In this document: positions 1 through 64,000 of the stretch, piece after piece
Numbering within the stretch: position 1 is the stretch's first letter
Layout: each line of letters starts with the position of its first letter
Translations under genes and position numbers: made by a program
The notes under the pieces: model-generated
What the model saw: the letters and a program-made list of their open reading frames with translations, nothing else
Databases searched by the model: none
Told to the model about the DNA's origin: nothing
NCBI GenBank assembly: GCA_037481875.1
Contig: JBBFKY010000006.1
Location: 1-64,000 of the forward strand
Direction of reading: 5' to 3'
DNA: 64,000 bases
Origin: Desulfosoma sp.
GTDB taxonomy: Bacteria; Desulfobacterota; Syntrophobacteria; Syntrophobacterales; DSM-9756

Positions 1-45
1 GGCTGCCCCTTTCTCTTAAGGCCCAGCACGCTTCTCACTATTTAG

Positions 46-58
46 TTTTCAAAGAGCA
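46..58 (-). promoter_or_regulatory. boxA-like antitermination element of an rRNA leader
   Basis: On the minus strand the sequence TGCTCTTTGAAAA is followed by CTAAATAG. This matches the boxA element (TGCTCTTTxA) found in bacterial rRNA leaders upstream of 16S, where NusB/S10 bind. It lies just downstream of two promoters and reads off the left edge of the window, so the 16S gene itself is not visible. Identity as an rRNA leader is inference from motif and promoter arrangement. Confidence 0.6.
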
Positions 59-70
59 GATTTTTTTAGT

Positions 71-99
71 TGTATATCCTTTTGCCGTCGCGGAGTCAA
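71..99 (-). promoter_or_regulatory. Proximal rRNA-operon promoter (P2)
   Basis: The minus strand shows TTGACT, a 17-base spacer, then TATACA, a near-consensus sigma-70 promoter. An A-rich stretch (AAAAAAACTC) sits directly upstream of the -35 and could act as an UP element. Transcription would run leftwards through the boxA-like site. Confidence 0.65.
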
Positions 100-130
100 G
101 AGTTTTTTTGCCCCCCCGAAAGGCTCGGCC

Positions 131-159
131 TATGTAGCAAAAGGCCGATGCCGGGTCAA
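131..159 (-). promoter_or_regulatory. Distal rRNA-operon promoter (P1)
   Basis: The minus strand shows TTGACC, a 17-base spacer, then TACATA. It is 60 bases upstream of the second promoter and has the same geometry, the usual tandem arrangement of rRNA operons. It begins only about 10 bases after the tyrS stop codon, so tyrS transcription may read into it. Confidence 0.55.
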
Positions 160-167
160 GAAAAAAA

Positions 168-1454
168 TCAGGGGGCCACACAAACGCGGCTTACTTTCTT
201 CTTTCCCGCCCGCAAGGTGATGGCTCCGTTTTCAAGCCAGTCCAGAGAAAGAAGGGCATCAAAGCGATCCAATCTTTTTCCGTTCACATAGGCGCCGCCC
301 TGCTGAATAAGGCGCCGTGCCGCACTTCGGCTTTCACTGAGGCCCGTTTCGGCAAAAAGTTCAAAAGCCGGCACCCCCGTCTCAAGCCGAGAACGCTCAA
401 CAAAAAAGGTCGGCACCGAACCTTCATCGCCGTCACCATCTCGCAAAACCTCACTGGATGGCAAAAGATCCTGAGGAATTCGTCGCCGTCCAAAAAGCCT
501 TGAAGCCGCTCGGTACGCATTCAAGGCCGCTTCCTCACCGTGAACCAGTCGGGTCACTTCGTAAGCCAAAACCGATTTGGCGGCGTTCAGCTCCTCTCCC
601 TGCAATCGGCTCACCGCCTCAATTTCTCTCACCGGCAGCAAGGTGTAGAGCTTCAGAAACCGCACCACATCGCGATCATCCACATTGATCCAGTATTGAT
701 AGAAATCGTAGGGTGTTGTCTTTTCGGCACTGAGCCATACCGCTCCCGCCGCCGTCTTGCCCATCTTCGCCCCTGTGGCCGTAGTCAGCAGGGGAAAAGT
801 GACGCCGTAAGCTTCCTTATGAAGCTTTTTGCGTATCAAATCGACACCCGCCACGATGTTTCCCCACTGGTCATTTCCACCCATTTGGAGAAGGCACCCA
901 TAGGTCTTGGCCAAGTAGTAAAAATCGTAAGCTTGCAGAAGCATGTAATTGAATTCAATGAAATTGAGGCCCGTTTCCAGTCGAATACGGTAACTTTCTG
1001 CAGCAAGCATGCGGTTGACACTGAAATGGCGTCCGATGTCCCTCAGAAACTCAATGTATTTCAGGTCCAACAGCCAATCGGCGTTGTTCAAAATGAGGGC
1101 CTTGCCTTCGCCAAAATCCAGGAACCGCGACAACTGGGCTTTCAGGGCTTGCACATTGTGCTCGATTTGCTCTTTTGAAAGCATCTGGCGCATTTCCGTG
1201 CGACCGCTGGGATCCCCCACCATCCCGGTTCCACCCCCCACAAGCACGATGGGACGATGACCCGATCTCTGCATGTGCACTAAAGCCATAATGGGCACCA
1301 GACTTCCCACATGCAAACTGTCGGCTGTAGGATCAAACCCGATATAGCACGTCACGGGCTCACGAAGCTTTTCATGCAAGGCTTCGCGGTCCGTGACCTG
1401 TTCCACAAAACCCCGTTCCGTCAGGATATCCAAAGTATTCTTTTCAGCGGCCAC
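168..1454 (-). CDS. tyrS: Tyrosine--tRNA ligase
   Basis: Class I aminoacyl-tRNA synthetase that charges tRNA-Tyr in the cytoplasm. The 428-residue length fits the bacterial family. The HIGH-type motif is HVGS at residues 48-51, and the KMSKS loop is KMGKT at 230-234. The stretch GGNDQWGN near 192-199 is typical of the tyrosine-binding fold, and the C-terminal ~65 residues form an S4 RNA-binding domain. The start is GTG at 1454, preceded by AGGGGA at a five-base spacing. It lies 38 bases after rny in the same direction, so the two are probably co-transcribed. Confidence 0.95.
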   Translation of the reverse strand: MAAEKNTLDILTERGFVEQVTDREALHEKLREPVTCYIGFDPTADSLHVGSLVPIMALVHMQRSGHRPIVLVGGGTGMVGDPSGRTEMRQMLSKEQIEHNVQALKAQLSRFLDFGEGKALILNNADWLLDLKYIEFLRDIGRHFSVNRMLAAESYRIRLETGLNFIEFNYMLLQAYDFYYLAKTYGCLLQMGGNDQWGNIVAGVDLIRKKLHKEAYGVTFPLLTTATGAKMGKTAAGAVWLSAEKTTPYDFYQYWINVDDRDVVRFLKLYTLLPVREIEAVSRLQGEELNAAKSVLAYEVTRLVHGEEAALNAYRAASRLFGRRRIPQDLLPSSEVLRDGDGDEGSVPTFFVERSRLETGVPAFELFAETGLSESRSAARRLIQQGGAYVNGKRLDRFDALLSLDWLENGAITLRAGKKKVSRVCVAP

Positions 1455-1492
1455 CCCGATTCCCCTTTTTCGTCCAAACCCTTTTCCACGTC

Positions 1493-3064
1493 TTATCGTG
1501 CATATTCCACGGCGCGCGTTTCTCGAATAACAGTCACCTTGATTTGTCCAGGATAGGTCAGTTCACTCTCAATGCGTTTGGCGATGTCTTTGCTCAATAG
1601 CACCGTGTCTGCGTCGCCCACCGACTCGTTTTCCACAATGATGCGCAGCTCTCGTCCGGCTTGAATGGCATAGGCCTTGGACACACCCTTAAAGGACATG
1701 GCGATCTTTTCAAGATTTTCGAGACGGCGCACATAGGATTCCAAGAGTTCCTTTCGAGCTCCTGGACGCGCTCCCGAAAGGGCATCGGCGGCCTGGACCA
1801 AAATGGCTAAGACACTCTCCGCAGGCACATCTTCGTGATGCGCGGCAATGGCGTTGACAATTTCCGGAGACTCTCCATACTTTTTCGCCAAATCCGCTCC
1901 AATGAGGGCATGCGGACCCTCCACTTCGTGATCCACCGCCTTGCCGATATCATGCAGAAGCCCCGCCCTCTTGGCCTGTTTTTCGTTGAGTCCAAGTTCT
2001 GCGGCCATCACGCCGCACAGGAAGGCCACCTCACGGGAATGCTGCAGAACGTTTTGCGCATAGCTCGTGCGGTATTTCAATTTCCCCACCAACTTGATAA
2101 GCTCCGGATCAATACCGTGCACCCCTACGTCAAAGGCCGCTTGTTCCCCGGCATCCCGAATGGCTATGTCAATCTCTTGGCCCACCTTTTCAACAATTTC
2201 TTCAATGCGTGCTGGATGAATGCGTCCATCGGAAATGAGACGTTCCAAGGAGAGTCTCGCCACTTCTCGACGAATGGGGTTGAATCCCGAAAGGATCACC
2301 GCCTCCGGTGTGTCGTCAATGATTAAATCAATCCCCGTGGTCGCCTCAAGGGCACGTATGTTTCGACCTTCCCGCCCGATGATGCGGCCTTTCATCTCGT
2401 CATTAGGAAGATTGACCACGGAGACCGTTTTTTCCACCACATAATCCCCGGCGTACCTTTGAATGGCCAGGGCGATGATTTCCTTGGCCTTCTTGTCCGC
2501 CTGTTCGCGGGCTTCGGCTTCCAGACGCTTGACCGTCAAAGCGGCCTCGTGTCGAGCCTCGTCCTCGATGCTTTTGATCAGCATTTCCTTGGCTTCCTGA
2601 GCCGAAATTCCTGACAGGGACTCCAACTTCACCCTCTGGGCGTCAATGAGATCCTCAAGCTCCTTGGACCGAAGTTCCAGCTCCTTTTCCTTGTCCTGCA
2701 GCTGCTTTTCCTTTTTCGCAATGGCGCTTTCCCTTTTGTCCAGGGCTTCGGATTTCTTGTCGAGGTTTTCCTCCTTTTGCAGAAGACGCTTTTCGAGATT
2801 TTGAAGCTCCTTTCGCGTCTCCTTGGTTTCCTTTTCAAAATCAGCCTTGAGCCGAAAAATATTGTCCTTGGCTTGAAGAATGGCCTCCTTTTTGAGGGTT
2901 TCGGCCTCCTTGCGAGCCTCTTCCAAAAGGAGTTCCGACTCGCGCTTCTCCCTTTGGCTTTTGCGTTGGAGCATCAGGCGCCATCCTAGCGCTCCCGCGC
3001 CGATACCCACCACAAGAGCCACTAAGCCCACCATCACCATTCCCATCTGTCCCATAGGGCTCAT
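1493..3064 (-). CDS. rny: Ribonuclease Y
   Basis: Membrane-anchored endoribonuclease that starts mRNA decay. The 523-residue protein has an N-terminal transmembrane segment (about residues 8-30), a long charged coiled coil (about 30-190), a KH RNA-binding domain with [10 protein letters not shown], and an HD phosphohydrolase domain. The HD motif is [12 protein letters not shown], with AAHHED further on. This order is diagnostic of RNase Y. An alternative start three codons downstream (position 3055) has slightly better ribosome-binding spacing. It lies directly downstream of the 6S RNA gene and upstream of tyrS. Confidence 0.95.
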
Positions 3065-3286
3065 CCTTTCCTTTATGACGCTCCAAGGCTAGAGAGTCGT
3101 GGAACGTCGGCATCATGAACGGCACTCGAAGCACCGCGTGTTGCCATTTTTGAAGGGGCTTATGGAGACGGTGAGACGCAGACGTAAGACAAAAGTTTCT
3201 TTGAGGAAGACCTTTGGGCTCATCCTGAGCGCCAGAGGCACCGGCAGGCGAGCAGTCGGCAGGTTTAGCCTTTGTGAGGACTCGAT

Positions 3287-3474
3287 AAAAAAGGGGACGC
3301 CCCCGCCTTGTGCCGTGTCGGCAGTCGGTCTTGAACCGATTCAGCGAAGTGGGTGTTCCGTCGTTCCTTTAGGCACGTCGACCCTGCAACGCGCACACCG
3401 GAACGAGAGGGAACTCCCCGTTTGTTGGTGTTGGCTCAGGAACGCTCTACCAATCACGAGCACCGCAGGGGCTC
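3287..3474 (-). ncRNA. ssrS: 6S RNA, RNA polymerase holoenzyme regulator
   Basis: The minus strand carries blocks characteristic of 6S RNA in the right order. The 5' arm reads TTCCTGAGCC, the centre contains GTGTGCGCG then GCCTAAAGGAACGACG and CACCCACTTCGC, and the 3' arm has GGTTCAAG. A closing stem forms between 3455-3463 and 3310-3317 (eight pairs and one bulged U). The GCCCC of the 5' arm can also pair with GGGGC at the 3' end. The RNA ends in a GC hairpin followed by six U (3287-3292). 6S mimics an open promoter and sequesters the sigma-70 holoenzyme. The 5' end is approximate. A place just upstream of rny is a recurrent 6S context in this phylum, as I recall it. Confidence 0.7.
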
Positions 3475-3877
3475 ATGAAACAACCTCTTCCGGGCTGGAT
3501 CCTTCGAAGCCCCACATCATGATATTTTGCACCCCAGCTCCTTTGGCTCCGTTCGGTTCCTGCGCTGTCCCTGGTCGTCGGACATCGGACCCTACCCTTG
3601 TTCCTCATATCTCGATTTGCCACGCCCGAATTTCTCTGTCCTGCCCTTAAAAAGCTTTGGCCTGGCAAAAACATCGAAATAAATCTCGGCTTCGCCGCCT
3701 TCCTGCTGCTTGCTTAACCTCTGGGGGCCGCCACGTGTCGCGCCCTCCGCTGGATCTTATCCTGCGACTCCGTCTTTTCTAAGCCACTTGATTTACAAAA
3801 CATTTCTTGGCTCCAAGGGATTCTATGCGTAAGATCCTGTGGAAGTCAAGATTAAACTCGCCACAGCAAGGGTGGCA
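3475..3877. other. Intergenic stretch between glmS and the 6S RNA
   Basis: No convincing gene is visible in about 400 bases. On the minus strand there is one good promoter (3820-3849) and two small hairpins, one with arms CTTGG/CCAAG near 3810 and one with arms GGGCT/AGCCC near 3490-3512. The region could be a long 5' precursor of the 6S transcript. The zapA gene often found beside 6S is absent here. Confidence 0.4.
3820..3849 (-). promoter_or_regulatory. Sigma-70-like promoter upstream of the 6S RNA
   Basis: The minus strand shows TTGACT, an 18-base spacer and TAGAAT. It lies just after the glmS stop and points towards the 6S RNA and rny. It would give a leader of about 340 bases before the mature 6S 5' end, so it may be a distal promoter for a 6S precursor or for the rny-tyrS unit. 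Confidence 0.45.
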
Positions 3878-5710
3878 TCATTCCACCGTGACGCTTTTCG
3901 CCAGGTTTCTGGGCTGATCCACGTCCGTGCCCCGAAGGTCCGCCATATGGTACGCCAGCAACTGAAGAGGCACGGTAAAAACGACAGGAGCCAACCAGGC
4001 GTTGGTTTGGGGCACGGGAAACTGGAGAACATCTTCACCGAGGCGTGCGTCTTTGTCTCCTTCTACAAAGGCCAAGACCTTTCCCCCTCGAGCTTTCACC
4101 TCTTGGACGTTGGACAGCATCTTCTCATACAGAGGGCCCTTTTGCAGCAAAACCACCACCGGCATCTTTTCGTCTATAAGTGCGATGGGCCCGTGTTTCA
4201 TTTCCCCGGCGGCATACCCTTCTGCATGAATGTACGAGATTTCTTTCATTTTAAGCGCTCCTTCCAGAGCTATGGGATAAAGCAGACCTCGCCCCAGGTA
4301 AAAGAAATGCTCTCGGTCCATAAACAGCCGCGCCCATTCTCGAAGGGTTTGTTCCCCGTCCAACACTGCCTCAATCTTTCCAGGCAGTTCCCTAAGCCCT
4401 TGAATGTGGTATGAGAGTTCTCCAGCTTTGAGTTTTCCAACCAGTTCAGCCCAATGCAGAGCGAACAGGAACAAAGCCACCAGCTGCGTGGTGAAGGCTT
4501 TGGTGGACGCCACCCCGATTTCCGGCCCTGCATGAGTATAGAGGACACCCTGAGCCATACGGGCGAGGCTGCTTCCGACCACATTGACGATGGCTCGGCA
4601 GGGCGCTCCTTTTTCCAAACCCTCTTTAAGAGCGGCTCGAGTGTCCGCCGTTTCACCAGACTGGCTGACCACGATAAGAAGTGTTTTTTCATCGAGGAGA
4701 GGAGCCCTGTAACGGAATTCAGATCCAAGATCAACCTCTACGGAAATGCGACACATTTGTTCCAGCAGGTATTTACCCACAAGGCATGCATGATAAGAAG
4801 TGCCACAAGCCACTAAATAGATGCGCGTCACCGCCTTGACCATGGATTCGGTCAGGTTGAGGTCGGAAAACCGCAGCCTTTCTCGATTAAAGTCAACAAC
4901 GCTTCGCAACGTATCGATGATCGCCCTTGGCTGCTCAAAAATCTCCTTTTGCATGAAGTGCTTGTACCCCGCCTTTTCAGCAGCCACTGGATTCCAATCC
5001 ACGGTTTGCACGCTGAAAGAACGGGTCTTTCCGTCCAAAGTCTCTATGTGAAAGCCGTCTAAACGCACCACCACAAGATCATCGTCTTCCAGAAGGACGA
5101 TCTTTTGCGTTTCATGAAGAATGGCGGGAATGTCCGACGCAAAATAGTAGGCTCCGTCGCCTATTCCGAGAATAAGAGGGCTTTCCCGACGCGCTCCAAT
5201 CAAGACATCAGGAGCCTTTTCATTGAGAAAAACGACCGCGAAACTTCCCCTCAGCTGCCGCAATGTCACACGGACGCTCTCCACATAATCCCCGCAGCGT
5301 TTCCATTCATCTTCCAAAAGCTTAACAATCACTTCCGTGTCTGTTTCCGAAGTAAATTCATATCCCTTAGCCAGCAGCCGTTCTTTGATGTCCGCATAAT
5401 TCTCAATGATGCCGTTATGGACCACGGCAAAAGGCCCCGAACGATGGGGATGCGCGTTTTCATCGCTGGGAGCCCCGTGAGTCGCCCATCGGGTATGTCC
5501 AATCCCTACCGCTCCTTTAAGCGGGTTCTCCTGTAACCTTTTTTCCAACTGGTGGATCTTTCCAGCGCATCGCACCGTTTGGATGCCCAACCCACCTTGA
5601 AGGACGGCGATTCCAGCACTGTCGTAGCCCCTGTATTCGAGCCTTCTCAGGCCTTCGACGATCTTTTCCACGCAATCTTCGTTCCCGATGTAGCCGACGA
5701 TTCCACACAT
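3878..5710 (-). CDS. glmS: Glutamine--fructose-6-phosphate aminotransferase (isomerizing)
   Basis: Makes glucosamine-6-phosphate from fructose-6-phosphate and glutamine, the first step towards UDP-GlcNAc for peptidoglycan and lipopolysaccharide. The start at 5710 places the nucleophile at Cys2 (MCGIVGYIG), as needed for the N-terminal amidotransferase, and has GGAGA upstream. An upstream in-frame extension to 5761 would bury that cysteine and is rejected. The glutaminase domain spans about residues 1-220, followed by two SIS sugar isomerase domains with SQSGETADT and the C-terminal tail ending in KSVTVE. The 610-residue length is normal. Confidence 0.96.
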   Translation of the reverse strand: MCGIVGYIGNEDCVEKIVEGLRRLEYRGYDSAGIAVLQGGLGIQTVRCAGKIHQLEKRLQENPLKGAVGIGHTRWATHGAPSDENAHPHRSGPFAVVHNGIIENYADIKERLLAKGYEFTSETDTEVIVKLLEDEWKRCGDYVESVRVTLRQLRGSFAVVFLNEKAPDVLIGARRESPLILGIGDGAYYFASDIPAILHETQKIVLLEDDDLVVVRLDGFHIETLDGKTRSFSVQTVDWNPVAAEKAGYKHFMQKEIFEQPRAIIDTLRSVVDFNRERLRFSDLNLTESMVKAVTRIYLVACGTSYHACLVGKYLLEQMCRISVEVDLGSEFRYRAPLLDEKTLLIVVSQSGETADTRAALKEGLEKGAPCRAIVNVVGSSLARMAQGVLYTHAGPEIGVASTKAFTTQLVALFLFALHWAELVGKLKAGELSYHIQGLRELPGKIEAVLDGEQTLREWARLFMDREHFFYLGRGLLYPIALEGALKMKEISYIHAEGYAAGEMKHGPIALIDEKMPVVVLLQKGPLYEKMLSNVQEVKARGGKVLAFVEGDKDARLGEDVLQFPVPQTNAWLAPVVFTVPLQLLAYHMADLRGTDVDQPRNLAKSVTVE

Positions 5711-5788
5711 GCAAGGTCTCCTTCCGTGTGCCCTCATCACCAAGAGGCTGTCACTATACAATTCGGAGGTATCCTTGTCATCCTTAAC

Positions 5789-5818
5789 AAAAAACCCCGC
5801 CGCGTTCGCGACGGGGTT
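5789..5818 (-). terminator. Rho-independent terminator of the atp operon
   Basis: On the minus strand an AACCCCG/CGGGGTT stem continued by CGCG pairs is followed by six U. It lies 25 bases after the atpC stop and before glmS, so it separates the ATP synthase operon from glmS. Confidence 0.85.
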
Positions 5819-5842
5819 GTTCGCGTCAAAGTTGCGCTAGGG

Positions 5843-6247
5843 TTATCGACGCTCAGCCACCTTGAGCCGCGCTAGAGCCCTTTGAAGCGCCGCCTGAGCC
5901 CTGGCGAATTCCACTCGATCTTTGGCTTCACGCAGCCGCCGTTCGGCACGTTCTTTTGCAGCCTGAGCGCGAATGACATCGATGTCCGTGGCTTCTTCAG
6001 CAGCCGTAGCCAAGATGGTCACCTTGTCCGGAAGGACCTCAGCATAACCGCCCATGATGGCCACATAGCGCGTGCTGGCTCCAACCTTGAATCGCAGCTC
6101 CCCGATTTTCAACTTAGTCAAAAAGGGGATATGGTTCACTAAGACTCCAAACTCCCCAAGTTCTCCAGGAGCCACCACCATGTCCACTTCCTCGCTCAAG
6201 ACCTTTCGGACCGGCGTGACGATCTCCAACAACAGTTTTCCCGCCAT
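5843..6247 (-). CDS. atpC: ATP synthase F1 epsilon subunit
   Basis: Central-stalk subunit that couples rotation and regulates ATPase activity. The 134 residues comprise an N-terminal beta-sandwich (about 1-85) and a C-terminal helical hairpin rich in Arg, Glu and Ala. The motif GGYAEVLPDKVTILA is characteristic. It is the last gene of the F1 operon, 24 bases after atpD, and is followed by a strong terminator. Confidence 0.93.
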   Translation of the reverse strand: MAGKLLLEIVTPVRKVLSEEVDMVVAPGELGEFGVLVNHIPFLTKLKIGELRFKVGASTRYVAIMGGYAEVLPDKVTILATAAEEATDIDVIRAQAAKERAERRLREAKDRVEFARAQAALQRALARLKVAERR

Positions 6248-6271
6248 GATTGTCCACCGTTCGCTAGAAGG

Positions 6272-7720
<1,449 letters not shown>

Positions 7721-8590
7721 CTACTTCTTGAGAGCTTCCGCGCCACCGACGATGTCCATAAGTTCCTTGGTGATCGAAGCCTGGCGTGCCTTATTGTATG
7801 TGAGCGTCAAGCTGCGCACCATTTCCTTACAGTTGTTGGTGGCATTTTCCATCGCCGTCATCCGGGCCGCATGTTCACTGACCGCCGTCAGATAGAAGCA
7901 GTCCAGGAGCTGATTGTAGACGTAGTTGGGTAACAAGTCGTTGAGAAGCTCTTCATGCGACGGCTCGAACAAATATTCCTTCGCTTCCCCTTCCCCCTGA
8001 CTCTCAGGGACAATGGGCAAAAGCCGAATCAGTCGCGGTTCTTGCTTTACCATGCTTCGAAAATGGCTGTAGATCACATAGACCTCGTCGGCGTCACCGT
8101 CCAGAAAGAGGTCGATCAGTTCTCGCCCAAGTCGATAAGCGTCATCGTAATTCGGCTTGTTCAGCAATCCAGTCAGCTCGGCACGCATGGCATAGCGGCG
8201 GCGCCGGAAGTAATCCCTTCCCTTTCGTCCGCCTGCCGTCAAAGAAACCTCTAAACCTTCACGGCGCTTTTGAGTGATGAACCGCTCGGCCATAACGATC
8301 AGGTTGTTGTTAAAGCTTCCACACAACCCTCGATCTGCCGTAAGCAGCACCAGCTCAATCTTTTTGACCTCTTCCCGCGGCGTCATGAGCTGAAAGGTTC
8401 CGTCCTGCTCGACGCCTGCCGCAAGCCGCCCGATCACCTCCCGAAATTTTTCGGCATAATTTCGGAAGCGTTCCATGTTCTCTTGAGCCCCTCGCAGCTT
8501 CGCCGCCGCTACCATGTTCATGGCTTTGGTGATCTGCGAGGTCTTTTTTACGGCCTCAATCTTACGCTTGATGTCCCGAAGGGTCGCCAT
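7721..8590 (-). CDS. atpG: ATP synthase F1 gamma subunit
   Basis: Rotor shaft of F1. Long N-terminal (MATLRDIKRKIEAVKKT) and C-terminal (MTAMENATNNC) helices form the coiled coil that rotates inside the alpha3beta3 ring, and the middle contains the typical TADRGLCGSFN stretch. The 289-residue length is standard. The gene lies between atpA (34-base gap) and atpD (39-base gap). Confidence 0.96.
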   Translation of the reverse strand: MATLRDIKRKIEAVKKTSQITKAMNMVAAAKLRGAQENMERFRNYAEKFREVIGRLAAGVEQDGTFQLMTPREEVKKIELVLLTADRGLCGSFNNNLIVMAERFITQKRREGLEVSLTAGGRKGRDYFRRRRYAMRAELTGLLNKPNYDDAYRLGRELIDLFLDGDADEVYVIYSHFRSMVKQEPRLIRLLPIVPESQGEGEAKEYLFEPSHEELLNDLLPNYVYNQLLDCFYLTAVSEHAARMTAMENATNNCKEMVRSLTLTYNKARQASITKELMDIVGGAEALKK

Positions 8591-8624
8591 ACCCGCCTCT
8601 TTTCAGCAAGGCCAATGCCTCGAA

Positions 8625-10142
8625 TTATCCTTGAAACACTCCAGCAAACTCTTCGAGGGCCCCGGCCATCTTCTTGTCCAGTTCCTCGCTGATGACCTTC
8701 TTCTCCTTAATCTCCTGAAGAATTTCCGGGTACTTTCTCTCGATGAAGGCGAGCATTTGGCTTTCGTAAGCTCCCACCTTCTCAACCGGAATCTTGTCCA
8801 GATAGCCACGCGTTCCAGCATACAAGGCCATGACCTGTTTTTCTGCGGGCATGGGCTGGTATTGGGGTTGCTTAAGTAGTTCCACAAGCCGCATACCGCG
8901 GTTCAACTGCTGCTGCGTCGCCTTGTCCAGATCGCTTCCAAATTTGGCGAAGGCTTCGAGTTCGCGGTACTGGGCCAAATCCAGGCGCAGACGCCCGGCC
9001 ACCTGCTTCATGGCCTTTGTCTGAGCAGCACCACCGACGCGCGACACCGAAAGACCCACGTTGATGGCCGGCCGCACACCGGCAAAGAACAACCCAGGTT
9101 CCAGGTAGATCTGTCCGTCGGTAATGGAGATCACGTTGGTAGGAATGTACGCGGACACGTCACCTGCTTGGGTTTCGATAATAGGCAGGGCCGTTAGGGA
9201 ACCTCCTCCAAGCTTATCGTTCAGCTTGGCGGCACGCTCCAGCAATCGAGAGTGGTTGTAGAAGATGTCACCGGGATAGGCTTCACGTGCCGGAGGTCGA
9301 CGAAGGAGAAGCGAGACCTGCCGGTAGGCGGCCGCTTGCTTGGACAGGTCGTCATAAATAATGAGAGCGTGCCGACCCGTGTCTCGGTAATACTCACCCA
9401 TGGCGCAACCGGCATAGGGTGCAATGTATTGCAGTGGCGCAGGATCGCTGGCGCAGGCCGCAACGACAACCGTGTATTCCATGGCCCCATGACGTCGCAG
9501 CGTCTCCACCACCTGAGCCACCGTGGATTTTTTCTGACCGACCGCAACATAGATACAGATGATGCCGCTGTCCTTTTGATTGATGATGGCATCCACGGCG
9601 ATGGCCGTTTTCCCGATCTGCCGGTCGCCGATGATGAGCTCTCGCTGACCTCGTCCCACGGGGGTCATAGCGTCGATGGCCTTCAAGCCCGTATACATCG
9701 GCTCATTCACCGGTTGACGCGCGATGACGCCCGGTGCAATGCGCTCGATGCGCGAGAACTCCTTAGCCTCAATGGGGCCCTTTCCATCCAAGGGGTTCCC
9801 AACGGGGTCCACAATTCGCCCGATGACCGCATCACCCACTGGAACTTCGGCGATACGCCCGGTTCGGCGAACCTCAGCCCCCTCTTTAATGTGGATGTCT
9901 TCACCCATGATGGCGACACCCACGTTGTCCTCTTCCAGGTTCAGGGCCAGGCCGTAAATGGGGCCGTGATCGGTAGGGAACTCAAGCAATTCCATGGACA
10001 TGCACTTCTCGACGCCGTAGACGCGCGCGATACCGTCACCGACGGAGAGGACACGCCCGGTTTCGCTGAGCTCAACCTTCTTCTCATAGTCCTTGATCTG
10101 CTCGCGAATAATTTGGCTGATTTCTTCGGCTCTGATTTCCAT
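8625..10142 (-). CDS. atpA: ATP synthase F1 alpha subunit
   Basis: Non-catalytic nucleotide-binding subunit of F1. Walker A is GDRQIGKT at residues 172-179, and the family segment [13 protein letters not shown] follows in the C-terminal half. The 505-residue length is normal. Its start codon overlaps the atpH stop by one base (TAATG), which implies translational coupling. Confidence 0.97.
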
Positions 10143-10693
10143 TAACCCAGCTCACCCCTTTTCAAAGATTCTTTGATTGCCTGTAACTGCGTTCGCACGC
10201 TGCCATCTATGACCAGATCGCCGATGCGAGCCACAGCCCCACCAATGAGACTCGGGTCCTGCTGGAACTCGATGACGATCTTTTTACCCGTCAGCTTACT
10301 CAATGTCTCCGCAATCTTGGCGATGGCACTCTCATCCAGCTTGACGGCGGCACTGAGCTTCGCACGCGCCACATTGAAATGCTCGTCGGTCAGCCGTTGG
10401 AAATATTGGGAGATCTCGGGTAGATGCCGAACCCTTCTCTTTTCCACCAACAGCGTCCCAAAACTGCGCATGACGGGACTCATCTCAGCCTTTTGCGCCA
10501 GAGTGCGAAAGACGGATTTCTTCACATCCTCCGGGTAGAGGGGGTTGGCCAGAGCGTCCATGAGCACCGGCTGCTGATCGAGGAGCTGCGCCAGGGACTG
10601 CAGCTCTTGACCGTACTCGTTCAGCTTCCCGTCCTCTAAGGCGAGATTGAACAGGGCCTTGGCGTATCGTTTGGCGACAATTAAGTTCTTCAC
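10142..10693 (-). CDS. atpH: ATP synthase F1 delta subunit
   Basis: Peripheral-stalk subunit joining F1 to the b/b' dimer. It begins with [11 protein letters not shown], the usual OSCP/delta opening, and its C-terminal segment contains [20 protein letters not shown], diagnostic of the family. The 183-residue length fits. It overlaps atpF by four bases (ATGA) and atpA by one base. Confidence 0.94.
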
Positions 10694-11268
10694 TTTGCCT
10701 CCACCGCCTTTGTGATAAATTCGTCAATCAAGCGATCCTGGTCCTCGGGCCTGATATTCTTTTTGAGAAGATCCTCCGCAGCGCTGACTGACAGCTCGGC
10801 AATCTCCTCTTGCAGGCTTTCTTTGGCGGCCTTGATCTCTTGTTGAATGGCCAATCGAGCCTGTTCCCTGATGTATTGGGCTTGTTTTTCCGCAGCCTGA
10901 ATGATCTTCTGCTTTTCAGCTTCCCCTTCTTGAATGTACTCAGCCACAATCTGCTCGGTTTCCTTGTCGAGAGCCGCCAGTTTGGCCTGGTACTCCGCCG
11001 CTTTGGCCTCCACTTCCTTCTTCTTCTCTTCCAGCTCACTCAGCAGGCGCTGAATATTTTCCCGGCGAGACGAAAAGAAGTTGGCCACGGGTTTCTTGAG
11101 CAGCTTGACGAGGATTGCCACCATGATGGCAAAGTTCATTAATCTTAGAAAAAAATCCTTCCATGGCAGCCCCGCCTCATGCCCTCCACCCCCCGAAGCA
11201 TAAGCTACGGTCGCCACACCCAACCCCGCCACTACAAGTGCCGCCGACGTCGTTTTCCATCCCTTCAT
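10690..11268 (-). CDS. atpF: ATP synthase F0 b subunit
   Basis: Peripheral-stalk subunit. The 192 residues begin with a signal-like hydrophobic stretch (about 8-26), then a second hydrophobic segment around 40-60 (LMNFAIMVAILVKLL) that would anchor the protein, followed by a long charged coiled coil. The N-terminal extension with the extra hydrophobic segment and GGGGHE is longer than in E. coli AtpF; similar extensions are common in deltaproteobacteria. It is the second of two b-type genes in tandem. Confidence 0.88.
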   Translation of the reverse strand: MKGWKTTSAALVVAGLGVATVAYASGGGGHEAGLPWKDFFLRLMNFAIMVAILVKLLKKPVANFFSSRRENIQRLLSELEEKKKEVEAKAAEYQAKLAALDKETEQIVAEYIQEGEAEKQKIIQAAEKQAQYIREQARLAIQQEIKAAKESLQEEIAELSVSAAEDLLKKNIRPEDQDRLIDEFITKAVEAK

Positions 11269-11313
11269 CGATCGCCCCTTACCTCGTAATATGCCTCAGC
11301 TTTCCTCAAACAA

Positions 11314-11739
11314 TCAAAGACTGCGACCAAGGATTCGTTGGGCCATATCCTTGGAAAACACCTGAATTTGAGCCTGAAGTTGCGCCCGCACCTGACCGAT
11401 CTCCGTTTGAATGCGCTCGCGCACGGTCTGCACTTCCTTAGCGGCCTCTTCCGCGGCTCGAGCCAGAAGGTCTTTCTCCATGCGATACGCCGCTTCTTTG
11501 AGCTCCTGAACCTTTTCTCGACCTGCGGCTCGAGCGGCCCTAAGACGCTGTTCAAATTCCTGAAGTGCCTTTTGAGCTTCGCTTTCCGCTTTGTCGATCC
11601 CGGCCCTCTGCTTGCTGACCAATTCGTTTCTTTGGGCCACGAGCCGCCGAATCGGCCTGTAAAGCACCAGATTCATGAGCACCAGCAACAAGAGGAAATT
11701 GGCCATCTGAATGAAAAGTGTTACATCGACGTTGATCAT
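11314..11739 (-). CDS. ATP synthase F0 b' subunit
   Basis: Second b-type stalk subunit, first gene of the operon. A single N-terminal membrane segment (about residues 7-26) is followed by VLYRPIRRLVAQR, the usual membrane-exit sequence, and a coiled coil to the end (141 residues). Two different b-type genes imply a b/b' heterodimer stalk as in phototrophs and many deltaproteobacteria. The a and c subunit genes (atpB, atpE) are not in this window and must lie elsewhere. Confidence 0.88.
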   Translation of the reverse strand: MINVDVTLFIQMANFLLLLVLMNLVLYRPIRRLVAQRNELVSKQRAGIDKAESEAQKALQEFEQRLRAARAAGREKVQELKEAAYRMEKDLLARAAEEAAKEVQTVRERIQTEIGQVRAQLQAQIQVFSKDMAQRILGRSL

Positions 11740-11859
11740 AATCCCCCCACCCTCACACTCTTGTGGTTCCTCTGTCGGCGACCGCTCGGGGCTCGGCCTT
11801 CGACCGCCATGACCTCGCTGTCACAAACTCGCTGCAGTGGGTTTTGCCTATTTTTCCGA

Positions 11860-11875
11860 CCGGATTCGAATCCGG
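11860..11875. repeat. 16-base perfect palindrome in the atp leader
   Basis: The sequence CCGGATTCGAATCCGG is its own reverse complement. It sits about 20 bases downstream of the predicted atp operon -10 element, so it would lie near the 5' end of the atp mRNA. It could be an operator or a short hairpin. It also resembles a tRNA T-arm, but no tRNA surrounds it. Confidence 0.5.
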
Positions 11876-11893
11876 AGCCTTCCCATGGCGCAG

Positions 11894-11922
11894 TGCATAG
11901 CACACCTCGAAGGGGTTGGCAA
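11894..11922 (-). promoter_or_regulatory. Candidate promoter of the atp operon
   Basis: The minus strand shows TTGCCA, a 17-base spacer and TATGCA. The last spacer bases TGC form an extended -10. It lies about 155 bases upstream of the first atp gene and after the rodA stop. The -10 match is moderate, so this is inference. Confidence 0.4.
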
Positions 11923-11932
11923 GGGAAAAAGT

Positions 11933-11970
11933 AAAAAAAATCACAATGCCGAGGGCACCCTTTAACGGTG
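11933..11970 (-). terminator. Weak terminator after rodA
   Basis: On the minus strand, complementary GCACC/GGTGC and GTGCC/GGCAT pairs offer alternative short hairpins, followed by a run of eight U. The stem is short and a few bases separate it from the U tract, so termination at the end of the mre operon may be only partial. Confidence 0.4.
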
Positions 11971-11981
11971 CTGGATCATGT

Positions 11982-13097
11982 TCATTTGGGGCGAAAGCCG
12001 TAGCGACGCATGGCCACGTTTTCAACCAGTCCCACTGCGGCACACAGGCTCAAAAGTGACGAGCCTCCATAGCTCACGAAGGGCAAAGTAATACCCACAA
12101 CAGGAAGCAAACCAATGACCATGCCCAGATTGATCAGGCTCTGCCATAGGATCAAGGCGGTCAAACCGACGACAAGAAACATGCCGAAACGGTCTTTGGC
12201 ACGCACACCTACACGAAAGCACGCACAGACAAAGAGGAAATACAAAGCGATCATCAGGCTGCATCCCCAAAAACCCCACTCTTCGGCCCAAACCGAGAAA
12301 ATAAAGTCCGTATGTTTCTCAGGCAAGAACCTGAGCTTGTTCTGGGTCCCCTTCAAAAAACCTTTTCCCCAAAGCATTCCGGACCCGACAGCCACCCTGG
12401 ACTGGATCGTATGGTACCCGCTTCCCATGGGATCTCTTTCTGGAGCAATGAGGGTACGGATCCGTTCCCTTTGGTATTCCTTCAGGCCATAATGCCACAT
12501 GGGATACACACTAAGGATTCCGATCACGCCGATGACAATAAGGTATCGCCATCGGATTCCAAGCACAAAGATCATGGTAAAGGACACAGCCAATAGACAC
12601 AAGCTGGTACCCAGATCGGGCTCTACGACGATGAGAAGGGCAGGGGGAACAACCAACCCGATCGGCCGGAGCAGTTGTTTCAAACTTGGGTAGGGATCCA
12701 TGTCCTGTGCCGAAAACGATCGAGCCAGTTGGAGCACCAGCGCCAATTTCATGAATTCTGAAGGCTGCAGATGAAACCCGCCGATATTAAGCCATCGTCT
12801 GGATCCTTTGATCCCGTCACCGACAATCAAAACCACGGCAAGAGCCACGAGGGTGACGATATAGAACCATGGAGCAAACTTTTTGAGTTTCTGGTAATCC
12901 ACAAAGAGACTGCCCAGGAAAACCAGACATCCCAAGGAAAACCAGATCAGCTGTTTTATGAATAAGTTACGGGTCGGGGACATTTGAATCTGGGTATACA
13001 GAGCACTATAAAGAGCCGCCAGTCCCAGGCATGAAATGGCGAAAAACAGAAAAACAATGGACCAATCAAAGTTCTCCACAAGCCGTCGATCCATCAT
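11982..13097 (-). CDS. rodA: Rod-shape SEDS glycosyltransferase RodA
   Basis: Polytopic peptidoglycan polymerase of the elongasome, partner of PBP2. About ten hydrophobic segments span the 371 residues, with SEDS-type motifs such as WLNIGGFHLQPSEFMK, IVVEPDLGTS and the C-terminal LPFVSYGGSSLL. I chose the start at 13097 (MMDRRLVENF), which has GGAG nine bases upstream and lies four bases after the mrdA stop. Upstream in-frame starts would overlap mrdA without a ribosome site. Last gene of the mre operon. Confidence 0.94.
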   Translation of the reverse strand: MMDRRLVENFDWSIVFLFFAISCLGLAALYSALYTQIQMSPTRNLFIKQLIWFSLGCLVFLGSLFVDYQKLKKFAPWFYIVTLVALAVVLIVGDGIKGSRRWLNIGGFHLQPSEFMKLALVLQLARSFSAQDMDPYPSLKQLLRPIGLVVPPALLIVVEPDLGTSLCLLAVSFTMIFVLGIRWRYLIVIGVIGILSVYPMWHYGLKEYQRERIRTLIAPERDPMGSGYHTIQSRVAVGSGMLWGKGFLKGTQNKLRFLPEKHTDFIFSVWAEEWGFWGCSLMIALYFLFVCACFRVGVRAKDRFGMFLVVGLTALILWQSLINLGMVIGLLPVVGITLPFVSYGGSSLLSLCAAVGLVENVAMRRYGFRPK

Positions 13098-13101
13098 GGT
13101 T

Positions 13102-15084
13102 TCAATCTCCGTCATCCTCGACGGTTTGAACCGTGCTGTCTTCACGGCCTCGAAGTTCGGGATGAGTCTTTTCCAAATATTTCCGTATTACCCTCTGCGC
13201 CAATGGGGCAGCTCCCGAGGAGCCATGCCCTCCGTGCTCCACAATGACCGCAACCACAATTTCTGGTTTTTCGGCCGGCCCAAAACCTACAAACCATGCA
13301 TGATCCTTGTGATGGTCCGCCAGGGATCTTTGGTGGGCTTTCCGATCGATGTTCTCACCCATTCTCACCACCTGAGCCGTACCCGTTTTACCACCCAGAA
13401 TCACCTCTTTAAGCGCAATGGCATGGGCTGTGCCGCGACCTTCGTTCACGACACCAACGAGCCCTTTTTTCACAAGATCCAGGGTTTCCCTGCGCACTGA
13501 AACCTTTCTTCGTATCTTAGGTTTTACCAGGTCCTGCTCCCCGTCATCCGCCGCCTCAAGGCGGTTGACCAGCTTAGGGGTCCACAGGATTCCTCCGTTG
13601 ACGAGTGCCGCATAGGCCATGGCCGCCTGAAGAGGTGTTACTTGATCAAAACCTTGCCCGATTGAAATGGAGATGGTCTCCCCTTTTTGCCAAGGGATGC
13701 CTGTGGCTTTCAGTTTCCAGTCCCGAGTGGGAATGAGCCCCGGACGCTCCGAGGGTAGTTCAATGCCGCTTAATTCCCCGAAACCAAACATTTTGGCATA
13801 GGCTGCAATGGTATCCACGCCGAGTTTCATGCCCACCGTGTAAAAATACACATCACACGATTCCACAATGGCACGATGGACATCCACCGCCCCATGTCCC
13901 GTATCTCGCCAACATCGGTATCGCCGGTCTGCAAAGAAATAATACCCTGGACAAGAAACCACACTCTTGGGCGTCATCACACCTTCTTCCAAAGCCGCTA
14001 CGGCCACAAAGGGTTTGTAGATGGAGCCTGGAGGATAGGCCGAAGAAACGGCACGGTTCAAAAGAGGATGGCTGGCATCCGAGATGAATTTCTTCCATTC
14101 GTCAAGACTCATGCCACGAACGAACCGTTCTTGATCAAAGGTGGGGCTGCTGGCCATGGCCAGAATCTCTCCGGAGTTGGGATCCACAGCCACGATGCTT
14201 CCTACTTTCCCGCGTAGGCATTCCTCCGCCACCCTTTGCAAGTCCAAATCGATGGTTAACCACATATCCCTGCCCGAAATGGGCAATCTTTCTTGCAAGG
14301 AGCGAATCTGTCGACCAACGGCGTCCACCTCCACCTGCCGCCATCCGCTTTCACCTCGAAGAAACTTTTCAAAGGATTTCTCTATACCTCCCTTGCCAAT
14401 GAATTCTCCGGCCTGATACCCTTGATAAGTGTCCTTTTTCAGCTCTTCTTCCGAGATTTCTCCGAGGTAACCCACGAGATGGGCGGCCGTTCCGCTGAAC
14501 TTGTAGCCGCGGCAAGGTTCCACATCCACGTATACTCCAGGGAGCCGAAGCCGCCGAGCTTCCACTCGTGCCAGTGTGTCTCGATCGATATCGGCAACGA
14601 GTCGAACGGGTTCAAATCGCCTTTTGCTCTTGTTGGCTTCAAGGACAGCTTTTAATTCTTCAACGCCTTTGCCAGTTAAACTGCCTACAGCTTGCAAGAC
14701 ATTTTCAAGGGTTTCACTGTCTTTAATATCCTCTCGAACGAGCATCAAATGGAACGCCGGGCGGTTTTCCACCAGAGGCATTCCGTTTCGATCAAAGACG
14801 ATGCCTCGAGGCGAGCGAATGGTTACGGTGCGGATTCGATTGTTTTCAGACCTTTCTCGGTAATAATGCCCTTTGGCAACTTGGAGGTACCAGAGCTGAA
14901 AAACGTAGATGCAGAAAACCGCCAAAGCAAAAAGCACCACGAGCCGAAATTGGCGTTCAAAAACGGCACGCTCCTTGGCTTCCCAGGCAATCAATTGCAG
15001 CCCTTGCGCGTCGGGTTGCATCAAGGGTTGAGTCTTCTTTTGACCGTTCTCGCTGCGGGCACCGTTCATCCCGATGCGACCCAT
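13102..15084 (-). CDS. mrdA: Penicillin-binding protein 2 (elongasome transpeptidase)
   Basis: Class B transpeptidase that cross-links peptidoglycan during rod elongation. The 660-residue protein has a basic cytoplasmic N-terminus, one transmembrane segment (about 47-66), a dimerisation domain beginning RSPRGIVFDRNG, and a transpeptidase domain. Catalytic motifs are SIYK (Ser354, Lys357), SCD (409-411) and KTG (566-568). The SxD rather than SxN motif is normal for the PBP2 family. Located between mreD and rodA, its usual partners. Confidence 0.95.
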   Translation of the reverse strand: MGRIGMNGARSENGQKKTQPLMQPDAQGLQLIAWEAKERAVFERQFRLVVLFALAVFCIYVFQLWYLQVAKGHYYRERSENNRIRTVTIRSPRGIVFDRNGMPLVENRPAFHLMLVREDIKDSETLENVLQAVGSLTGKGVEELKAVLEANKSKRRFEPVRLVADIDRDTLARVEARRLRLPGVYVDVEPCRGYKFSGTAAHLVGYLGEISEEELKKDTYQGYQAGEFIGKGGIEKSFEKFLRGESGWRQVEVDAVGRQIRSLQERLPISGRDMWLTIDLDLQRVAEECLRGKVGSIVAVDPNSGEILAMASSPTFDQERFVRGMSLDEWKKFISDASHPLLNRAVSSAYPPGSIYKPFVAVAALEEGVMTPKSVVSCPGYYFFADRRYRCWRDTGHGAVDVHRAIVESCDVYFYTVGMKLGVDTIAAYAKMFGFGELSGIELPSERPGLIPTRDWKLKATGIPWQKGETISISIGQGFDQVTPLQAAMAYAALVNGGILWTPKLVNRLEAADDGEQDLVKPKIRRKVSVRRETLDLVKKGLVGVVNEGRGTAHAIALKEVILGGKTGTAQVVRMGENIDRKAHQRSLADHHKDHAWFVGFGPAEKPEIVVAVIVEHGGHGSSGAAPLAQRVIRKYLEKTHPELRGREDSTVQTVEDDGD

Positions 15085-15095
15085 TCTGAACGCCC

Positions 15096-15614
15096 CTACC
15101 GCTCTCTTTCAGCCATGATCCATTGTATGGGAAGCATGACAAAGGGTGCGGCCAGTATGGAAAAGACCGCTTGTGTCCCCGTCGCAGGAAAAACCGCGGT
15201 CGCTGCACCCAGACCTCCCACAATCAAAGCCGACATAAGGCTTTGCACGAGGACTCCCAAACCCACCAGCAACATGCGGTAGGCCATGGAGGCTGTGTCC
15301 ATTTGAGCACTCCACAGTCGGTGCAGGATGACGACAAAGACATAAGAAACGACATGGACCCCCCAAAGCCGCCCTTGAAAAACATCACTGACGTAGCCCC
15401 AAAGGAAACTCCAAACGATCGCCCCCCAAAAAGGAAACCGAGCGGCGACTTCGACACAGACGGCCATCATCAAATCTGCCCGTGTCCACCTCCATGGCAA
15501 GCCCGCCACCAGCACTGCATCCACCACAAAGATGAGCAGGGAATATGCAAAGAGAACGAGGATCAAAGCGCCAAGAGGCTCTCGTTCCCTTTGATTGAAC
15601 CCCATCGTGGGCAT
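15096..15614 (-). CDS. mreD: Rod shape-determining membrane protein MreD
   Basis: Small integral membrane component of the elongasome. About five hydrophobic segments lie in 172 residues, and FWGAIVWSFLWGYVSDVFQG resembles the typical MreD core. The start is uncertain: an upstream in-frame ATG at 15647 would overlap mreC, while the ATG at 15614 immediately follows the mreC stop and is preferred here; none has a strong ribosome-binding site, so translational coupling to mreC is likely. Confidence 0.85.
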   Translation of the reverse strand: MPTMGFNQREREPLGALILVLFAYSLLIFVVDAVLVAGLPWRWTRADLMMAVCVEVAARFPFWGAIVWSFLWGYVSDVFQGRLWGVHVVSYVFVVILHRLWSAQMDTASMAYRMLLVGLGVLVQSLMSALIVGGLGAATAVFPATGTQAVFSILAAPFVMLPIQWIMAERER

Positions 15615-15619
15615 GGATT

Positions 15620-16477
15620 TCAATCTTTTGCGGCCCCTTCCATCCATTGAGCTGGAAAATCACGTAAGCTTCTGAGGATCAGGACTTCCTGAAGCACACC
15701 GAATTGCACCGTCGGCACCACCTCAATCTGCTGAAAGAGAGCCGAAGGATCCTTTCTGACTTGTTTAACGATTCCTAACCTCAGACCGGCAGGGAAAAGC
15801 CCATCCTTACCGGAGGTTATCAGAAGATCTCCAGGCCTCACCTCTTGATTGCTTCGCACATAGCGCAGTTCACACGCCTCTGAATCCAGCCCTCCAAGAA
15901 CCCCTCGAACTCGGTTGCGCTGGACCAAGGCGTCCACGGCGCAATCTCGATCCGTCAAAAGAAGAACCCTCGCATAGCGATCGGACACATCCAAGACATA
16001 CCCCACAACCCCCTCATCGTTCACAACGGGCATGTCGGTCTTCACGCCGTCACGCATCCCTTTGTTGATGATAATAGTTCTCGACCATCCCGCACCGTTT
16101 TGGACGACAACTTCGGCGGCCAGGGTTTCCACACGAAGGGCATCTCGAAAATCCAAAAGGCGTCGTAACCTCTGATTTTCTAGAAAAGCTTCCTGATAAC
16201 GAACCAGTTCACTTTCCAGGGAGGCCCTCTGTTTTTTGAGCCTTTCGTTCTCTTCCTGCACACGGCGCAAGGCGACATACCTTTGGACCCATTGTTCCGT
16301 CGTCTGAAGCGCTCTTCGAGAAGCGTGCAAAAGCGGAGCGAGCGTCTCCATCACGGTTCTTTGCAGTATGTCCATCCGGGCAGGAGGTCGAACATTGAGC
16401 GACAGGACATAGAGCATGGCTCCTCCTATCACCACGAGAAGCGCCAGCCGCCGCATTCGGCGCAGCCATTCCGGCAT
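15620..16477 (-). CDS. mreC: Rod shape-determining protein MreC
   Basis: Periplasmic scaffold anchored by one N-terminal transmembrane segment (about residues 11-27), followed by a coiled coil (about 65-105) and a beta-rich domain. The family stretches WSRTIIINKGMRDGV and VVNDEGVVGYV are present. It links cytoplasmic MreB to MreD, PBP2 and RodA. 285 residues is normal. Second gene of the mre operon, 95 bases after mreB. Confidence 0.95.
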   Translation of the reverse strand: MPEWLRRMRRLALLVVIGGAMLYVLSLNVRPPARMDILQRTVMETLAPLLHASRRALQTTEQWVQRYVALRRVQEENERLKKQRASLESELVRYQEAFLENQRLRRLLDFRDALRVETLAAEVVVQNGAGWSRTIIINKGMRDGVKTDMPVVNDEGVVGYVLDVSDRYARVLLLTDRDCAVDALVQRNRVRGVLGGLDSEACELRYVRSNQEVRPGDLLITSGKDGLFPAGLRLGIVKQVRKDPSALFQQIEVVPTVQFGVLQEVLILRSLRDFPAQWMEGAAKD

Positions 16478-16572
16478 ATGCAGATCACCTACAGTGCAAG
16501 ATCGCGGAAATGGAAGAATCGGGAAGATTTCCCGACAAGGACCGATGAACCTTTTTAGGCCTCTTCGAACCT

Positions 16573-17643
<1,071 letters not shown>

Positions 17644-17702
17644 TCAGTATCACTTTGTCCATTTTTCCGCAATCAATTCCTAAGGGAGGCTTCGTAGCAT
17701 CC

Positions 17703-19607
17703 GTGAACGTCGTTTTGTTGCAATTGCCCGTTCAGTCCCATGATTATACCTATCCGCGCGAGAATATGGCCCTGGGCGTCGGTTATCTCAAAGCCTACGC
17801 AGAGTCCGTCTTGCCCGAAGTGCGCATTGTGCTCGGGCCGAAAGCTCTTGTCAATTACGGCGGCGACCAGGCCTTGGTGGATTGGATTCTTTCCCAGAAT
17901 CCAGACGTGGTCGGATTCAGTTGCTATGTGTGGAACGTGGAACGATCCCTGGCCCTCGCTCGACGCCTTCGAGCCCGGAGTCCTCATGTACGCATCGTGT
18001 TAGGAGGACCGGAAGTCACTCCTGAAAATGATTTTCTGACAAAGGCCGGCGGCTTCGATGTAGGCGTTCTTGGAGAAGGCGAAGAAACCTTTGTGGCCGT
18101 CCTTGCGTCTCTTTCCCGTTGTGATTTGCCTTTGGAAAACCTTCCTGGACTGCTTCTTCCATGCCCTGAAGGATGGCGCGTCACAAAACCTCGCCCCCCC
18201 ATCAAGAAGTTGGATTCCATTCCATCCCCTTACTTATGCGGTGCCCTATATCCTTCCGATGCAGGCACCATCCTTTTGGAAACCGTCCGCGGCTGCCCCA
18301 ATCGGTGCACCTATTGCTACTACCATAAACGATTCCCTCAGGTGCGCCCCTTTTCTCTCAGGCGTCTGCAAGAAGAACTGCTCTGGGCCGCACATCAGGG
18401 CGTCTCGGAAATCTACTTTGTCGACCCCTGCTTTACACGAAGAAAAGATTTTGACGCCCTTCTGGAAGCCATTCAAAAGGCTCGTCACCTTCACGCATTT
18501 ACCTTCCAATGCGAAGGCAATGCGGAAGATATATCCCCGGCCCTTGCCGATGCTCTAGCTCAAGCAGGGCTCACCCAAATGGAGGTGGGACTGCAAACCA
18601 TAAACCCCAAAGCCTTGGCCAGAATTCGCCGCCCCTTCAATCGAAAGCGTTTCGTGGATGGAGTTCGAGCGCTTCGCCTAGCGGGGATTCAAGTCATGGT
18701 GGACATTATGCTGGCACTTCCGGAAGATTCCCTAGACGATGTCAAGAAAACCATCGATTTTGTCGTAGACCAAGATCTTTACGATGAACTGAGTGTCTAC
18801 ACGTTGAGCCTTCTTCCGGGTACAGAGTTGCGTCGACAAGCCGAAAACCTCGGCATCGTCTATCACCCGGCACCTCCGTACCATGTGTTGCAAACGCCGC
18901 ATATGAGCCCGACAGACATTCGGCGTGCCTACGAATATGCAGAAGAAGCAACTGGTGTCGATTTTTTCCCTCCAGACCTGCCCCCTTTTCTGGATCCACC
19001 GGAAATCCATCGTCATGGCCCCTATATCACAGCTTTTCCTGTGGAAAAAACCCAAGAGCTTTTCCTCCGGTCCCACCCCGTGCCTCACAATCCTGTCCAG
19101 GACCCTTTCGGTTTGGTAGGCCAAGCCCTTACGGTGTACGTCAGCCGGCACACGGCGCACTTTTTGGAAGAATCCAGCATAAAAAGAATTTTTGCCGAAA
19201 TTTTTGAGAAAAATCCGTGGAGCCTCTTAAGCTTAATGATTTCAGTCGACACCTCCAATTTCCCTTGGGCCGCCGTGTTTAGCCTGGCCTACCAGGTGCT
19301 CAACGTTCGAAACCATGTGATGGACCGGGAGGACTTTTCCACATTGGATCCTGTGAAGTCCGTTCAAATCTTCGCCCTTCTGCCGGTTCGTGCTTCTCAA
19401 AGAACCCTCGTGCGCTTTCCCGTGGTCGCCCCATCGGTCATAGAGGGTCATCTCGCTGCCACGGCACCGACAGCCGATCAGGCATGGGTGGCGGTCCCCG
19501 AAAACATGTCACGTGAAGAGGAAACGTTATGGTTGGAGGCCATCTGGCCCTGGTGTCCTCCGCATATTCAGCGCATGCGTCTAGGAGATGCGGCAACTGG
19601 CTCTTAG
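17703..19607 (+). CDS. B12-binding-type radical SAM protein, unknown substrate
   Basis: A radical SAM enzyme with an N-terminal cobalamin-binding-like Rossmann domain (about residues 1-150). The iron-sulfur motif CPNRCTYC has cysteines at about 198, 202 and 205, followed by a TIM-barrel core with EVGLQTINP and MLALPEDSLDDVKKTI. The C-terminal ~200 residues match no domain I recognise. The start is taken at GTG 17703, after AAGGGAGG at a 12-base spacing; the longer ORF to 17640 lacks a ribosome site. It stands alone between mreB and thi4, so context does not reveal its substrate. Confidence 0.8.
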   Translation: MNVVLLQLPVQSHDYTYPRENMALGVGYLKAYAESVLPEVRIVLGPKALVNYGGDQALVDWILSQNPDVVGFSCYVWNVERSLALARRLRARSPHVRIVLGGPEVTPENDFLTKAGGFDVGVLGEGEETFVAVLASLSRCDLPLENLPGLLLPCPEGWRVTKPRPPIKKLDSIPSPYLCGALYPSDAGTILLETVRGCPNRCTYCYYHKRFPQVRPFSLRRLQEELLWAAHQGVSEIYFVDPCFTRRKDFDALLEAIQKARHLHAFTFQCEGNAEDISPALADALAQAGLTQMEVGLQTINPKALARIRRPFNRKRFVDGVRALRLAGIQVMVDIMLALPEDSLDDVKKTIDFVVDQDLYDELSVYTLSLLPGTELRRQAENLGIVYHPAPPYHVLQTPHMSPTDIRRAYEYAEEATGVDFFPPDLPPFLDPPEIHRHGPYITAFPVEKTQELFLRSHPVPHNPVQDPFGLVGQALTVYVSRHTAHFLEESSIKRIFAEIFEKNPWSLLSLMISVDTSNFPWAAVFSLAYQVLNVRNHVMDREDFSTLDPVKSVQIFALLPVRASQRTLVRFPVVAPSVIEGHLAATAPTADQAWVAVPENMSREEETLWLEAIWPWCPPHIQRMRLGDAATGS

Positions 19608-19651
19608 CAGCATGTGGAAAAAGAATTCCCCCTTCAATAGGGGCTCTGAAA

Positions 19652-19677
19652 GCTTGCTCGGTTCTTCCCGAGCAAGC
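19652..19677. terminator. Hairpin between the convergent radical SAM and thi4 genes
   Basis: A perfect ten-base inverted repeat (GCTTGCTCGG / CCGAGCAAGC) has a six-base loop. It lies between two converging genes and probably serves both strands, although neither side has a strong U tract. Confidence 0.55.
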
Positions 19678-19686
19678 GCCGTAATC

Positions 19687-20484
19687 TTACGGGATTTTCT
19701 TGGATGCTGTTTCGAGAAAGCCAAAAACCAATTCCGCTACTTTTTTCCCTGAAAGAAGCATGCCTCCAAAGATCGGTCCCATGCGAGGTCCACCAAAGGT
19801 TGCGTTGGCGGCCATTCCCGCCACGAAAAGGCCGGGAAACACTTCGCGAGTGTTTTCAATGGTCAACCTTTCGGCCTCATCGGACCACATGGATTTTTCC
19901 CCTTCAATGGCGCCGCTGGGAGTCTTCAGCTTTCCGGGTACTTTTTTCTGCACCACTTTGACCACCTCCGTGTCATGCCCTGTAGCGTCGATCACAGCCC
20001 GCGCACGAATCGCCAGGGGGTCCACATGCAAGCCGGCCATTTCTACCGCCGTCCAATTGATGACAAGACCGACGATACCCTCCGGGCGCATCACCACGTC
20101 TTCGACCGTCACTGCGTTGAAGATAGGCGCCCCTGCCTTTAAGCATCGTGAGGTGAGGGTTGAAGCGGTTTCCACGGCATCCGCCGTGTAATATCCTTCC
20201 TCATAAAGGCGCGTGCTGACCCCCAGTTCTTCCAGCACATGACGGGCTTCTTCCTGCACCACAATTTCGTTGAAAAGCATGCCTCCTCCCCACATACCCC
20301 CACCTACGCTGAGCTTCCTTTCAAAGACGGCCACCTTTCTTCCTGCGGAAGCCAGACAATAGCCGGCCACGAGACCTGACGGTCCCGCTCCCACGATGGC
20401 AACATCCAAGTCCAAAATGCTTTTGATCTTTTCGAAGTATCGGTCGATGATGGCTTTCGTGATAATCCTTTCATCCAAAGGCAT
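19687..20484 (-). CDS. thi4: Thi4-type thiazole synthase (sulfide-dependent type)
   Basis: Builds the thiamin thiazole from NAD, glycine and sulfide. The 265-residue protein has the dinucleotide-binding motif VGAGPSG (31-37), GGGMWGGG (61-68) and the C-terminal [15 protein letters not shown]. In yeast THI4 a cysteine donates its own sulfur; here the aligned position is His153 in LHVDP, as in archaeal Thi4, which is catalytic and uses free sulfide. It overlaps thiC by 14 bases in the same transcript under a TPP riboswitch. Annotations of this family as ribulose-1,5-bisphosphate isomerase or ThiG would be wrong for this context. Confidence 0.9.
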
Positions 20485-21781
20485 GGCTCTCTCCCTCTCT
20501 TGGTTCCTCTGTTGCGGAAACCGCCAATTTCACGGCACACAACTTTCCACACATGGTGCACGCTTGTCGATCCTTCGTCACTCGCAAGCGACGTTTGACC
20601 ATATCGGGGTCCAGTGCCAGAGTGATCATTCCTTCCCAATCTAAAGTGCGACGGCATTGGGACATCGCTTTATCTCGTGCCAAAGCCTGCGGAAGACCCT
20701 TGGCCAAATCGGCGATATGGGCAGCGATGCGCGCCGCCATGACACCTTGGTACACATCGTCCTCATTGGGCAGTCCCAAGTGTTCCGCCGGTGTGACATA
20801 GCACAGGAAATCCGCTCCCGCCGCTCCAGCCAAAGCTCCGCCGATGGCCGCGGTGATATGATCGTAGCCCGCAGCGATATCTGTCGGTAGTGGACCAAGG
20901 ACATAGAACGGAGCCCCCTGACACAGTTTCTTCTCCAGCTGGACGTGCGACTGAATGTGTTCCAAGGGGACATGACCCGGCCCTTCGATCATAACCTGCA
21001 CCCCTCTGGCACGAGCCCTTTGGGCCAACTCGGCCAGGATTAAAAGTTCTTCAATTTGAGGGCCATCGATGGCATCCGCGATGGCTCCAGGACGAAACCC
21101 GTCGCCGAGGCTCAGGGTCACATCGTGCGCATGGGCAATATCCAGCAGGGTGTCAAAATCTTCGAAGAGTGGGTTCTCCTTCCGATTGCGGCGCATCCAA
21201 AACAGAAGAATGGAGCCTCCACGACTGACACAAGGCATGATTCTTTCAAAATGCTCCAATTTCTTGGCCGAAGCCCTCGTCACGCCGCAATGAACCGTGA
21301 TGTAGTCCACGCCCTGGCGGCATTGGCTTTCAATACCGGCAAAGAGATCGTCCGGGTCCATTTTTTCCAAAGGCATACCATGCCGAACCATCTCCGTGGC
21401 CACAGCATAGATGGGCACGGCCCCAACCATGGTCCCCGCCTCCTGAAGATACATGGCTCGCAAGGCATCCAAATCCCCTCCCGTGGATAGGTCCATGACC
21501 GAATCCGCTCCAGCCCCAATCGCCGCAGCCAGCTTACGACGTTCCAGCTCCATGTCCGCGCATTCTCCGCTGGCCCCCAAGTTGGCGTTGACCTTTGTGA
21601 ACAAACCTTGACCAATGGCGCGCACCGTTTTGAATTCGTGATGGATGTTTTTAGGCAAAACGGCAAGGCCTTTGGCGATCAAATCTCGAAGTTCTTCCGC
21701 AGTGACCGGTTCGGCTTCCGCGGCACGTCGCATGGCATCCGTGACGATTCCGGCCTTTGCATAATCAAGTTGTGTCACCAT
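20471..21781 (-). CDS. thiC: Phosphomethylpyrimidine synthase
   Basis: Non-canonical radical SAM enzyme that rearranges AIR to HMP phosphate, the thiamin pyrimidine. The 436 residues include the family core [10 protein letters not shown] and the C-terminal cluster motif with Cys408, Cys411 and Cys415 (CTMCGKLC, spaced CX2CX3C). The start at 21781 has GGAGGAG upstream; the ORF extends into the riboswitch but that part is not protein-like. The gene overlaps thi4, giving the pyrimidine and thiazole branches in one unit. Confidence 0.95.
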
Positions 21782-21849
21782 AGTCTCCTCCTCTGGGCGG
21801 TGGAGGAGGGGAGGCAGTACGTCGGAGACCCTGGAATACGGAGCAGCAT

Positions 21850-21873
21850 AAAGAAAGCCGCCTGAACGGCGGC
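21850..21873 (-). terminator. Terminator in the TPP riboswitch expression platform
   Basis: On the minus strand a GCCGCC/GGCGGC stem with a five-base loop is followed by TTTCTTT. It lies between the TPP aptamer and the thiC start codon, so thiamin pyrophosphate binding is expected to favour early transcription termination. Confidence 0.65.
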
Positions 21874-21904
21874 CGGCGGGATTCCGATGAGGAGCTCCGT
21901 TCGC

Positions 21905-21985
21905 CAATCCCTCCGCCAGCATGACCTGGATCAGGTTCAAGGGGTACCTTCTCAGCCCTCACCTTTCTCGAGGACGCCCCCTGGC
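21905..21985 (-). promoter_or_regulatory. TPP riboswitch (THI element)
   Basis: The minus strand contains the highly conserved THI-box strings GGGCTGAGA, ACCCTTGAACCTGATC-type sequence (here CCCCTTGAACCTGATC) and CATGCTGGCGGAGGGA, in the right order and spacing for helices P1 to P5. It lies 120 bases upstream of thiC. Binding of thiamin pyrophosphate would repress thiC-thi4. Confidence 0.95.
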
Positions 21986-22020
21986 GATCATGAGTTAACT
22001 AACAAATTAAATGGAATGAA

Positions 22021-22713
22021 TCAAATACAAACTTCTTCCTGGATCGCCGTATCTTTCTGATCTTCGCAAGATGCCAAAGCAACACCGGCGTCCTTGAGAG
22101 CTCTGGCCATAGCCTTTTTGTGAACGTGACCCGCGAAGTGGACGGGACTCTTTCCATACAGAGGGTCCCATCCAGAAGGATCGGCTACGCAGAAATACTG
22201 AACTTCCAGTCCATAACGGACAGGAGCCTCCTCCACGCGGCACCCTTGCATTTTTCGCGCAGCTTCCCACGTGGCGCCACACGGTGCTCCACGACGCACC
22301 AAAACTCTTTGGATGCGCCCGTTTTCCAAAACCACCTCAATTTCCGGAGCTCCGAAACGTTCTTCGTATACCCCCAGCCGACCCGGCCGAGAAAGGCCGC
22401 AGCAGGTGGGAGGTGTGTAAACTCCAGCTGCTTTAACCTTCTTTCCGGAGGCGACTACGGGAATATGAAGCGCCGCACATTTCTTGGCTAGATCCTCGGA
22501 CAAATCCGGGTGTTTGAGATAGTCCAAGACCAGATCCGCATCCAAGACCTCGGGCAAATAGGGCTGGGTATCATCCAGGACCGAGGGAAGCATTTCATCG
22601 ATATTGACGATCTGAATCTCGTAAAGGCCGTCGCCGTATCTCCGAACGCCTGCGATCTTAGGTTCCCCGCTGCCCTTTTGCTGGAAAACCAGAATTTTTT
22701 GCGGCCTTTTCAT
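22021..22713 (-). CDS. DUF166 family protein
   Basis: Probably a DUF166 protein, a family known mainly from archaea and anaerobic bacteria with no proven function. The 230 residues contain several conserved-looking cysteines, including TCCGL near the middle and APCGATW further on, which suggests metal or cluster binding. Its start overlaps the glnS stop by four bases (ATGA), so it is translationally coupled to glnS, and the TPP riboswitch of thiC follows 35 bases downstream. The family assignment is from memory of the APCG motif and should be read as likely, not certain. Confidence 0.6.
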
Positions 22714-24431
22714 GACACCTCCGTCCCGTGCCCCTTGTTCAGGGATTTTTCAATCTTGGCCCAGGTATCTTTTAAGGAAACAATACGATTGAACACCAAA
22801 CGGTCAGGATTGGAGCTTCGCGTATCGACACAAAAATAGCCAAGTCTCTCAAACTGGTACTGTTTTCCCAAAGAGGCGTTACGTAGGCTGGGCTCCACAC
22901 GACAATCTTCAAGCACTTCAAGGGAATTTGAATTAAGGTAATCCAAAAAGGTTTTTCCCGGTTCTGTATCACTAGGGTTTTCTTTGGTGAAAAGACGGTC
23001 GTAAAGGCGCACTTGAGCCGTCAAGGCGTGGCGTGCCGAAACCCAGTGAATGGTTCCTTTTACCTTGCGGCCGTCAGGAGACCATCCGCCACGTGTGGCT
23101 GGATCGTACGTGCAGTGAATTTCCTTAACCTCTCCCGTGTGAGAATCCTTCACCACGTCCACACAGGTCACGTAGTAGCCGTAACGCAGCCGAACTTCCC
23201 GGCCTGGAGCCAGGCGAAAATACTGTTTCGGCGGATCTTCTCTAAAATCGTCGCGTTCAATGTAAAGTTCTCGGCAAAAAGGAACGGTTCGAACCCCCAT
23301 GGAAGGATCTTCAGGATTGTTTAAGGCTTCCAGTTCTTCGGTTTTGTCTTCAGGGTAGTTCACGATAACCATCTTAAGAGGGCGCAGAACCGCCATCACT
23401 CGTGGCGCCCTTTTATTAAGATCCTCGCGCACGCAATGTTCCAACAATGCCACATCCACCACACTGTCCCTTTTCGCCACACCGATAAGTTCGCAAAACC
23501 TACGAATGGACTCCGGCGTGTACCCCCGGCGCCGTAAGCCGGAAATAGTGGGCATGCGTGGGTCGTCCCAACCTTCCACCACGCCTTCCTGGACCAGCTG
23601 AATCAGTTTGCGCTTACTCAGAACCGTGTAGCTCAAATTAAGGCGAGCGAACTCTATCTGCTGAGGGTGGTAAACCCCCAATACATCTAAGAACCAATCG
23701 TACAGAGGACGATGATCTTCAAATTCCAGGGTGCAGATGGAATGGGTGATACCCTCGATGGAGTCACATAGGCAGTGGGCGAAATCGTACATGGGATAAA
23801 TACACCATGTATCCCCCGTCCTGTGATGGGACGCTTTCTTAATACGATAGATCACAGGATCACGCATATTGATGTTCGGTGAAGCCATATCAATCTTGGC
23901 TCTCAAAACATGCTGTCCCTCGTCGAACTCACCGGCCCGCATGCGCTGAAAAAGATCCAGGTTTTCTTCCACCGATCGGTTCCTGTAAGGGCTGTTTTTT
24001 CCCGGTTCGGTGAGGGTTCCTCGATACTGACGAATTTCCTCGGTGCTCAAGCTATCCACATAAGCTTTTCCGAGACGGATAAGTTGCACCGCGTATTCAT
24101 AGAGCTGCTCAAAGTAATCCGATGCGTAATACAGACGATCCCCCCAGTCGAATCCCAGCCAGCGCACATCTTCTTGAATGGATTCGACGTATTCCACATC
24201 TTCCTTGGCGGGATTGGTATCGTCAAAGCGCAGGTTACACAACCCCTTGTATTCCAAGGCCAATCCGAAATTCAGGCAGATGGACTTGGCGTGACCGATA
24301 TGCAGATATCCGTTGGGTTCGGGAGGAAATCGCGTATGGACACGTCCACCGTATTTACCCGTTCTCAGGTCTTCTTCAATAATTTCTTTGATAAAGTTGG
24401 AAACAGTCGGAATCTCTTTGCCTTTATTCAT
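22710..24431 (-). CDS. glnS: Glutamine--tRNA ligase
   Basis: Class I synthetase charging tRNA-Gln directly. The HIGH motif reads HIGHAKS near residue 40 and the KMSKS loop is LSKRKL near 265. [13 protein letters not shown] is the GlnRS signature, and the C-terminal beta-barrel anticodon domain is complete. At 573 residues it is slightly longer than E. coli GlnRS. GlnRS in this phylum is usually regarded as acquired by horizontal transfer. The gene follows the NUDIX gene by seven bases and overlaps the DUF166 gene. Confidence 0.96.
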
Positions 24432-24438
24432 AATGCCC

Positions 24439-25014
24439 TCATGAAGAACAAACCGCCTCTAAGAGATTAGAGTCTCCAGACCATAGAAAAAATTTCCAAA
24501 AAGCTGCCACAATCAAGGCATGAGAAATCTTCCCTTCCTTAACCAAGCCGGGAACATCCTTCAAAGCATGCACCACCACCTCGATATCTTCCATGGCATC
24601 GAGATCAGGGTCTGTGTGAGGAACGGCATGCAAAGCGACAAAGGTGTAACACCGGTTGTTTTGAATGGCCGGATTGGGAAAAGTGTAGCCGAGATCCACG
24701 AAAGATTGAGCGGTATAACCCGTTTCTTCAATCAATTCGCGTCGTGCCGCCTGTTCCACGCTGTCTCCCGCCTCTACCACACCCCCCGGAATTTCCAAGG
24801 TCACTTCTCGAACACCGTGGCGCCATTGGCGTACGAAAACCACATCTTTTTGAGGTGTAATGGGTATGACATTCACCCAATCGGGAGCTTCTAGAACGTA
24901 CACGGGATGTTCCTTTCCGGTTCTTGGGGAAACCACATGGTCCCTGCGAAAGCCGAAAAGGGATGTGCCGTCAAGGCGTTCACTGCCTAACACCTTCCAC
25001 GGCCGCACTCCCAT
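24439..25014 (-). CDS. NUDIX hydrolase, ADP-ribose pyrophosphatase type
   Basis: Hydrolase of nucleoside diphosphate derivatives. A full Nudix box (GX5EX7REUXEEXGU) runs from about residue 77 (GGVVEAGD) to 100 ([10 protein letters not shown]) in a protein of 191 residues. The N-terminal strand pattern with [12 protein letters not shown] fits ADP-ribose pyrophosphatases such as NudF. A good ribosome site (GGGAGGAG) precedes the start. It lies just upstream of glnS and downstream of the DnaJ-like gene on the same strand. Confidence 0.85.
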
Positions 25015-25085
25015 CCCACTCCTCCCGTTTTGTTTAGCCGCCGAAGTTATGTGGAACCCATGAAAGTTAAAAAGCTTTTCACGGC

Positions 25086-25730
25086 TCAGATCTCAACCAC
25101 GTGGCAGACCACCACCAAATCACCCGGCGGAAAACCCGGGCGAAGGCAATCCCCCGCCGCAGGAATTCTCACCCGCATTTCATGGACACATCCCGGCGGG
25201 ATCACCACGGTCACGCTGCACAATTCCAAAATCTCTCCGGTCCCGCCGCAGCGTTCACACGAATGAGCGGCCGCTCTATGGCCGTTTTGGGCACAATTCG
25301 GACAGAAGACACTGCGCTCATAAGATATTTTTTCATGCGTTCCCGAGACGGCTTTGTTTCTCGGAATCTCCAGATCAAAGCGAAGGTCCACACGGGGTTG
25401 ACACATTTCATGCCGAGGGACTCCCCCCACAAGGTCATGCAAGGCTTCAAAGACGGCTTCACCGACTCCGCATGACCACTGAAACACGTACTTTTTTGAG
25501 CCATTGTTTCGGTCCCCGTAACCGCAACGAAGATCATAGAGCCGCCGCTTTTCCGGATCTGAAAGCACCTCGTAAGCATCACGTAGACGCCGAAACTTTT
25601 CCGCAACGTCGGCACATCCGGGGTTCACATCAGGATGCCAGCGCAGAGCTTGACGACGAAAGGCTCCTTTGATCTCCTCCAGGGACGCCTTGGTCGACAC
25701 GCCTAGAATGCTATAATAGCAGCGTTCCAT
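25086..25730 (-). CDS. Short DnaJ-like protein with a reduced zinc finger
   Basis: A J-domain occupies residues 1-70, with the Hsp70-stimulating HPD at 32-34. A Gly/Phe linker is missing. The central region keeps only two CxxC pairs (Cys143/146 and Cys158/161), where full DnaJ has four CXXCXGXG repeats. One beta domain with PPGCVHEMRVRIPAAGD follows, then the protein ends at 214 residues. It is therefore a compact DnaJ-type co-chaperone, not a truncated dnaJ fragment with stops. The start at 25730 leaves a divergent intergenic region before comM; a longer ORF reaching 25877 would overlap comM. Confidence 0.75.
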   Translation of the reverse strand: MERCYYSILGVSTKASLEEIKGAFRRQALRWHPDVNPGCADVAEKFRRLRDAYEVLSDPEKRRLYDLRCGYGDRNNGSKKYVFQWSCGVGEAVFEALHDLVGGVPRHEMCQPRVDLRFDLEIPRNKAVSGTHEKISYERSVFCPNCAQNGHRAAAHSCERCGGTGEILELCSVTVVIPPGCVHEMRVRIPAAGDCLRPGFPPGDLVVVCHVVEI

Positions 25731-25866
25731 AAATCTCTTATCCTTCGTCGCGCCTGTGCGGGCCTGTCGTAAGCCCTTCAGTAGTCGACACCGCCAAGCG
25801 GAAGGATCATAGTGCGGCTGATTCACGAAGACAAGCCGCAACTCATGGAAAGGATACGCTGAGTCG

Positions 25867-27396
25867 ATGGTGGCCAAGACCTATGCCTTTGGAGTCGTAG
25901 GAATTCAAGCCTTTTTGGTAGAAGTGGAGGTGGATGTGGCCTCCGGGCTTCCCTCTTTCACCGTGGTAGGGCTTCCCGACAGCATTGTTCGGGAAAGCAA
26001 AGAGCGGGTAAAGAGTGCCTTGCTTAATTGCGGCTATCCTTTTCCCATGGACCGAGTCACGGTGAATCTGGCCCCCGCCCACTTGCGCAAGGAAGGAGCC
26101 GCCTTTGATCTACCCATCGCCGTAGGGGTTCTGGCGGCTTCAGGCTTTCTGGATCCTGTCGCGGTGGCTCGGCCCATATTTCTTGGGGAGCTTTCCTTGG
26201 ATGGTCGTATCAAGGCTGTCACGGGATGCCTTCCCATGGCCATTCGAGCCCGAGAGGTGTGCCGAGAGGCGATGATCGTTCCCGCCGAGAACGCCCCGGA
26301 AGCCGCTATCGTTGATGGAATAGAGGTTTTTCCTGTCAATCATCTGGCCGAGGTGGTGGAGCATTTTCGAAACGCTCGGCCTCTGGCCAAAATGGAAGTA
26401 TCCGCGACCGATTTTTTCTCTACGCACGATGAAGAATCTCTGGATCTGGCGGACGTCAAGGGGCAAGAGTATGCCAAAAGAGCTTTAGAAGTGGCTGCGG
26501 CGGGTTCACACAATCTTTTGTTGATCGGCCCTCCGGGTTCCGGCAAGACGATGTTGGCGCAACGTCTTCCGACGATTCTTCCCCCTTTAAGTTTGGAAGA
26601 ATCCTTGGAAACATCCCAGATCTACAGCGTGGCAGGACTTCTTCGTGATCAGCCTTTGATTGCACGCCGCCCCTTTCGTCATCCTCACCATACCATCTCC
26701 GACGCAGGACTCATCGGTGGGGGTCATGTGCCTCGTCCCGGAGAGGTGAGCTTGGCTCACCATGGCGTTCTTTTTTTGGATGAATTTCCTGAATTTCGTC
26801 GAAACATTTTGGACTTGTTACGCCAACCTTTGGAAGACGGCCAAGTAACCATCGCACGAGCCTCCATGACCCTGACCTATCCGGCTCGGTTCACTCTTGT
26901 GGCCGCCATGAACCCTTGCCCATGCGGGTTTGCCGGAGATACCAAAAAACCTTGTCGGTGTTCGTCATTGGAAGTTCAGCGTTATCGTAGCCGCATCTCG
27001 GGGCCTATTCTCGACCGCATCGACTTGCATGTAGATGTTCCCGCTGTGGCGGTGGAAGATTTACATGGATCCGATAGGGCCGAGCCGTCACGAGTGGTAC
27101 GCCAAAGGGTGATGGCGGCTCGAGAAAGACAAAGGGCTCGGTTTGGCAAGACCGGCATTTATGCCAACGCCGCTATGGGCCCTAAGGACGTAGAACGCTA
27201 TTGTGCCATCGATTCCAAGGGCAAACGACTCCTTCACGAAGCGATGGACACCCTGCACCTGAGCGCTCGAGCTTACCATAGGATTCTCAAGGTCGCTCGA
27301 ACCATCGCGGACCTGGAAGGAAGCGACACCGTGTACACCCATCATCTTCTTGAAGCCGTCCAATATCGAACCCTGGATCGGACCTTTTGGATATAA
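25867..27396 (+). CDS. comM: YifB/ComM family Mg-chelatase-like AAA+ ATPase
   Basis: Homologue of ComM, a hexameric helicase promoting branch migration during integration of transforming DNA. The 509 residues carry an N-terminal Lon-like S5 fold (1-180), Walker A GPPGSGKT (221-228), Walker B VLFLDEFPEF, the MNPCPCGF zinc-like motif with further cysteines, and a C-terminal Mg-chelatase domain. The ATG at 25867 gives the usual N-terminus (MVAKTYAFGVVGI). It is divergent from the DnaJ-like gene. Confidence 0.92.
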   Translation: MVAKTYAFGVVGIQAFLVEVEVDVASGLPSFTVVGLPDSIVRESKERVKSALLNCGYPFPMDRVTVNLAPAHLRKEGAAFDLPIAVGVLAASGFLDPVAVARPIFLGELSLDGRIKAVTGCLPMAIRAREVCREAMIVPAENAPEAAIVDGIEVFPVNHLAEVVEHFRNARPLAKMEVSATDFFSTHDEESLDLADVKGQEYAKRALEVAAAGSHNLLLIGPPGSGKTMLAQRLPTILPPLSLEESLETSQIYSVAGLLRDQPLIARRPFRHPHHTISDAGLIGGGHVPRPGEVSLAHHGVLFLDEFPEFRRNILDLLRQPLEDGQVTIARASMTLTYPARFTLVAAMNPCPCGFAGDTKKPCRCSSLEVQRYRSRISGPILDRIDLHVDVPAVAVEDLHGSDRAEPSRVVRQRVMAARERQRARFGKTGIYANAAMGPKDVERYCAIDSKGKRLLHEAMDTLHLSARAYHRILKVARTIADLEGSDTVYTHHLLEAVQYRTLDRTFWI

Positions 27397-27496
27397 ACGA
27401 AAGATTCCTGCTTTCCCCTGAAGCGGAAGTTGGCTAGTGTAGAGAGTTGCAAGAGGAACCTTGAAAAGAGCTTAAGAAATTGAAAGCGATTCGACC

Positions 27497-29914
27497 ATGG
27501 AGCACCGTAATAGAAGTTCCACCAAGCATGCCAAGCATGGATTGTCTTCGGTAAAACGACCGCCTCGGGCAGGAAAAATCCTCGGCGCCGTCGCCGTTCT
27601 GCTGATTCTCGGCATCTTGGGCGCACTTGCGGGAGCCGCAGCCTACTTTCAATTGGAACGATCTCTGCCCAGCATTCAGTCTTTGCGCGATTACCGTCCG
27701 GCAATCGTCACCACCATGTATGCCGCGGACGGCACGGTGATCGGCGAATTTGCCGCTGAACGTCGATATGTTCGATCTCTTGGAGAAATTCCCCGGCACG
27801 TCATCTTAGCCTTTCTCGCCGCTGAAGATGCCAAGTTTTACGAACATAAGGGTTTGGATTTCGGGAGCATCCTGCGTGCCATGATCAAAAATATCGAGGC
27901 GGGAGGCATCGTTCAAGGCGGTAGCACCATTACGCAGCAGGTCGTGAAAACGCTGCTGCTATCCCCGGAACGCACATGGGTGCGGAAAATCAAGGAGGCC
28001 ATTTTGGCCTACCGCATTGACCGTTCCATGACTAAGGACGAAATTCTTTACCTTTACCTGAACCAAATCTATCTGGGCTCAGGAGCTTACGGTGTGGAAG
28101 CTGCAGCACGTACCTATTTCGGTGTAAGCGCTCACGAATTGACCCTCGCTCAAGCGGCCCTGCTGGCAGGATTGCCCAAAGCCCCAAGCCGGTACAACCC
28201 TTTTCAGAACATGGGCAAGGCCTTGGAACGTCAGCAATACGTCCTGGATCGTATGGTGGAAGTGGGGTTCCTGTCCCAAGAAGATGCCTTGCGAGTGCGT
28301 CAGGAACCTTTGCATCTCGTGGAATCCTCCCAGGAGTCCTCTTACCCCATGAACAGCTTTACCGAGGAAGTTAGGCGGCTCTTGGAACAAAAATACGGCG
28401 CTCGAATGCTTTACCGAGAAGGCCTATCCATACACACCACCATGGATGTACGAGCCCAGCGCCTTGCTGAAAAAGCTCTCTTGGAAGGGCTTCGCCAGCT
28501 GGACAAAAGACATGGCTATAGAGGTCCTCACGGGAGGGTGGCAGAGGCCGAAATGGCTGAGTTTTCCCAAGGTTTGAATAAAAAGTACCCGCAGCCGAAA
28601 CCGGGGGATGTGGTGGAAGCCGTTGTTGTGGGCTGTGACGCGAAGGAGCGCACTTGTCGCGTCCATCTCGGACCTCAACGAGAAGCTGTGCTCCCACTTA
28701 AAACTGCAAAATGGGCCTCCGGATATTTTGCTTCCCGCAAGCAGCTTTTTTCCAAAGGGGATCTCCTGTGGGTTCGTGTGGAAGCTCAAGGCTCTGACAC
28801 CACACCATGGACAGTTTCCTTGGAACAAGAACCTCAGGCCGAAGGTGCCTTGCTGGCTATGAATCCTCAGACGGGACAAGTGGTGTGCATGGTCGGCGGG
28901 AAGGATTTTTCCAGGAGCCAATTCAACCGAGCGACACAAGCCTATCGGCAACCGGGATCGGCGTTTAAACCCATCATTTATGCCACAGCCTTGGAAAAAG
29001 GTTATACGGCGGCCTCCATGCTCATTGATTCACCCATCGTCAAAGAGGACCCGAGCTTGATTGGTCCGTGGAAACCCGCCAACTACGACAACGCTTTTTG
29101 GGGCCCCATCACGCTTCGTGACGCTTTGATTCATTCACGCAACGTTGTGGCCATCAAGCTCTTGGAAAATGTGGGCATTCATGATGTCCATGAAACTGCA
29201 CGGCGCTTGGGGATACGTTCCCCACTCACCCCAACCCTGTCCCTAGCTTTGGGTTCTTCAGGGGTCAGTTTGTGGGAACTGGTCACTGCCTATTCGGCTT
29301 TTGCCGCTCAGGGCATGCGAGTGGAACCTTATTTGGTGGAAGCGGTCTACGACCGAGACGGCCGGCTTCTGGAAAAACACCAGGTCCGGCAGGAACGGGC
29401 CTTGTCGCCGCAAACGGCTTACATTCTCACGGATATTTTGCAGGGGGTGATCCGTGAAGGCACCGGGCGTTCTGTTCAGAGCATCAATAGACCTGCTGCG
29501 GGAAAAACAGGAACCACCAATGAACTGAAAGATGCATGGTTCGTGGGTTATACACCGGAGCTGTTGACCGGGGTGTGGGTGGGCCATGACGATCACCGCC
29601 TTTCTTTGGGACCCAAAGAAACCGGAGGCAGAGCCGCCGCGCCCATCTGGCTTTCTTTTATGCAGGAATATCTGCGAGACACGCCTGTGGAAAACTTTCT
29701 TGTTCCTGAAAACATCGTTTTTGCCAAAGTACCGAGAAGAAACGACGATTCTCAAGCCCCGGGAAACCGTGAGGCCTTTGCCGCCTTTGTCGAGGGCACG
29801 CAACCGTCGGTCTCCAGGGACATGTCATCGACGCAAGGGTCCTACGACGAGAAAGCCGGCGAAACCACTTCCGGTTCTTTCTTTAAATCCGATCTCTTTT
29901 GGGGCAACAATTAA
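27497..29914 (+). CDS. mrcA: Penicillin-binding protein 1A (bifunctional)
   Basis: Class A PBP with glycosyltransferase and transpeptidase activity. One transmembrane segment lies at about residues 28-50. The GT51 domain has catalytic Glu110 in AAEDAKFYEHKG. The transpeptidase motifs are SAFK (Ser488, Lys491), SRN (547-549) and KTG (670-672). A PBP1A-type OB insertion lies near 365-445. The 805-residue length is normal. The ribosome-binding site is weak. dinG follows eight bases after the stop. Confidence 0.94.
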   Translation: MEHRNRSSTKHAKHGLSSVKRPPRAGKILGAVAVLLILGILGALAGAAAYFQLERSLPSIQSLRDYRPAIVTTMYAADGTVIGEFAAERRYVRSLGEIPRHVILAFLAAEDAKFYEHKGLDFGSILRAMIKNIEAGGIVQGGSTITQQVVKTLLLSPERTWVRKIKEAILAYRIDRSMTKDEILYLYLNQIYLGSGAYGVEAAARTYFGVSAHELTLAQAALLAGLPKAPSRYNPFQNMGKALERQQYVLDRMVEVGFLSQEDALRVRQEPLHLVESSQESSYPMNSFTEEVRRLLEQKYGARMLYREGLSIHTTMDVRAQRLAEKALLEGLRQLDKRHGYRGPHGRVAEAEMAEFSQGLNKKYPQPKPGDVVEAVVVGCDAKERTCRVHLGPQREAVLPLKTAKWASGYFASRKQLFSKGDLLWVRVEAQGSDTTPWTVSLEQEPQAEGALLAMNPQTGQVVCMVGGKDFSRSQFNRATQAYRQPGSAFKPIIYATALEKGYTAASMLIDSPIVKEDPSLIGPWKPANYDNAFWGPITLRDALIHSRNVVAIKLLENVGIHDVHETARRLGIRSPLTPTLSLALGSSGVSLWELVTAYSAFAAQGMRVEPYLVEAVYDRDGRLLEKHQVRQERALSPQTAYILTDILQGVIREGTGRSVQSINRPAAGKTGTTNELKDAWFVGYTPELLTGVWVGHDDHRLSLGPKETGGRAAAPIWLSFMQEYLRDTPVENFLVPENIVFAKVPRRNDDSQAPGNREAFAAFVEGTQPSVSRDMSSTQGSYDEKAGETTSGSFFKSDLFWGNN

Positions 29915-29922
29915 AATCAACT

Positions 29923-31929
29923 ATGTTGGAAAACCTTTCCCTGGAGTCTTTTTTCGCCCCGAGCGGCGTGCTTTCCAAAGCGTTGCCTCGCTATGAATCC
30001 AGACCCAGCCAGGTGGCTATGGCAGAAGCCGTATGGCAAAGCTTTATGGAGGGTGTTCCTTTGGTGGTGGAAGCCGGGACCGGTACCGGTAAAACCTTTG
30101 CGTACCTTATTCCGGCGCTTTTGAGCGGCCGCAAAACCGTGGTTTCCACAGCCACTAAATCTCTTCAAGACCAGATTTTGGACAAAGATGTTCCTCTTCT
30201 AAAGCGGCATTTTTTCCCAAAAGCCCGTGTGTGTTCCCTCAAAGGCCGCAAGAACTATCTGTGCCTTCGTCGGTTCAAAGAATTTGCTTACCAGCCGTCC
30301 TTTTTGAATCCTCAAGAAGCCAGCCTGTTCGGGGCCTTGCACCAATGGGCGGCTCAAACCAAAACCGGTGATCGCTCCGAACTGGATTGGCTTCCGGATC
30401 ATTACCAAGCCTGGAACGAGATCACTTCAGGAGGGGAACAGTGCCTGAATCAGCAATGCCCTCATTACGCACAGTGCTTCGTTCAAAAAAGCCGGATGCA
30501 AGCGGCCAAAGCCGACCTTCTCATTGTCAACCATCACCTGTTTTTCGCCATGATGAACCTCGAAGAACGCGGTTCCGTGGATTTGCTCTCATCGTTTTCC
30601 GCTGTGATTTTTGATGAAGCCCATCATGTGGAAGATGTGGCTGCATTGTTTTTTGGACATGAATTTTCCAGCTGGACTATCACGGAATTCACTCGAGATC
30701 TCCTTCGAGCCGCCGCACATTCTAAAATCTCCACACAGCTTCGAAAGGAGGTCGCCTCGGCATGTGAGAGGCTCGCGCACCACACTAAGGAAATCGCCAA
30801 AAGCCTGAGTTCCGTCGCCACAAACCTCAATGTCCGACAGAGCCTCAATCTCTCCGATTCCAAGTCCGCTTTTCCAAAAAGTGCGGGGGCTCTTCGGGAT
30901 GCTTTGGAAAATCTTGTCCCTCTGGTCCAGCAGCCAGCCAATGCATCCCCCCTTTGGGCTTCTCTTGAATCGAGGTGCACGGCTCTAGCATGGAAACTGG
31001 GTCAATTCCTCACTCAGGAAGATCCCGGCCTTGTTTACTGGTTTGAAATCTACGGTCATGTCTCAGGGTTCACCTTGCGGGCCACACCCTTGGAGGTGGC
31101 CCCCCTTCTCTTTGAAAAGGTTTTTAGCCAAAAGAAAAACGTCGTGCTGACCTCCGCGACACTGGCGACCGTGGAAAACCAACATCCCAACTTTCGCTAC
31201 GCTCGGGAACGTTTGGGGGTTCCTGAAGAGGCCCGCGAGCTTTTCGCACCATCTCCCTTTGACTTTGAAAACCAGGCGGCACTTTACATTCCCAAACCGT
31301 TTCCTTTGCCTCATGAAGACCGCTTTTGCCAGGCTATGGCCGAAGAAGCTCTTAAAATTCTGCAAAAAACACAGGGTCGTGCTCTTTTTCTGTTTACCAG
31401 CTACCGAAACATGCATGATACACACGACCTTCTTGTGGACCGAATCCCTTTCACGCTTTTGTGCCAAGGAGAAAGACCCAAGAGAAAACTGCTTTCTCAG
31501 TTCATAGAGGATACCCACTCGGTTCTCTTGGCAACCTATTCCTTTTGGGAAGGAATCGACGTGCCAGGGCCTAGTCTCAGCTGCGTTCTGATCGACAAGC
31601 TTCCCTTTGAGGCTCCGAACGACCCTATCACTGCATCAAGGGTGGAACGCCTTACCCTAGCCGGTCACAATGCATTCTATCGCTACCAGGTTCCTCGAGC
31701 CGTGCTGCAGCTTAAACAGGGCTTCGGCCGTCTTATTCGAACTCGGCGTGACAAAGGTATTCTGGTTCTCTTTGACACGAGAATTTTAAACAAACCGTAC
31801 GGGCGCATCTTTCTGGATAGTCTTCCTGCCATGCCTCTTGTCCATCGACTCGATGCCATTCCAGAGCGTCTTCTGTCCCTGGAGGATGCCAATGAGGCCA
31901 CCTTTCGCCCTTCATCCTTGCCGTTTTGA
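29923..31929 (+). CDS. dinG: DinG/XPD-family ATP-dependent DNA helicase
   Basis: 5'-3' superfamily 2 helicase of the XPD/DinG group. Walker A GTGTGKT is at 52-58 and the DEAH box at 231-234. Four cysteines (114, 174, 179, 185) lie between motifs I and II, as needed for the [4Fe-4S] cluster. C-terminal motifs include SFWEGIDVPG and QGFGRLIRTRRD. The start chosen is ATG 29923; an in-frame TTG at 29899 would overlap the PBP1A gene. 668 residues. Confidence 0.9.
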   Translation: MLENLSLESFFAPSGVLSKALPRYESRPSQVAMAEAVWQSFMEGVPLVVEAGTGTGKTFAYLIPALLSGRKTVVSTATKSLQDQILDKDVPLLKRHFFPKARVCSLKGRKNYLCLRRFKEFAYQPSFLNPQEASLFGALHQWAAQTKTGDRSELDWLPDHYQAWNEITSGGEQCLNQQCPHYAQCFVQKSRMQAAKADLLIVNHHLFFAMMNLEERGSVDLLSSFSAVIFDEAHHVEDVAALFFGHEFSSWTITEFTRDLLRAAAHSKISTQLRKEVASACERLAHHTKEIAKSLSSVATNLNVRQSLNLSDSKSAFPKSAGALRDALENLVPLVQQPANASPLWASLESRCTALAWKLGQFLTQEDPGLVYWFEIYGHVSGFTLRATPLEVAPLLFEKVFSQKKNVVLTSATLATVENQHPNFRYARERLGVPEEARELFAPSPFDFENQAALYIPKPFPLPHEDRFCQAMAEEALKILQKTQGRALFLFTSYRNMHDTHDLLVDRIPFTLLCQGERPKRKLLSQFIEDTHSVLLATYSFWEGIDVPGPSLSCVLIDKLPFEAPNDPITASRVERLTLAGHNAFYRYQVPRAVLQLKQGFGRLIRTRRDKGILVLFDTRILNKPYGRIFLDSLPAMPLVHRLDAIPERLLSLEDANEATFRPSSLPF

Positions 31930-32237
31930 ACTGTTTATCCGGAAGCCCTTTTCTGAAGGGATTTGTCCATGGGATCGTGGGCGCCCAGCCCCCACAATGA
32001 GCGGCCAAGAGGCGTCTCCAAGAAAAGACACAGTTACAGGTTTGTCAGGGGCGAGGCGGCGCCTCGCCCCCTACCTTGGAATGGCATTAAAGACCTTGGT
32101 ATGGCGAGTTCTCGAACACGCTCCTACCGCCTATCCTTGCCACTGAGTATTGGTTATACTTTTGTCAAAAGCCTTACCGAAGACGCCAGAAACAATTCGG
32201 CTCTCAGGTATGCATTGGGTGGAAAGGAGGGGATCTT
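31930..32237. other. Intergenic stretch with a GC-rich hairpin
   Basis: No gene is apparent in these 308 bases. The stretch contains a perfect ten-base inverted repeat, GGGGCGAGGC / GCCTCGCCCC, with a three-base loop at 32048-32070. No U tract follows, so it is not a standard terminator. The universal stress protein gene begins at the end with AAAGGAGGGG as its ribosome site. Confidence 0.5.
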
Positions 32238-33209
32238 ATGGCGGCTTACAATCACAGATGTTTCCTTCTGGCCGTGGACGCATCGGAGCGCTGTTTTGGA
32301 GCGGCCAAGCGCTTCGGCCAATTTTTCAAGGATCGAAGGGATTGTCATTGGACGATTCTCCACTGCGTCCAACAGCACCTCATGTTGTATCCGGGCGAAC
32401 TCTGGGATGCCGAAACTTCCCTACGGATTGCCAAAACAACTCAGGAAAAGATTTGTCAAAGCATCACCAATCGGTACCGAGAAGCCTTTGTGGAACTCGG
32501 GTTTGACGAGGCGAACATTGAGACTCTGTGCCGACTGGACACTTGGGATCCAGCCCAGGAAATCATCAAAGTGGCGGGAGAGAGAAAATTTTCGTCGATC
32601 GCGGTCGGTCGTCGAGGCTTGTCCCCTGCTGAAAACATTCTTATCGGAAGCGTCTCTTCCCGCGTAGTACACTATGAAGAACACCGAACGATTTGGATTA
32701 TGGACCCGGATGCCCCTTCCACAGGCCATGTACTGATCGCTGTAGAATCGCATCCTGAATGCCGAGCCTTGACTTATTACGTCGGCGAGTGGATCGCTCC
32801 CATACCCAATAAGCGTTACACCTTCTTGCACATTCTGCCGCCTGTTCCGCCAGCTCTTTGGGATGACGGGCATATTTTGGATGAGCAAGAGCGGGCGGCA
32901 CGGCTAACATGGAAACGTCATTGGGAGGAAGAAAGACGGGGTCAGGTGGATCAATTCATGGATGAAGCTCGAGAGGTTTTGCGTTCGCAGGGTATTTCGG
33001 AAAACGCTATTGAGTGCCGTGTCGTTCCTTTGCAAAAAGGTGTGGCCCGCGATCTGCTCGCCCATATCGACAGCGGCCAATATGAAGTCGTGGTGATGGG
33101 CAAACGTAGTCTTCGCGAGAAAAAACCCTTTCTTGTGGGCAGCCACGCCAACAAGGTGCTTCAGCATGCTCGAGGGGTGCATCTTTCCCTTGTGGGCAGG
33201 GCGTGCTGA
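32238..33209 (+). CDS. Universal stress protein with two UspA domains
   Basis: Tandem UspA-type protein of 323 residues. The first domain (about 5-150) ends in an ATP-binding-type motif with VGRRGLSPAENILIGSVS, matching Gx2Gx9G(S/T). The second (about 165-320) ends in MGKRSLREKKPFLVGSHA, where the second glycine is replaced by serine, so nucleotide binding there is less certain. An AAAGGAGGGG ribosome site precedes the start. Its role in stress survival is inferred from the family alone. Confidence 0.85.
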   Translation: MAAYNHRCFLLAVDASERCFGAAKRFGQFFKDRRDCHWTILHCVQQHLMLYPGELWDAETSLRIAKTTQEKICQSITNRYREAFVELGFDEANIETLCRLDTWDPAQEIIKVAGERKFSSIAVGRRGLSPAENILIGSVSSRVVHYEEHRTIWIMDPDAPSTGHVLIAVESHPECRALTYYVGEWIAPIPNKRYTFLHILPPVPPALWDDGHILDEQERAARLTWKRHWEEERRGQVDQFMDEAREVLRSQGISENAIECRVVPLQKGVARDLLAHIDSGQYEVVVMGKRSLREKKPFLVGSHANKVLQHARGVHLSLVGRAC

Positions 33210-33293
33210 AGGCTTTAGGATCGGTCCTTGACAAGAAGGCTTCAGTGCTCATAATGCCCGAGACTGCGCATGCTTACTAAGGAGGGGATCGTC

Positions 33294-33737
33294 GTGAATC
33301 ATCGTATGTTCCGCTGGTTGCTCAATCTCTATCCACCCTATCTTGGAGCCGGCGTCCGTGTGCGACGTGTTTCACAGGATTTTCGAGAAATCTTTGTGGA
33401 AATGCCGCTTCGGTTTTTCAATCGCAATTACGTGGGCACGCATTTCGGCGGCAGCCTTTATGCCATGGTCGATCCTTTTTACATGCTCATGCTCATGAAA
33501 AACCTTGGTCCCAACTACATCGTGTGGGACAAAGCCGCCACCATCGATTTTGTCAAACCCGGCCGAGGAACCGTGCGAGCGCATTTTAAGCTTGAGGAAA
33601 AGGTTTTGGAAGAAATAAAAGAAAAAGTCAAAGATGGTGGAAAGTATCAACCCACCTTTACGGTCCAGGTTTTGGACAGCCAAGGCGATGTGGTGGCTCG
33701 TGTGGAAAAAGTTCTGTATGTGAGAAAAAAAACCTAA
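33294..33737 (+). CDS. DUF4442 hotdog-fold protein, probable acyl-CoA thioesterase
   Basis: A protein of 147 residues with the single hotdog fold of the DUF4442/YiiD-C group. The conserved stretch [24 protein letters not shown] corresponds to the hot-dog helix. The GTG at 33294 is chosen as start because AAGGAGG lies eight bases upstream; an ATG at 33270 would include the ribosome site in the coding region. A thioesterase activity is inferred from fold only. It lies upstream of a CoA-transferase pair in the same direction. Confidence 0.75.
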
Positions 33738-33926
33738 GGCTCGAAGGACCTGTGGGAGGGAAGGGCCCCTCGAACCGCCGGTCCTCCGCAGCGTGCATCA
33801 AGGAAAGGAGGGGACAAGCGTCGGTTTTGGTTTCAAGCAGATTTTCTTGTGAATGCGGCCGTTCGTTTTCTCATCGGGACAAGTCTTCCGTGCGACAGCT
33901 CATGCTCAATCTGGAGTGGAAAATCC

Positions 33927-34904
33927 ATGACAAGCAGAACCAAAAGGATTCGTCTCAGCGAAGCCGCCGAAATCATCAAAGACGGCACACTTCTGACCTT
34001 TTCCGGCTTCACCATTTGGCGTCGCCCTTGCGCGCTGGTCTATGAACTCATTCGCCAAAAACGTCGACATCTCCATTTGATCGAGGTCAATAGCGGCCCG
34101 CACTCGGAGTTTCTTATCGGTGCAGGGTGCGTGGATGTGTGGGAATCCTGCTGGATCGGCCACGAGATTTACGGTAAGTACGGAGCCAACCTTGCTAGGC
34201 GGGTTCGTCAAAAGGAAATTATTTACGAAGATTACAGTCATGCCGAAATGACCTTTCGATTTCAGGCCGCCGCTGCCGGCATGCCCTTCATGGCTACCCA
34301 AACTTCCCTCGGGACCGACATTCATAATCCCGACTATGACATGCTGGGACGAGCCGGTCTGAGAAACGGTAAAAATCCCAAGATTCCCCGTCAGAAATAC
34401 CATGTGATCGACGATCCCTTTTTTGGTGACGGCCAACAAATCTTGGTTCCTGCAGCCAAAGTGGACGTGGCCGTCCTGGCTGTTCAACAAGTGGGAGATG
34501 AAGGCACGGTGCGCATTGCAGGTCAATTCTTTACGGACCCTGAAGTGGCCCGTGCGGCGGACGTTACCATTGCCATCGCCGAAGAAATCGTCCCCGAAGA
34601 GTACCTGCGTCATGAATCTCATCTCAACAAGATTCCCAGCTTTCAGGTGGACTACATCGTGGAATGCCCTTGGTGTGCTCATCCAACAGGTATGTTTCGC
34701 TTCTACGATGTGGACGGAGAGTTTTTGCGCAACTTTTACGTGCAGACACGAAGCCAGGAAGGGTTCAACGAATTTGCCAAGGAGTGGATCTTTGGCATGA
34801 ACCACGACGGCTACCTGAACAAACTCGGGGTGCCTCGACTCGCCCGCCTGAAAGCCAATACGGTTCTCAACTACAGCACACGCGTTGAACGGGGACGAAA
34901 GTAA
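33927..34904 (+). CDS. CoA-transferase family I, subunit A (glutaconate-type)
   Basis: Alpha subunit of a two-subunit class I CoA-transferase, 325 residues. Family features include LSEAAEIIKDGTLLTFSGF at the N-terminus, AAAAGMPFMATQTSLGTD in the middle and VDVAVLAVQQVGDEGTVRI, all seen in glutaconate CoA-transferase-like subunits. The start at 33927 has GGAGTGG upstream; a GTG at 33849 lacks one. It precedes the beta subunit by 13 bases. The acyl substrate cannot be told from sequence; such pairs also occur in steroid, aromatic and short-chain acid pathways. Confidence 0.85.
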   Translation: MTSRTKRIRLSEAAEIIKDGTLLTFSGFTIWRRPCALVYELIRQKRRHLHLIEVNSGPHSEFLIGAGCVDVWESCWIGHEIYGKYGANLARRVRQKEIIYEDYSHAEMTFRFQAAAAGMPFMATQTSLGTDIHNPDYDMLGRAGLRNGKNPKIPRQKYHVIDDPFFGDGQQILVPAAKVDVAVLAVQQVGDEGTVRIAGQFFTDPEVARAADVTIAIAEEIVPEEYLRHESHLNKIPSFQVDYIVECPWCAHPTGMFRFYDVDGEFLRNFYVQTRSQEGFNEFAKEWIFGMNHDGYLNKLGVPRLARLKANTVLNYSTRVERGRK

Positions 34905-34917
34905 GGGGGAATCTGCT

Positions 34918-35745
34918 ATGAAAGATATGAAGCAGCTGGCCCAGCCCGGCGAATATACCCTTGGGGATCTTATGACTGTGGCTGCGGCACGGGAAGTCAA
35001 AGACAACGAAGTGGTTTTCGCCGGCACCGGCATGCCCATGATCGCTATTATGCTGGCCCAAAGAACCCATGCTCCGCGTCTTAAGCTTATTTTCGAAGCC
35101 GGGACTTTAGACGGCCGTCCCAAAGAATTGCCCACGTCGGTGGGAGACCCACGGTGTGAGGTGGGAGCCTCCGTGGCTTCGGGTCTCTATGAAGCTTTCA
35201 GTATCGCCCAGAGGGGCTACGTGGATCTGGGTTTTTTAGGCGGCGCCGAAATCGATGAGTATGGGAACGTCAACACCACCGCCATCGGCGATTATTTGAA
35301 TCCGCTGCTTCGGCTCACAGGAAGCGGTGGCAATCCCGACATCAACTCTTTCGCGAAACGCACCGTCTATATCATGGTGCATGAAAAACGGCGCTTTCCC
35401 AAGAAGGTAAGCTACATCACCAGTCCAGGATGGCGTGTCAAGAAGTGGCCCTCCGGTGAATGGGTGCATCGCCGGGAACTCTACGGTGCGGCCTTTCGAG
35501 GCGGACCCAGTGCGGTCATCAGCACGGCCGGCGTTTTTCGCTTTGATGAACAAACAGGCCGCATGTACCTTGATACTTACCATCCAGGCATGAGCCCCGA
35601 AAAGATACAGGAAATGTGCGAGTTTGACCTGGACATTTCCCGTGTGAACGGAGAAACGGTGCCCCCGACTTACGAAGAAATTCATCTTATTCACAACGTT
35701 TTGGATCCCGAAGAAATTTTTTTGGCTAAACCTCGAAAGGATTGA
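34918..35745 (+). CDS. CoA-transferase family I, subunit B (glutaconate-type)
   Basis: Beta subunit partner of the preceding gene, 275 residues. The N-terminal part (VVFAGTGMPMIAIMLAQ) matches the family. A glutamate in IFEAG, near residue 60, sits where the catalytic Glu of glutaconate CoA-transferase forms the CoA thioester, so the enzyme is probably active as a transferase. The C-terminus contains GVFRFDE and TYHPGMS typical of the B chain. AAGGGGGA precedes the start. A strong terminator follows 38 bases after the stop. Confidence 0.85.
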   Translation: MKDMKQLAQPGEYTLGDLMTVAAAREVKDNEVVFAGTGMPMIAIMLAQRTHAPRLKLIFEAGTLDGRPKELPTSVGDPRCEVGASVASGLYEAFSIAQRGYVDLGFLGGAEIDEYGNVNTTAIGDYLNPLLRLTGSGGNPDINSFAKRTVYIMVHEKRRFPKKVSYITSPGWRVKKWPSGEWVHRRELYGAAFRGGPSAVISTAGVFRFDEQTGRMYLDTYHPGMSPEKIQEMCEFDLDISRVNGETVPPTYEEIHLIHNVLDPEEIFLAKPRKD

Positions 35746-36118
35746 TCCTTTCAGGTACAAAAGTACATGGACTCGAAACAGAAAGAGCTTTCCTTCGGCC
35801 CGATCCGGCCGGGAAAGCTCTTGCTTTTTAGCAGCCTCACTTTCGGCTTTCCGACAATAAGGGCAGTCGAGGTTTTCCTGAAAACGCTGGTCTTTGGCAC
35901 GCTCACTCTTCAGGCCGGACGTCGGCGCTTCCATGAAAAAAATCGGTTTTCGGACATGCTTGCGGCCGAAAAACTTCCTTTGCCCTAAGATTCCCTCCAT
36001 GACAAAATCCAGTCTGTAAGAACGGCCGCTTGAAAAAAGATCATAGGTAGCGCTGCACCCCCTTGAAGGAAGTATGACGCACCCCACAGAGTCGGTGTTT
36101 GAGGAAAGGGGAAAAACC
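35746..36118. other. Intergenic stretch between the CoA-transferase and glycosyltransferase genes
   Basis: Apart from the terminator at 35783-35829 I see no supported gene. Open frames exist on both strands but have no ribosome site and no recognisable domain. One minus-strand frame contains an isolated CPYC pair but reads on through the terminator and antisense to the CoA-transferase. Confidence 0.5.
35783..35829 (+). terminator. Strong rho-independent terminator
   Basis: An eleven-base perfect stem (AAGAGCTTTCC / GGAAAGCTCTT) is continued inwards by CGGCC/GGCCG and followed by GCTTTTT. It ends the transcript of the CoA-transferase genes. Confidence 0.9.
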
Positions 36119-37033
36119 ATGAGGATCGCCTACCTGATTGTGGCCTACAACAATCCACGACATTTTCCACGTCTTATCAGGGCCCTTGATAGGCCCAACT
36201 GCGCCTTTTTCGTGCACATCGACAAGAAATATGACATTAGCCCTTACAAGGCGGTTTCAAAATCCGATGTCATCTTTTCTCAAAAGCGTGTCCCCGTCTA
36301 TTGGGGAGATTTCAGCACCGTGGAAGCCATTTTGATCGTCCTTCAAGAAGCTTTGGAAAACCCGCAAGGATTCCAAAGGTTCGTGCTACTGAGCGGCTCC
36401 GATTATCCTATCCGTTCGGCTCAGTGGATCGAACAATTCTTTGAAAAACACCCGGATACCGAATACATGAATCTTGTGCCCATGCCTTCCAAATCCCTTG
36501 GAAAACCTTTGACCCGTCTCACTTATTATCGGCCGAAACCAACCACTCCGTCCTGGATTCTCTTTGCAGCCAAAGCACTCATGAAGCTCGGCCTATGGCC
36601 GCGACGCAATTACAGAAAAGTTCTTGGAAATTTTCAGCCTTACGGAGGGTCCATGTTTTGGGCTTTGACCCGTGAAGCCGCGCAGTATCTTGTGGATTTT
36701 TTGAATCGACGCCCGGATTTCTTTGAATTTTATAGACACACCTATTGTCCGGACGAGATGATGTTACAGACCATTCTTGGTAATTCTCCCTTCGCCGCAC
36801 GGACCCAAAGGAACCTTACCTATGCCGATTGGAGTGCCCGTGGTCGCAGCCCGGAATGGATACAGAGGAAACATCTGGAATTTTTCAGGTCCACGACACG
36901 GTTTCCAGACGATGATCCCTATGGGCCCGGAGAGATTCTTTTTGCACGCAAGTTTTCCGAGAATGCCGACGATTTGGTTCGAGAATTGGATCAAATCATC
37001 GTCGAAAGGGAAGCCTTGGAGGCAAAGGCGTGA
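36119..37033 (+). CDS. GT14-type (core-2/I-branching) N-acetylglucosaminyltransferase-like protein
   Basis: Similar to beta-1,6-N-acetylglucosaminyltransferases of family GT14. It begins MRIAYLIVAYNNPRHF and contains FVHIDKKYD, VYWGDFSTVEA, LLSGSDYPI and the C-terminal CPDEMMLQTIL, all typical of the family. It has 304 residues and no membrane segment, so a cytoplasmic role in surface glycan synthesis is likely. The start at 36119 has AGGAAAGGGG upstream; an ATG at 36074 is less well placed. It is a solitary gene after a strong terminator. Confidence 0.85.
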   Translation: MRIAYLIVAYNNPRHFPRLIRALDRPNCAFFVHIDKKYDISPYKAVSKSDVIFSQKRVPVYWGDFSTVEAILIVLQEALENPQGFQRFVLLSGSDYPIRSAQWIEQFFEKHPDTEYMNLVPMPSKSLGKPLTRLTYYRPKPTTPSWILFAAKALMKLGLWPRRNYRKVLGNFQPYGGSMFWALTREAAQYLVDFLNRRPDFFEFYRHTYCPDEMMLQTILGNSPFAARTQRNLTYADWSARGRSPEWIQRKHLEFFRSTTRFPDDDPYGPGEILFARKFSENADDLVRELDQIIVEREALEAKA

Positions 37034-37039
37034 ACCCTT

Positions 37040-37130
37040 GTGAGGGAAAGAGTCGTCGGGGAGGAAAACGCGGCGGGGGAAGGAGGCCTTCGGGTCTCTC
37101 CCCCTTCCTCGACTTACAAGCACCACTTAC
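37040..37130. terminator. Possible terminator region between convergent genes
   Basis: A GC-rich hairpin can form between GGGGGAAGGAGGCC and GGTCTCTCCCCC with a TTCG loop, between the glycosyltransferase and rubrerythrin genes, which converge. No clear U tract is present, so efficiency is uncertain. Confidence 0.35.
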
Positions 37131-37195
37131 CCGCCGGCTCATAAAGCTCGGCCCTTTGCGACTCTATGGAGTCACATCGTTTCGGGCCTGTTTGC

Positions 37196-37690
37196 CTATT
37201 CCACTTTGAAAAAGTTTTTCTTGTTGGCACCGCAGACGGGGCATCGTTCCGGAGGCTCATCAGCGATGGTGTAACCGCAGATGCGGCAGACAAACCAGTC
37301 CTTGACCGGAAAATTTTCAGGATCCTTCAAAGCATCTTCGTAAAGCTGCGCATGTATTTTCTCCACCTCGTTGGCATAGGTGAAACTGATCTCAGCTTGG
37401 CGCTCTCCCTCGGCCTTGGCGTCTTCGATCATTTGAGGGTACATGCTCTTGAACTCGTGGGTTTCCCCGGCGATGGCCTCTTGCAGGTTCTCCCGTGTGC
37501 TTCGAATGCCTTTGAGAACCCGCAGATGTTTATGGGCATGCACGGTTTCGGCGGCAGCCGCCGCTTCAAAGAGCTTGGCTACTCCCGGGTAACCTTCTTC
37601 TCGAGCCTTTTCAGCAAAGGCTAAATACTTGCGGTTGGCCTGGGATTCGCCGGCGAAAGCTTCCTTGAGATGCTTTTCGGTTTTGGACAT
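37196..37690 (-). CDS. rbr: Rubrerythrin
   Basis: Non-haem iron peroxidase that removes hydrogen peroxide in anaerobes. The N-terminal ferritin-like domain carries the diiron ligands in ExxH motifs (Glu48-His51 and Glu110-His113). The C-terminal rubredoxin-like domain binds one iron through Cys135, Cys138, Cys150 and Cys153. The 164-residue form begins at 37690, after AAGGAGG. It is transcribed from its own promoter about 80 bases upstream. Confidence 0.95.
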   Translation of the reverse strand: MSKTEKHLKEAFAGESQANRKYLAFAEKAREEGYPGVAKLFEAAAAAETVHAHKHLRVLKGIRSTRENLQEAIAGETHEFKSMYPQMIEDAKAEGERQAEISFTYANEVEKIHAQLYEDALKDPENFPVKDWFVCRICGYTIADEPPERCPVCGANKKNFFKVE

Positions 37691-37769
37691 TTGGGCCTCC
37701 TTCTGGCGTTTTGAGTGAATCAAGCGTTTTAATGTGTGCCTTCATAGGGTTCAAAGATCAACATGCTTA

Positions 37770-37798
37770 AAGTTAGGAACCCCCCCATACCCTGTCAA
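37770..37798 (-). promoter_or_regulatory. Rubrerythrin promoter
   Basis: The minus strand shows TTGACA, a 17-base spacer containing a run of G, and TAACTT. It lies 80 bases upstream of the rubrerythrin start. The -35 is perfect and the -10 moderate. Confidence 0.5.
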
Positions 37799-37907
37799 TG
37801 TGCAGCAAGTTGCGAAAAAACGGGCAAGCATCTCAGTGTTTTCAGCAGCCGAAAAACCTTATAACATTCGTGGTGCCACCGAGTGCGGGCTCAGGCGGTG
37901 CGAGCTT

Positions 37908-37927
37908 TCTTGACAGGGCCGTCAAGA
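37908..37927. promoter_or_regulatory. Inverted repeat, possible operator
   Basis: Seven-base arms TCTTGAC and GTCAAGA flank six bases. One arm contains a TTGACA -35-like hexamer for the plus strand. No regulator can be named. Confidence 0.35.
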
Positions 37928-38111
37928 TTTGAAAAGATCTTAGTGTTCCTCTTCCAGCGCTGAAGTCTCGCCATATTCGTATGAACGCTCATTCCAGCAG
38001 CTTTGTCTTGTGACATCGTTTTCTCATGGTGCGTTGGTGCAGCGTCTTTTGCAGTGAAAAACGCTGCCTGAAGAAGAAAACCTTCATGTCCACAAAGGGG
38101 AGGAAAGATTC

Positions 38112-38522
38112 ATGGGCAAAGATCTGACTGTGGGAATGAAGAGGGAACTAACTTTGAAAACGCGCCCGGAACACTCCGCGCAACGTTTCTTTCACAACTT
38201 GCCGGATGTTTTCGCTACGCCGTTTTTGGGAGGTTTGATGGAACAAGTCTGCGCCGAATTGATCGATGAACATCTAGAACCTGGCATGCAGTCGGTGGGC
38301 ATGTCCATGAATCTCAAGCACCTGGCTCCTACCCCTTTGGGCATGGAGGTCAAGGTGGTGGCCGAGATCACGGCCATTGAAGGCCGAAAAGTGATTTTTA
38401 GTTTAGAAGCCTTTGACGAAGTGGAAAAAATTGGAGAAGCAACCCACGAAAGATTCATCATCAAGGCCGATAAGTTCAACGTTCGAGTCCAGGAAAAAGC
38501 CCAGAAGATTTCCTCCTCATGA
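38112..38522 (+). CDS. Hotdog thioesterase, FlK (fluoroacetyl-CoA thioesterase)-like
   Basis: A protein of 136 residues with the hotdog fold of the FlK group. Thr36, Glu44 and His70 have exactly the spacing (8 and 26 residues) of the FlK triad Thr42/Glu50/His76, in TPFLGGLME and NLKHLAPTPLG. This supports thioesterase activity, but most family members are not specific for fluoroacetyl-CoA and the substrate here is unknown. The start has GGGGAGGAAAG upstream. It is 19 bases before an ADP-forming acyl-CoA synthetase gene, so the two probably form an operon. Confidence 0.8.
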   Translation: MGKDLTVGMKRELTLKTRPEHSAQRFFHNLPDVFATPFLGGLMEQVCAELIDEHLEPGMQSVGMSMNLKHLAPTPLGMEVKVVAEITAIEGRKVIFSLEAFDEVEKIGEATHERFIIKADKFNVRVQEKAQKISSS

Positions 38523-38541
38523 ACAAAAAACGGAGGGCGCC

Positions 38542-40557
38542 ATGGGATCTCATCAGATGGACGCTTTTTTTCGGCCACGCAGTGTGGCCGTCATTGGAGC
38601 CTCAGAAAGCCCTGAAAAATACGGAAACATTATTCTAAGAAACATCTTGAACGGTGGGTTTCGAGGCGCTGTGTATCCTATCAATCCCAAAAGTGAGACC
38701 ATTCTGGGGCTACAGTGTTTTCGAAGTGTCAAGGATATTCCGGATACGGTGGATTTGGCAGTGGTGATCATTCCGGCACGTCTGGTGCCTCAGGCCATCA
38801 CTGAATGCGTCGAGAAAGCTGTCAAAGGGGCGATCATCATCACGGGAGGATTCGGTGAGGCTGGACCGGAGGGAGAAGCCCTGCAAAGGCAGGTCGCGGA
38901 CATCGCTCGAGCCGGCAATCTGCGTCTTATTGGTCCCAACTGTCAAGGGGTCAACAATCCTTATCACCCCTTGTGTGCTTCTTGGCCCTTGCTTCAGACA
39001 CAAGGACACGTGGCCGTGATCAGTCAGAGCGGCACGGTAGGTGCCGCCATGATGGACTGGTTTTCCGATGAAGAACTGGGGGTTTCGTGTTTTGTAAGCC
39101 TGGGCAACCGTGCTGACGTGGATGAGACGGATCTGATTGAGTACTTCGAAAACGATCCCAACACACGGGTCATCGCTCTCTACGTAGAAGGTATCAAAAG
39201 GCCCGATGCCTTTCGAAAAACGCTCCAGATGTCATCCAAGCCCATGGTCGTTCTGAAAGCAGGGAGGACTCCCAAAGGAAGAGTGGCCGCCGAGTCTCAT
39301 ACCAAATCCTTAGCCGGAGTTGATGGCGTCTATGGGGCACTCTTTCAAAGTCACGGTGTGGTCCGTGCGGAAAATATTCAGGAATTTTATGATTTCGCAA
39401 AAGCCTTTGCCTATCTGAAGGAACCTGCGGGAAACCGTATCTTGTTTATCACCACATCGGGAGGCGCAGGGATTCTGGCTACGGACTGTGCGGAAAAGGA
39501 AGGGCTTGATGTGGCACCGCTTCCACCCGATTTGGCCGAAGCTCTGGAAGGCGTGATTCCGGCTCACGCCATTCGCGCCAATCCCTTGGACCTTACAGGG
39601 GACGCCAACGCCGCCATGTATCAAGCCGTGATGGAACGGGCTCGGCCCTATTACGACATTTTGGGGGTGATCTTCGGGGATCCCGTTGAAAACGCGGCCG
39701 ATGTGGTCACACCGCAGGCGGATGAATTGGTGATTTTTTTGGGGGGCGCTGAAGTGGAAAAAGCGGAACGCCGAAAGATGCATCACAAGGGTGTTCCGGT
39801 TTTTCCCACCCCCGAACGGGGTGTTCGAGCCCTGGCACAGCGTCTTCCCAAAGCAAAGCGTATCAAGCCGGCTCGGACCACCTTTGTGGAAGGCCATGTG
39901 CAAGGCCGGGCGTCCAGTCTCAGCGAATCCCTTGCTTTTCTTGAAAAACACGGCTTTGAGTGTATTTGCCATCGTTTTGCCGAAAGTCCCGGCAAAGCTG
40001 TCCATGTGGCGCATCAATTGGGTTTTCCCGTGGCCCTCAAGATCGATTCACCGGACATTCTTCACAAATCGGACGTAGGAGGTGTGCGGTTAAATCTTCG
40101 ATCCGGACAGGATGTTCGAGCGGCTTACGAAGGCATCATGAGCCGAGCCCGTCAGATGATGCCACAGGCTCGCATTCGCGGGGTCGTGGTCACCAGCATG
40201 GTGGCTTCAGGCCTGGAAGTTATTCTAGGCATGAATCGGGATCCCCAGTTCGGGCCCATTCTCATGTTCGGCTTGGGTGGTGTGACGGTGGAACTGTTTC
40301 GAGATGTTACCTTGAGGCTCCTTCCCATTCGTCGAGAGGATGCCTTTGCCATGCTGGAAGAAATTCAAGGGGCTCCACTCCTCAACGGCTACCGTGGAGC
40401 TCCGCCGGTTGATAAAAACGCATTGGTGGATGCCATCTTGAAGTTGGCCGAATTGGCCGAGTCCTACGAAAACCTTGTGGAAATCGACCTTAATCCTGTG
40501 TTTGCCTATTCGGAAGGCGTCCTGGTTGCCGACGCTCGCATCATCTGGAAATCATGA
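38542..40557 (+). CDS. ADP-forming acetyl/acyl-CoA synthetase, fused alpha-beta
   Basis: Converts acyl-CoA, ADP and phosphate to the acid, CoA and ATP, or the reverse. Domains in order are a CoA-binding Rossmann domain (about 1-140), succinyl-CoA ligase-like domains (about 150-440) and a C-terminal ATP-grasp domain (about 465-671). The phosphorylated histidine is His253 in AAESHTKSLAG. The 671-residue fused form is near the usual 700. The start at 38542 follows CGGAGGGC. Its end overlaps the convergent aldolase gene by six bases. Substrate range cannot be read from sequence. Confidence 0.9.
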   Translation: MGSHQMDAFFRPRSVAVIGASESPEKYGNIILRNILNGGFRGAVYPINPKSETILGLQCFRSVKDIPDTVDLAVVIIPARLVPQAITECVEKAVKGAIIITGGFGEAGPEGEALQRQVADIARAGNLRLIGPNCQGVNNPYHPLCASWPLLQTQGHVAVISQSGTVGAAMMDWFSDEELGVSCFVSLGNRADVDETDLIEYFENDPNTRVIALYVEGIKRPDAFRKTLQMSSKPMVVLKAGRTPKGRVAAESHTKSLAGVDGVYGALFQSHGVVRAENIQEFYDFAKAFAYLKEPAGNRILFITTSGGAGILATDCAEKEGLDVAPLPPDLAEALEGVIPAHAIRANPLDLTGDANAAMYQAVMERARPYYDILGVIFGDPVENAADVVTPQADELVIFLGGAEVEKAERRKMHHKGVPVFPTPERGVRALAQRLPKAKRIKPARTTFVEGHVQGRASSLSESLAFLEKHGFECICHRFAESPGKAVHVAHQLGFPVALKIDSPDILHKSDVGGVRLNLRSGQDVRAAYEGIMSRARQMMPQARIRGVVVTSMVASGLEVILGMNRDPQFGPILMFGLGGVTVELFRDVTLRLLPIRREDAFAMLEEIQGAPLLNGYRGAPPVDKNALVDAILKLAELAESYENLVEIDLNPVFAYSEGVLVADARIIWKS

Positions 40558-41190
40558 AAAGAGGAGGGTAAGCTTTTCCAATTGGTCAACAGGAAGCGGC
40601 TCGGGTAAACGTCCTCCAAAGATACACGCCGCCAGAAGACTTTTGGCGGCGTGTTCCAATTTCTCCAGTCGGTAATAAGCTTGGCGTATATCCCTGCCCA
40701 TGGTAAGCGATCCATGTCGAGCAAGCAATACGGCTTGGTGAGCCTCCACAAAGGGCATGATGGATCGGGGAACCTCCTCGGTCGATGGAGTGGCGTAAGG
40801 GACCGTGGGAACAAGTCCAACGGTAACCCACACTTCCGGAAAAACGTCTGCGGGAAAATCAACTCCAGCCAAGGTCATGGCCGTGAGCAGGGGAGGGTGC
40901 GCATGAACCACCGCGTGCACATCCGATCGCCTTTCGTACACGAGAAGATGCATCCGCCATTCGCTGGAAGGTTTTCCATCCCCTGAAATCACAGCACCTG
41001 TCTCATCGATGACAAGAAAATCCTCGCTTTTGGCTTCCACCTTAGGAACACCGCTCGGGGTGATGAGGTACCTTCCCTTATCCAGTCGGCAACTCACATT
41101 CCCATCACTAGCCGCTATCAAACCAGCCGCGGCAAGTTTTTGGCAAGCCCAGACCATCTCCTCTCGAGCACTTGCTTCCCTTGGTTCCAT
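40552..41190 (-). CDS. Class II aldolase/adducin family protein
   Basis: Zinc-dependent aldolase or epimerase related to fuculose-phosphate aldolase and MtnB. The 212 residues contain SDGNVSCRL near the N-terminus, the metal-binding HAHPP in the middle and a third histidine in LARHGSLTMG. The specific substrate, such as a phosphorylated sugar or methylthioribulose phosphate, cannot be fixed. The start at 41190 has GGGAGG upstream. It converges on the acyl-CoA synthetase gene with overlapping stop codons. Confidence 0.85.
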   Translation of the reverse strand: MEPREASAREEMVWACQKLAAAGLIAASDGNVSCRLDKGRYLITPSGVPKVEAKSEDFLVIDETGAVISGDGKPSSEWRMHLLVYERRSDVHAVVHAHPPLLTAMTLAGVDFPADVFPEVWVTVGLVPTVPYATPSTEEVPRSIMPFVEAHQAVLLARHGSLTMGRDIRQAYYRLEKLEHAAKSLLAACIFGGRLPEPLPVDQLEKLTLLFS

Positions 41191-41328
41191 GGTGAGCCTC
41201 CCGAAAAAGCGTGTGCGCATATTCTTTAATTTTTCCAGCGCCTATGCTACGTTATGAAAGTCTTTTTCGCAACGGCTAGAAAAATCAGTCGCCGATGATG
41301 GAACACGAAGAACATGGAAAGGCCTTTT

Positions 41329-42366
41329 ATGCTTAAATGGTTTCGAAAGAAAGATGGCGAGGACAGACCATCGAATGGAGCTCAAACCGAGCCTGTCACG
41401 GAAGGGTCTTCGGAAGTTCAAGCTGAACTAAGCGTCTCGGAGCCTCAAGACACGCAACGGGGGTTATTGGCGCGTCTTCGGGATCGGTTGGCGAAGAGCC
41501 GAGAGCGGCTGGCGGACCGTGTGGATCGTTTGATTCTGGGGAAGAAACAAATTGATGCCGAGTTGTTGGAAGATCTCGAAGAAATCCTGATTACGGCCGA
41601 TCTGGGGGTCCAGACAACACAGCTGCTCTTGGAGCGTGTGCGGGAAAGGGTCAAGAGAAAGGAATTGCAGAATCCGGAAAAACTTCGCGACGCTCTCAGA
41701 GAAGAAATCGAAGCCATCCTCACGGTGAACGCAGCTCCCTTGGATCCCTCTCGAGCTAAGCCTTTTGTGATCATGATGATCGGCGTCAATGGAGTGGGTA
41801 AGACCACCACCATCGGCAAACTGGCCCATCATTTCCGCCAAGACGGATTGACCCCCATGCTGGTTGCTGCCGACACGTTTCGTGCCGCAGCCGCAGAACA
41901 ACTGGAACGATGGGCGGAGCGTGTTCAGGTTCCCATTGTTCGTCAGCAAAGCGGCGCAGACCCAAGCGCTGTGGTCTTTGACGCCCTGGATGCGGCACTG
42001 GCGCGACATGTAGACATTGTCTTGATCGACACGGCGGGACGTATGCACACCAAGGTGAACCTCATGGAAGAATTAAAAAAGGTTCACCGAATCATTCAAA
42101 GAAAAATGCCCGAAGCTCCTCACGAGATTCTTCTCGTTTTGGATGCCACCACAGGTCAAAATGCCGTGAGTCAAGCCCGTCTTTTTCGAGAAGCTTTAGG
42201 GGTCACGGGTTTGATTTTGACCAAACTGGATGGAACAGCCAAAGGAGGGGTTATTGTTCCCATTTGTCATGAATTAAAATTGCCCGTGCGATACATCGGT
42301 ATCGGTGAAGCCTTGGAAGATCTACGACCTTTTGATCCCTCGGCTTTCGCTCGAGCCGTGCTCTAA
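41329..42366 (+). CDS. ftsY: Signal recognition particle receptor FtsY
   Basis: SRP-GTPase receptor for co-translational membrane targeting. The 345-residue protein has an acidic A region (about 10-45), an N domain of four helices (about 50-135) and a G domain with GVNGVGKT (152-159), DTAGRMHTK and TKLDGTAKGG. The ATG at 41329 has GGAAAGG upstream; an in-frame ATG five codons earlier is possible. It is a monocistronic gene here. Confidence 0.95.
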   Translation: MLKWFRKKDGEDRPSNGAQTEPVTEGSSEVQAELSVSEPQDTQRGLLARLRDRLAKSRERLADRVDRLILGKKQIDAELLEDLEEILITADLGVQTTQLLLERVRERVKRKELQNPEKLRDALREEIEAILTVNAAPLDPSRAKPFVIMMIGVNGVGKTTTIGKLAHHFRQDGLTPMLVAADTFRAAAAEQLERWAERVQVPIVRQQSGADPSAVVFDALDAALARHVDIVLIDTAGRMHTKVNLMEELKKVHRIIQRKMPEAPHEILLVLDATTGQNAVSQARLFREALGVTGLILTKLDGTAKGGVIVPICHELKLPVRYIGIGEALEDLRPFDPSAFARAVL

Positions 42367-42469
42367 CCTTTATGCCGTCATGTCGACCAACGATCTTTCG
42401 CGCAACCCGTCAAGATAAAAGAAAAGGTAGGATGCGATCATTCAGGCGTTATGTGGTCAGGAGGCAACC

Positions 42470-43648
42470 GTGGCAGGACCTTTTGAAGGTGTGAGGATCT
42501 TAGATCTTTCTCGACTTCTTCCCGGACCTTTTTGCTCCATGCTCTTGGCGGATCTCGGTGCGGACGTGCTCAAGATTGAGGATCCCAAGGTGGGTGACTA
42601 CATCCGCTGGTGGCCTCCCAAAATCGGGCGTAACAGCGGCTTTCATGTGGTCCTCAATCGCAATAAACGCTCCGTAACTCTTAACCTTAAAGATCGTCGA
42701 GGCCAAGACATCTTTCGTCGGCTGGTCAAAACGGCGGACGTGGTGCTGGAAGGATTTCGCCCAGGGGTGATGAAGCGGCTTGGGCTTGATTACGCCTCCC
42801 TTCGACAGATTCGCCCTGGGATCATCTACTGTGCCATCACAGGATACGGGCAAGAAGGCGAGCGGGCGCAACGCGCCGGGCACGACATCAATTACCTGGC
42901 TTTAAGCGGGGTCTTATCCTACTGCGGTCCAGGACCGGCACCGGCTTTGCCTGGAGTTCAAATCGGGGATCTGGGCGGAGGGGCTCTGATGGCGGCCTTC
43001 AGCATCGCGGCGGCCCTGTTCGCTCGAGAACGTACAGGACTTGGGCAAATGATCGACATTTCCATGACCGACGGCGCAACCATGTGGAATTGCCTGCGTT
43101 GGGGAAAATTTCTGGCTGACGGCAAAGCGCCGACACCCGGGGATGATCTTCTGAATCACGGCCTGGCCTGCTACAACATTTACCGCACCAAGGACGGTCG
43201 TTTCATGAGCTTGGGAGCTCTGGAACCTCAATTTTGGAAGGCTTTTTGTCAGACGATGAACAGACCCGATTGGGATCGGCCGGATTATTTCGACCCTGGG
43301 CCTCATCAAAGCCAACTGTTCCAAGACATCGCCAGCGTCTTTGAACAAAAAACTCAAACCGAATGGGTCGCTCTTTTTCAAGGCACGGATTGTTGCTGCG
43401 AACCGGTCCTGAACCTTGAGGAAGTCATGGCTGATCCGGCCATGAAGGCTCGTCAAATGGTGGTGGAACTGCATCACGAACTGTGGGGAACGTATCGCCA
43501 ATTAGGCTGTGCCCCTAAATTTTCCGAAAGCCCTTCACATCTTGGCCGCCACGCTCCGGAACTGGGCGAGCACACTCAGGAAGTGCTCGCCGAAGTGGGC
43601 CTCAGCCCGGAAACCATCGATCAGCTTCGATCCCAAGGCGTGGTGTGA
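42470..43648 (+). CDS. CaiB/BaiF family (family III) CoA-transferase
   Basis: Family III CoA-transferase moving CoA between carboxylic acids. The 392 residues start GPFEGVRILDLSRLLPGPFC, the classical opening, with EDPKVGDYIRWW and FRPGVMKRLGLDY next. Asp167 in QIGDLGGGAL is the likely catalytic aspartate. The GTG start at 42470 follows AGGAGGC. No partner genes identify its substrate; carnitine, benzylsuccinate, formyl-CoA or racemase activities all occur in this family. Confidence 0.9.
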   Translation: MAGPFEGVRILDLSRLLPGPFCSMLLADLGADVLKIEDPKVGDYIRWWPPKIGRNSGFHVVLNRNKRSVTLNLKDRRGQDIFRRLVKTADVVLEGFRPGVMKRLGLDYASLRQIRPGIIYCAITGYGQEGERAQRAGHDINYLALSGVLSYCGPGPAPALPGVQIGDLGGGALMAAFSIAAALFARERTGLGQMIDISMTDGATMWNCLRWGKFLADGKAPTPGDDLLNHGLACYNIYRTKDGRFMSLGALEPQFWKAFCQTMNRPDWDRPDYFDPGPHQSQLFQDIASVFEQKTQTEWVALFQGTDCCCEPVLNLEEVMADPAMKARQMVVELHHELWGTYRQLGCAPKFSESPSHLGRHAPELGEHTQEVLAEVGLSPETIDQLRSQGVV

Positions 43649-43695
43649 GTCTACAGCGCTTTTATTTCACGAAGGCCGCGCGTGCGTTATTTACC

Positions 43696-43947
43696 TCAGC
43701 GCGTGTGGCCTGGAAGTTCAATGGTGGTACAGCTGCTTCCCGGAGAGCAGCTCTTGGACGTGACCCTCGGCGCATCCTGGACGGAAGAAGAGGAATGCCC
43801 CATAACGTAACTGACACGGCTGAGCACTCGCTCCATCTCTTCCCCCTGGCACTTTTCACACACGAGCTGCACCTGGTTCTGTGAGCTGGAGGTAAGCACT
43901 TCCTGTATATGGCCGCAGCGGACACATCGAAATTCGTAAATTGGCAT
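43696..43947 (-). CDS. FmdB family zinc-ribbon protein
   Basis: Small regulatory-type zinc ribbon of 83 residues beginning MPIYEFRCVRCG. Four cysteines (8, 11, 30, 33) form the ribbon, and a low-complexity Ser-rich tail follows, as usual for FmdB-type proteins. Function is unproven in the family; the founding member lies by formylmethanofuran dehydrogenase genes. It converges with the CaiB-type gene. Confidence 0.85.
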   Translation of the reverse strand: MPIYEFRCVRCGHIQEVLTSSSQNQVQLVCEKCQGEEMERVLSRVSYVMGHSSSSVQDAPRVTSKSCSPGSSCTTIELPGHTR

Positions 43948-44276
43948 CTTTTTCCCTCAAATGAAAAATTTATGCGTAGCTCATTGCGAACCCTAACAAA
44001 GCTCTCAAGGCAAGTCAACCAATGCCTCGAGCCTTCTTCGGGTTCCTTAACGGGACTGCCTTCAATCCTTTTCCGTGAATGCTCGACTGACTGTCAAGCT
44101 GTGCTGGATCAGCGGCTCCGTTTCATGATCCCTCAATCCCTCAAGCTTTCACCCCCGAATCGTGAACCCGTTCTTCCTTCAACGTTGAGACCGGTGTGTT
44201 CAGCCTCGCATGCGACGCCCCAGACAAAGCTCCACACGCAATCTTTCGACCGGGAATGGATTTGTACGGGGGCCCT
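43948..44276. other. Intergenic stretch with nothing clear
   Basis: About 330 bases separate the divergent FmdB and cysteine-rich orphan genes. I see no gene, convincing promoter pair, repeat or RNA motif. Confidence 0.4.
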
Positions 44277-45158
44277 ATGGTGATGAGCCAAGCTGTTTCA
44301 TCGAAATGCCCTTTGAGCCTGTGCGCTCCCGATGCCGACCGAAGCTGCTTCGGCTGCTGTCCCCCTATACGGCCCCATGGCTACGATCCTTTGAACTGGG
44401 TGTCTTCCTTGAAGCGTGAATTCCGCGAAAACCGCGACGCCATTTCAAAGAACATTTTCTCCTCAAGATCCATTGTGGGATTTTCCTGTTGGGCCTTGGG
44501 ATACCTGGACGCCAAAGGCCAACTTATCGGATGTTTGCTCCATCCCGCTCGAAACGAGGGTCGGGATCTGCGGCACCTTACGGGCTACGAAGAAAAATGT
44601 GCCAGGGAATTTTGTCTCCAAGCCAAACATTTCCACAGCCTGACAGCACCGACACAGACCTTTTGGCTCGGCCTCGCGGCAGGACTCTGTTCCTTTTACT
44701 ATTCAAGCCCTCGGGCCAACCCACTTTTTCACGTTCTTTTGTGGGGCCCAATCATTTTGGAAAAAATCGCTCAATTCGCTCTGACTCAGGATCTTTCTGT
44801 CACAGAAATCATCTACGCATACCCATTTTTGATCCGCAAAGAGTTATCCCCTCGAGGATTCAGATTCCTGTTTGAAAGCGTGATCACCCGATTTCATGAT
44901 CCTATTTTCTGGGAAAATCAAAAGATTGAAGCCGTCGTTCGAAAGATTCATGCAACCCTTTGTACCGAATTTATCGGTCTGCATGGCACGCGATATGACT
45001 CGGGCAGCTTCTACGTGCATCAGCTGGGTCTTGGGGAAGCCTTTGCGGACTATCTGCGATTGGTTCACGGCTTTCGTCAAATAGACCCCGAGACATTGCC
45101 TATCATCAAGAAAAAAGCCGTCATGGCATTGAAATCCGTCTGGGATTTTCAGCCCTGA
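44277..45158 (+). CDS. Unrecognised cysteine-rich protein
   Basis: I do not recognise this 293-residue protein. Near the N-terminus five or six cysteines are clustered (SKCPLSLCAPDADRSCFGCC, then PPIRPHGYD), a pattern suggesting a metal or Fe-S site. The rest is rich in aromatic residues with one hydrophobic stretch (TFWLGLAAGLCSFYY) and a helical C-terminus. The ORF stays open further upstream, but GGGGG before ATG 44277, or ATG 44283, fits translation best. It is flanked by FmdB (divergent) and a DUF3786 gene (convergent), so context gives no function. Confidence 0.6.
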   Translation: MVMSQAVSSKCPLSLCAPDADRSCFGCCPPIRPHGYDPLNWVSSLKREFRENRDAISKNIFSSRSIVGFSCWALGYLDAKGQLIGCLLHPARNEGRDLRHLTGYEEKCAREFCLQAKHFHSLTAPTQTFWLGLAAGLCSFYYSSPRANPLFHVLLWGPIILEKIAQFALTQDLSVTEIIYAYPFLIRKELSPRGFRFLFESVITRFHDPIFWENQKIEAVVRKIHATLCTEFIGLHGTRYDSGSFYVHQLGLGEAFADYLRLVHGFRQIDPETLPIIKKKAVMALKSVWDFQP

Positions 45159-45293
45159 GCGGATTTCTCGCCCTGAGCAGATGGTGTGCCTTCCCGGCTT
45201 TGCAGAAGGGTGCCATTGAAACCATGTCGCTCTCGTCGCTACCTCAATAAGGCCCCCCCATCGGCGTGGAGGCTCCTATAAAAGAGCGAGGTC

Positions 45294-46148
45294 TTACCGT
45301 CCTTGACGGTTTTCGAGGATTCTCTCGGTCACCTGTTCACAGGCGAAAAGCAGCGATTCCAGATCCAAGGTTTCCAAGACGCGGGAGTCAAAAAGAAATT
45401 TCACTCTCGATGGAAAGCCTTCCTCTTCATCCTCAGGCCACCACAGCAATCGAAGGCGCACCTTGGGCAAAAGCCCACATTCACCGGTCCAGTCGGCTTC
45501 GCCGCTCTTGGCAGACAATTCCTCAAAGAGAGGCGCGACAGCTTGCCGTAAAGACTCAGGATGACAAGGAAAAGCTTTGGCCAAAGGCTCCTCGCAGTGG
45601 GCTCGAAGACTCTTGATCTTGGAAACAGAATTGGGAAGGCTTTCCATCCCTACCCATCGCCCAGAAGGTTCCACGGCACCACCAATAACGTAATTGTACA
45701 AGAAGATCTTTTCCCAGGGGCTCAAGGGGCGCCCGTTCACAGACTGCACATCTTCTTCCGTTACAAGCACCTCGTCATCCAAATACGGCATACGCAAAGC
45801 AGGTTTTCCATCAGGACCTGGATTCCATGAAGCCCCGAGGGCCACAGCATTTTCCACAGTCATCCATGGACCAAGCGATGCACGCAAAAACTCGAGCGTT
45901 TTTTCGAAACTTTCTCTCTTTTTACCGATACCCTTATCCAATTGGCGTTGCAGACGTTCTCTAAATTTTTCCCTGGCTTCTTCAGCCATATGGGGGCATG
46001 CGTCCAAGGGAATTTCTCCCACCGCAGCCTGAGTGGCAAAGGCCAAGCAGGTGGGCTGGCCGCAATCCCCGCAGTTTGTCTTGGGGGTGGCTTTATAGAT
46101 GTCTAAGGGAACAAGGCGGTTCTTGAGAAGCTCTCTTTTCTCGTCCAC
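45294..46148 (-). CDS. DUF3786 protein with N-terminal Fe-S domain
   Basis: The N-terminal segment has Cys26, Cys29, Cys34 and Cys51 (NCGDCGQPTC then DACP), the [4Fe-4S] domain shared with RnfB and corrinoid Fe-S proteins. The remaining ~200 residues match DUF3786, a family found in strict anaerobes, often near CO dehydrogenase or corrinoid genes. Function is unproven. I prefer the GTG at 46148, which has AGAAAGGA upstream, to the TTG at 46166. The gene is solitary. Confidence 0.8.
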   Translation of the reverse strand: MDEKRELLKNRLVPLDIYKATPKTNCGDCGQPTCLAFATQAAVGEIPLDACPHMAEEAREKFRERLQRQLDKGIGKKRESFEKTLEFLRASLGPWMTVENAVALGASWNPGPDGKPALRMPYLDDEVLVTEEDVQSVNGRPLSPWEKIFLYNYVIGGAVEPSGRWVGMESLPNSVSKIKSLRAHCEEPLAKAFPCHPESLRQAVAPLFEELSAKSGEADWTGECGLLPKVRLRLLWWPEDEEEGFPSRVKFLFDSRVLETLDLESLLFACEQVTERILENRQGR

Positions 46149-46491
46149 AATCCATCCTTTCTCCAAACCCGAAAAAATCTACTTTGGCCAAAAGCGCATC
46201 CCGGCACTCTCTTTTCCCCTAAGCGACATCGTCCCGCCAGCACATCGATTGAGCTGGAGGTCTGCGCTCCTAGGGAAAATATCGCCTTTTTTATTGGCAG
46301 ACAAATACCGAGGAACCCTTTAAAGATAATGGTTTGGGCTCCCAGGAGCTTCATCATCGTGACACGTTTCATGGCTGACTGGTTTAACTTGACGGTCCCT
46401 TGAAGCTTTTCTAACTTATATGATGAATAGGCGCCAGATTAGCCGTGCGTCGTACGCACAGGCCACAGGCGTTGGAAGGAGGCTGGGTAGA
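46149..46491. other. Upstream region of hsp20
   Basis: About 340 bases between the divergent DUF3786 and hsp20 genes hold no clear gene. At 46389-46405 the string TTGACGGTCCCTTGAAG contains both a TTGACG and a CTTGAA hexamer, the latter resembling a sigma-32 -35 box, but no well-spaced -10 is evident. The start of hsp20 at 46492 leaves a leader of about 70 bases after it. Confidence 0.35.
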
Positions 46492-46941
46492 ATGAGGTTA
46501 GCTAGCGAGGGATGGATCAACGAACTCTTTTCCATGAAAGAGCGCATGGACGCTTTGTATCAGGATACCGTTCAAGCTGTGCAGCCCGACACGGACATGG
46601 CAGAAGCGATGCCGGTATGGGAACCTGTAGCAGATGTCTTTGAAAACGAAGAAAAATGGACGGCTGTGGTGGATCTTCCGGGTGTCTCAAAGGCCGATTT
46701 CTCTTTAGAGTTGGTTCAAGATACCCTGGTCCTTTCCGGAACGAGACCTGAGGGGATGGACAAAAGCTACGAAACGATCCTGCGTGAGAGACCGAGCGGT
46801 CCTTTTAAAAGGCAGTGGTCGCTTCCAGAAAACATTGAACAGGAAAAGGTTTCGGCAGACTATCGTGACGGTGTTTTGACCATCGTTGTTCCCAAAACTC
46901 CTGTGGCCTCACGCAAAGTGCCTGTGCGTGCTGAAACCTGA
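46492..46941 (+). CDS. Small heat-shock protein Hsp20
   Basis: ATP-independent holdase chaperone with an alpha-crystallin domain. The core strands are visible from ADVFENEEKWTAVVDLPG through DYRDGVLTIVVPK, and the C-terminus ends shortly after, with only a weak IxI-type tail. The open frame extends to 46420, but ATG 46492 has GGAAGGAGG nine bases upstream and gives 149 residues, the usual family length. htpX follows after 21 bases, so the two stress genes probably share a transcript. Confidence 0.88.
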   Translation: MRLASEGWINELFSMKERMDALYQDTVQAVQPDTDMAEAMPVWEPVADVFENEEKWTAVVDLPGVSKADFSLELVQDTLVLSGTRPEGMDKSYETILRERPSGPFKRQWSLPENIEQEKVSADYRDGVLTIVVPKTPVASRKVPVRAET

Positions 46942-46962
46942 AACCTTTAAGGAGGATCAACT

Positions 46963-47820
46963 ATGGGAAATCAGTTCCGCACCCTTGTGCTTCTTACGGC
47001 GTTGACCTTACTCATTGTGTTTATGGGCAAACTTCTCGGCGGCAGCCAAGGCATGGTTATCGCTCTCATCTTCGCTCTGGTAATGAATTTCGGCACTTAC
47101 TGGTTTTCGGACAAGATCGTCTTGGCCATGTACCGAGCACAGGTTGTTTCAGAACATGAAGCACCCGAATTGTACCGCATGGTTCGAGAACTGGCCATGA
47201 TGGCGGGGCTTCCCATGCCCAGGGTTGCTATTATTCCGTCGGAAACCCCCAATGCGTTTGCCACGGGTCGAAATCCAAGCAACGCCGTGGTAGCGGTCAC
47301 CCATGGGATTCTGCGTCTGCTCAGCCCCAACGAGCTGCGAGGTGTCTTGGCCCATGAATTGGCTCACATCAAGAATCGCGACATTTTGGTAGGAACCATC
47401 GCAGCGTCCCTTGCCGGCGCCATCATGTTCATTGCAGATATGTTGCGATGGGGAGCCATCTTCGGCGGTTTTCGAGGCAGTGACGATGAAGACGGCGGGG
47501 GTGTGGGCATTGTGGGCGCTATGGTTCTTGCCATTGTGGCACCGTTGGCCGCCATGCTGATCCAGATGGCAATTTCCAGGTCTCGCGAATATTTAGCCGA
47601 TGCCACCGGAGCAAGCATCGCCCAAAATCCTTTGGGACTTGCCGGCGCTTTGGAAAAGCTGGCCATTGCATCCGAAAGGATTCCTATGGTGGAAGCCAAG
47701 CCCGCGACGGCCCATCTTTTCATTGTCAATCCCCTCTCGGGCCGAAGCCTCGCCAGCCTGTTCAGCACGCATCCACCCATTGAAGAGCGTATTCGCCGAC
47801 TGCGTGCCATGGCCCGCTAA
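46963..47820 (+). CDS. htpX: Membrane zinc metalloprotease HtpX
   Basis: Integral membrane protease for quality control of membrane proteins, induced by envelope stress. Two N-terminal hydrophobic segments (about 7-24 and 30-47) precede the zinc motif HELAH (131-135); two further hydrophobic segments lie near 148-160 and 180-200. A conserved SREYLADA carries the third zinc ligand. 285 residues is standard. AAGGAGG precedes the start. Confidence 0.95.
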
Positions 47821-47839
47821 GCTCGAACACCGAACGATT

Positions 47840-47866
47840 CCGGAGACGGCCACGAGCCGTCTCCGG
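47840..47866 (+). terminator. Hairpin downstream of htpX
   Basis: A perfect eleven-base stem (CCGGAGACGGC / GCCGTCTCCGG) has a five-base loop and lies 20 bases after the htpX stop. No U tract follows directly, so it may instead protect the 3' end of the mRNA. Confidence 0.6.
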
Positions 47867-47900
47867 GGCACGTCCTAAAAACAAATCACGTTTTTTCGTT

Positions 47901-47929
47901 TTGACAGATCCTACCTTTTTCAATAAAGC
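47901..47929 (+). promoter_or_regulatory. Candidate purA promoter
   Basis: TTGACA, a 17-base spacer and TAAAGC lie about 90 bases upstream of purA. The -35 is perfect and the -10 weak. The fdh promoter at 49436 has a very similar TTGACA/TAAAGT pair. Confidence 0.4.
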
Positions 47930-47975
47930 TCCCCTTCGGTGTGTGTTCCATGTTTCACATCATGAACGCTTATGA

Positions 47976-49316
<1,341 letters not shown>

Positions 49317-49342
49317 AGGGTTCACCGAACCTAACTCTTCAT

Positions 49343-49382
49343 GGCCGAAAAGTGCCGGGTAAGGAGGCGGGGCTTTTCGGCC
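49343..49382 (+). terminator. Hairpin downstream of purA
   Basis: Ten-base perfect arms (GGCCGAAAAG / CTTTTCGGCC) enclose a 20-base loop. No U tract follows, so it is a terminator-like structure of uncertain strength. Confidence 0.5.
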
Positions 49383-49435
49383 AAAGGATGCATCCTTTCC
49401 CAATCATCGCTCAAGGACGCCGATTCGGGTTCAAG

Positions 49436-49465
49436 TTGACAGCGGTGGGATTTTTCCGATAAAGT
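49436..49465 (+). promoter_or_regulatory. Candidate fdh operon promoter
   Basis: TTGACA, an 18-base spacer and TAAAGT lie about 385 bases upstream of fdhA. The -35 is perfect, and the -10 matches four of six positions. The resulting long leader would carry a small ORF and a stable hairpin. Confidence 0.5.
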
Positions 49466-49542
49466 AAATATGTCTACAGTTCACTTATCCACAATCTCTG
49501 ACGGTAACCGGGCGAGAAAGAATCCCCAAGGAGGGGTTGACC

Positions 49543-49674
49543 ATGGGGAAGAGGGAATTTGACCATGCCACAAAGCCCGTCCGAATGGCCGTGCCTTTCC
49601 ATCGACCGTTCCTCATGAATATCCCACATCGAATCAGAGGCCTAGAACCTCATTTTCCCTTCCCTGAAGAGTAA
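49543..49674 (+). CDS. Possible 43-residue small protein upstream of fdhA
   Basis: An ATG with AAGGAGGGG upstream at good spacing opens a 43-residue frame ending in TAA. The predicted peptide is basic and rich in His, Pro and Phe (His at 8, 20, 29 and 37) and ends in PFPEE. I recognise no family. It lies between the candidate fdh promoter and fdhA, so it may be a leader ORF or an FDH-associated small protein. The strong ribosome site is the main evidence; chance cannot be excluded. Confidence 0.4.
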   Translation: MGKREFDHATKPVRMAVPFHRPFLMNIPHRIRGLEPHFPFPEE

Positions 49675-49750
49675 TCTCCGTGTGGTGGTGGCGAGTTTCC
49701 AAACCCCAGAAGTCTTGAAGGGGGTGATAGGTTATGGAAGGTTCGCAAGG

Positions 49751-49794
49751 GATCTCTGAGCACTCAGCCTTTCCTTTTGGGCTGAACAGAGATC
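49751..49794 (+). promoter_or_regulatory. Stable hairpin in the fdhA leader
   Basis: GATCTCTG pairs with CAGAGATC, and inside it TCAGCC pairs with GGCTGA, giving 14 pairs with a small asymmetric internal loop and a ten-base pyrimidine-rich apical loop. It starts 99 bases before the fdhA ATG. A second short frame (49734-49805, 23 codons, preceded by GGGGGTGA) runs through the hairpin, so translation of it could open the structure. Any regulatory role is inference. Confidence 0.5.
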
Positions 49795-49849
49795 ATGTGA
49801 AGTGATGGCTCATGGGGTGATATGTGTCTTTTTTCACAGGAGGTCAAAG

Positions 49850-52800
49850 ATGAAGCTGTCGCGTAGAGATTTTCTAAAGATTTCTGGAGCGGCGACGGCG
49901 GGTTTGGCCTTGAGCGGCTGTACGACCATGGGCTACCAAAAAAAGCCTGTGGAAGAGCAAGCCTGGAAGCTCAGGACCAAAGACGCCAAAGAAACGCCTT
50001 CCGTGTGCTGCTATTGCGGTGTGGGCTGCGGCATCATTTGCCACACAGACCGACAGACGGGCAAGGTGATCTACACGGAAGGTGATGCCGACAGTCCCAT
50101 CAATCAAGGATCTTTGTGTGCCAAGGGGGCTTCTTCTTATCAATTAGCCATCAACGACAGGCGGGTTACCAAAGTCCTCTACCGAGCCCCCTACAGCGAC
50201 AAATGGGAAGAAAAGTCGTGGGATTGGGCCATCAAAGAAATCGCGGCTCGCGTCAAAACCAGCCGGGACAAAAGTTTTAAGGTTCAGAACGCCAAGGGAG
50301 AAGTGGTCAACCGATGCGAGGGGATTGCTTCAGTGGGCAGCGCCGCTCTGGATAACGAAGAATGCTGGATCTACCAAGCCATGCTGCGTGCCCTGGGACT
50401 GGTCTATATTGAGCATCAGGCCCGTATTTGACACAGCCCCACGGTAGCGGCTCTGGCAGAGTCGTTCGGACGCGGCGCAATGACCAATCATTGGAATGAT
50501 CTACAAAACAGCGATTGCATCCTTATCATGGGAAGCAACGCAGCGGAGAATCATCCGATCTCCTTTCGCTGGATCATGAAGGCCAAAGAGCGAGGAGCCA
50601 TCCTTATCCATGTGGATCCTCGCTACACACGCACCTCGGCAAAAGCTGATTTCTACACGGCATTGCGTTCCGGCACGGATATTGCCTTCCTTGGCGGCAT
50701 GATCAACTACATCCTTTCTAATAATCTCTACTTCAAGGATTACGTCATCCACTATTCCAACGCCAGCTTCATCGTGGGACCGAAATACGACTTCAAGGAC
50801 GGCTTGTTTTCGGGATTCGATCCTGTCACTCGAAAGTATGACAAGAGTACATGGGCTTACGAACTGGACGAAAACGGAGTTCCCAAAAAAGATCTTACGT
50901 TGAAACATCCCCGTTGTGTTTTCCAATTACTGAAAAAACACTATTCTCGATACACTTTGGATAAGGTTTCCAAAGTCACAGGCACACCCAAAGAAGATCT
51001 CAAAAAGGTTTACGAACTTTACAGTGCCACCGGAAAGTCGGACAAAGCTGGGACGATTCTTTACGCCATGGGCTGGACGCAGCACACTGTAGCTGCTCAG
51101 AACATTCGAGCTATGGCGATCATTCAGATCCTCTTGGGCAACATGGGCATCGCCGGGGGTGGTGTGAACGCTTTGCGTGGGGAATCCAACGTGCAGGGCT
51201 CCACGGACCATGCCCTGCTGTATCACATTTGGCCGGGTTATAACCCTGTGCCGACTGGCTCGGTTCCCACTCTGGCCGACTACATCAAGAAGTACACTCC
51301 GGTGTCAAAAGATCCCTTGAGCGCCAACTGGTGGCAGAACCGGCCCAAATACGTGGTCAGTTTTCTGAAAGCCATGTTTGGCGACGCCGCCGATGCCTCC
51401 AACGACTTCGGTTACGCTTGGATGCCGAAGCTGGATGACGGCAAGGCTTACAGTTGGCTGGATCTTTTTGATGCCATGTATCAAGGTCAGTTCACCGGCT
51501 TTTTCGCTTGGGGGCAGAACCCTGCCTGCAGCGGCGCGAATTCCGTGAAAACACGCGAAGCCTTGGCGAAACTGGACTGGATGGTCAATGTGAACCTGTT
51601 CCAGAATGAGACAGCCTCTTTTTGGCACGCTCCGGGTGTGGATCCCAAGAAGATCAAAACGGAAGTGTTCTTCTTGCCTTGCGCCGCCTTTATGGAAAAG
51701 GAAGGCTCTGTCACCAATTCCGGCCGATGGGCTCAATGGCGTTACAAGGCCCAGGATCCTCCGGGAGAAGCCAAACCCGACGGGGACATTATCGTGGAAC
51801 TCTTTGGAGAAATCCGCAAGCTGTACGCCAAGGAGGGCGGGGCCTTTCCTGATCCGATTCTCAAACTCAAATGGGACTACACAACCAACGGCCATTTCGA
51901 TCCCCATAAAGTGGCTCGAACCATCAACGGTGAATTCACCAAAGAGGTCACTATCGGTGACAAAACCTACAAAAAAGGCCAATCGGTGCCGTCTTTTGCG
52001 CTCCTGCGTGATGATGGCTCCACCAGCAGCGGCTGCTGGATCTATTGCCAGAGTTACACGGAAGACGGCAACAAGATGGCCCGTCGAGACAACAAGGATA
52101 CCAGCGGCATTGGGCTCTATTCCAACTGGGCTTGGTGTTGGCCTCTAAATCGACGCATCCTCTACAATCGAGCCTCCGTAGATCTCATGGGCCGACCGTG
52201 GAACCCAAATCGACCGGTGATCAGCTTTGCGGGTGAAGTGAAGGAAGGCAAGTACGTCTCTTCCAAATGGGTCGGCGATGTTCCGGACGGTGCCTGGTAT
52301 CCCATGATGAATCCGGACGGCACTCCGCGCTCCGACAGCAAATACCCGTTTATCATGAAGCCACACGGCTTTGCGGATATTTTCGGCCCAGGCCTTGCCG
52401 ACGGTCCTTTCCCGGAACACTATGAACCCATAGAGTGCCCTGTGGAAAAGAACCTGTTCAGCTCTCAATTCACCAATCCCGTGGCGGCCATGTTCGGCAC
52501 AGACAAAGATATCTACAGAACGTGCGATCCTCGGTATCCTTTTGTAGGCACCACGTACCGGGTGACCGAACATTGGCAAACGGGCGTGCTCACACGATGG
52601 CAGCCCTGGCTTCTCGAGACGGAACCTCAGGTGTTTGTGGAAATGAGCGAAGAGCTGTCCAAGCTGCGAGGGATCAAAAACGGGGAGACGGTTATTGTGG
52701 AATCGGCTCGGGGTTCCTTGGAAGCGGTAGCCATTGTGACCAAGCGTTTTCGGCCTTTGCTTGTCCATGGGCAGGAAATTCACCAAGTGGGACTGCCGTG

Positions 52801-52933
52801 GCATTACGGATGGGTCTGGCCGCCGCAGGGAGGAGATAGCGCTAATTTGCTCACGCCTTCAGCGGCGGATCCCAATACTCGAATTCCTGAAACCAAAGCG
52901 TTTATGGTCAACGTGCGTAAGAAGGGAGCCTAG
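49850..52933 (+). CDS. fdhA: Selenocysteine-containing formate dehydrogenase, catalytic subunit
   Basis: Oxidises formate to CO2 (or the reverse) at a Mo/W-bis-pyranopterin site in the periplasm. The twin-arginine signal LSRRDFLK starts at residue 3. A [4Fe-4S] motif (CCYCGVGCGIIC) lies near 46-57, and the molybdopterin oxidoreductase and dinucleotide-binding domains follow. The frame is interrupted only by TGA at 50429-50431, residue 194. It is followed by HSPTVAALAESFGRGAMTNHW, so TGA encodes the active-site selenocysteine next to its conserved histidine. Full length is 1,027 residues. The start follows AGGAGG. Annotation as two separate genes would be an error. Confidence 0.96.
50429..50464 (+). 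promoter_or_regulatory. Selenocysteine codon and bacterial SECIS element
   Basis: TGA at 50429-50431 is followed 16 bases later by a seven-pair stem (CGGCTCT / AGAGTCG, one G-U pair) with the loop GGC. Position and size match the bacterial SECIS hairpin that recruits SelB in fdhF-type genes, although the loop is not identical to the E. coli GGUCU loop. Confidence 0.85.
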
Positions 52934-52936
52934 GCC

Positions 52937-53668
52937 ATGGCAGGAATGAGCTTTTTCATCGACACGACCCGATGTACGGCCTGCCGTGGGTGCCAGATTG
53001 CTTGCAAAAACTGGAACCAAAACGGCGCCGGAATGACAAAAAACCTGGGAAGCCATCAAAATCCTCCGGACTTGGACGAAAACACCTTTAAACTGGTGCG
53101 GTTCAGTGAATCGGAGGTCAACGGAAAACCGGTCTGGTATTTCTTTGCCGACCAATGCCGTCACTGCCTGGAACCTCCGTGCAAGGACGCCATCGCCGGG
53201 TATGTGGACGGTGGCGTGATTCACGATGAGGAAACAGGAGCTGTGGTCTACACGGAAAAATCTAAGGAAGCTCCCATTGATGACGTGCGGGGGGCATGCC
53301 CCTACGATATCCCTCGGGCTCGACAAGACGGTCGCATCGTCAAATGCACCATGTGCCTGGATCGAGTGAAGAACGGGCTGATTCCTGCATGCGTCAAGGT
53401 TTGTCCCACGGAAGCCATGAACTTCGGCACTCGGGAAAGCATGTTGGAATTGGCTCAAAAGCGCCTTGCCTATCTCAAAGCCAAATACCCCAAGGCGCAG
53501 CTCCTGGATCCGGACGAGGTGCGCGTCATTTACCTGGTGGTGGATGATCCGGCCAAATACCACAGCCATGCCGTGGCCAGTCTGGGCTCGGGCATTGATC
53601 GCAAGTTGGCTCTGCGCCGACTGTTCCGTCCGGCCAAGACCTTGGCCCAGAGCTTTCGATTGGTGTAA
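52937..53668 (+). CDS. fdhB: Formate dehydrogenase iron-sulfur subunit
   Basis: Electron-transfer partner of FdhA. The 243 residues contain twelve cluster-type cysteines in three groups, enough for three [4Fe-4S] clusters: CTACRGCQIAC (13, 16, 19, 23), CRHCLEPPC with GACPYD, and CTMCLDRV with ACVKVCP. There is no C-terminal membrane helix and no signal peptide, so it should be carried across the membrane with FdhA by Tat. It starts three bases after fdhA. The lack of a cytochrome b subunit gene points to a soluble periplasmic FdhAB like that of Desulfovibrio. Confidence 0.95.
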   Translation: MAGMSFFIDTTRCTACRGCQIACKNWNQNGAGMTKNLGSHQNPPDLDENTFKLVRFSESEVNGKPVWYFFADQCRHCLEPPCKDAIAGYVDGGVIHDEETGAVVYTEKSKEAPIDDVRGACPYDIPRARQDGRIVKCTMCLDRVKNGLIPACVKVCPTEAMNFGTRESMLELAQKRLAYLKAKYPKAQLLDPDEVRVIYLVVDDPAKYHSHAVASLGSGIDRKLALRRLFRPAKTLAQSFRLV

Positions 53669-53720
53669 CGGTCTGTTTGAAGGAAGGTGTTAACTCCATA
53701 GAACCATGAACTTTTTCGCG

Positions 53721-53749
53721 AGGGACGGGGTGGCCCGTCCCTCTTTTTT
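53721..53749 (+). terminator. Rho-independent terminator between fdhB and fdhE
   Basis: A perfect nine-base stem (AGGGACGGG / CCCGTCCCT) with a GTGG loop is followed by CTTTTTT. It lies 52 bases after fdhB and 20 bases before fdhE, so fdhE is expected to be expressed at a lower level by read-through or from its own promoter. Confidence 0.92.
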
Positions 53750-53768
53750 CCGTGCAAAGGATGCCCTT

Positions 53769-54674
53769 ATGTCCCTGGACGCTGAAACGACAATGCGAAA
53801 GGCGGTAAACCTTGCCCGCAGCACGAAACCAGCCTATCACGAACTGTACGATTTTCTCGAGAGTGTTTTCGCATCTCAATTAAAGGTCAAACCCCGATGC
53901 AAGGTTTCCCTTAAACCCATAAAGCTCCAAACCATTCATGCTCAGTGGCATGCGGGTCGCCCCTTGATACGCCGTTGGGAATTCCCCTTGGATATCGAAG
54001 CCGCTGAAGAGGTCCTTGACGGGATCACCCAGGCAGTGCCGGCAGACAATCGGGAACTTTCAGGGGCATGTGCAGCCCTTTCGCAAGCCTTGACCAGGAA
54101 CCCTTCGGCCAAAGACGCCATCTGGGAAAGTTTTTTGCACCATGAATGGAACCCATGGGAGGAATGGGTGGAAACCTTCGGAGTGGACTTACCTTCTTTG
54201 CTCTACGTGGCACGCAGTTGCCTTCGTCCCAGCCTGGAAAAAACCGCGGAAGAATTGCTCAAAACCGTGTCCCCCGATGATCTTTGGCAAGAGGGGTACT
54301 GCCCGGTGTGTGGGTCTTTACCTTCCCTGATCACCCTTGAAGGAGAGGGATTTCGACGCGGCCACTGTTCTTGGTGCGGCACACCGTGGCGCCTGGCTCG
54401 ATTTCAGTGTCCCGTATGCAACAATCGCCGCCATGAATCTCTAGGCTACCTGTATTCAGATGAAGAACCCGGTTACCGCATTGACTACTGTAACCAATGC
54501 CGCCACTACTTTAAAACCATCGACGCTCGAGAACGACTTTGGCCTTTATGGATCCTTTTGGAAGAATGGACCACGTTGCACCTGGATCTGGTGGCCCAAC
54601 GCGCCCGATGGAAAACACCGCCCTCACCGGCTCCAGCCGTCTATGATATCGACACGTCCAGCGTTCCGTCTTGA
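53769..54674 (+). CDS. fdhE: Formate dehydrogenase accessory protein FdhE
   Basis: Maturation factor needed for active formate dehydrogenase, thought to bind the catalytic subunit before export. The 301-residue protein has four CxxC pairs (Cys178/181, 200/203, 214/217, 241/244) in rubredoxin-like zinc or iron sites, as in the family. The start at 53769 follows AAAGGATG; an in-frame ATG at 53706 lies before the terminator and is unlikely. It sits directly behind the fdhAB genes. Confidence 0.9.
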   Translation: MSLDAETTMRKAVNLARSTKPAYHELYDFLESVFASQLKVKPRCKVSLKPIKLQTIHAQWHAGRPLIRRWEFPLDIEAAEEVLDGITQAVPADNRELSGACAALSQALTRNPSAKDAIWESFLHHEWNPWEEWVETFGVDLPSLLYVARSCLRPSLEKTAEELLKTVSPDDLWQEGYCPVCGSLPSLITLEGEGFRRGHCSWCGTPWRLARFQCPVCNNRRHESLGYLYSDEEPGYRIDYCNQCRHYFKTIDARERLWPLWILLEEWTTLHLDLVAQRARWKTPPSPAPAVYDIDTSSVPS

Positions 54675-54768
54675 CTGATCAGAACCTAACCTTCATTATG
54701 CCGCAACGGGTGCGATTGTTGAAACAGGCAACGATGGATAGGCCCCATACTCAAGGAACAAGGATGCA

Positions 54769-56664
54769 ATGGTCTGGACGCGTCACTGGCAGACTCTTTA
54801 TCGCCAACGAATAGGGGACGCTGCACAGATTCTTACCAAAGTGCTGCAAGATGGTTGCCGAGTTTTTGTGGGGTCAGCGGCGGCCGAACCGCAGCATCTT
54901 GTCCGGGCCATGCTCAAGGTGCTTCCCGGGTATCGAGACGTGGAAATCTTTCAGGCTCTGTCCATGGGAGCTCTTCCTGAAGATTGGTCCGATCTTTCCA
55001 AGCACGCTCGATTGCGTACCTTTTTCCTTGGGCCCAAGAGCCGTAAGGCGGCCAATTCAGGGCTTGCGGACTACATTCCTCTTTATTTCAGCCAGGTGCC
55101 CAAGCTTCTTCGGGAAGAAAGTGCTTTGGGACGAGATGTAAGTCTCATTCAAGTGTCCCCGCCCGACGACCATGGTTTTTGTTCCTTGGGTATCGGGGTC
55201 GACATTGCCAAGATTGCCGCGGAACATTCCCAGGTGGTCATCGCTCAAGTAAACCCTTGCATGCCTCGAACGCTGGGGGACAGTTTTCTGCATGTCAGCC
55301 GCATTCATCATTTTGTGGAATATGAAGAACCCCTTTTGGAACTGACCTACGGGGAAAAGAGCGCCATGGCTGAACGCATGGCGCGCTATGTCTCCAGCCT
55401 GATTGAAGACGGCGCTACCATTCAAGTGGGCTTGGGACGGATTACCAATGCGGTGCTTCGCCTTCTCGTGGACAAGAGAGACCTGGGCGTTCATTCGGAA
55501 ATGATCACCGACGCCCATTTGGAACTCATTCGCAAAGGGGTCATCACGGGCCGTCGTAAATCCCTTCACCGCGGCAAGGTGATCACCAGTTTTTGTGTCG
55601 GATCCCGTCAGCTTTACGACTTTGTTCACAACAACCCACAAGTTGAATTTCACCCTATTGACTATGTCAACGACAGTCGCGTCATCAGCCAAAACGACTA
55701 CATGACGGCCATCAATTCCGCTCTGGAAATCGACCTCACAGGCCAGGTTTGCGCCGATTCCATAGGACAAAAGATCTACAGCGGTATTGGCGGGTATGTG
55801 GATTTTATGCTCGGGGCTTCCAGCGCATACCGCGGAAAATCCATCATCGTCTTACCTTCCACCAGCCCTGATGGAAGAAAGTCCCGCATCGTGAGTCGTT
55901 TGACAGACGGTGCCGGGGTGGTGAGTTCCCGCAGTGCGGTGCAATACGTGGTCACCGAATTCGGTATCGCCTCGCTCCATGGCAAGACCATTCGAGAAAG
56001 AGCTCTTGCCTTGATTAACATCGCGCATCCAAAATTCCGGGAAAGACTCTTGGAGGAAGCTAAACAACTTCGCTATGTCTACCAAGATCAGATTCTTCCT
56101 CCCATCTTTGAGCCTCTTTATCCCGGACAGTGGGAAACACATCAGATCTTTCCGGAAAACGAAAAGGTCTTTTTCAGGCCCATCAAACCCACAGATGAAA
56201 GAGCGCTTCAGGAATTTTTCTATTCCCTGCCGGACCAAGACATTTATTATCGATTCCTTTCGGCCATGCGGGTCTTTCCTCATCGGGACACCCAGGCCAT
56301 GTGCAATATCGACTACCAACAGGAAATGGCCATTGTGGGGGTGATCGGAGAAATAGGGGCCGAGACGATTATTGCTCTGGGCCGCTATATTCTGGACCAA
56401 AAGACTAACATGGCTGAAGTAGACTTTGCGGTGCGTGCGGAATGGCAACGCAAAGGTATCGGAACCTTTCTACTTCACTACTTATGCGAAATCGCCAAGA
56501 CCAAAGGGATTACAGGCTTTACGGCCTACGTGCTAGCCTCCAACAGAAAAATGCTCTCTGTTTTTCATAAAGTCGGCTATGTGGTTCACAGCACCTTGGA
56601 AGACGGCATCTATGAAATTTCTTTTCGCTTTGACCAGCCGTCTCAAGTATGCTTGACAGAGTGA
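54769..56664 (+). CDS. Acetyl-CoA hydrolase/transferase with C-terminal GNAT domain
   Basis: Residues about 1-440 match the acetyl-CoA hydrolase/4-hydroxybutyrate CoA-transferase family, with the likely catalytic Glu244 in HSEMITD and the glycine-rich GVHSEM and GIGGYVDFM stretches. Residues about 465-625 form a GNAT acetyltransferase domain with the acetyl-CoA loop EWQRKGIGTFLL. The fusion is 631 residues without frame disruption. The GNAT part might regulate the transferase or other enzymes by lysine acetylation, as with some acetyl-CoA synthetases; this is inference. AAGGAACAAGGA precedes the start. Confidence 0.88.
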   Translation: MVWTRHWQTLYRQRIGDAAQILTKVLQDGCRVFVGSAAAEPQHLVRAMLKVLPGYRDVEIFQALSMGALPEDWSDLSKHARLRTFFLGPKSRKAANSGLADYIPLYFSQVPKLLREESALGRDVSLIQVSPPDDHGFCSLGIGVDIAKIAAEHSQVVIAQVNPCMPRTLGDSFLHVSRIHHFVEYEEPLLELTYGEKSAMAERMARYVSSLIEDGATIQVGLGRITNAVLRLLVDKRDLGVHSEMITDAHLELIRKGVITGRRKSLHRGKVITSFCVGSRQLYDFVHNNPQVEFHPIDYVNDSRVISQNDYMTAINSALEIDLTGQVCADSIGQKIYSGIGGYVDFMLGASSAYRGKSIIVLPSTSPDGRKSRIVSRLTDGAGVVSSRSAVQYVVTEFGIASLHGKTIRERALALINIAHPKFRERLLEEAKQLRYVYQDQILPPIFEPLYPGQWETHQIFPENEKVFFRPIKPTDERALQEFFYSLPDQDIYYRFLSAMRVFPHRDTQAMCNIDYQQEMAIVGVIGEIGAETIIALGRYILDQKTNMAEVDFAVRAEWQRKGIGTFLLHYLCEIAKTKGITGFTAYVLASNRKMLSVFHKVGYVVHSTLEDGIYEISFRFDQPSQVCLTE

Positions 56665-56696
56665 TCGGAAGGCACACCGGAGGAATCTTAGGCCCT

Positions 56697-57392
56697 ATGA
56701 ATTGGCTCCATGCCGCCCGTGGAATATCGAGACTACCGCCTTCGAAGCCTTGCATGTCCCTAAAAGGATGCGTGGATCCTCGTCACCTCGCTTTTGACAT
56801 CGACGGCGTGGTGGCGGACACCATGAAGGTTTTTGTGGACTTGGCACGAGAACGTTACGGCCTTCGGTATCTCACCAAAGAGCACCTGATCACTTATGAT
56901 CTCCGACGTTGTGTAGCCGCACCCTCCCATGTGATCGACGAACTGATTTGTCTGACGCTGGACGATGAGCATACCGCCAGAGTTCCCGCCATGGACGGTG
57001 CCGCCCAAGTGTTGGAACAATTGGCTCAGTTGGGGCCATTGCGGTTTGTGACCGCCCGTGTCTGGCCGGATTCCATCAAACGCTGGCTCCATGAGCTTTT
57101 GCCCGCCGTCGATCGCGATTCCATCATGGTGATTGCCACTGGCGATCCCGACCGAAAACATTCTATCTTGCATGAGCTGAAGGTGCGGCATTTTGTGGAA
57201 GACCGCCTGGAAACTTGCCATCTTCTGGCGCAAAACGGTATTCAGCCCATTCTTTTCGACCAGCCATGGAATCGACAGCCGGCTCCGTTTCCAAGGGTCT
57301 CCACCTGGAAGGAACTGAAGAGTCTATTGCACTTGGACCCTGTCGCTCCAAAGCTTTCGAAAGAAGTCTCTGCAAGCCAGTCCAAAGGGTGA
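56697..57392 (+). CDS. HAD superfamily hydrolase, YqfW/nucleotidase-like
   Basis: Small HAD hydrolase of about 231 residues. The nucleophile motif is FDIDGVVADT, motif II lies in RFVTARVW and a Lys in DPDRKHS serves motif III, with EDRLETC near motif IV. The pattern resembles the uncharacterised COG5663/YqfW group related to 5'-nucleotidases. The start is uncertain: ATG 56697 has GGAGG 13 bases upstream, and ATG 56754 or 56649 are also possible. It ends four bases before minC, so it is co-transcribed with the Min genes. Confidence 0.75.
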   Translation: MNWLHAARGISRLPPSKPCMSLKGCVDPRHLAFDIDGVVADTMKVFVDLARERYGLRYLTKEHLITYDLRRCVAAPSHVIDELICLTLDDEHTARVPAMDGAAQVLEQLAQLGPLRFVTARVWPDSIKRWLHELLPAVDRDSIMVIATGDPDRKHSILHELKVRHFVEDRLETCHLLAQNGIQPILFDQPWNRQPAPFPRVSTWKELKSLLHLDPVAPKLSKEVSASQSKG

Positions 57393-57396
57393 AGCT

Positions 57397-58113
57397 ATGC
57401 TCACACGCATCCCTCCACAGCCGACTTTTCAGATCAAGGCGGACCGTGACGGCTTTGTGCTCCTCCTGCCCGCACAAGTGCCTTTTGAGAATCTGTTGGG
57501 TGAACTGCGTAAAAAAGTGATGGAGTCCCGAGGCTTTTTTCAAAAAGCTCGCATGATTCTAGACCTAAGGGAACGGGATTTTCACGTGGACGAAGTTCAG
57601 GTCATTCGAACCCTTTTGGAAGACGTGGGAGGAATTCAGCTCCATGAAATTCGTCTCGGCAAGAACTTGCATCCCTTTCTCACATGGGTCTCGGGGCTCC
57701 TAGGCATTTCGGTCAAGGTTCCCGAAACGAATTCCGAAATAGGAAAGATCTTTCATGAAAATAAATTGGAGAAGGCAACAGAGACTGCGGAGGCTCCTCT
57801 GGTGGTGCGTCAGACATGCCGCTCGGGAACTCGCATTGAATCTCCAGCCGAACTGATCATTCTTGGCGACGTCAATCCTGGAGCCGAAATTCTCGCGGCT
57901 CGAGATATCATTGTTTTCGGCACATTGAGAGGGATTGCTCATGCGGGTATCTACGGTGATCGATCCGCCAAGATCTGGGGACTTCACATAGAACCTCAGC
58001 AATTACGCATCGCCGACGTGGTGGCGGTTCCTCCTCGAGAACGAACCATAAAGCCCAAGCGATACGAGGTGGCGGAAATCCAGGGGGACCGGATTCAGGT
58101 GACCCGTTATTAA
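57397..58113 (+). CDS. minC: Septum site-determining protein MinC
   Basis: FtsZ inhibitor that blocks septation away from midcell. The 238 residues have an N-terminal MinC-N domain (about 1-105) and a C-terminal beta-helix (about 130-225) with VNPGAEILAARDIIVFGTLRG, the MinC-C signature. First of minC-minD-minE, the classical order. Confidence 0.93.
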   Translation: MLTRIPPQPTFQIKADRDGFVLLLPAQVPFENLLGELRKKVMESRGFFQKARMILDLRERDFHVDEVQVIRTLLEDVGGIQLHEIRLGKNLHPFLTWVSGLLGISVKVPETNSEIGKIFHENKLEKATETAEAPLVVRQTCRSGTRIESPAELIILGDVNPGAEILAARDIIVFGTLRGIAHAGIYGDRSAKIWGLHIEPQQLRIADVVAVPPRERTIKPKRYEVAEIQGDRIQVTRY

Positions 58114-58147
58114 AATCGTCAAATGGACGGTTAAGGAAGGAAGGACC

Positions 58148-58939
58148 ATGGCAGGACAGACGTTGGTTGTCACATCAGGAAAGGGGGGCGTCGGCAAGAC
58201 CACGACCGTCGCCAATTTGGGGACAGCCCTGGCACAAAAGGGCTACAAAGTCGTCCTCATCGATGCGGACATTGGTCTGCGTAACCTCGATGTGGTCATG
58301 GGTTTGGAAAATAGAATCGTTTACAATCTGGTGGATATTGTGGAAGGAAAATGTCGTATCGAACAGGCCATGATTCGGGACCGCAAGCTGAAGACGCTCC
58401 ATGTCATTCCTGCCGCGCAGACTCGAGAAAAAGATGCTGTGACGCCAGAACAGATGAAAACCTTGTGTGAGCAGCTGGCGGCGGAAAATGACTATGTCAT
58501 TGTGGACTGTCCCGCCGGGATTGAACGCGGTTTTAAAAACGCTGTTGCCGGAGCGCAAAAGGCTCTGGTGGTGACGACACCGGAAGTTTCCGCCATTCGA
58601 GATGCGGACCGAGTTATCGGTCTTCTGGAAGCCAATATGCTCAAGGATATTCATCTCATCATCAACCGCCTCAACGCCAAGATGGTCAAGAAAGGGGACA
58701 TGATGTCTACGGCAGATATCGTCTCCTTGCTTTCCATTCCGCTTATCGGCGTCATTCCGGAAAGTAGTGAAGTGGTGGTGTCCACCAATAGGGGTGTTCC
58801 TCTGGTGCATGAGCGAGGCAGTCGAGCTGGGCAAGCTTTTCAAAAAATCGCCGCCAGACTGAACGGCGAAAATGTCCCCTTGGATGAGGAAGAGGAGAGC
58901 GGATTTCTGAGTCGATTCAAGCGGATTTTCGGCGGCTGA
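58148..58939 (+). CDS. minD: Septum site-determining ATPase MinD
   Basis: Membrane-associated ParA/MinD ATPase that recruits MinC to the membrane. The deviant Walker A KGGVGKTTT spans 12-20, followed by DADIGLRNLDVVMGLENR and DCPAGIE. The C-terminus (LSRFKRIFGG) is an amphipathic membrane-targeting helix. 263 residues. It precedes minE by 14 bases. Confidence 0.97.
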   Translation: MAGQTLVVTSGKGGVGKTTTVANLGTALAQKGYKVVLIDADIGLRNLDVVMGLENRIVYNLVDIVEGKCRIEQAMIRDRKLKTLHVIPAAQTREKDAVTPEQMKTLCEQLAAENDYVIVDCPAGIERGFKNAVAGAQKALVVTTPEVSAIRDADRVIGLLEANMLKDIHLIINRLNAKMVKKGDMMSTADIVSLLSIPLIGVIPESSEVVVSTNRGVPLVHERGSRAGQAFQKIAARLNGENVPLDEEEESGFLSRFKRIFGG

Positions 58940-58953
58940 AAGGAGTTGGTGTC

Positions 58954-59223
58954 ATGTTAAAAGCGATCCAGAATTTCTTCCGGCATAGGGGAAGCGCCGA
59001 TACGGCCAAACAGCGCCTGGGTGTCGTCCTCATGCACGACAGGCTTGACATTTCTCCGCAACTTATGGAAGCCATCAAAAACGATATTATTGATGTCTTG
59101 TCCCGGTACATGGAAATCGACCGAGGAAGCATCAAGGTGGACTTCGAGAAGGGTAAAGACTACACGGCCCTGGTTTCCAATGTGCAGGTCAAGCGGGTGT
59201 ACCGGAATGTCCCGGCAACCTGA
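58954..59223 (+). CDS. minE: Cell division topological factor MinE
   Basis: Stimulates MinD ATPase and drives Min oscillation. The 89 residues show the family's central stretch AKQRLGVVLMHDR and LMEAIKNDIIDVLSRYMEID. Completes the minCDE operon. Confidence 0.95.
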   Translation: MLKAIQNFFRHRGSADTAKQRLGVVLMHDRLDISPQLMEAIKNDIIDVLSRYMEIDRGSIKVDFEKGKDYTALVSNVQVKRVYRNVPAT

Positions 59224-59230
59224 ACCGTAT

Positions 59231-59268
59231 CTCCCTTAAAGACGGCTCTACGTCGGAAACTAAGGGAG
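59231..59268 (+). other. Inverted repeat between minE and the MoaD-like gene
   Basis: Eight-base arms CTCCCTTA / TAAGGGAG are separated by 22 bases with an inner GAC/GTC pairing. No U tract follows. It may be a weak terminator or a structured leader of the next gene. Confidence 0.4.
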
Positions 59269-59294
59269 CATTTCCTTTTCGAGGACGGAAAGTT

Positions 59295-59534
59295 ATGCCT
59301 CTGCTGGTGCTTCTTGCCGCTACACTGCGACAGCATGTTCGTGACTATGACCCCATGACGGGTTTAACGGTGAGCGTTCCTGAAGGAATCACCGTGAAAG
59401 CTTTGGCGCAGCAGTTGGGTCTGCCCGAAGAAGATGTGAAGCTGATCATGGTTAACGGTGTGGCCTCCTCATGGAATACAATCCTTCAGGGCGATGAACG
59501 GGTAGCCTTTTTTCCGCCCGTGGGAGGCGGCTGA
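59295..59534 (+). CDS. MoaD/ThiS-like sulfur-carrier protein
   Basis: Ubiquitin-fold protein of 79 residues ending in PPVGGG, the C-terminal Gly-Gly needed for adenylation and thiocarboxylate formation. Family-typical LPEEDVKLIMVNG and RVAFFPPVGGG are present. It could serve molybdopterin synthesis (relevant to the FDH encoded upstream), tungsten cofactor synthesis or another sulfur transfer. No MoaE or ThiF-type gene is adjacent. Its last 49 bases overlap the 3' end of the ATP-grasp gene on the other strand. Confidence 0.85.
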   Translation: MPLLVLLAATLRQHVRDYDPMTGLTVSVPEGITVKALAQQLGLPEEDVKLIMVNGVASSWNTILQGDERVAFFPPVGGG

Positions 59535-60367
59535 ATTCCGGCCGATCCCAGATCCTTAAGCCATCTGACGACTTCTTGTTCAAGAAGTTCGTAGAAGCTT
59601 TGACTTCCACCAAGCCCTTTGCGGCCGAAATAGTAATTGATTTCTACAAAGAAAGGGGGGGCCTGCCTTTCTGAGGCCCGGGCTGGAAACAGCAGATCGA
59701 TGCCCGCCAGATTTATTCCTGTTTCTCGACATAAATGCCGCACCCATTCTCGGCCTTTCTCCTGAAGTTGCGGGTCGCTTTCATGATCGATGACAGCTCC
59801 TTGGGACGTGTTGTGGAGAAAGTTCGATGCATCTCTTTGAACCCTCCAATAACTGATCACCGTCTTTCCTACAACCACCACTCTCAGGTCTCGACCGTCG
59901 TTTTCCACAAATCGCTGCACGAGAAAACCCCCAAACCCACTACGCTCCATTCCTTCAAAAATCTTTAGGATTTCCAATGCTTCCTGTGCGTTATGGACTT
60001 TGAAAACCAAGGATCCTTCGCCTCCGCACGCACTTTTGAGGACCAATGGATAGCGTAACGTTTGCCAAAAAGACGCTGGGCAATGCTTTACGGAGAGGAA
60101 AAGGTGACTTGAAGGGTGGGGAAATCCGAGAGCCCGAAAGAGGCGAATGTCTCCGATTTTTCCAGGGTAAAGGAAACGTGTTCGGTAATCGGGAAAGACA
60201 TGACGGCAATATCGAGCGGCCATACGGTACAGGGCTTCCGAACACCCTTGAGGCAAAATTACCGCTGAAGCTCGCTGTATCCATCGACGGTCTTCATCGT
60301 CCGGTTTACGACCAGCGCACAGTCGGTTCACATGCCCTTCAATAACCGGATGATAGGAAAGAACCAC
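59486..60367 (-). CDS. ATP-grasp protein, RimK/glutathione synthetase-like
   Basis: A 293-residue ATP-grasp ligase-like protein. The N-terminal pre-ATP-grasp domain contains RFLYPGKIGDIRLFRALGF. The core has PLVLKSACGGEGS, LVQRFVENDGRDLRVVVVG and the metal-binding NLAGIDLLF and FFVEINYYFGRKG. The acceptor substrate is unknown. I place the start at GTG 60367, which has AGGAGG seven bases upstream; a GTG at 60385 would overlap the uvrA stop. Its 3' end overlaps the MoaD-like gene tail to tail. Confidence 0.8.
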   Translation of the reverse strand: MVLSYHPVIEGHVNRLCAGRKPDDEDRRWIQRASAVILPQGCSEALYRMAARYCRHVFPDYRTRFLYPGKIGDIRLFRALGFPHPSSHLFLSVKHCPASFWQTLRYPLVLKSACGGEGSLVFKVHNAQEALEILKIFEGMERSGFGGFLVQRFVENDGRDLRVVVVGKTVISYWRVQRDASNFLHNTSQGAVIDHESDPQLQEKGREWVRHLCRETGINLAGIDLLFPARASERQAPPFFVEINYYFGRKGLGGSQSFYELLEQEVVRWLKDLGSAGIQPPPTGGKKATRSSP

Positions 60368-60381
60368 ACCCTTTCCTCCTC

Positions 60382-63300
60382 TCACGCATCATCGTCGCTC
60401 ATTTCTTGAGCCTTGTTCATGTGACGTCGAAGGGCCTGCGCGGTCAAGGACCCATTGGCACCCTGCATCATCTCCTCGGGGGTACCGCTGAACACCACAC
60501 GCCCTCCACGGTCCCCGCTGCCCGGTCCTAGATCCACCACATAATCGCAGGCGGCCACCACATCCAAATTATGTTCGATAACCACAAGGGTATGACCTTG
60601 ATGGCTCAGGGCACGGAGCACCCCCAAGAGTTTGCCGATATCAGCGCGATGCAATCCGGTGGTGGGCTCATCCAACAAATAGAGCGTATGGGCTCGGTGA
60701 TTGGTCAATTCCGCGGCCAGTTTGATGCGTTGAGCTTCCCCTCCGGAAAGGGTCGGGCTCGGCTGTCCCAAAGTCAAATACCCGAGACCCAGATCATCCA
60801 ACACCACCAAAGGGCGCACAATGGAGGGAACCGAAGAAAAGAAACGGCGGGCTTCAGCAATGGTCATTTGCAAGACATCGGCAATGGTGACTCCTCGATA
60901 AAGAATCCCCAGGGTTTCCCTGTTGAAACGCCGCCCACCGCAAGCCTCACAGGATACGGTCACGTCCGGAAGAAAACTCATAGCGACACGGGTGCGTCCT
61001 TGCCCCTGACAAACCTCACAGCGCCCCCCTTTGACGTTAAAAGAAAAACGGCCCGGTCGAAATCCACGTGACCGGCTTTCAGGCACGGCGGCAAAAAGTT
61101 TTCGGATTTCATCCCATATGCCTACATAGGTCGCAGGTGTGGATCGAGGTGTTCTACCGATGGGTGTGTGATCCACTTCCACCAGACGCCGAACTACCTC
61201 GTAGCCCTCGAGGGAATTCAAAGGAATCTTTTCGCTCAGGCGCCCGGTGGTTCGAACGGCTTTTAGAGCCTCTTTGAGGACATCATAGACCAAAGAACTT
61301 TTTCCCGATCCCGAAACTCCGGTGACACAGACAAAGGCTCCTAGAGGAATGCGAACATCAATGTTTTTGAGGTTGTTGGCATGAGCACCTCGAAGCACAA
61401 GCCATCCGTCCAGCCCAGGAATTGAACGTTTGGGTGTCGAAATCCATGAAAAGGAGGATCTCCCGAACCATGTGCCAGTGAGAGTATCCGAACTTTGCAC
61501 CAGATCCAGAAAACGCCCCTGCGCCACCACACGACCTCCATCGCCGCCGGCCCCAGGGCCCAGTTCCACCACATGGTCCGCCGCCCGCATGCTGTCCTCG
61601 TCATGTTCCACCACAAGGACCGTGTTTCCTTTATCTGTCAATCTTCTTAAATTTTTCAAAAGCTTCTGATGATCCACGGGATGCAGGCCGATGGTAGGTT
61701 CATCGAGGATGTAACATACACCGCGAAGATTGGATCCCAGCTGGGCCGCCAAACGAATACGTTGGGCCTCCCCTCCTGACAGGGTTTCTCCGGATCGGTT
61801 CAGTGTGAGATAGTCCAATCCGACATTCATGAGAAAGCCGACTCTTTCATTTATTTCCCGAGATATTGGATCCGCCACGGGCCTTTCGATCCCTTCAAAG
61901 GAAAGATTGTTCCACGTATTCTGAAAGACGCCCAGAGGAAGGTCCGCGAGTTCGGTGATGGAAAAGCCTTTCAACCGCACGGCACGTGCTTGAGCATTGA
62001 GGCGGCTGCCATCGCATTCCGGGCATGGACGTTCTCCGTCCAAACCGGTCCCTTCACACCGCATGCACATGCCGTGACGGCTGTTAAACGAAAAAAGTCG
62101 CGGATCCAGCGGAGCATAACTCTTTTCGCATTTGGGACACATTAAGTGTTGGCTGAAGAAAAAATCCTCGGCACTCGAGACGATGATGGTGCCTCCCCCC
62201 AGCCTGAGCGCCTCCCGAATAAGTCTCTGCCAAGACCCATCACTGGACCTGGGGCCGGCCTCCGTGTCCAGTACGACGACTTCAATGTCATGTTCTCGAT
62301 GTCGAGCGATCGTGGGAACCAGAGGTGCCAGAGGCTGCACCACACCGTCGATGCGCACTTTTTTAAAACCCATCGTGCGTAATCGAAGAAAAAGATCCTT
62401 GTAGATACCTTTTCGGCCTCGCACCAAAGGAGCAAGCAAAAGCCCTGGACGTTCCTTCAAGACCATTTCCACCCTATGCACAATGGTTTCCGGGTTCATG
62501 GCTTGGAGAGGTAGACCGCACACAACACAGTGTTGATGGCCTAATCGGGCAAAGGCCAGACGGAGGAAATGGTAAATTTCTGTGATGGTTCCCACAGTGG
62601 ATTTTCGACCCAGCTGCGATGTTCTCTGTTCAATGGCCACCGTGGGAGGAAGGCCCAGAATTTGATCCACATCCGGCTTTTCCATAATTTTGAAATACTG
62701 ACGAACGAAGGTGGATAAGCATTCCAGGTACCGCCTTTGGCCTTCGGCAAAAAGGATGTCGAAAGCCAGAGACGATTTCCCGGAACCGCTGAGTCCCGTT
62801 AAAACGGTCATTCGGTTGAGAGGGAGTTGCAGTTCCTGAACCTTGAGATTGTGCTCACGGGCTCCTCGAACAATGATATGGCTGGGCTTTTCCCCATGCT
62901 GCGGTTTGGAAATGGGGCTATAATTATAATTTTCAGTTTTGGAGGTGATCGCGTCCCCTTTGACAAACCCGCGTTCTCGAAGATATCGCCCGGTATGGCT
63001 GCCTTCATGGGTCGCTACCTGTTCCGGGGTCCCGCAAACCACCAGACGCCCTCCGTCCTCGCCTCCTTCGGGCCCCAGATCGATGATCCAATCGCATGCC
63101 CTTAACAGTTCCAGATTGTGTTCCACAACCAGGACCGTATGTCCCTTTTCCACCAGCTGGTGGAGAATGGTGATGAGTTTCTGGAGATCGTGAGGGTGGA
63201 GACCTACCGTAGGTTCATCCAGGATAAAAAAAATGCCTTTGTTTTTCGAAACAGGTTCATGACCACTTAAATAGCGAAGAAGTTTGACACGTTGAGCTTC

Positions 63301-64000
63301 TCCTCCCGAGAGCATCGTCAAGGGTTGTCCCAGTCGAAGGTAGTCCAACCCGATAGCGGTGACCGGTTCCAGAGCCTTTCTAATGGAATCCACGTCGTCA
63401 AAGACTTCAAGAAGTTCCCGAGCTGTTTTCTCCAAAACATCGGCTATGGATAAGCCTCTGAGACGAACATCCAGCACCTCGCGACGAAAACGGCGGCCAT
63501 CGCAGACCGGACATCTCACGTAAACATCCGCAAGGAACTGCATCTCTACCTTGAGAAATCCTTCTCCCTTGCATTGATCACAACGGCCTCCGGGAACATT
63601 AAATGAAAAATGTCCCTCTCCGTAGCCTCGAAGCCGTGCCTCGGGAGTGGCTGCAAAAAGCTTTCTTAGAGGATCCAGGACCTTCGTGTAGGTGAGCAGA
63701 TTCGCTCGAGGAGACCGTCCCACGGGTTTTTGATCCACCAAAATCATGTCGGACACGGCATGAATCCCTTTCATGGACTCAAATCGGCCGGCGGGCTCAC
63801 CAGGAAGCCCTCGAAGACGTCGCCAACCATTGTACAAAACGGTTTCCACAAGCGTGCTTTTCCCGGAACCGGAAACCCCGCTCACGCCGATCAGACAGCC
63901 CAGAGGGAAGGAAACAGTAAGGTTCTTGAGATTGTTTTCCGTAGCGCCCTTGACGATGATCGATCTCCCGAATCTCGACACAGGACGGCGTTTTTGACCT
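60382..64000 (-). CDS. uvrA: Tandem-duplicated UvrA excinuclease subunit, 5' end beyond the window
   Basis: DNA damage sensor of nucleotide excision repair. The visible 1,205 codons contain the second ATPase half of one UvrA (Walker [10 protein letters not shown], signature [16 protein letters not shown]) followed by a complete second UvrA. That copy has its own ATPase I (GLSGSGKSS), UvrB-binding and insertion regions, zinc motifs (CPKC, CMRC, CPEC) and ATPase II. The frame stays open past GTG 63981 to the edge, so that codon is not the start. A full-length protein of about 1,800 residues is expected, as in the known double-UvrA group. Confidence 0.92.

Follow-up and report, generated by a model that had tools for sequence, protein, structure and literature searches.

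Does the in-frame TGA of a formate dehydrogenase gene from Desulfosoma sp. encode the active-site residue of the enzyme, and can that residue be said always to be selenocysteine? In the window, the whole 64,000-nucleotide stretch of DNA that was analysed, a forward-strand frame at 49850–52933 runs for 1027 residues and has a sole internal stop, the TGA of codon 194 (50429–50431). The original prediction read this frame as a selenoprotein formate dehydrogenase translated through UGA. The single TGA and the flanks that it had named (QARI before, HSPTVAALAESFGRG after) are borne out by the sequence and its translation. It had also warned that automatic annotation would break the gene in two, and a mechanical list of open reading frames does just that, giving 49802–50431 (209 aa) and 50480–52933 (817 aa). 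The gene, fdhA, needs to be annotated as one selenoprotein; when it is split, the active-site residue is lost and the family match is broken in two.

Table 1. Position of fdhA, its neighbours and its sequence elements in the window
Feature	Coordinates	Strand	Basis
Shine-Dalgarno-like GGAGGT, upstream of fdhA start	49839..49844	+	Direct reading of sequence
fdhA, formate dehydrogenase alpha subunit, 1027 residues, one in-frame TGA	49850..52933	+	TIGR01553, Pfam and PDB matches
Predicted Tat signal (RRDFLK) with lipobox-like LSGC	49850..49927	+	Pfam TAT_signal, 28.8 bits; Cys24 is the predicted lipid-modified residue
TGA codon 194, probable selenocysteine	50429..50431	+	Sequence, PDB alignments, homologue codons
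Probable bacterial SECIS hairpin, core GCGGCUCU-GGC-AGAGUCGU	50447..50465	+	RNA fold, synonymous conservation, stem counts
fdhB, iron-sulfur beta subunit, 243 residues	52937..53668	+	PDB 6sdr_B 273.8 bits, 1h0h_B 258.5 bits
FdhE-like formate dehydrogenase accessory protein, divergent	53706..54674	+	Pfam FdhE_central 29.3 bits, cut-off 27

The family assignment agrees with the prediction. The product matches TIGR01553 over residues 3–1024 with 1509.9 bits (cut-off 814.2), and is the only one in the genome to exceed that cut-off. Its Pfam domains are Molybdop_Fe4S4, Molybdopterin, the dinucleotide-binding Molydop_binding and TAT_signal, and the nearest solved chains are Desulfovibrio gigas 1h0h_A, with 1497 bits, and the FdhA of D. 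vulgaris, with up to 1475.2 bits. In the PDB alignments, the rows of 1h0h and 6sdr show X, a modified residue, opposite residue 194, and the 9qm0 row shows C; the gene has TGA where its homologues have Sec or Cys. The Cys motif CCYCGVGC from residue 53, SLCAKGA from 88 and NALRGE from 440 all fit the family expectation, and we take Lys92 and Arg443 to be the active-site Lys and Arg. The active-site motif, U194-H195-S-P, matches UHxP, given as the formate dehydrogenase family motif in Table 1 of PMC13188914.

The prediction would have been refuted had the genome lacked selenocysteine machinery. The assembly (3.40 Mb, 19 contigs, 99.56% complete) encodes SelA (630.2 bits), SelB (415.8 bits) and SelD (384.6 bits), each above its family cut-off, and a tRNA-Sec with a UCA anticodon (74.5 bits, above cut-off); selA, selB, selC and selD are all present. 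The selD gene (L018:1531, on contig C8) has exactly one in-frame TGA, near the N-terminus (GAG-U-ASK), and the selenophosphate synthetase therefore looks like a selenoprotein itself. Further selenoprotein candidates on contigs C6, C12 and C14 (L236, L237, L029 and L030) comprise two FlpD genes and two FDH-like paralogues with a TGA in each, placed at differing Cys positions in the two FlpD genes. In each of the four, the TGA is followed by a hairpin whose loop contains or adjoins GG. Folding z-scores of the post-TGA hairpins were −2.57 and −2.90 for FlpD at C6:144480 and C12:24072, −3.13 and −0.85 for the FDH paralogues at C14:20623 and C14:63777, and 0.52 for SelD.

All 59 related genomes searched gave a match to the enzyme, in many cases in the form of another member of the family. 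Codon 194 was readable in 46 of 47 loci, as TGA in 41, TGT in three and TGC in two; the exception, L067, is a fragment that starts downstream of the codon. A further 80 named loci, the best of 511 encoding a relative, bring the set to 126, of which 112 are distinct by codons; in these, codon 194 is TGA in 99, Cys in 13 (TGC in eight, TGT in five) and nothing else. A genuine stop or a sequencing error at this position, leaving a pseudogene or two genes as the split in the mechanical list would have it, has next to no probability and appears refuted in practice, because TGA also stands at this codon in the homologues (99 of the 112, the best 80 of 511 included); moreover, the two halves fall within a single family match along their whole length, and the genome has the Sec machinery.

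The seven-pair stem that had been placed 16 bases after the TGA is found there. Its pairs (CGGCUCU/AGAGUCG, 50448–50454 with 50458–50464) enclose a GGC loop (50455–50457) that begins 24 nt past the TGA, with 23 nt between; in the minimum-energy fold the stem gains two more pairs on the outside and begins 15 bases after the TGA. In the Fig. 2 legend of a 2026 review (PMC13188914), the bSECIS model has a loop of 3–9 nt, a stem of 4–16 bp, G at loop positions one and two, a spacing of 16–37 nt and an MFE of −7.5 kcal/mol or lower. The fdhA hairpin, with a 3-nt loop (GGC), a stem of 7–9 pairs, a spacing of 23 nt and an MFE of −16.5 kcal/mol, satisfies all constraints of the model as that legend gives it. 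Its folding energy is unexceptional against dinucleotide shuffles (z of 0.32, −0.18 and 0.04 for three overlapping stretches), and we dropped energy as evidence for a SECIS and used synonymous conservation instead. We also rejected the idea that the selenoproteins of this genome share one SECIS sequence: the 18-nt core GCGGCTCTGGNAGAGTCG is not found elsewhere, and when up to two mismatches were allowed there was one other site (with two mismatches), as there was for the reversed-pattern control.

A z-score of about zero and the high conservation of the peptide AALAESFGRG itself could be taken to mean that the stem is a by-product of a conserved protein and codon bias, and not a SECIS. The synonymous sites make this very improbable. 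Codons +6 to +11 (GCG GCT CTG GCA GAG TCG) have a modal-codon share of 1.0 among those of the 99 TGA rows that retain the amino acid. Across the TGA rows, the window of 10 codons from +6 to +15 has the top codon uniformity of 332 windows (a value reached by two, itself included), and it is the best of 716 windows in the 28 TGA rows of at least 70% identity. In the 13 Cys rows, by contrast, the same window is ordinary (0.574, reached by 249 of 272 windows): these homologues, whose peptide is identical or almost so, vary their synonymous sites freely, and 11 of the 13 lose the stem. All seven pairs are intact in 97 of 99 TGA rows versus two of 13 Cys rows, in the set that includes the best 80 of 511, and in 92 of 94 versus two of 13 when one row is kept per cluster of 90% codon identity. 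A bSECIS search had been proposed as a check on the original prediction, and it comes out in favour on both counts, since the constraints in the legend cited above hold and the frozen synonymous sites and stem are found in TGA rows, not in Cys rows. We conclude that selection acts on the RNA of the hairpin beyond the protein. Six codons that are frozen beside TGA and released beside Cys amount to a clean demonstration of a SECIS from sequence only, and the same contrast between TGA and Cys homologues is usable to annotate other SECIS elements.

Among the TGA rows, the exceptions are L085, which is without this stem, and L181, which has six of the seven pairs. The coupling of hairpin and TGA is also imperfect in the other direction, because two Cys rows, L157 and L169, keep the hairpin. 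Sense-codon recoding was considered for L169 (TGT, hairpin intact) and set aside: decay is likelier, His195 and Arg443 are lost, and only a UCA tRNA-Sec was found among its Sec-like tRNAs. L157 (genome G059) has TGC at codon 194 and an intact stem, and its genome encodes, besides tRNA-Sec(UCA), a Sec-like tRNA whose anticodon is GCA; this row represents either a recent change from Sec to Cys or a Cys codon that is hairpin-directed. The stem is nearly invariant within the FDH set, which therefore gives almost no covariation support.

Because fdhB and an FdhE-like gene come after fdhA, the enzyme appears to be an exported FdhAB of the Desulfovibrio type. The fdhB start lies three bases past the fdhA stop. 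Against TIGR01582, fdhB scores 158.6 bits, under the cut-off of 334.7, and the FdhE-like gene scores 45.5 bits against TIGR01562, under the cut-off of 187.65. A lipobox motif marks a Cys for lipid modification. Cys24 with the lipobox-like LSGC or LGGC is present in six of 112 distinct homologues (the best 80 of 511 among them), L039–L044, all from Desulfosoma and Desulfacinum, and the motif is confined to those rows. Relative to the next relatives, their signals have an inserted CTT, and the AYA-like cleavage site of those relatives is replaced. The alpha subunit of Desulfosoma and Desulfacinum would thus be predicted to be lipid-anchored, and the enzyme may have changed from a free to a lipid-anchored form; a literature search on lipoprotein formate dehydrogenases found no relevant report. 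Elsewhere in the window, 54769–56664 encodes an acetyl-CoA hydrolase/transferase with a GNAT acetyltransferase domain fused at its C-terminus, and Rfam models match a 6S RNA (3296–3474, minus strand, 82.8 bits) and a TPP riboswitch (21890–21991, minus strand, 69.1 bits).

The fdhA gene with its TGA codon and frozen hairpin, selA, selB, selC, selD and fdhB are all present in the sequence. From it we infer the actual insertion of Sec, the metal, the export and the electron acceptor of FdhAB. Almost certainly, in our view, fdhAB specifies a periplasm-directed formate dehydrogenase of the Desulfovibrio type in which active-site residue 194 is selenocysteine. A ribosome would reach UGA194 while SelB binds the hairpin beginning 16 nt downstream; SelB would deliver Sec-tRNA-Sec(UCA), and insertion of Sec would compete with release factor. 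Once complete, the alpha subunit would bind Mo/W-bis-pyranopterin and one [4Fe-4S] cluster and, in folded form, be exported via Tat together with FdhB. As such, fdhA is ordinary and of low surprise, a member of a well-known type of selenoprotein formate dehydrogenase. The more interesting question is whether a second SelB in this genome, SelB*, and its tRNA share UGA194.

The second match to the tRNA-Sec model (C2:315649–315738, 54.4 bits) and the second SelB (C2:316899–318791, 307.6 bits) are both above cut-off. The tRNA has predicted Cys identity: its anticodon is GCA, position 73 is U (U73), the acceptor has 8 bp, and the 4-bp T-stem contains a bulged A. SelB* is 34% identical to the first SelB, SelB1; it retains winged-helix domain 3 (Pfam SelB-wing_3, 43.5 bits) and the aligned residues RxxxxxLLExxDxxxxTxRxGDxR near its C-terminus. 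A selC* tRNA-Cys with selB* was reportedly described by Mukai et al. in 2017 and by Vargas-Rodriguez et al. in 2018, and tRNA-ReC is presumably a name for such a selC*-type tRNA. Section 6 of the review PMC7609411 lists for selC* tRNA-Cys the features of the C2 tRNA, with a second selB downstream, and notes the arrangement in Syntrophobacterales and Desulfobacterales; passages of PMC7609411 and PMC11415595 report that a selC*-type tRNA-Cys lets SelB read UGA as Cys. In the genome studied here, the 8-bp acceptor, U73, the GCA alternative of GCA or UCA, the bulged A and the downstream selB all occur together, and the second system appears to be of this published kind.

When 40 genomes were searched with the second SelB, the divergent type was found at 11 loci in 10 genomes. 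In a SelB tree, 10 of these 11 group together (100/100), separately from the rows of ordinary SelB; inside their group, the rows associated with GCA tRNAs and those associated with UCA tRNAs form groups of their own. The tree used 28 of 32 rows, as L093, L096, L103 and L110 were left out for an internal stop; the eleventh selB* locus (G017, L093) is thus absent and is placed by score alone. ARAGORN found a GCA tRNA beside seven of the 11 loci, a UCA tRNA beside three and none beside one, and the 10 tRNAs examined are U73 with GCA in seven and A73 with UCA in three. The latter (L196:11591–11682, L197:3400–3491 and L198:5862–5953) adjoin the selB* of relatives. In G011 and G022, the selB*/UCA-tRNA pair adjoins a Cys-type fdhAB; in G022, an assembly of 740 contigs, no other Sec-like tRNA was found at E 1e-8. 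Among the flanks of the 126 FDH loci (best 80 of 511 included), many of them 1.5 kb or shorter, that of L179, a Cys row, is the only one with a SelB-like match, which makes the flanks a weak test of an association between Cys-type FDH and selB*.

In Desulfosoma itself, a cassette at L022:9651–12849 (C2:315650–318848) holds the Sec-like tRNA-Cys(GCA), a Cys-type FlpD gene, an ORF and the divergent second selB, and a CGGC-domain gene lies upstream (L022 8912–9256). A FlpD gene stands between tRNA and selB* in all seven GCA cassettes examined. Desulfacinum infernum and D. hydrothermale (genomes G004 and G006) likewise have both fdhA and this cassette. The FlpD of the Desulfosoma cassette has Cys where its paralogue C6:144480 has an in-frame TGA; of 14 matches, three paralogues from its own genome were compared, and this one is the nearest at 57% identity. 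We rejected for now the UGU/UGC codons of the cassette FlpD as a target of SelB*: judged by eye and without a statistic in eight close cassette homologues, synonymous positions drift after the Cys pair and there is no frozen hairpin. A role of the tRNA–FlpD–selB* cassette in selenium shortage seems plausible, because a Cys-type FlpD faces a TGA paralogue and because selB* lies beside a Cys-type fdhAB in G011 and G022.

These genes raise the possibility that UGA194 is decoded in two ways, as Sec through SelB1 and tRNA-Sec(UCA) and as Cys through the second SelB and tRNA-Cys(GCA), the share being set by selenium supply. The tRNA features and downstream selB* given in section 6 of PMC7609411, the SelB-wing_3 domain and the C-terminal residues of the second SelB speak for such decoding. 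However, pairing between a GCA anticodon and UGA involves a mismatch, the identity of SelB* to SelB1 is just 34%, and binding of SelB* to the fdhA hairpin, charging of the tRNA and expression are all putative. We consider dual decoding unlikely. It is similarly doubtful that, when selenium is lacking, SelB* and tRNA-Cys(GCA) read UGA and hairpin as Cys by mispairing, in which case a slower Cys enzyme would still be made. Nevertheless, because the genome has a second SelB and a Sec-like GCA tRNA, which could place Cys at codon 194, that the residue is exclusively selenocysteine cannot be said from sequence alone. If dual reading is true, the cassette would be a selenium-shortage module that combines a decoder with a ready-made Cys isozyme, and the Desulfosoma/Desulfacinum formate dehydrogenase would offer a natural system in which to study the exchange of Sec and Cys at UGA when selenium is limiting. 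In the literature consulted, such a role of selC*/selB* is proposed without a test in an organism.

The enzyme is closest to D. gigas 1h0h and the D. vulgaris FdhAB (6sdr, 6sdv and others), which it resembles in both alpha (1497 and 1470.6 bits, respectively) and beta (258.5 and 273.8 bits), in Sec at the aligned position, in a Tat-type N-terminus and in that no cytochrome b gene was seen beside fdhAB among the neighbouring ORFs inspected and family-tested. It differs in the lipobox-like LSGC or LGGC of the Desulfosoma/Desulfacinum alpha signal, which the aligned D. vulgaris chains lack. E. coli FdnGHI (PDB 1kqf), with a Sec-type FDH-N alpha, belongs to the same family (987.1 bits) and has a related beta (147 bits). 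Unlike FdnGHI, however, fdhAB has no gamma-subunit-like gene seen beside it, and its beta subunit (243 aa) is under the FDH-beta cut-off. The hairpin fits the bacterial SECIS consensus model as outlined in PMC13188914, but its core GCGGCTCTGGNAGAGTCG is particular to fdhA within the genome. The second tRNA and SelB share the features of selC*/selB* described in those parts of PMC7609411 and PMC11415595 that deal with them; here, a Cys-type FlpD gene lies between the tRNA and selB*.
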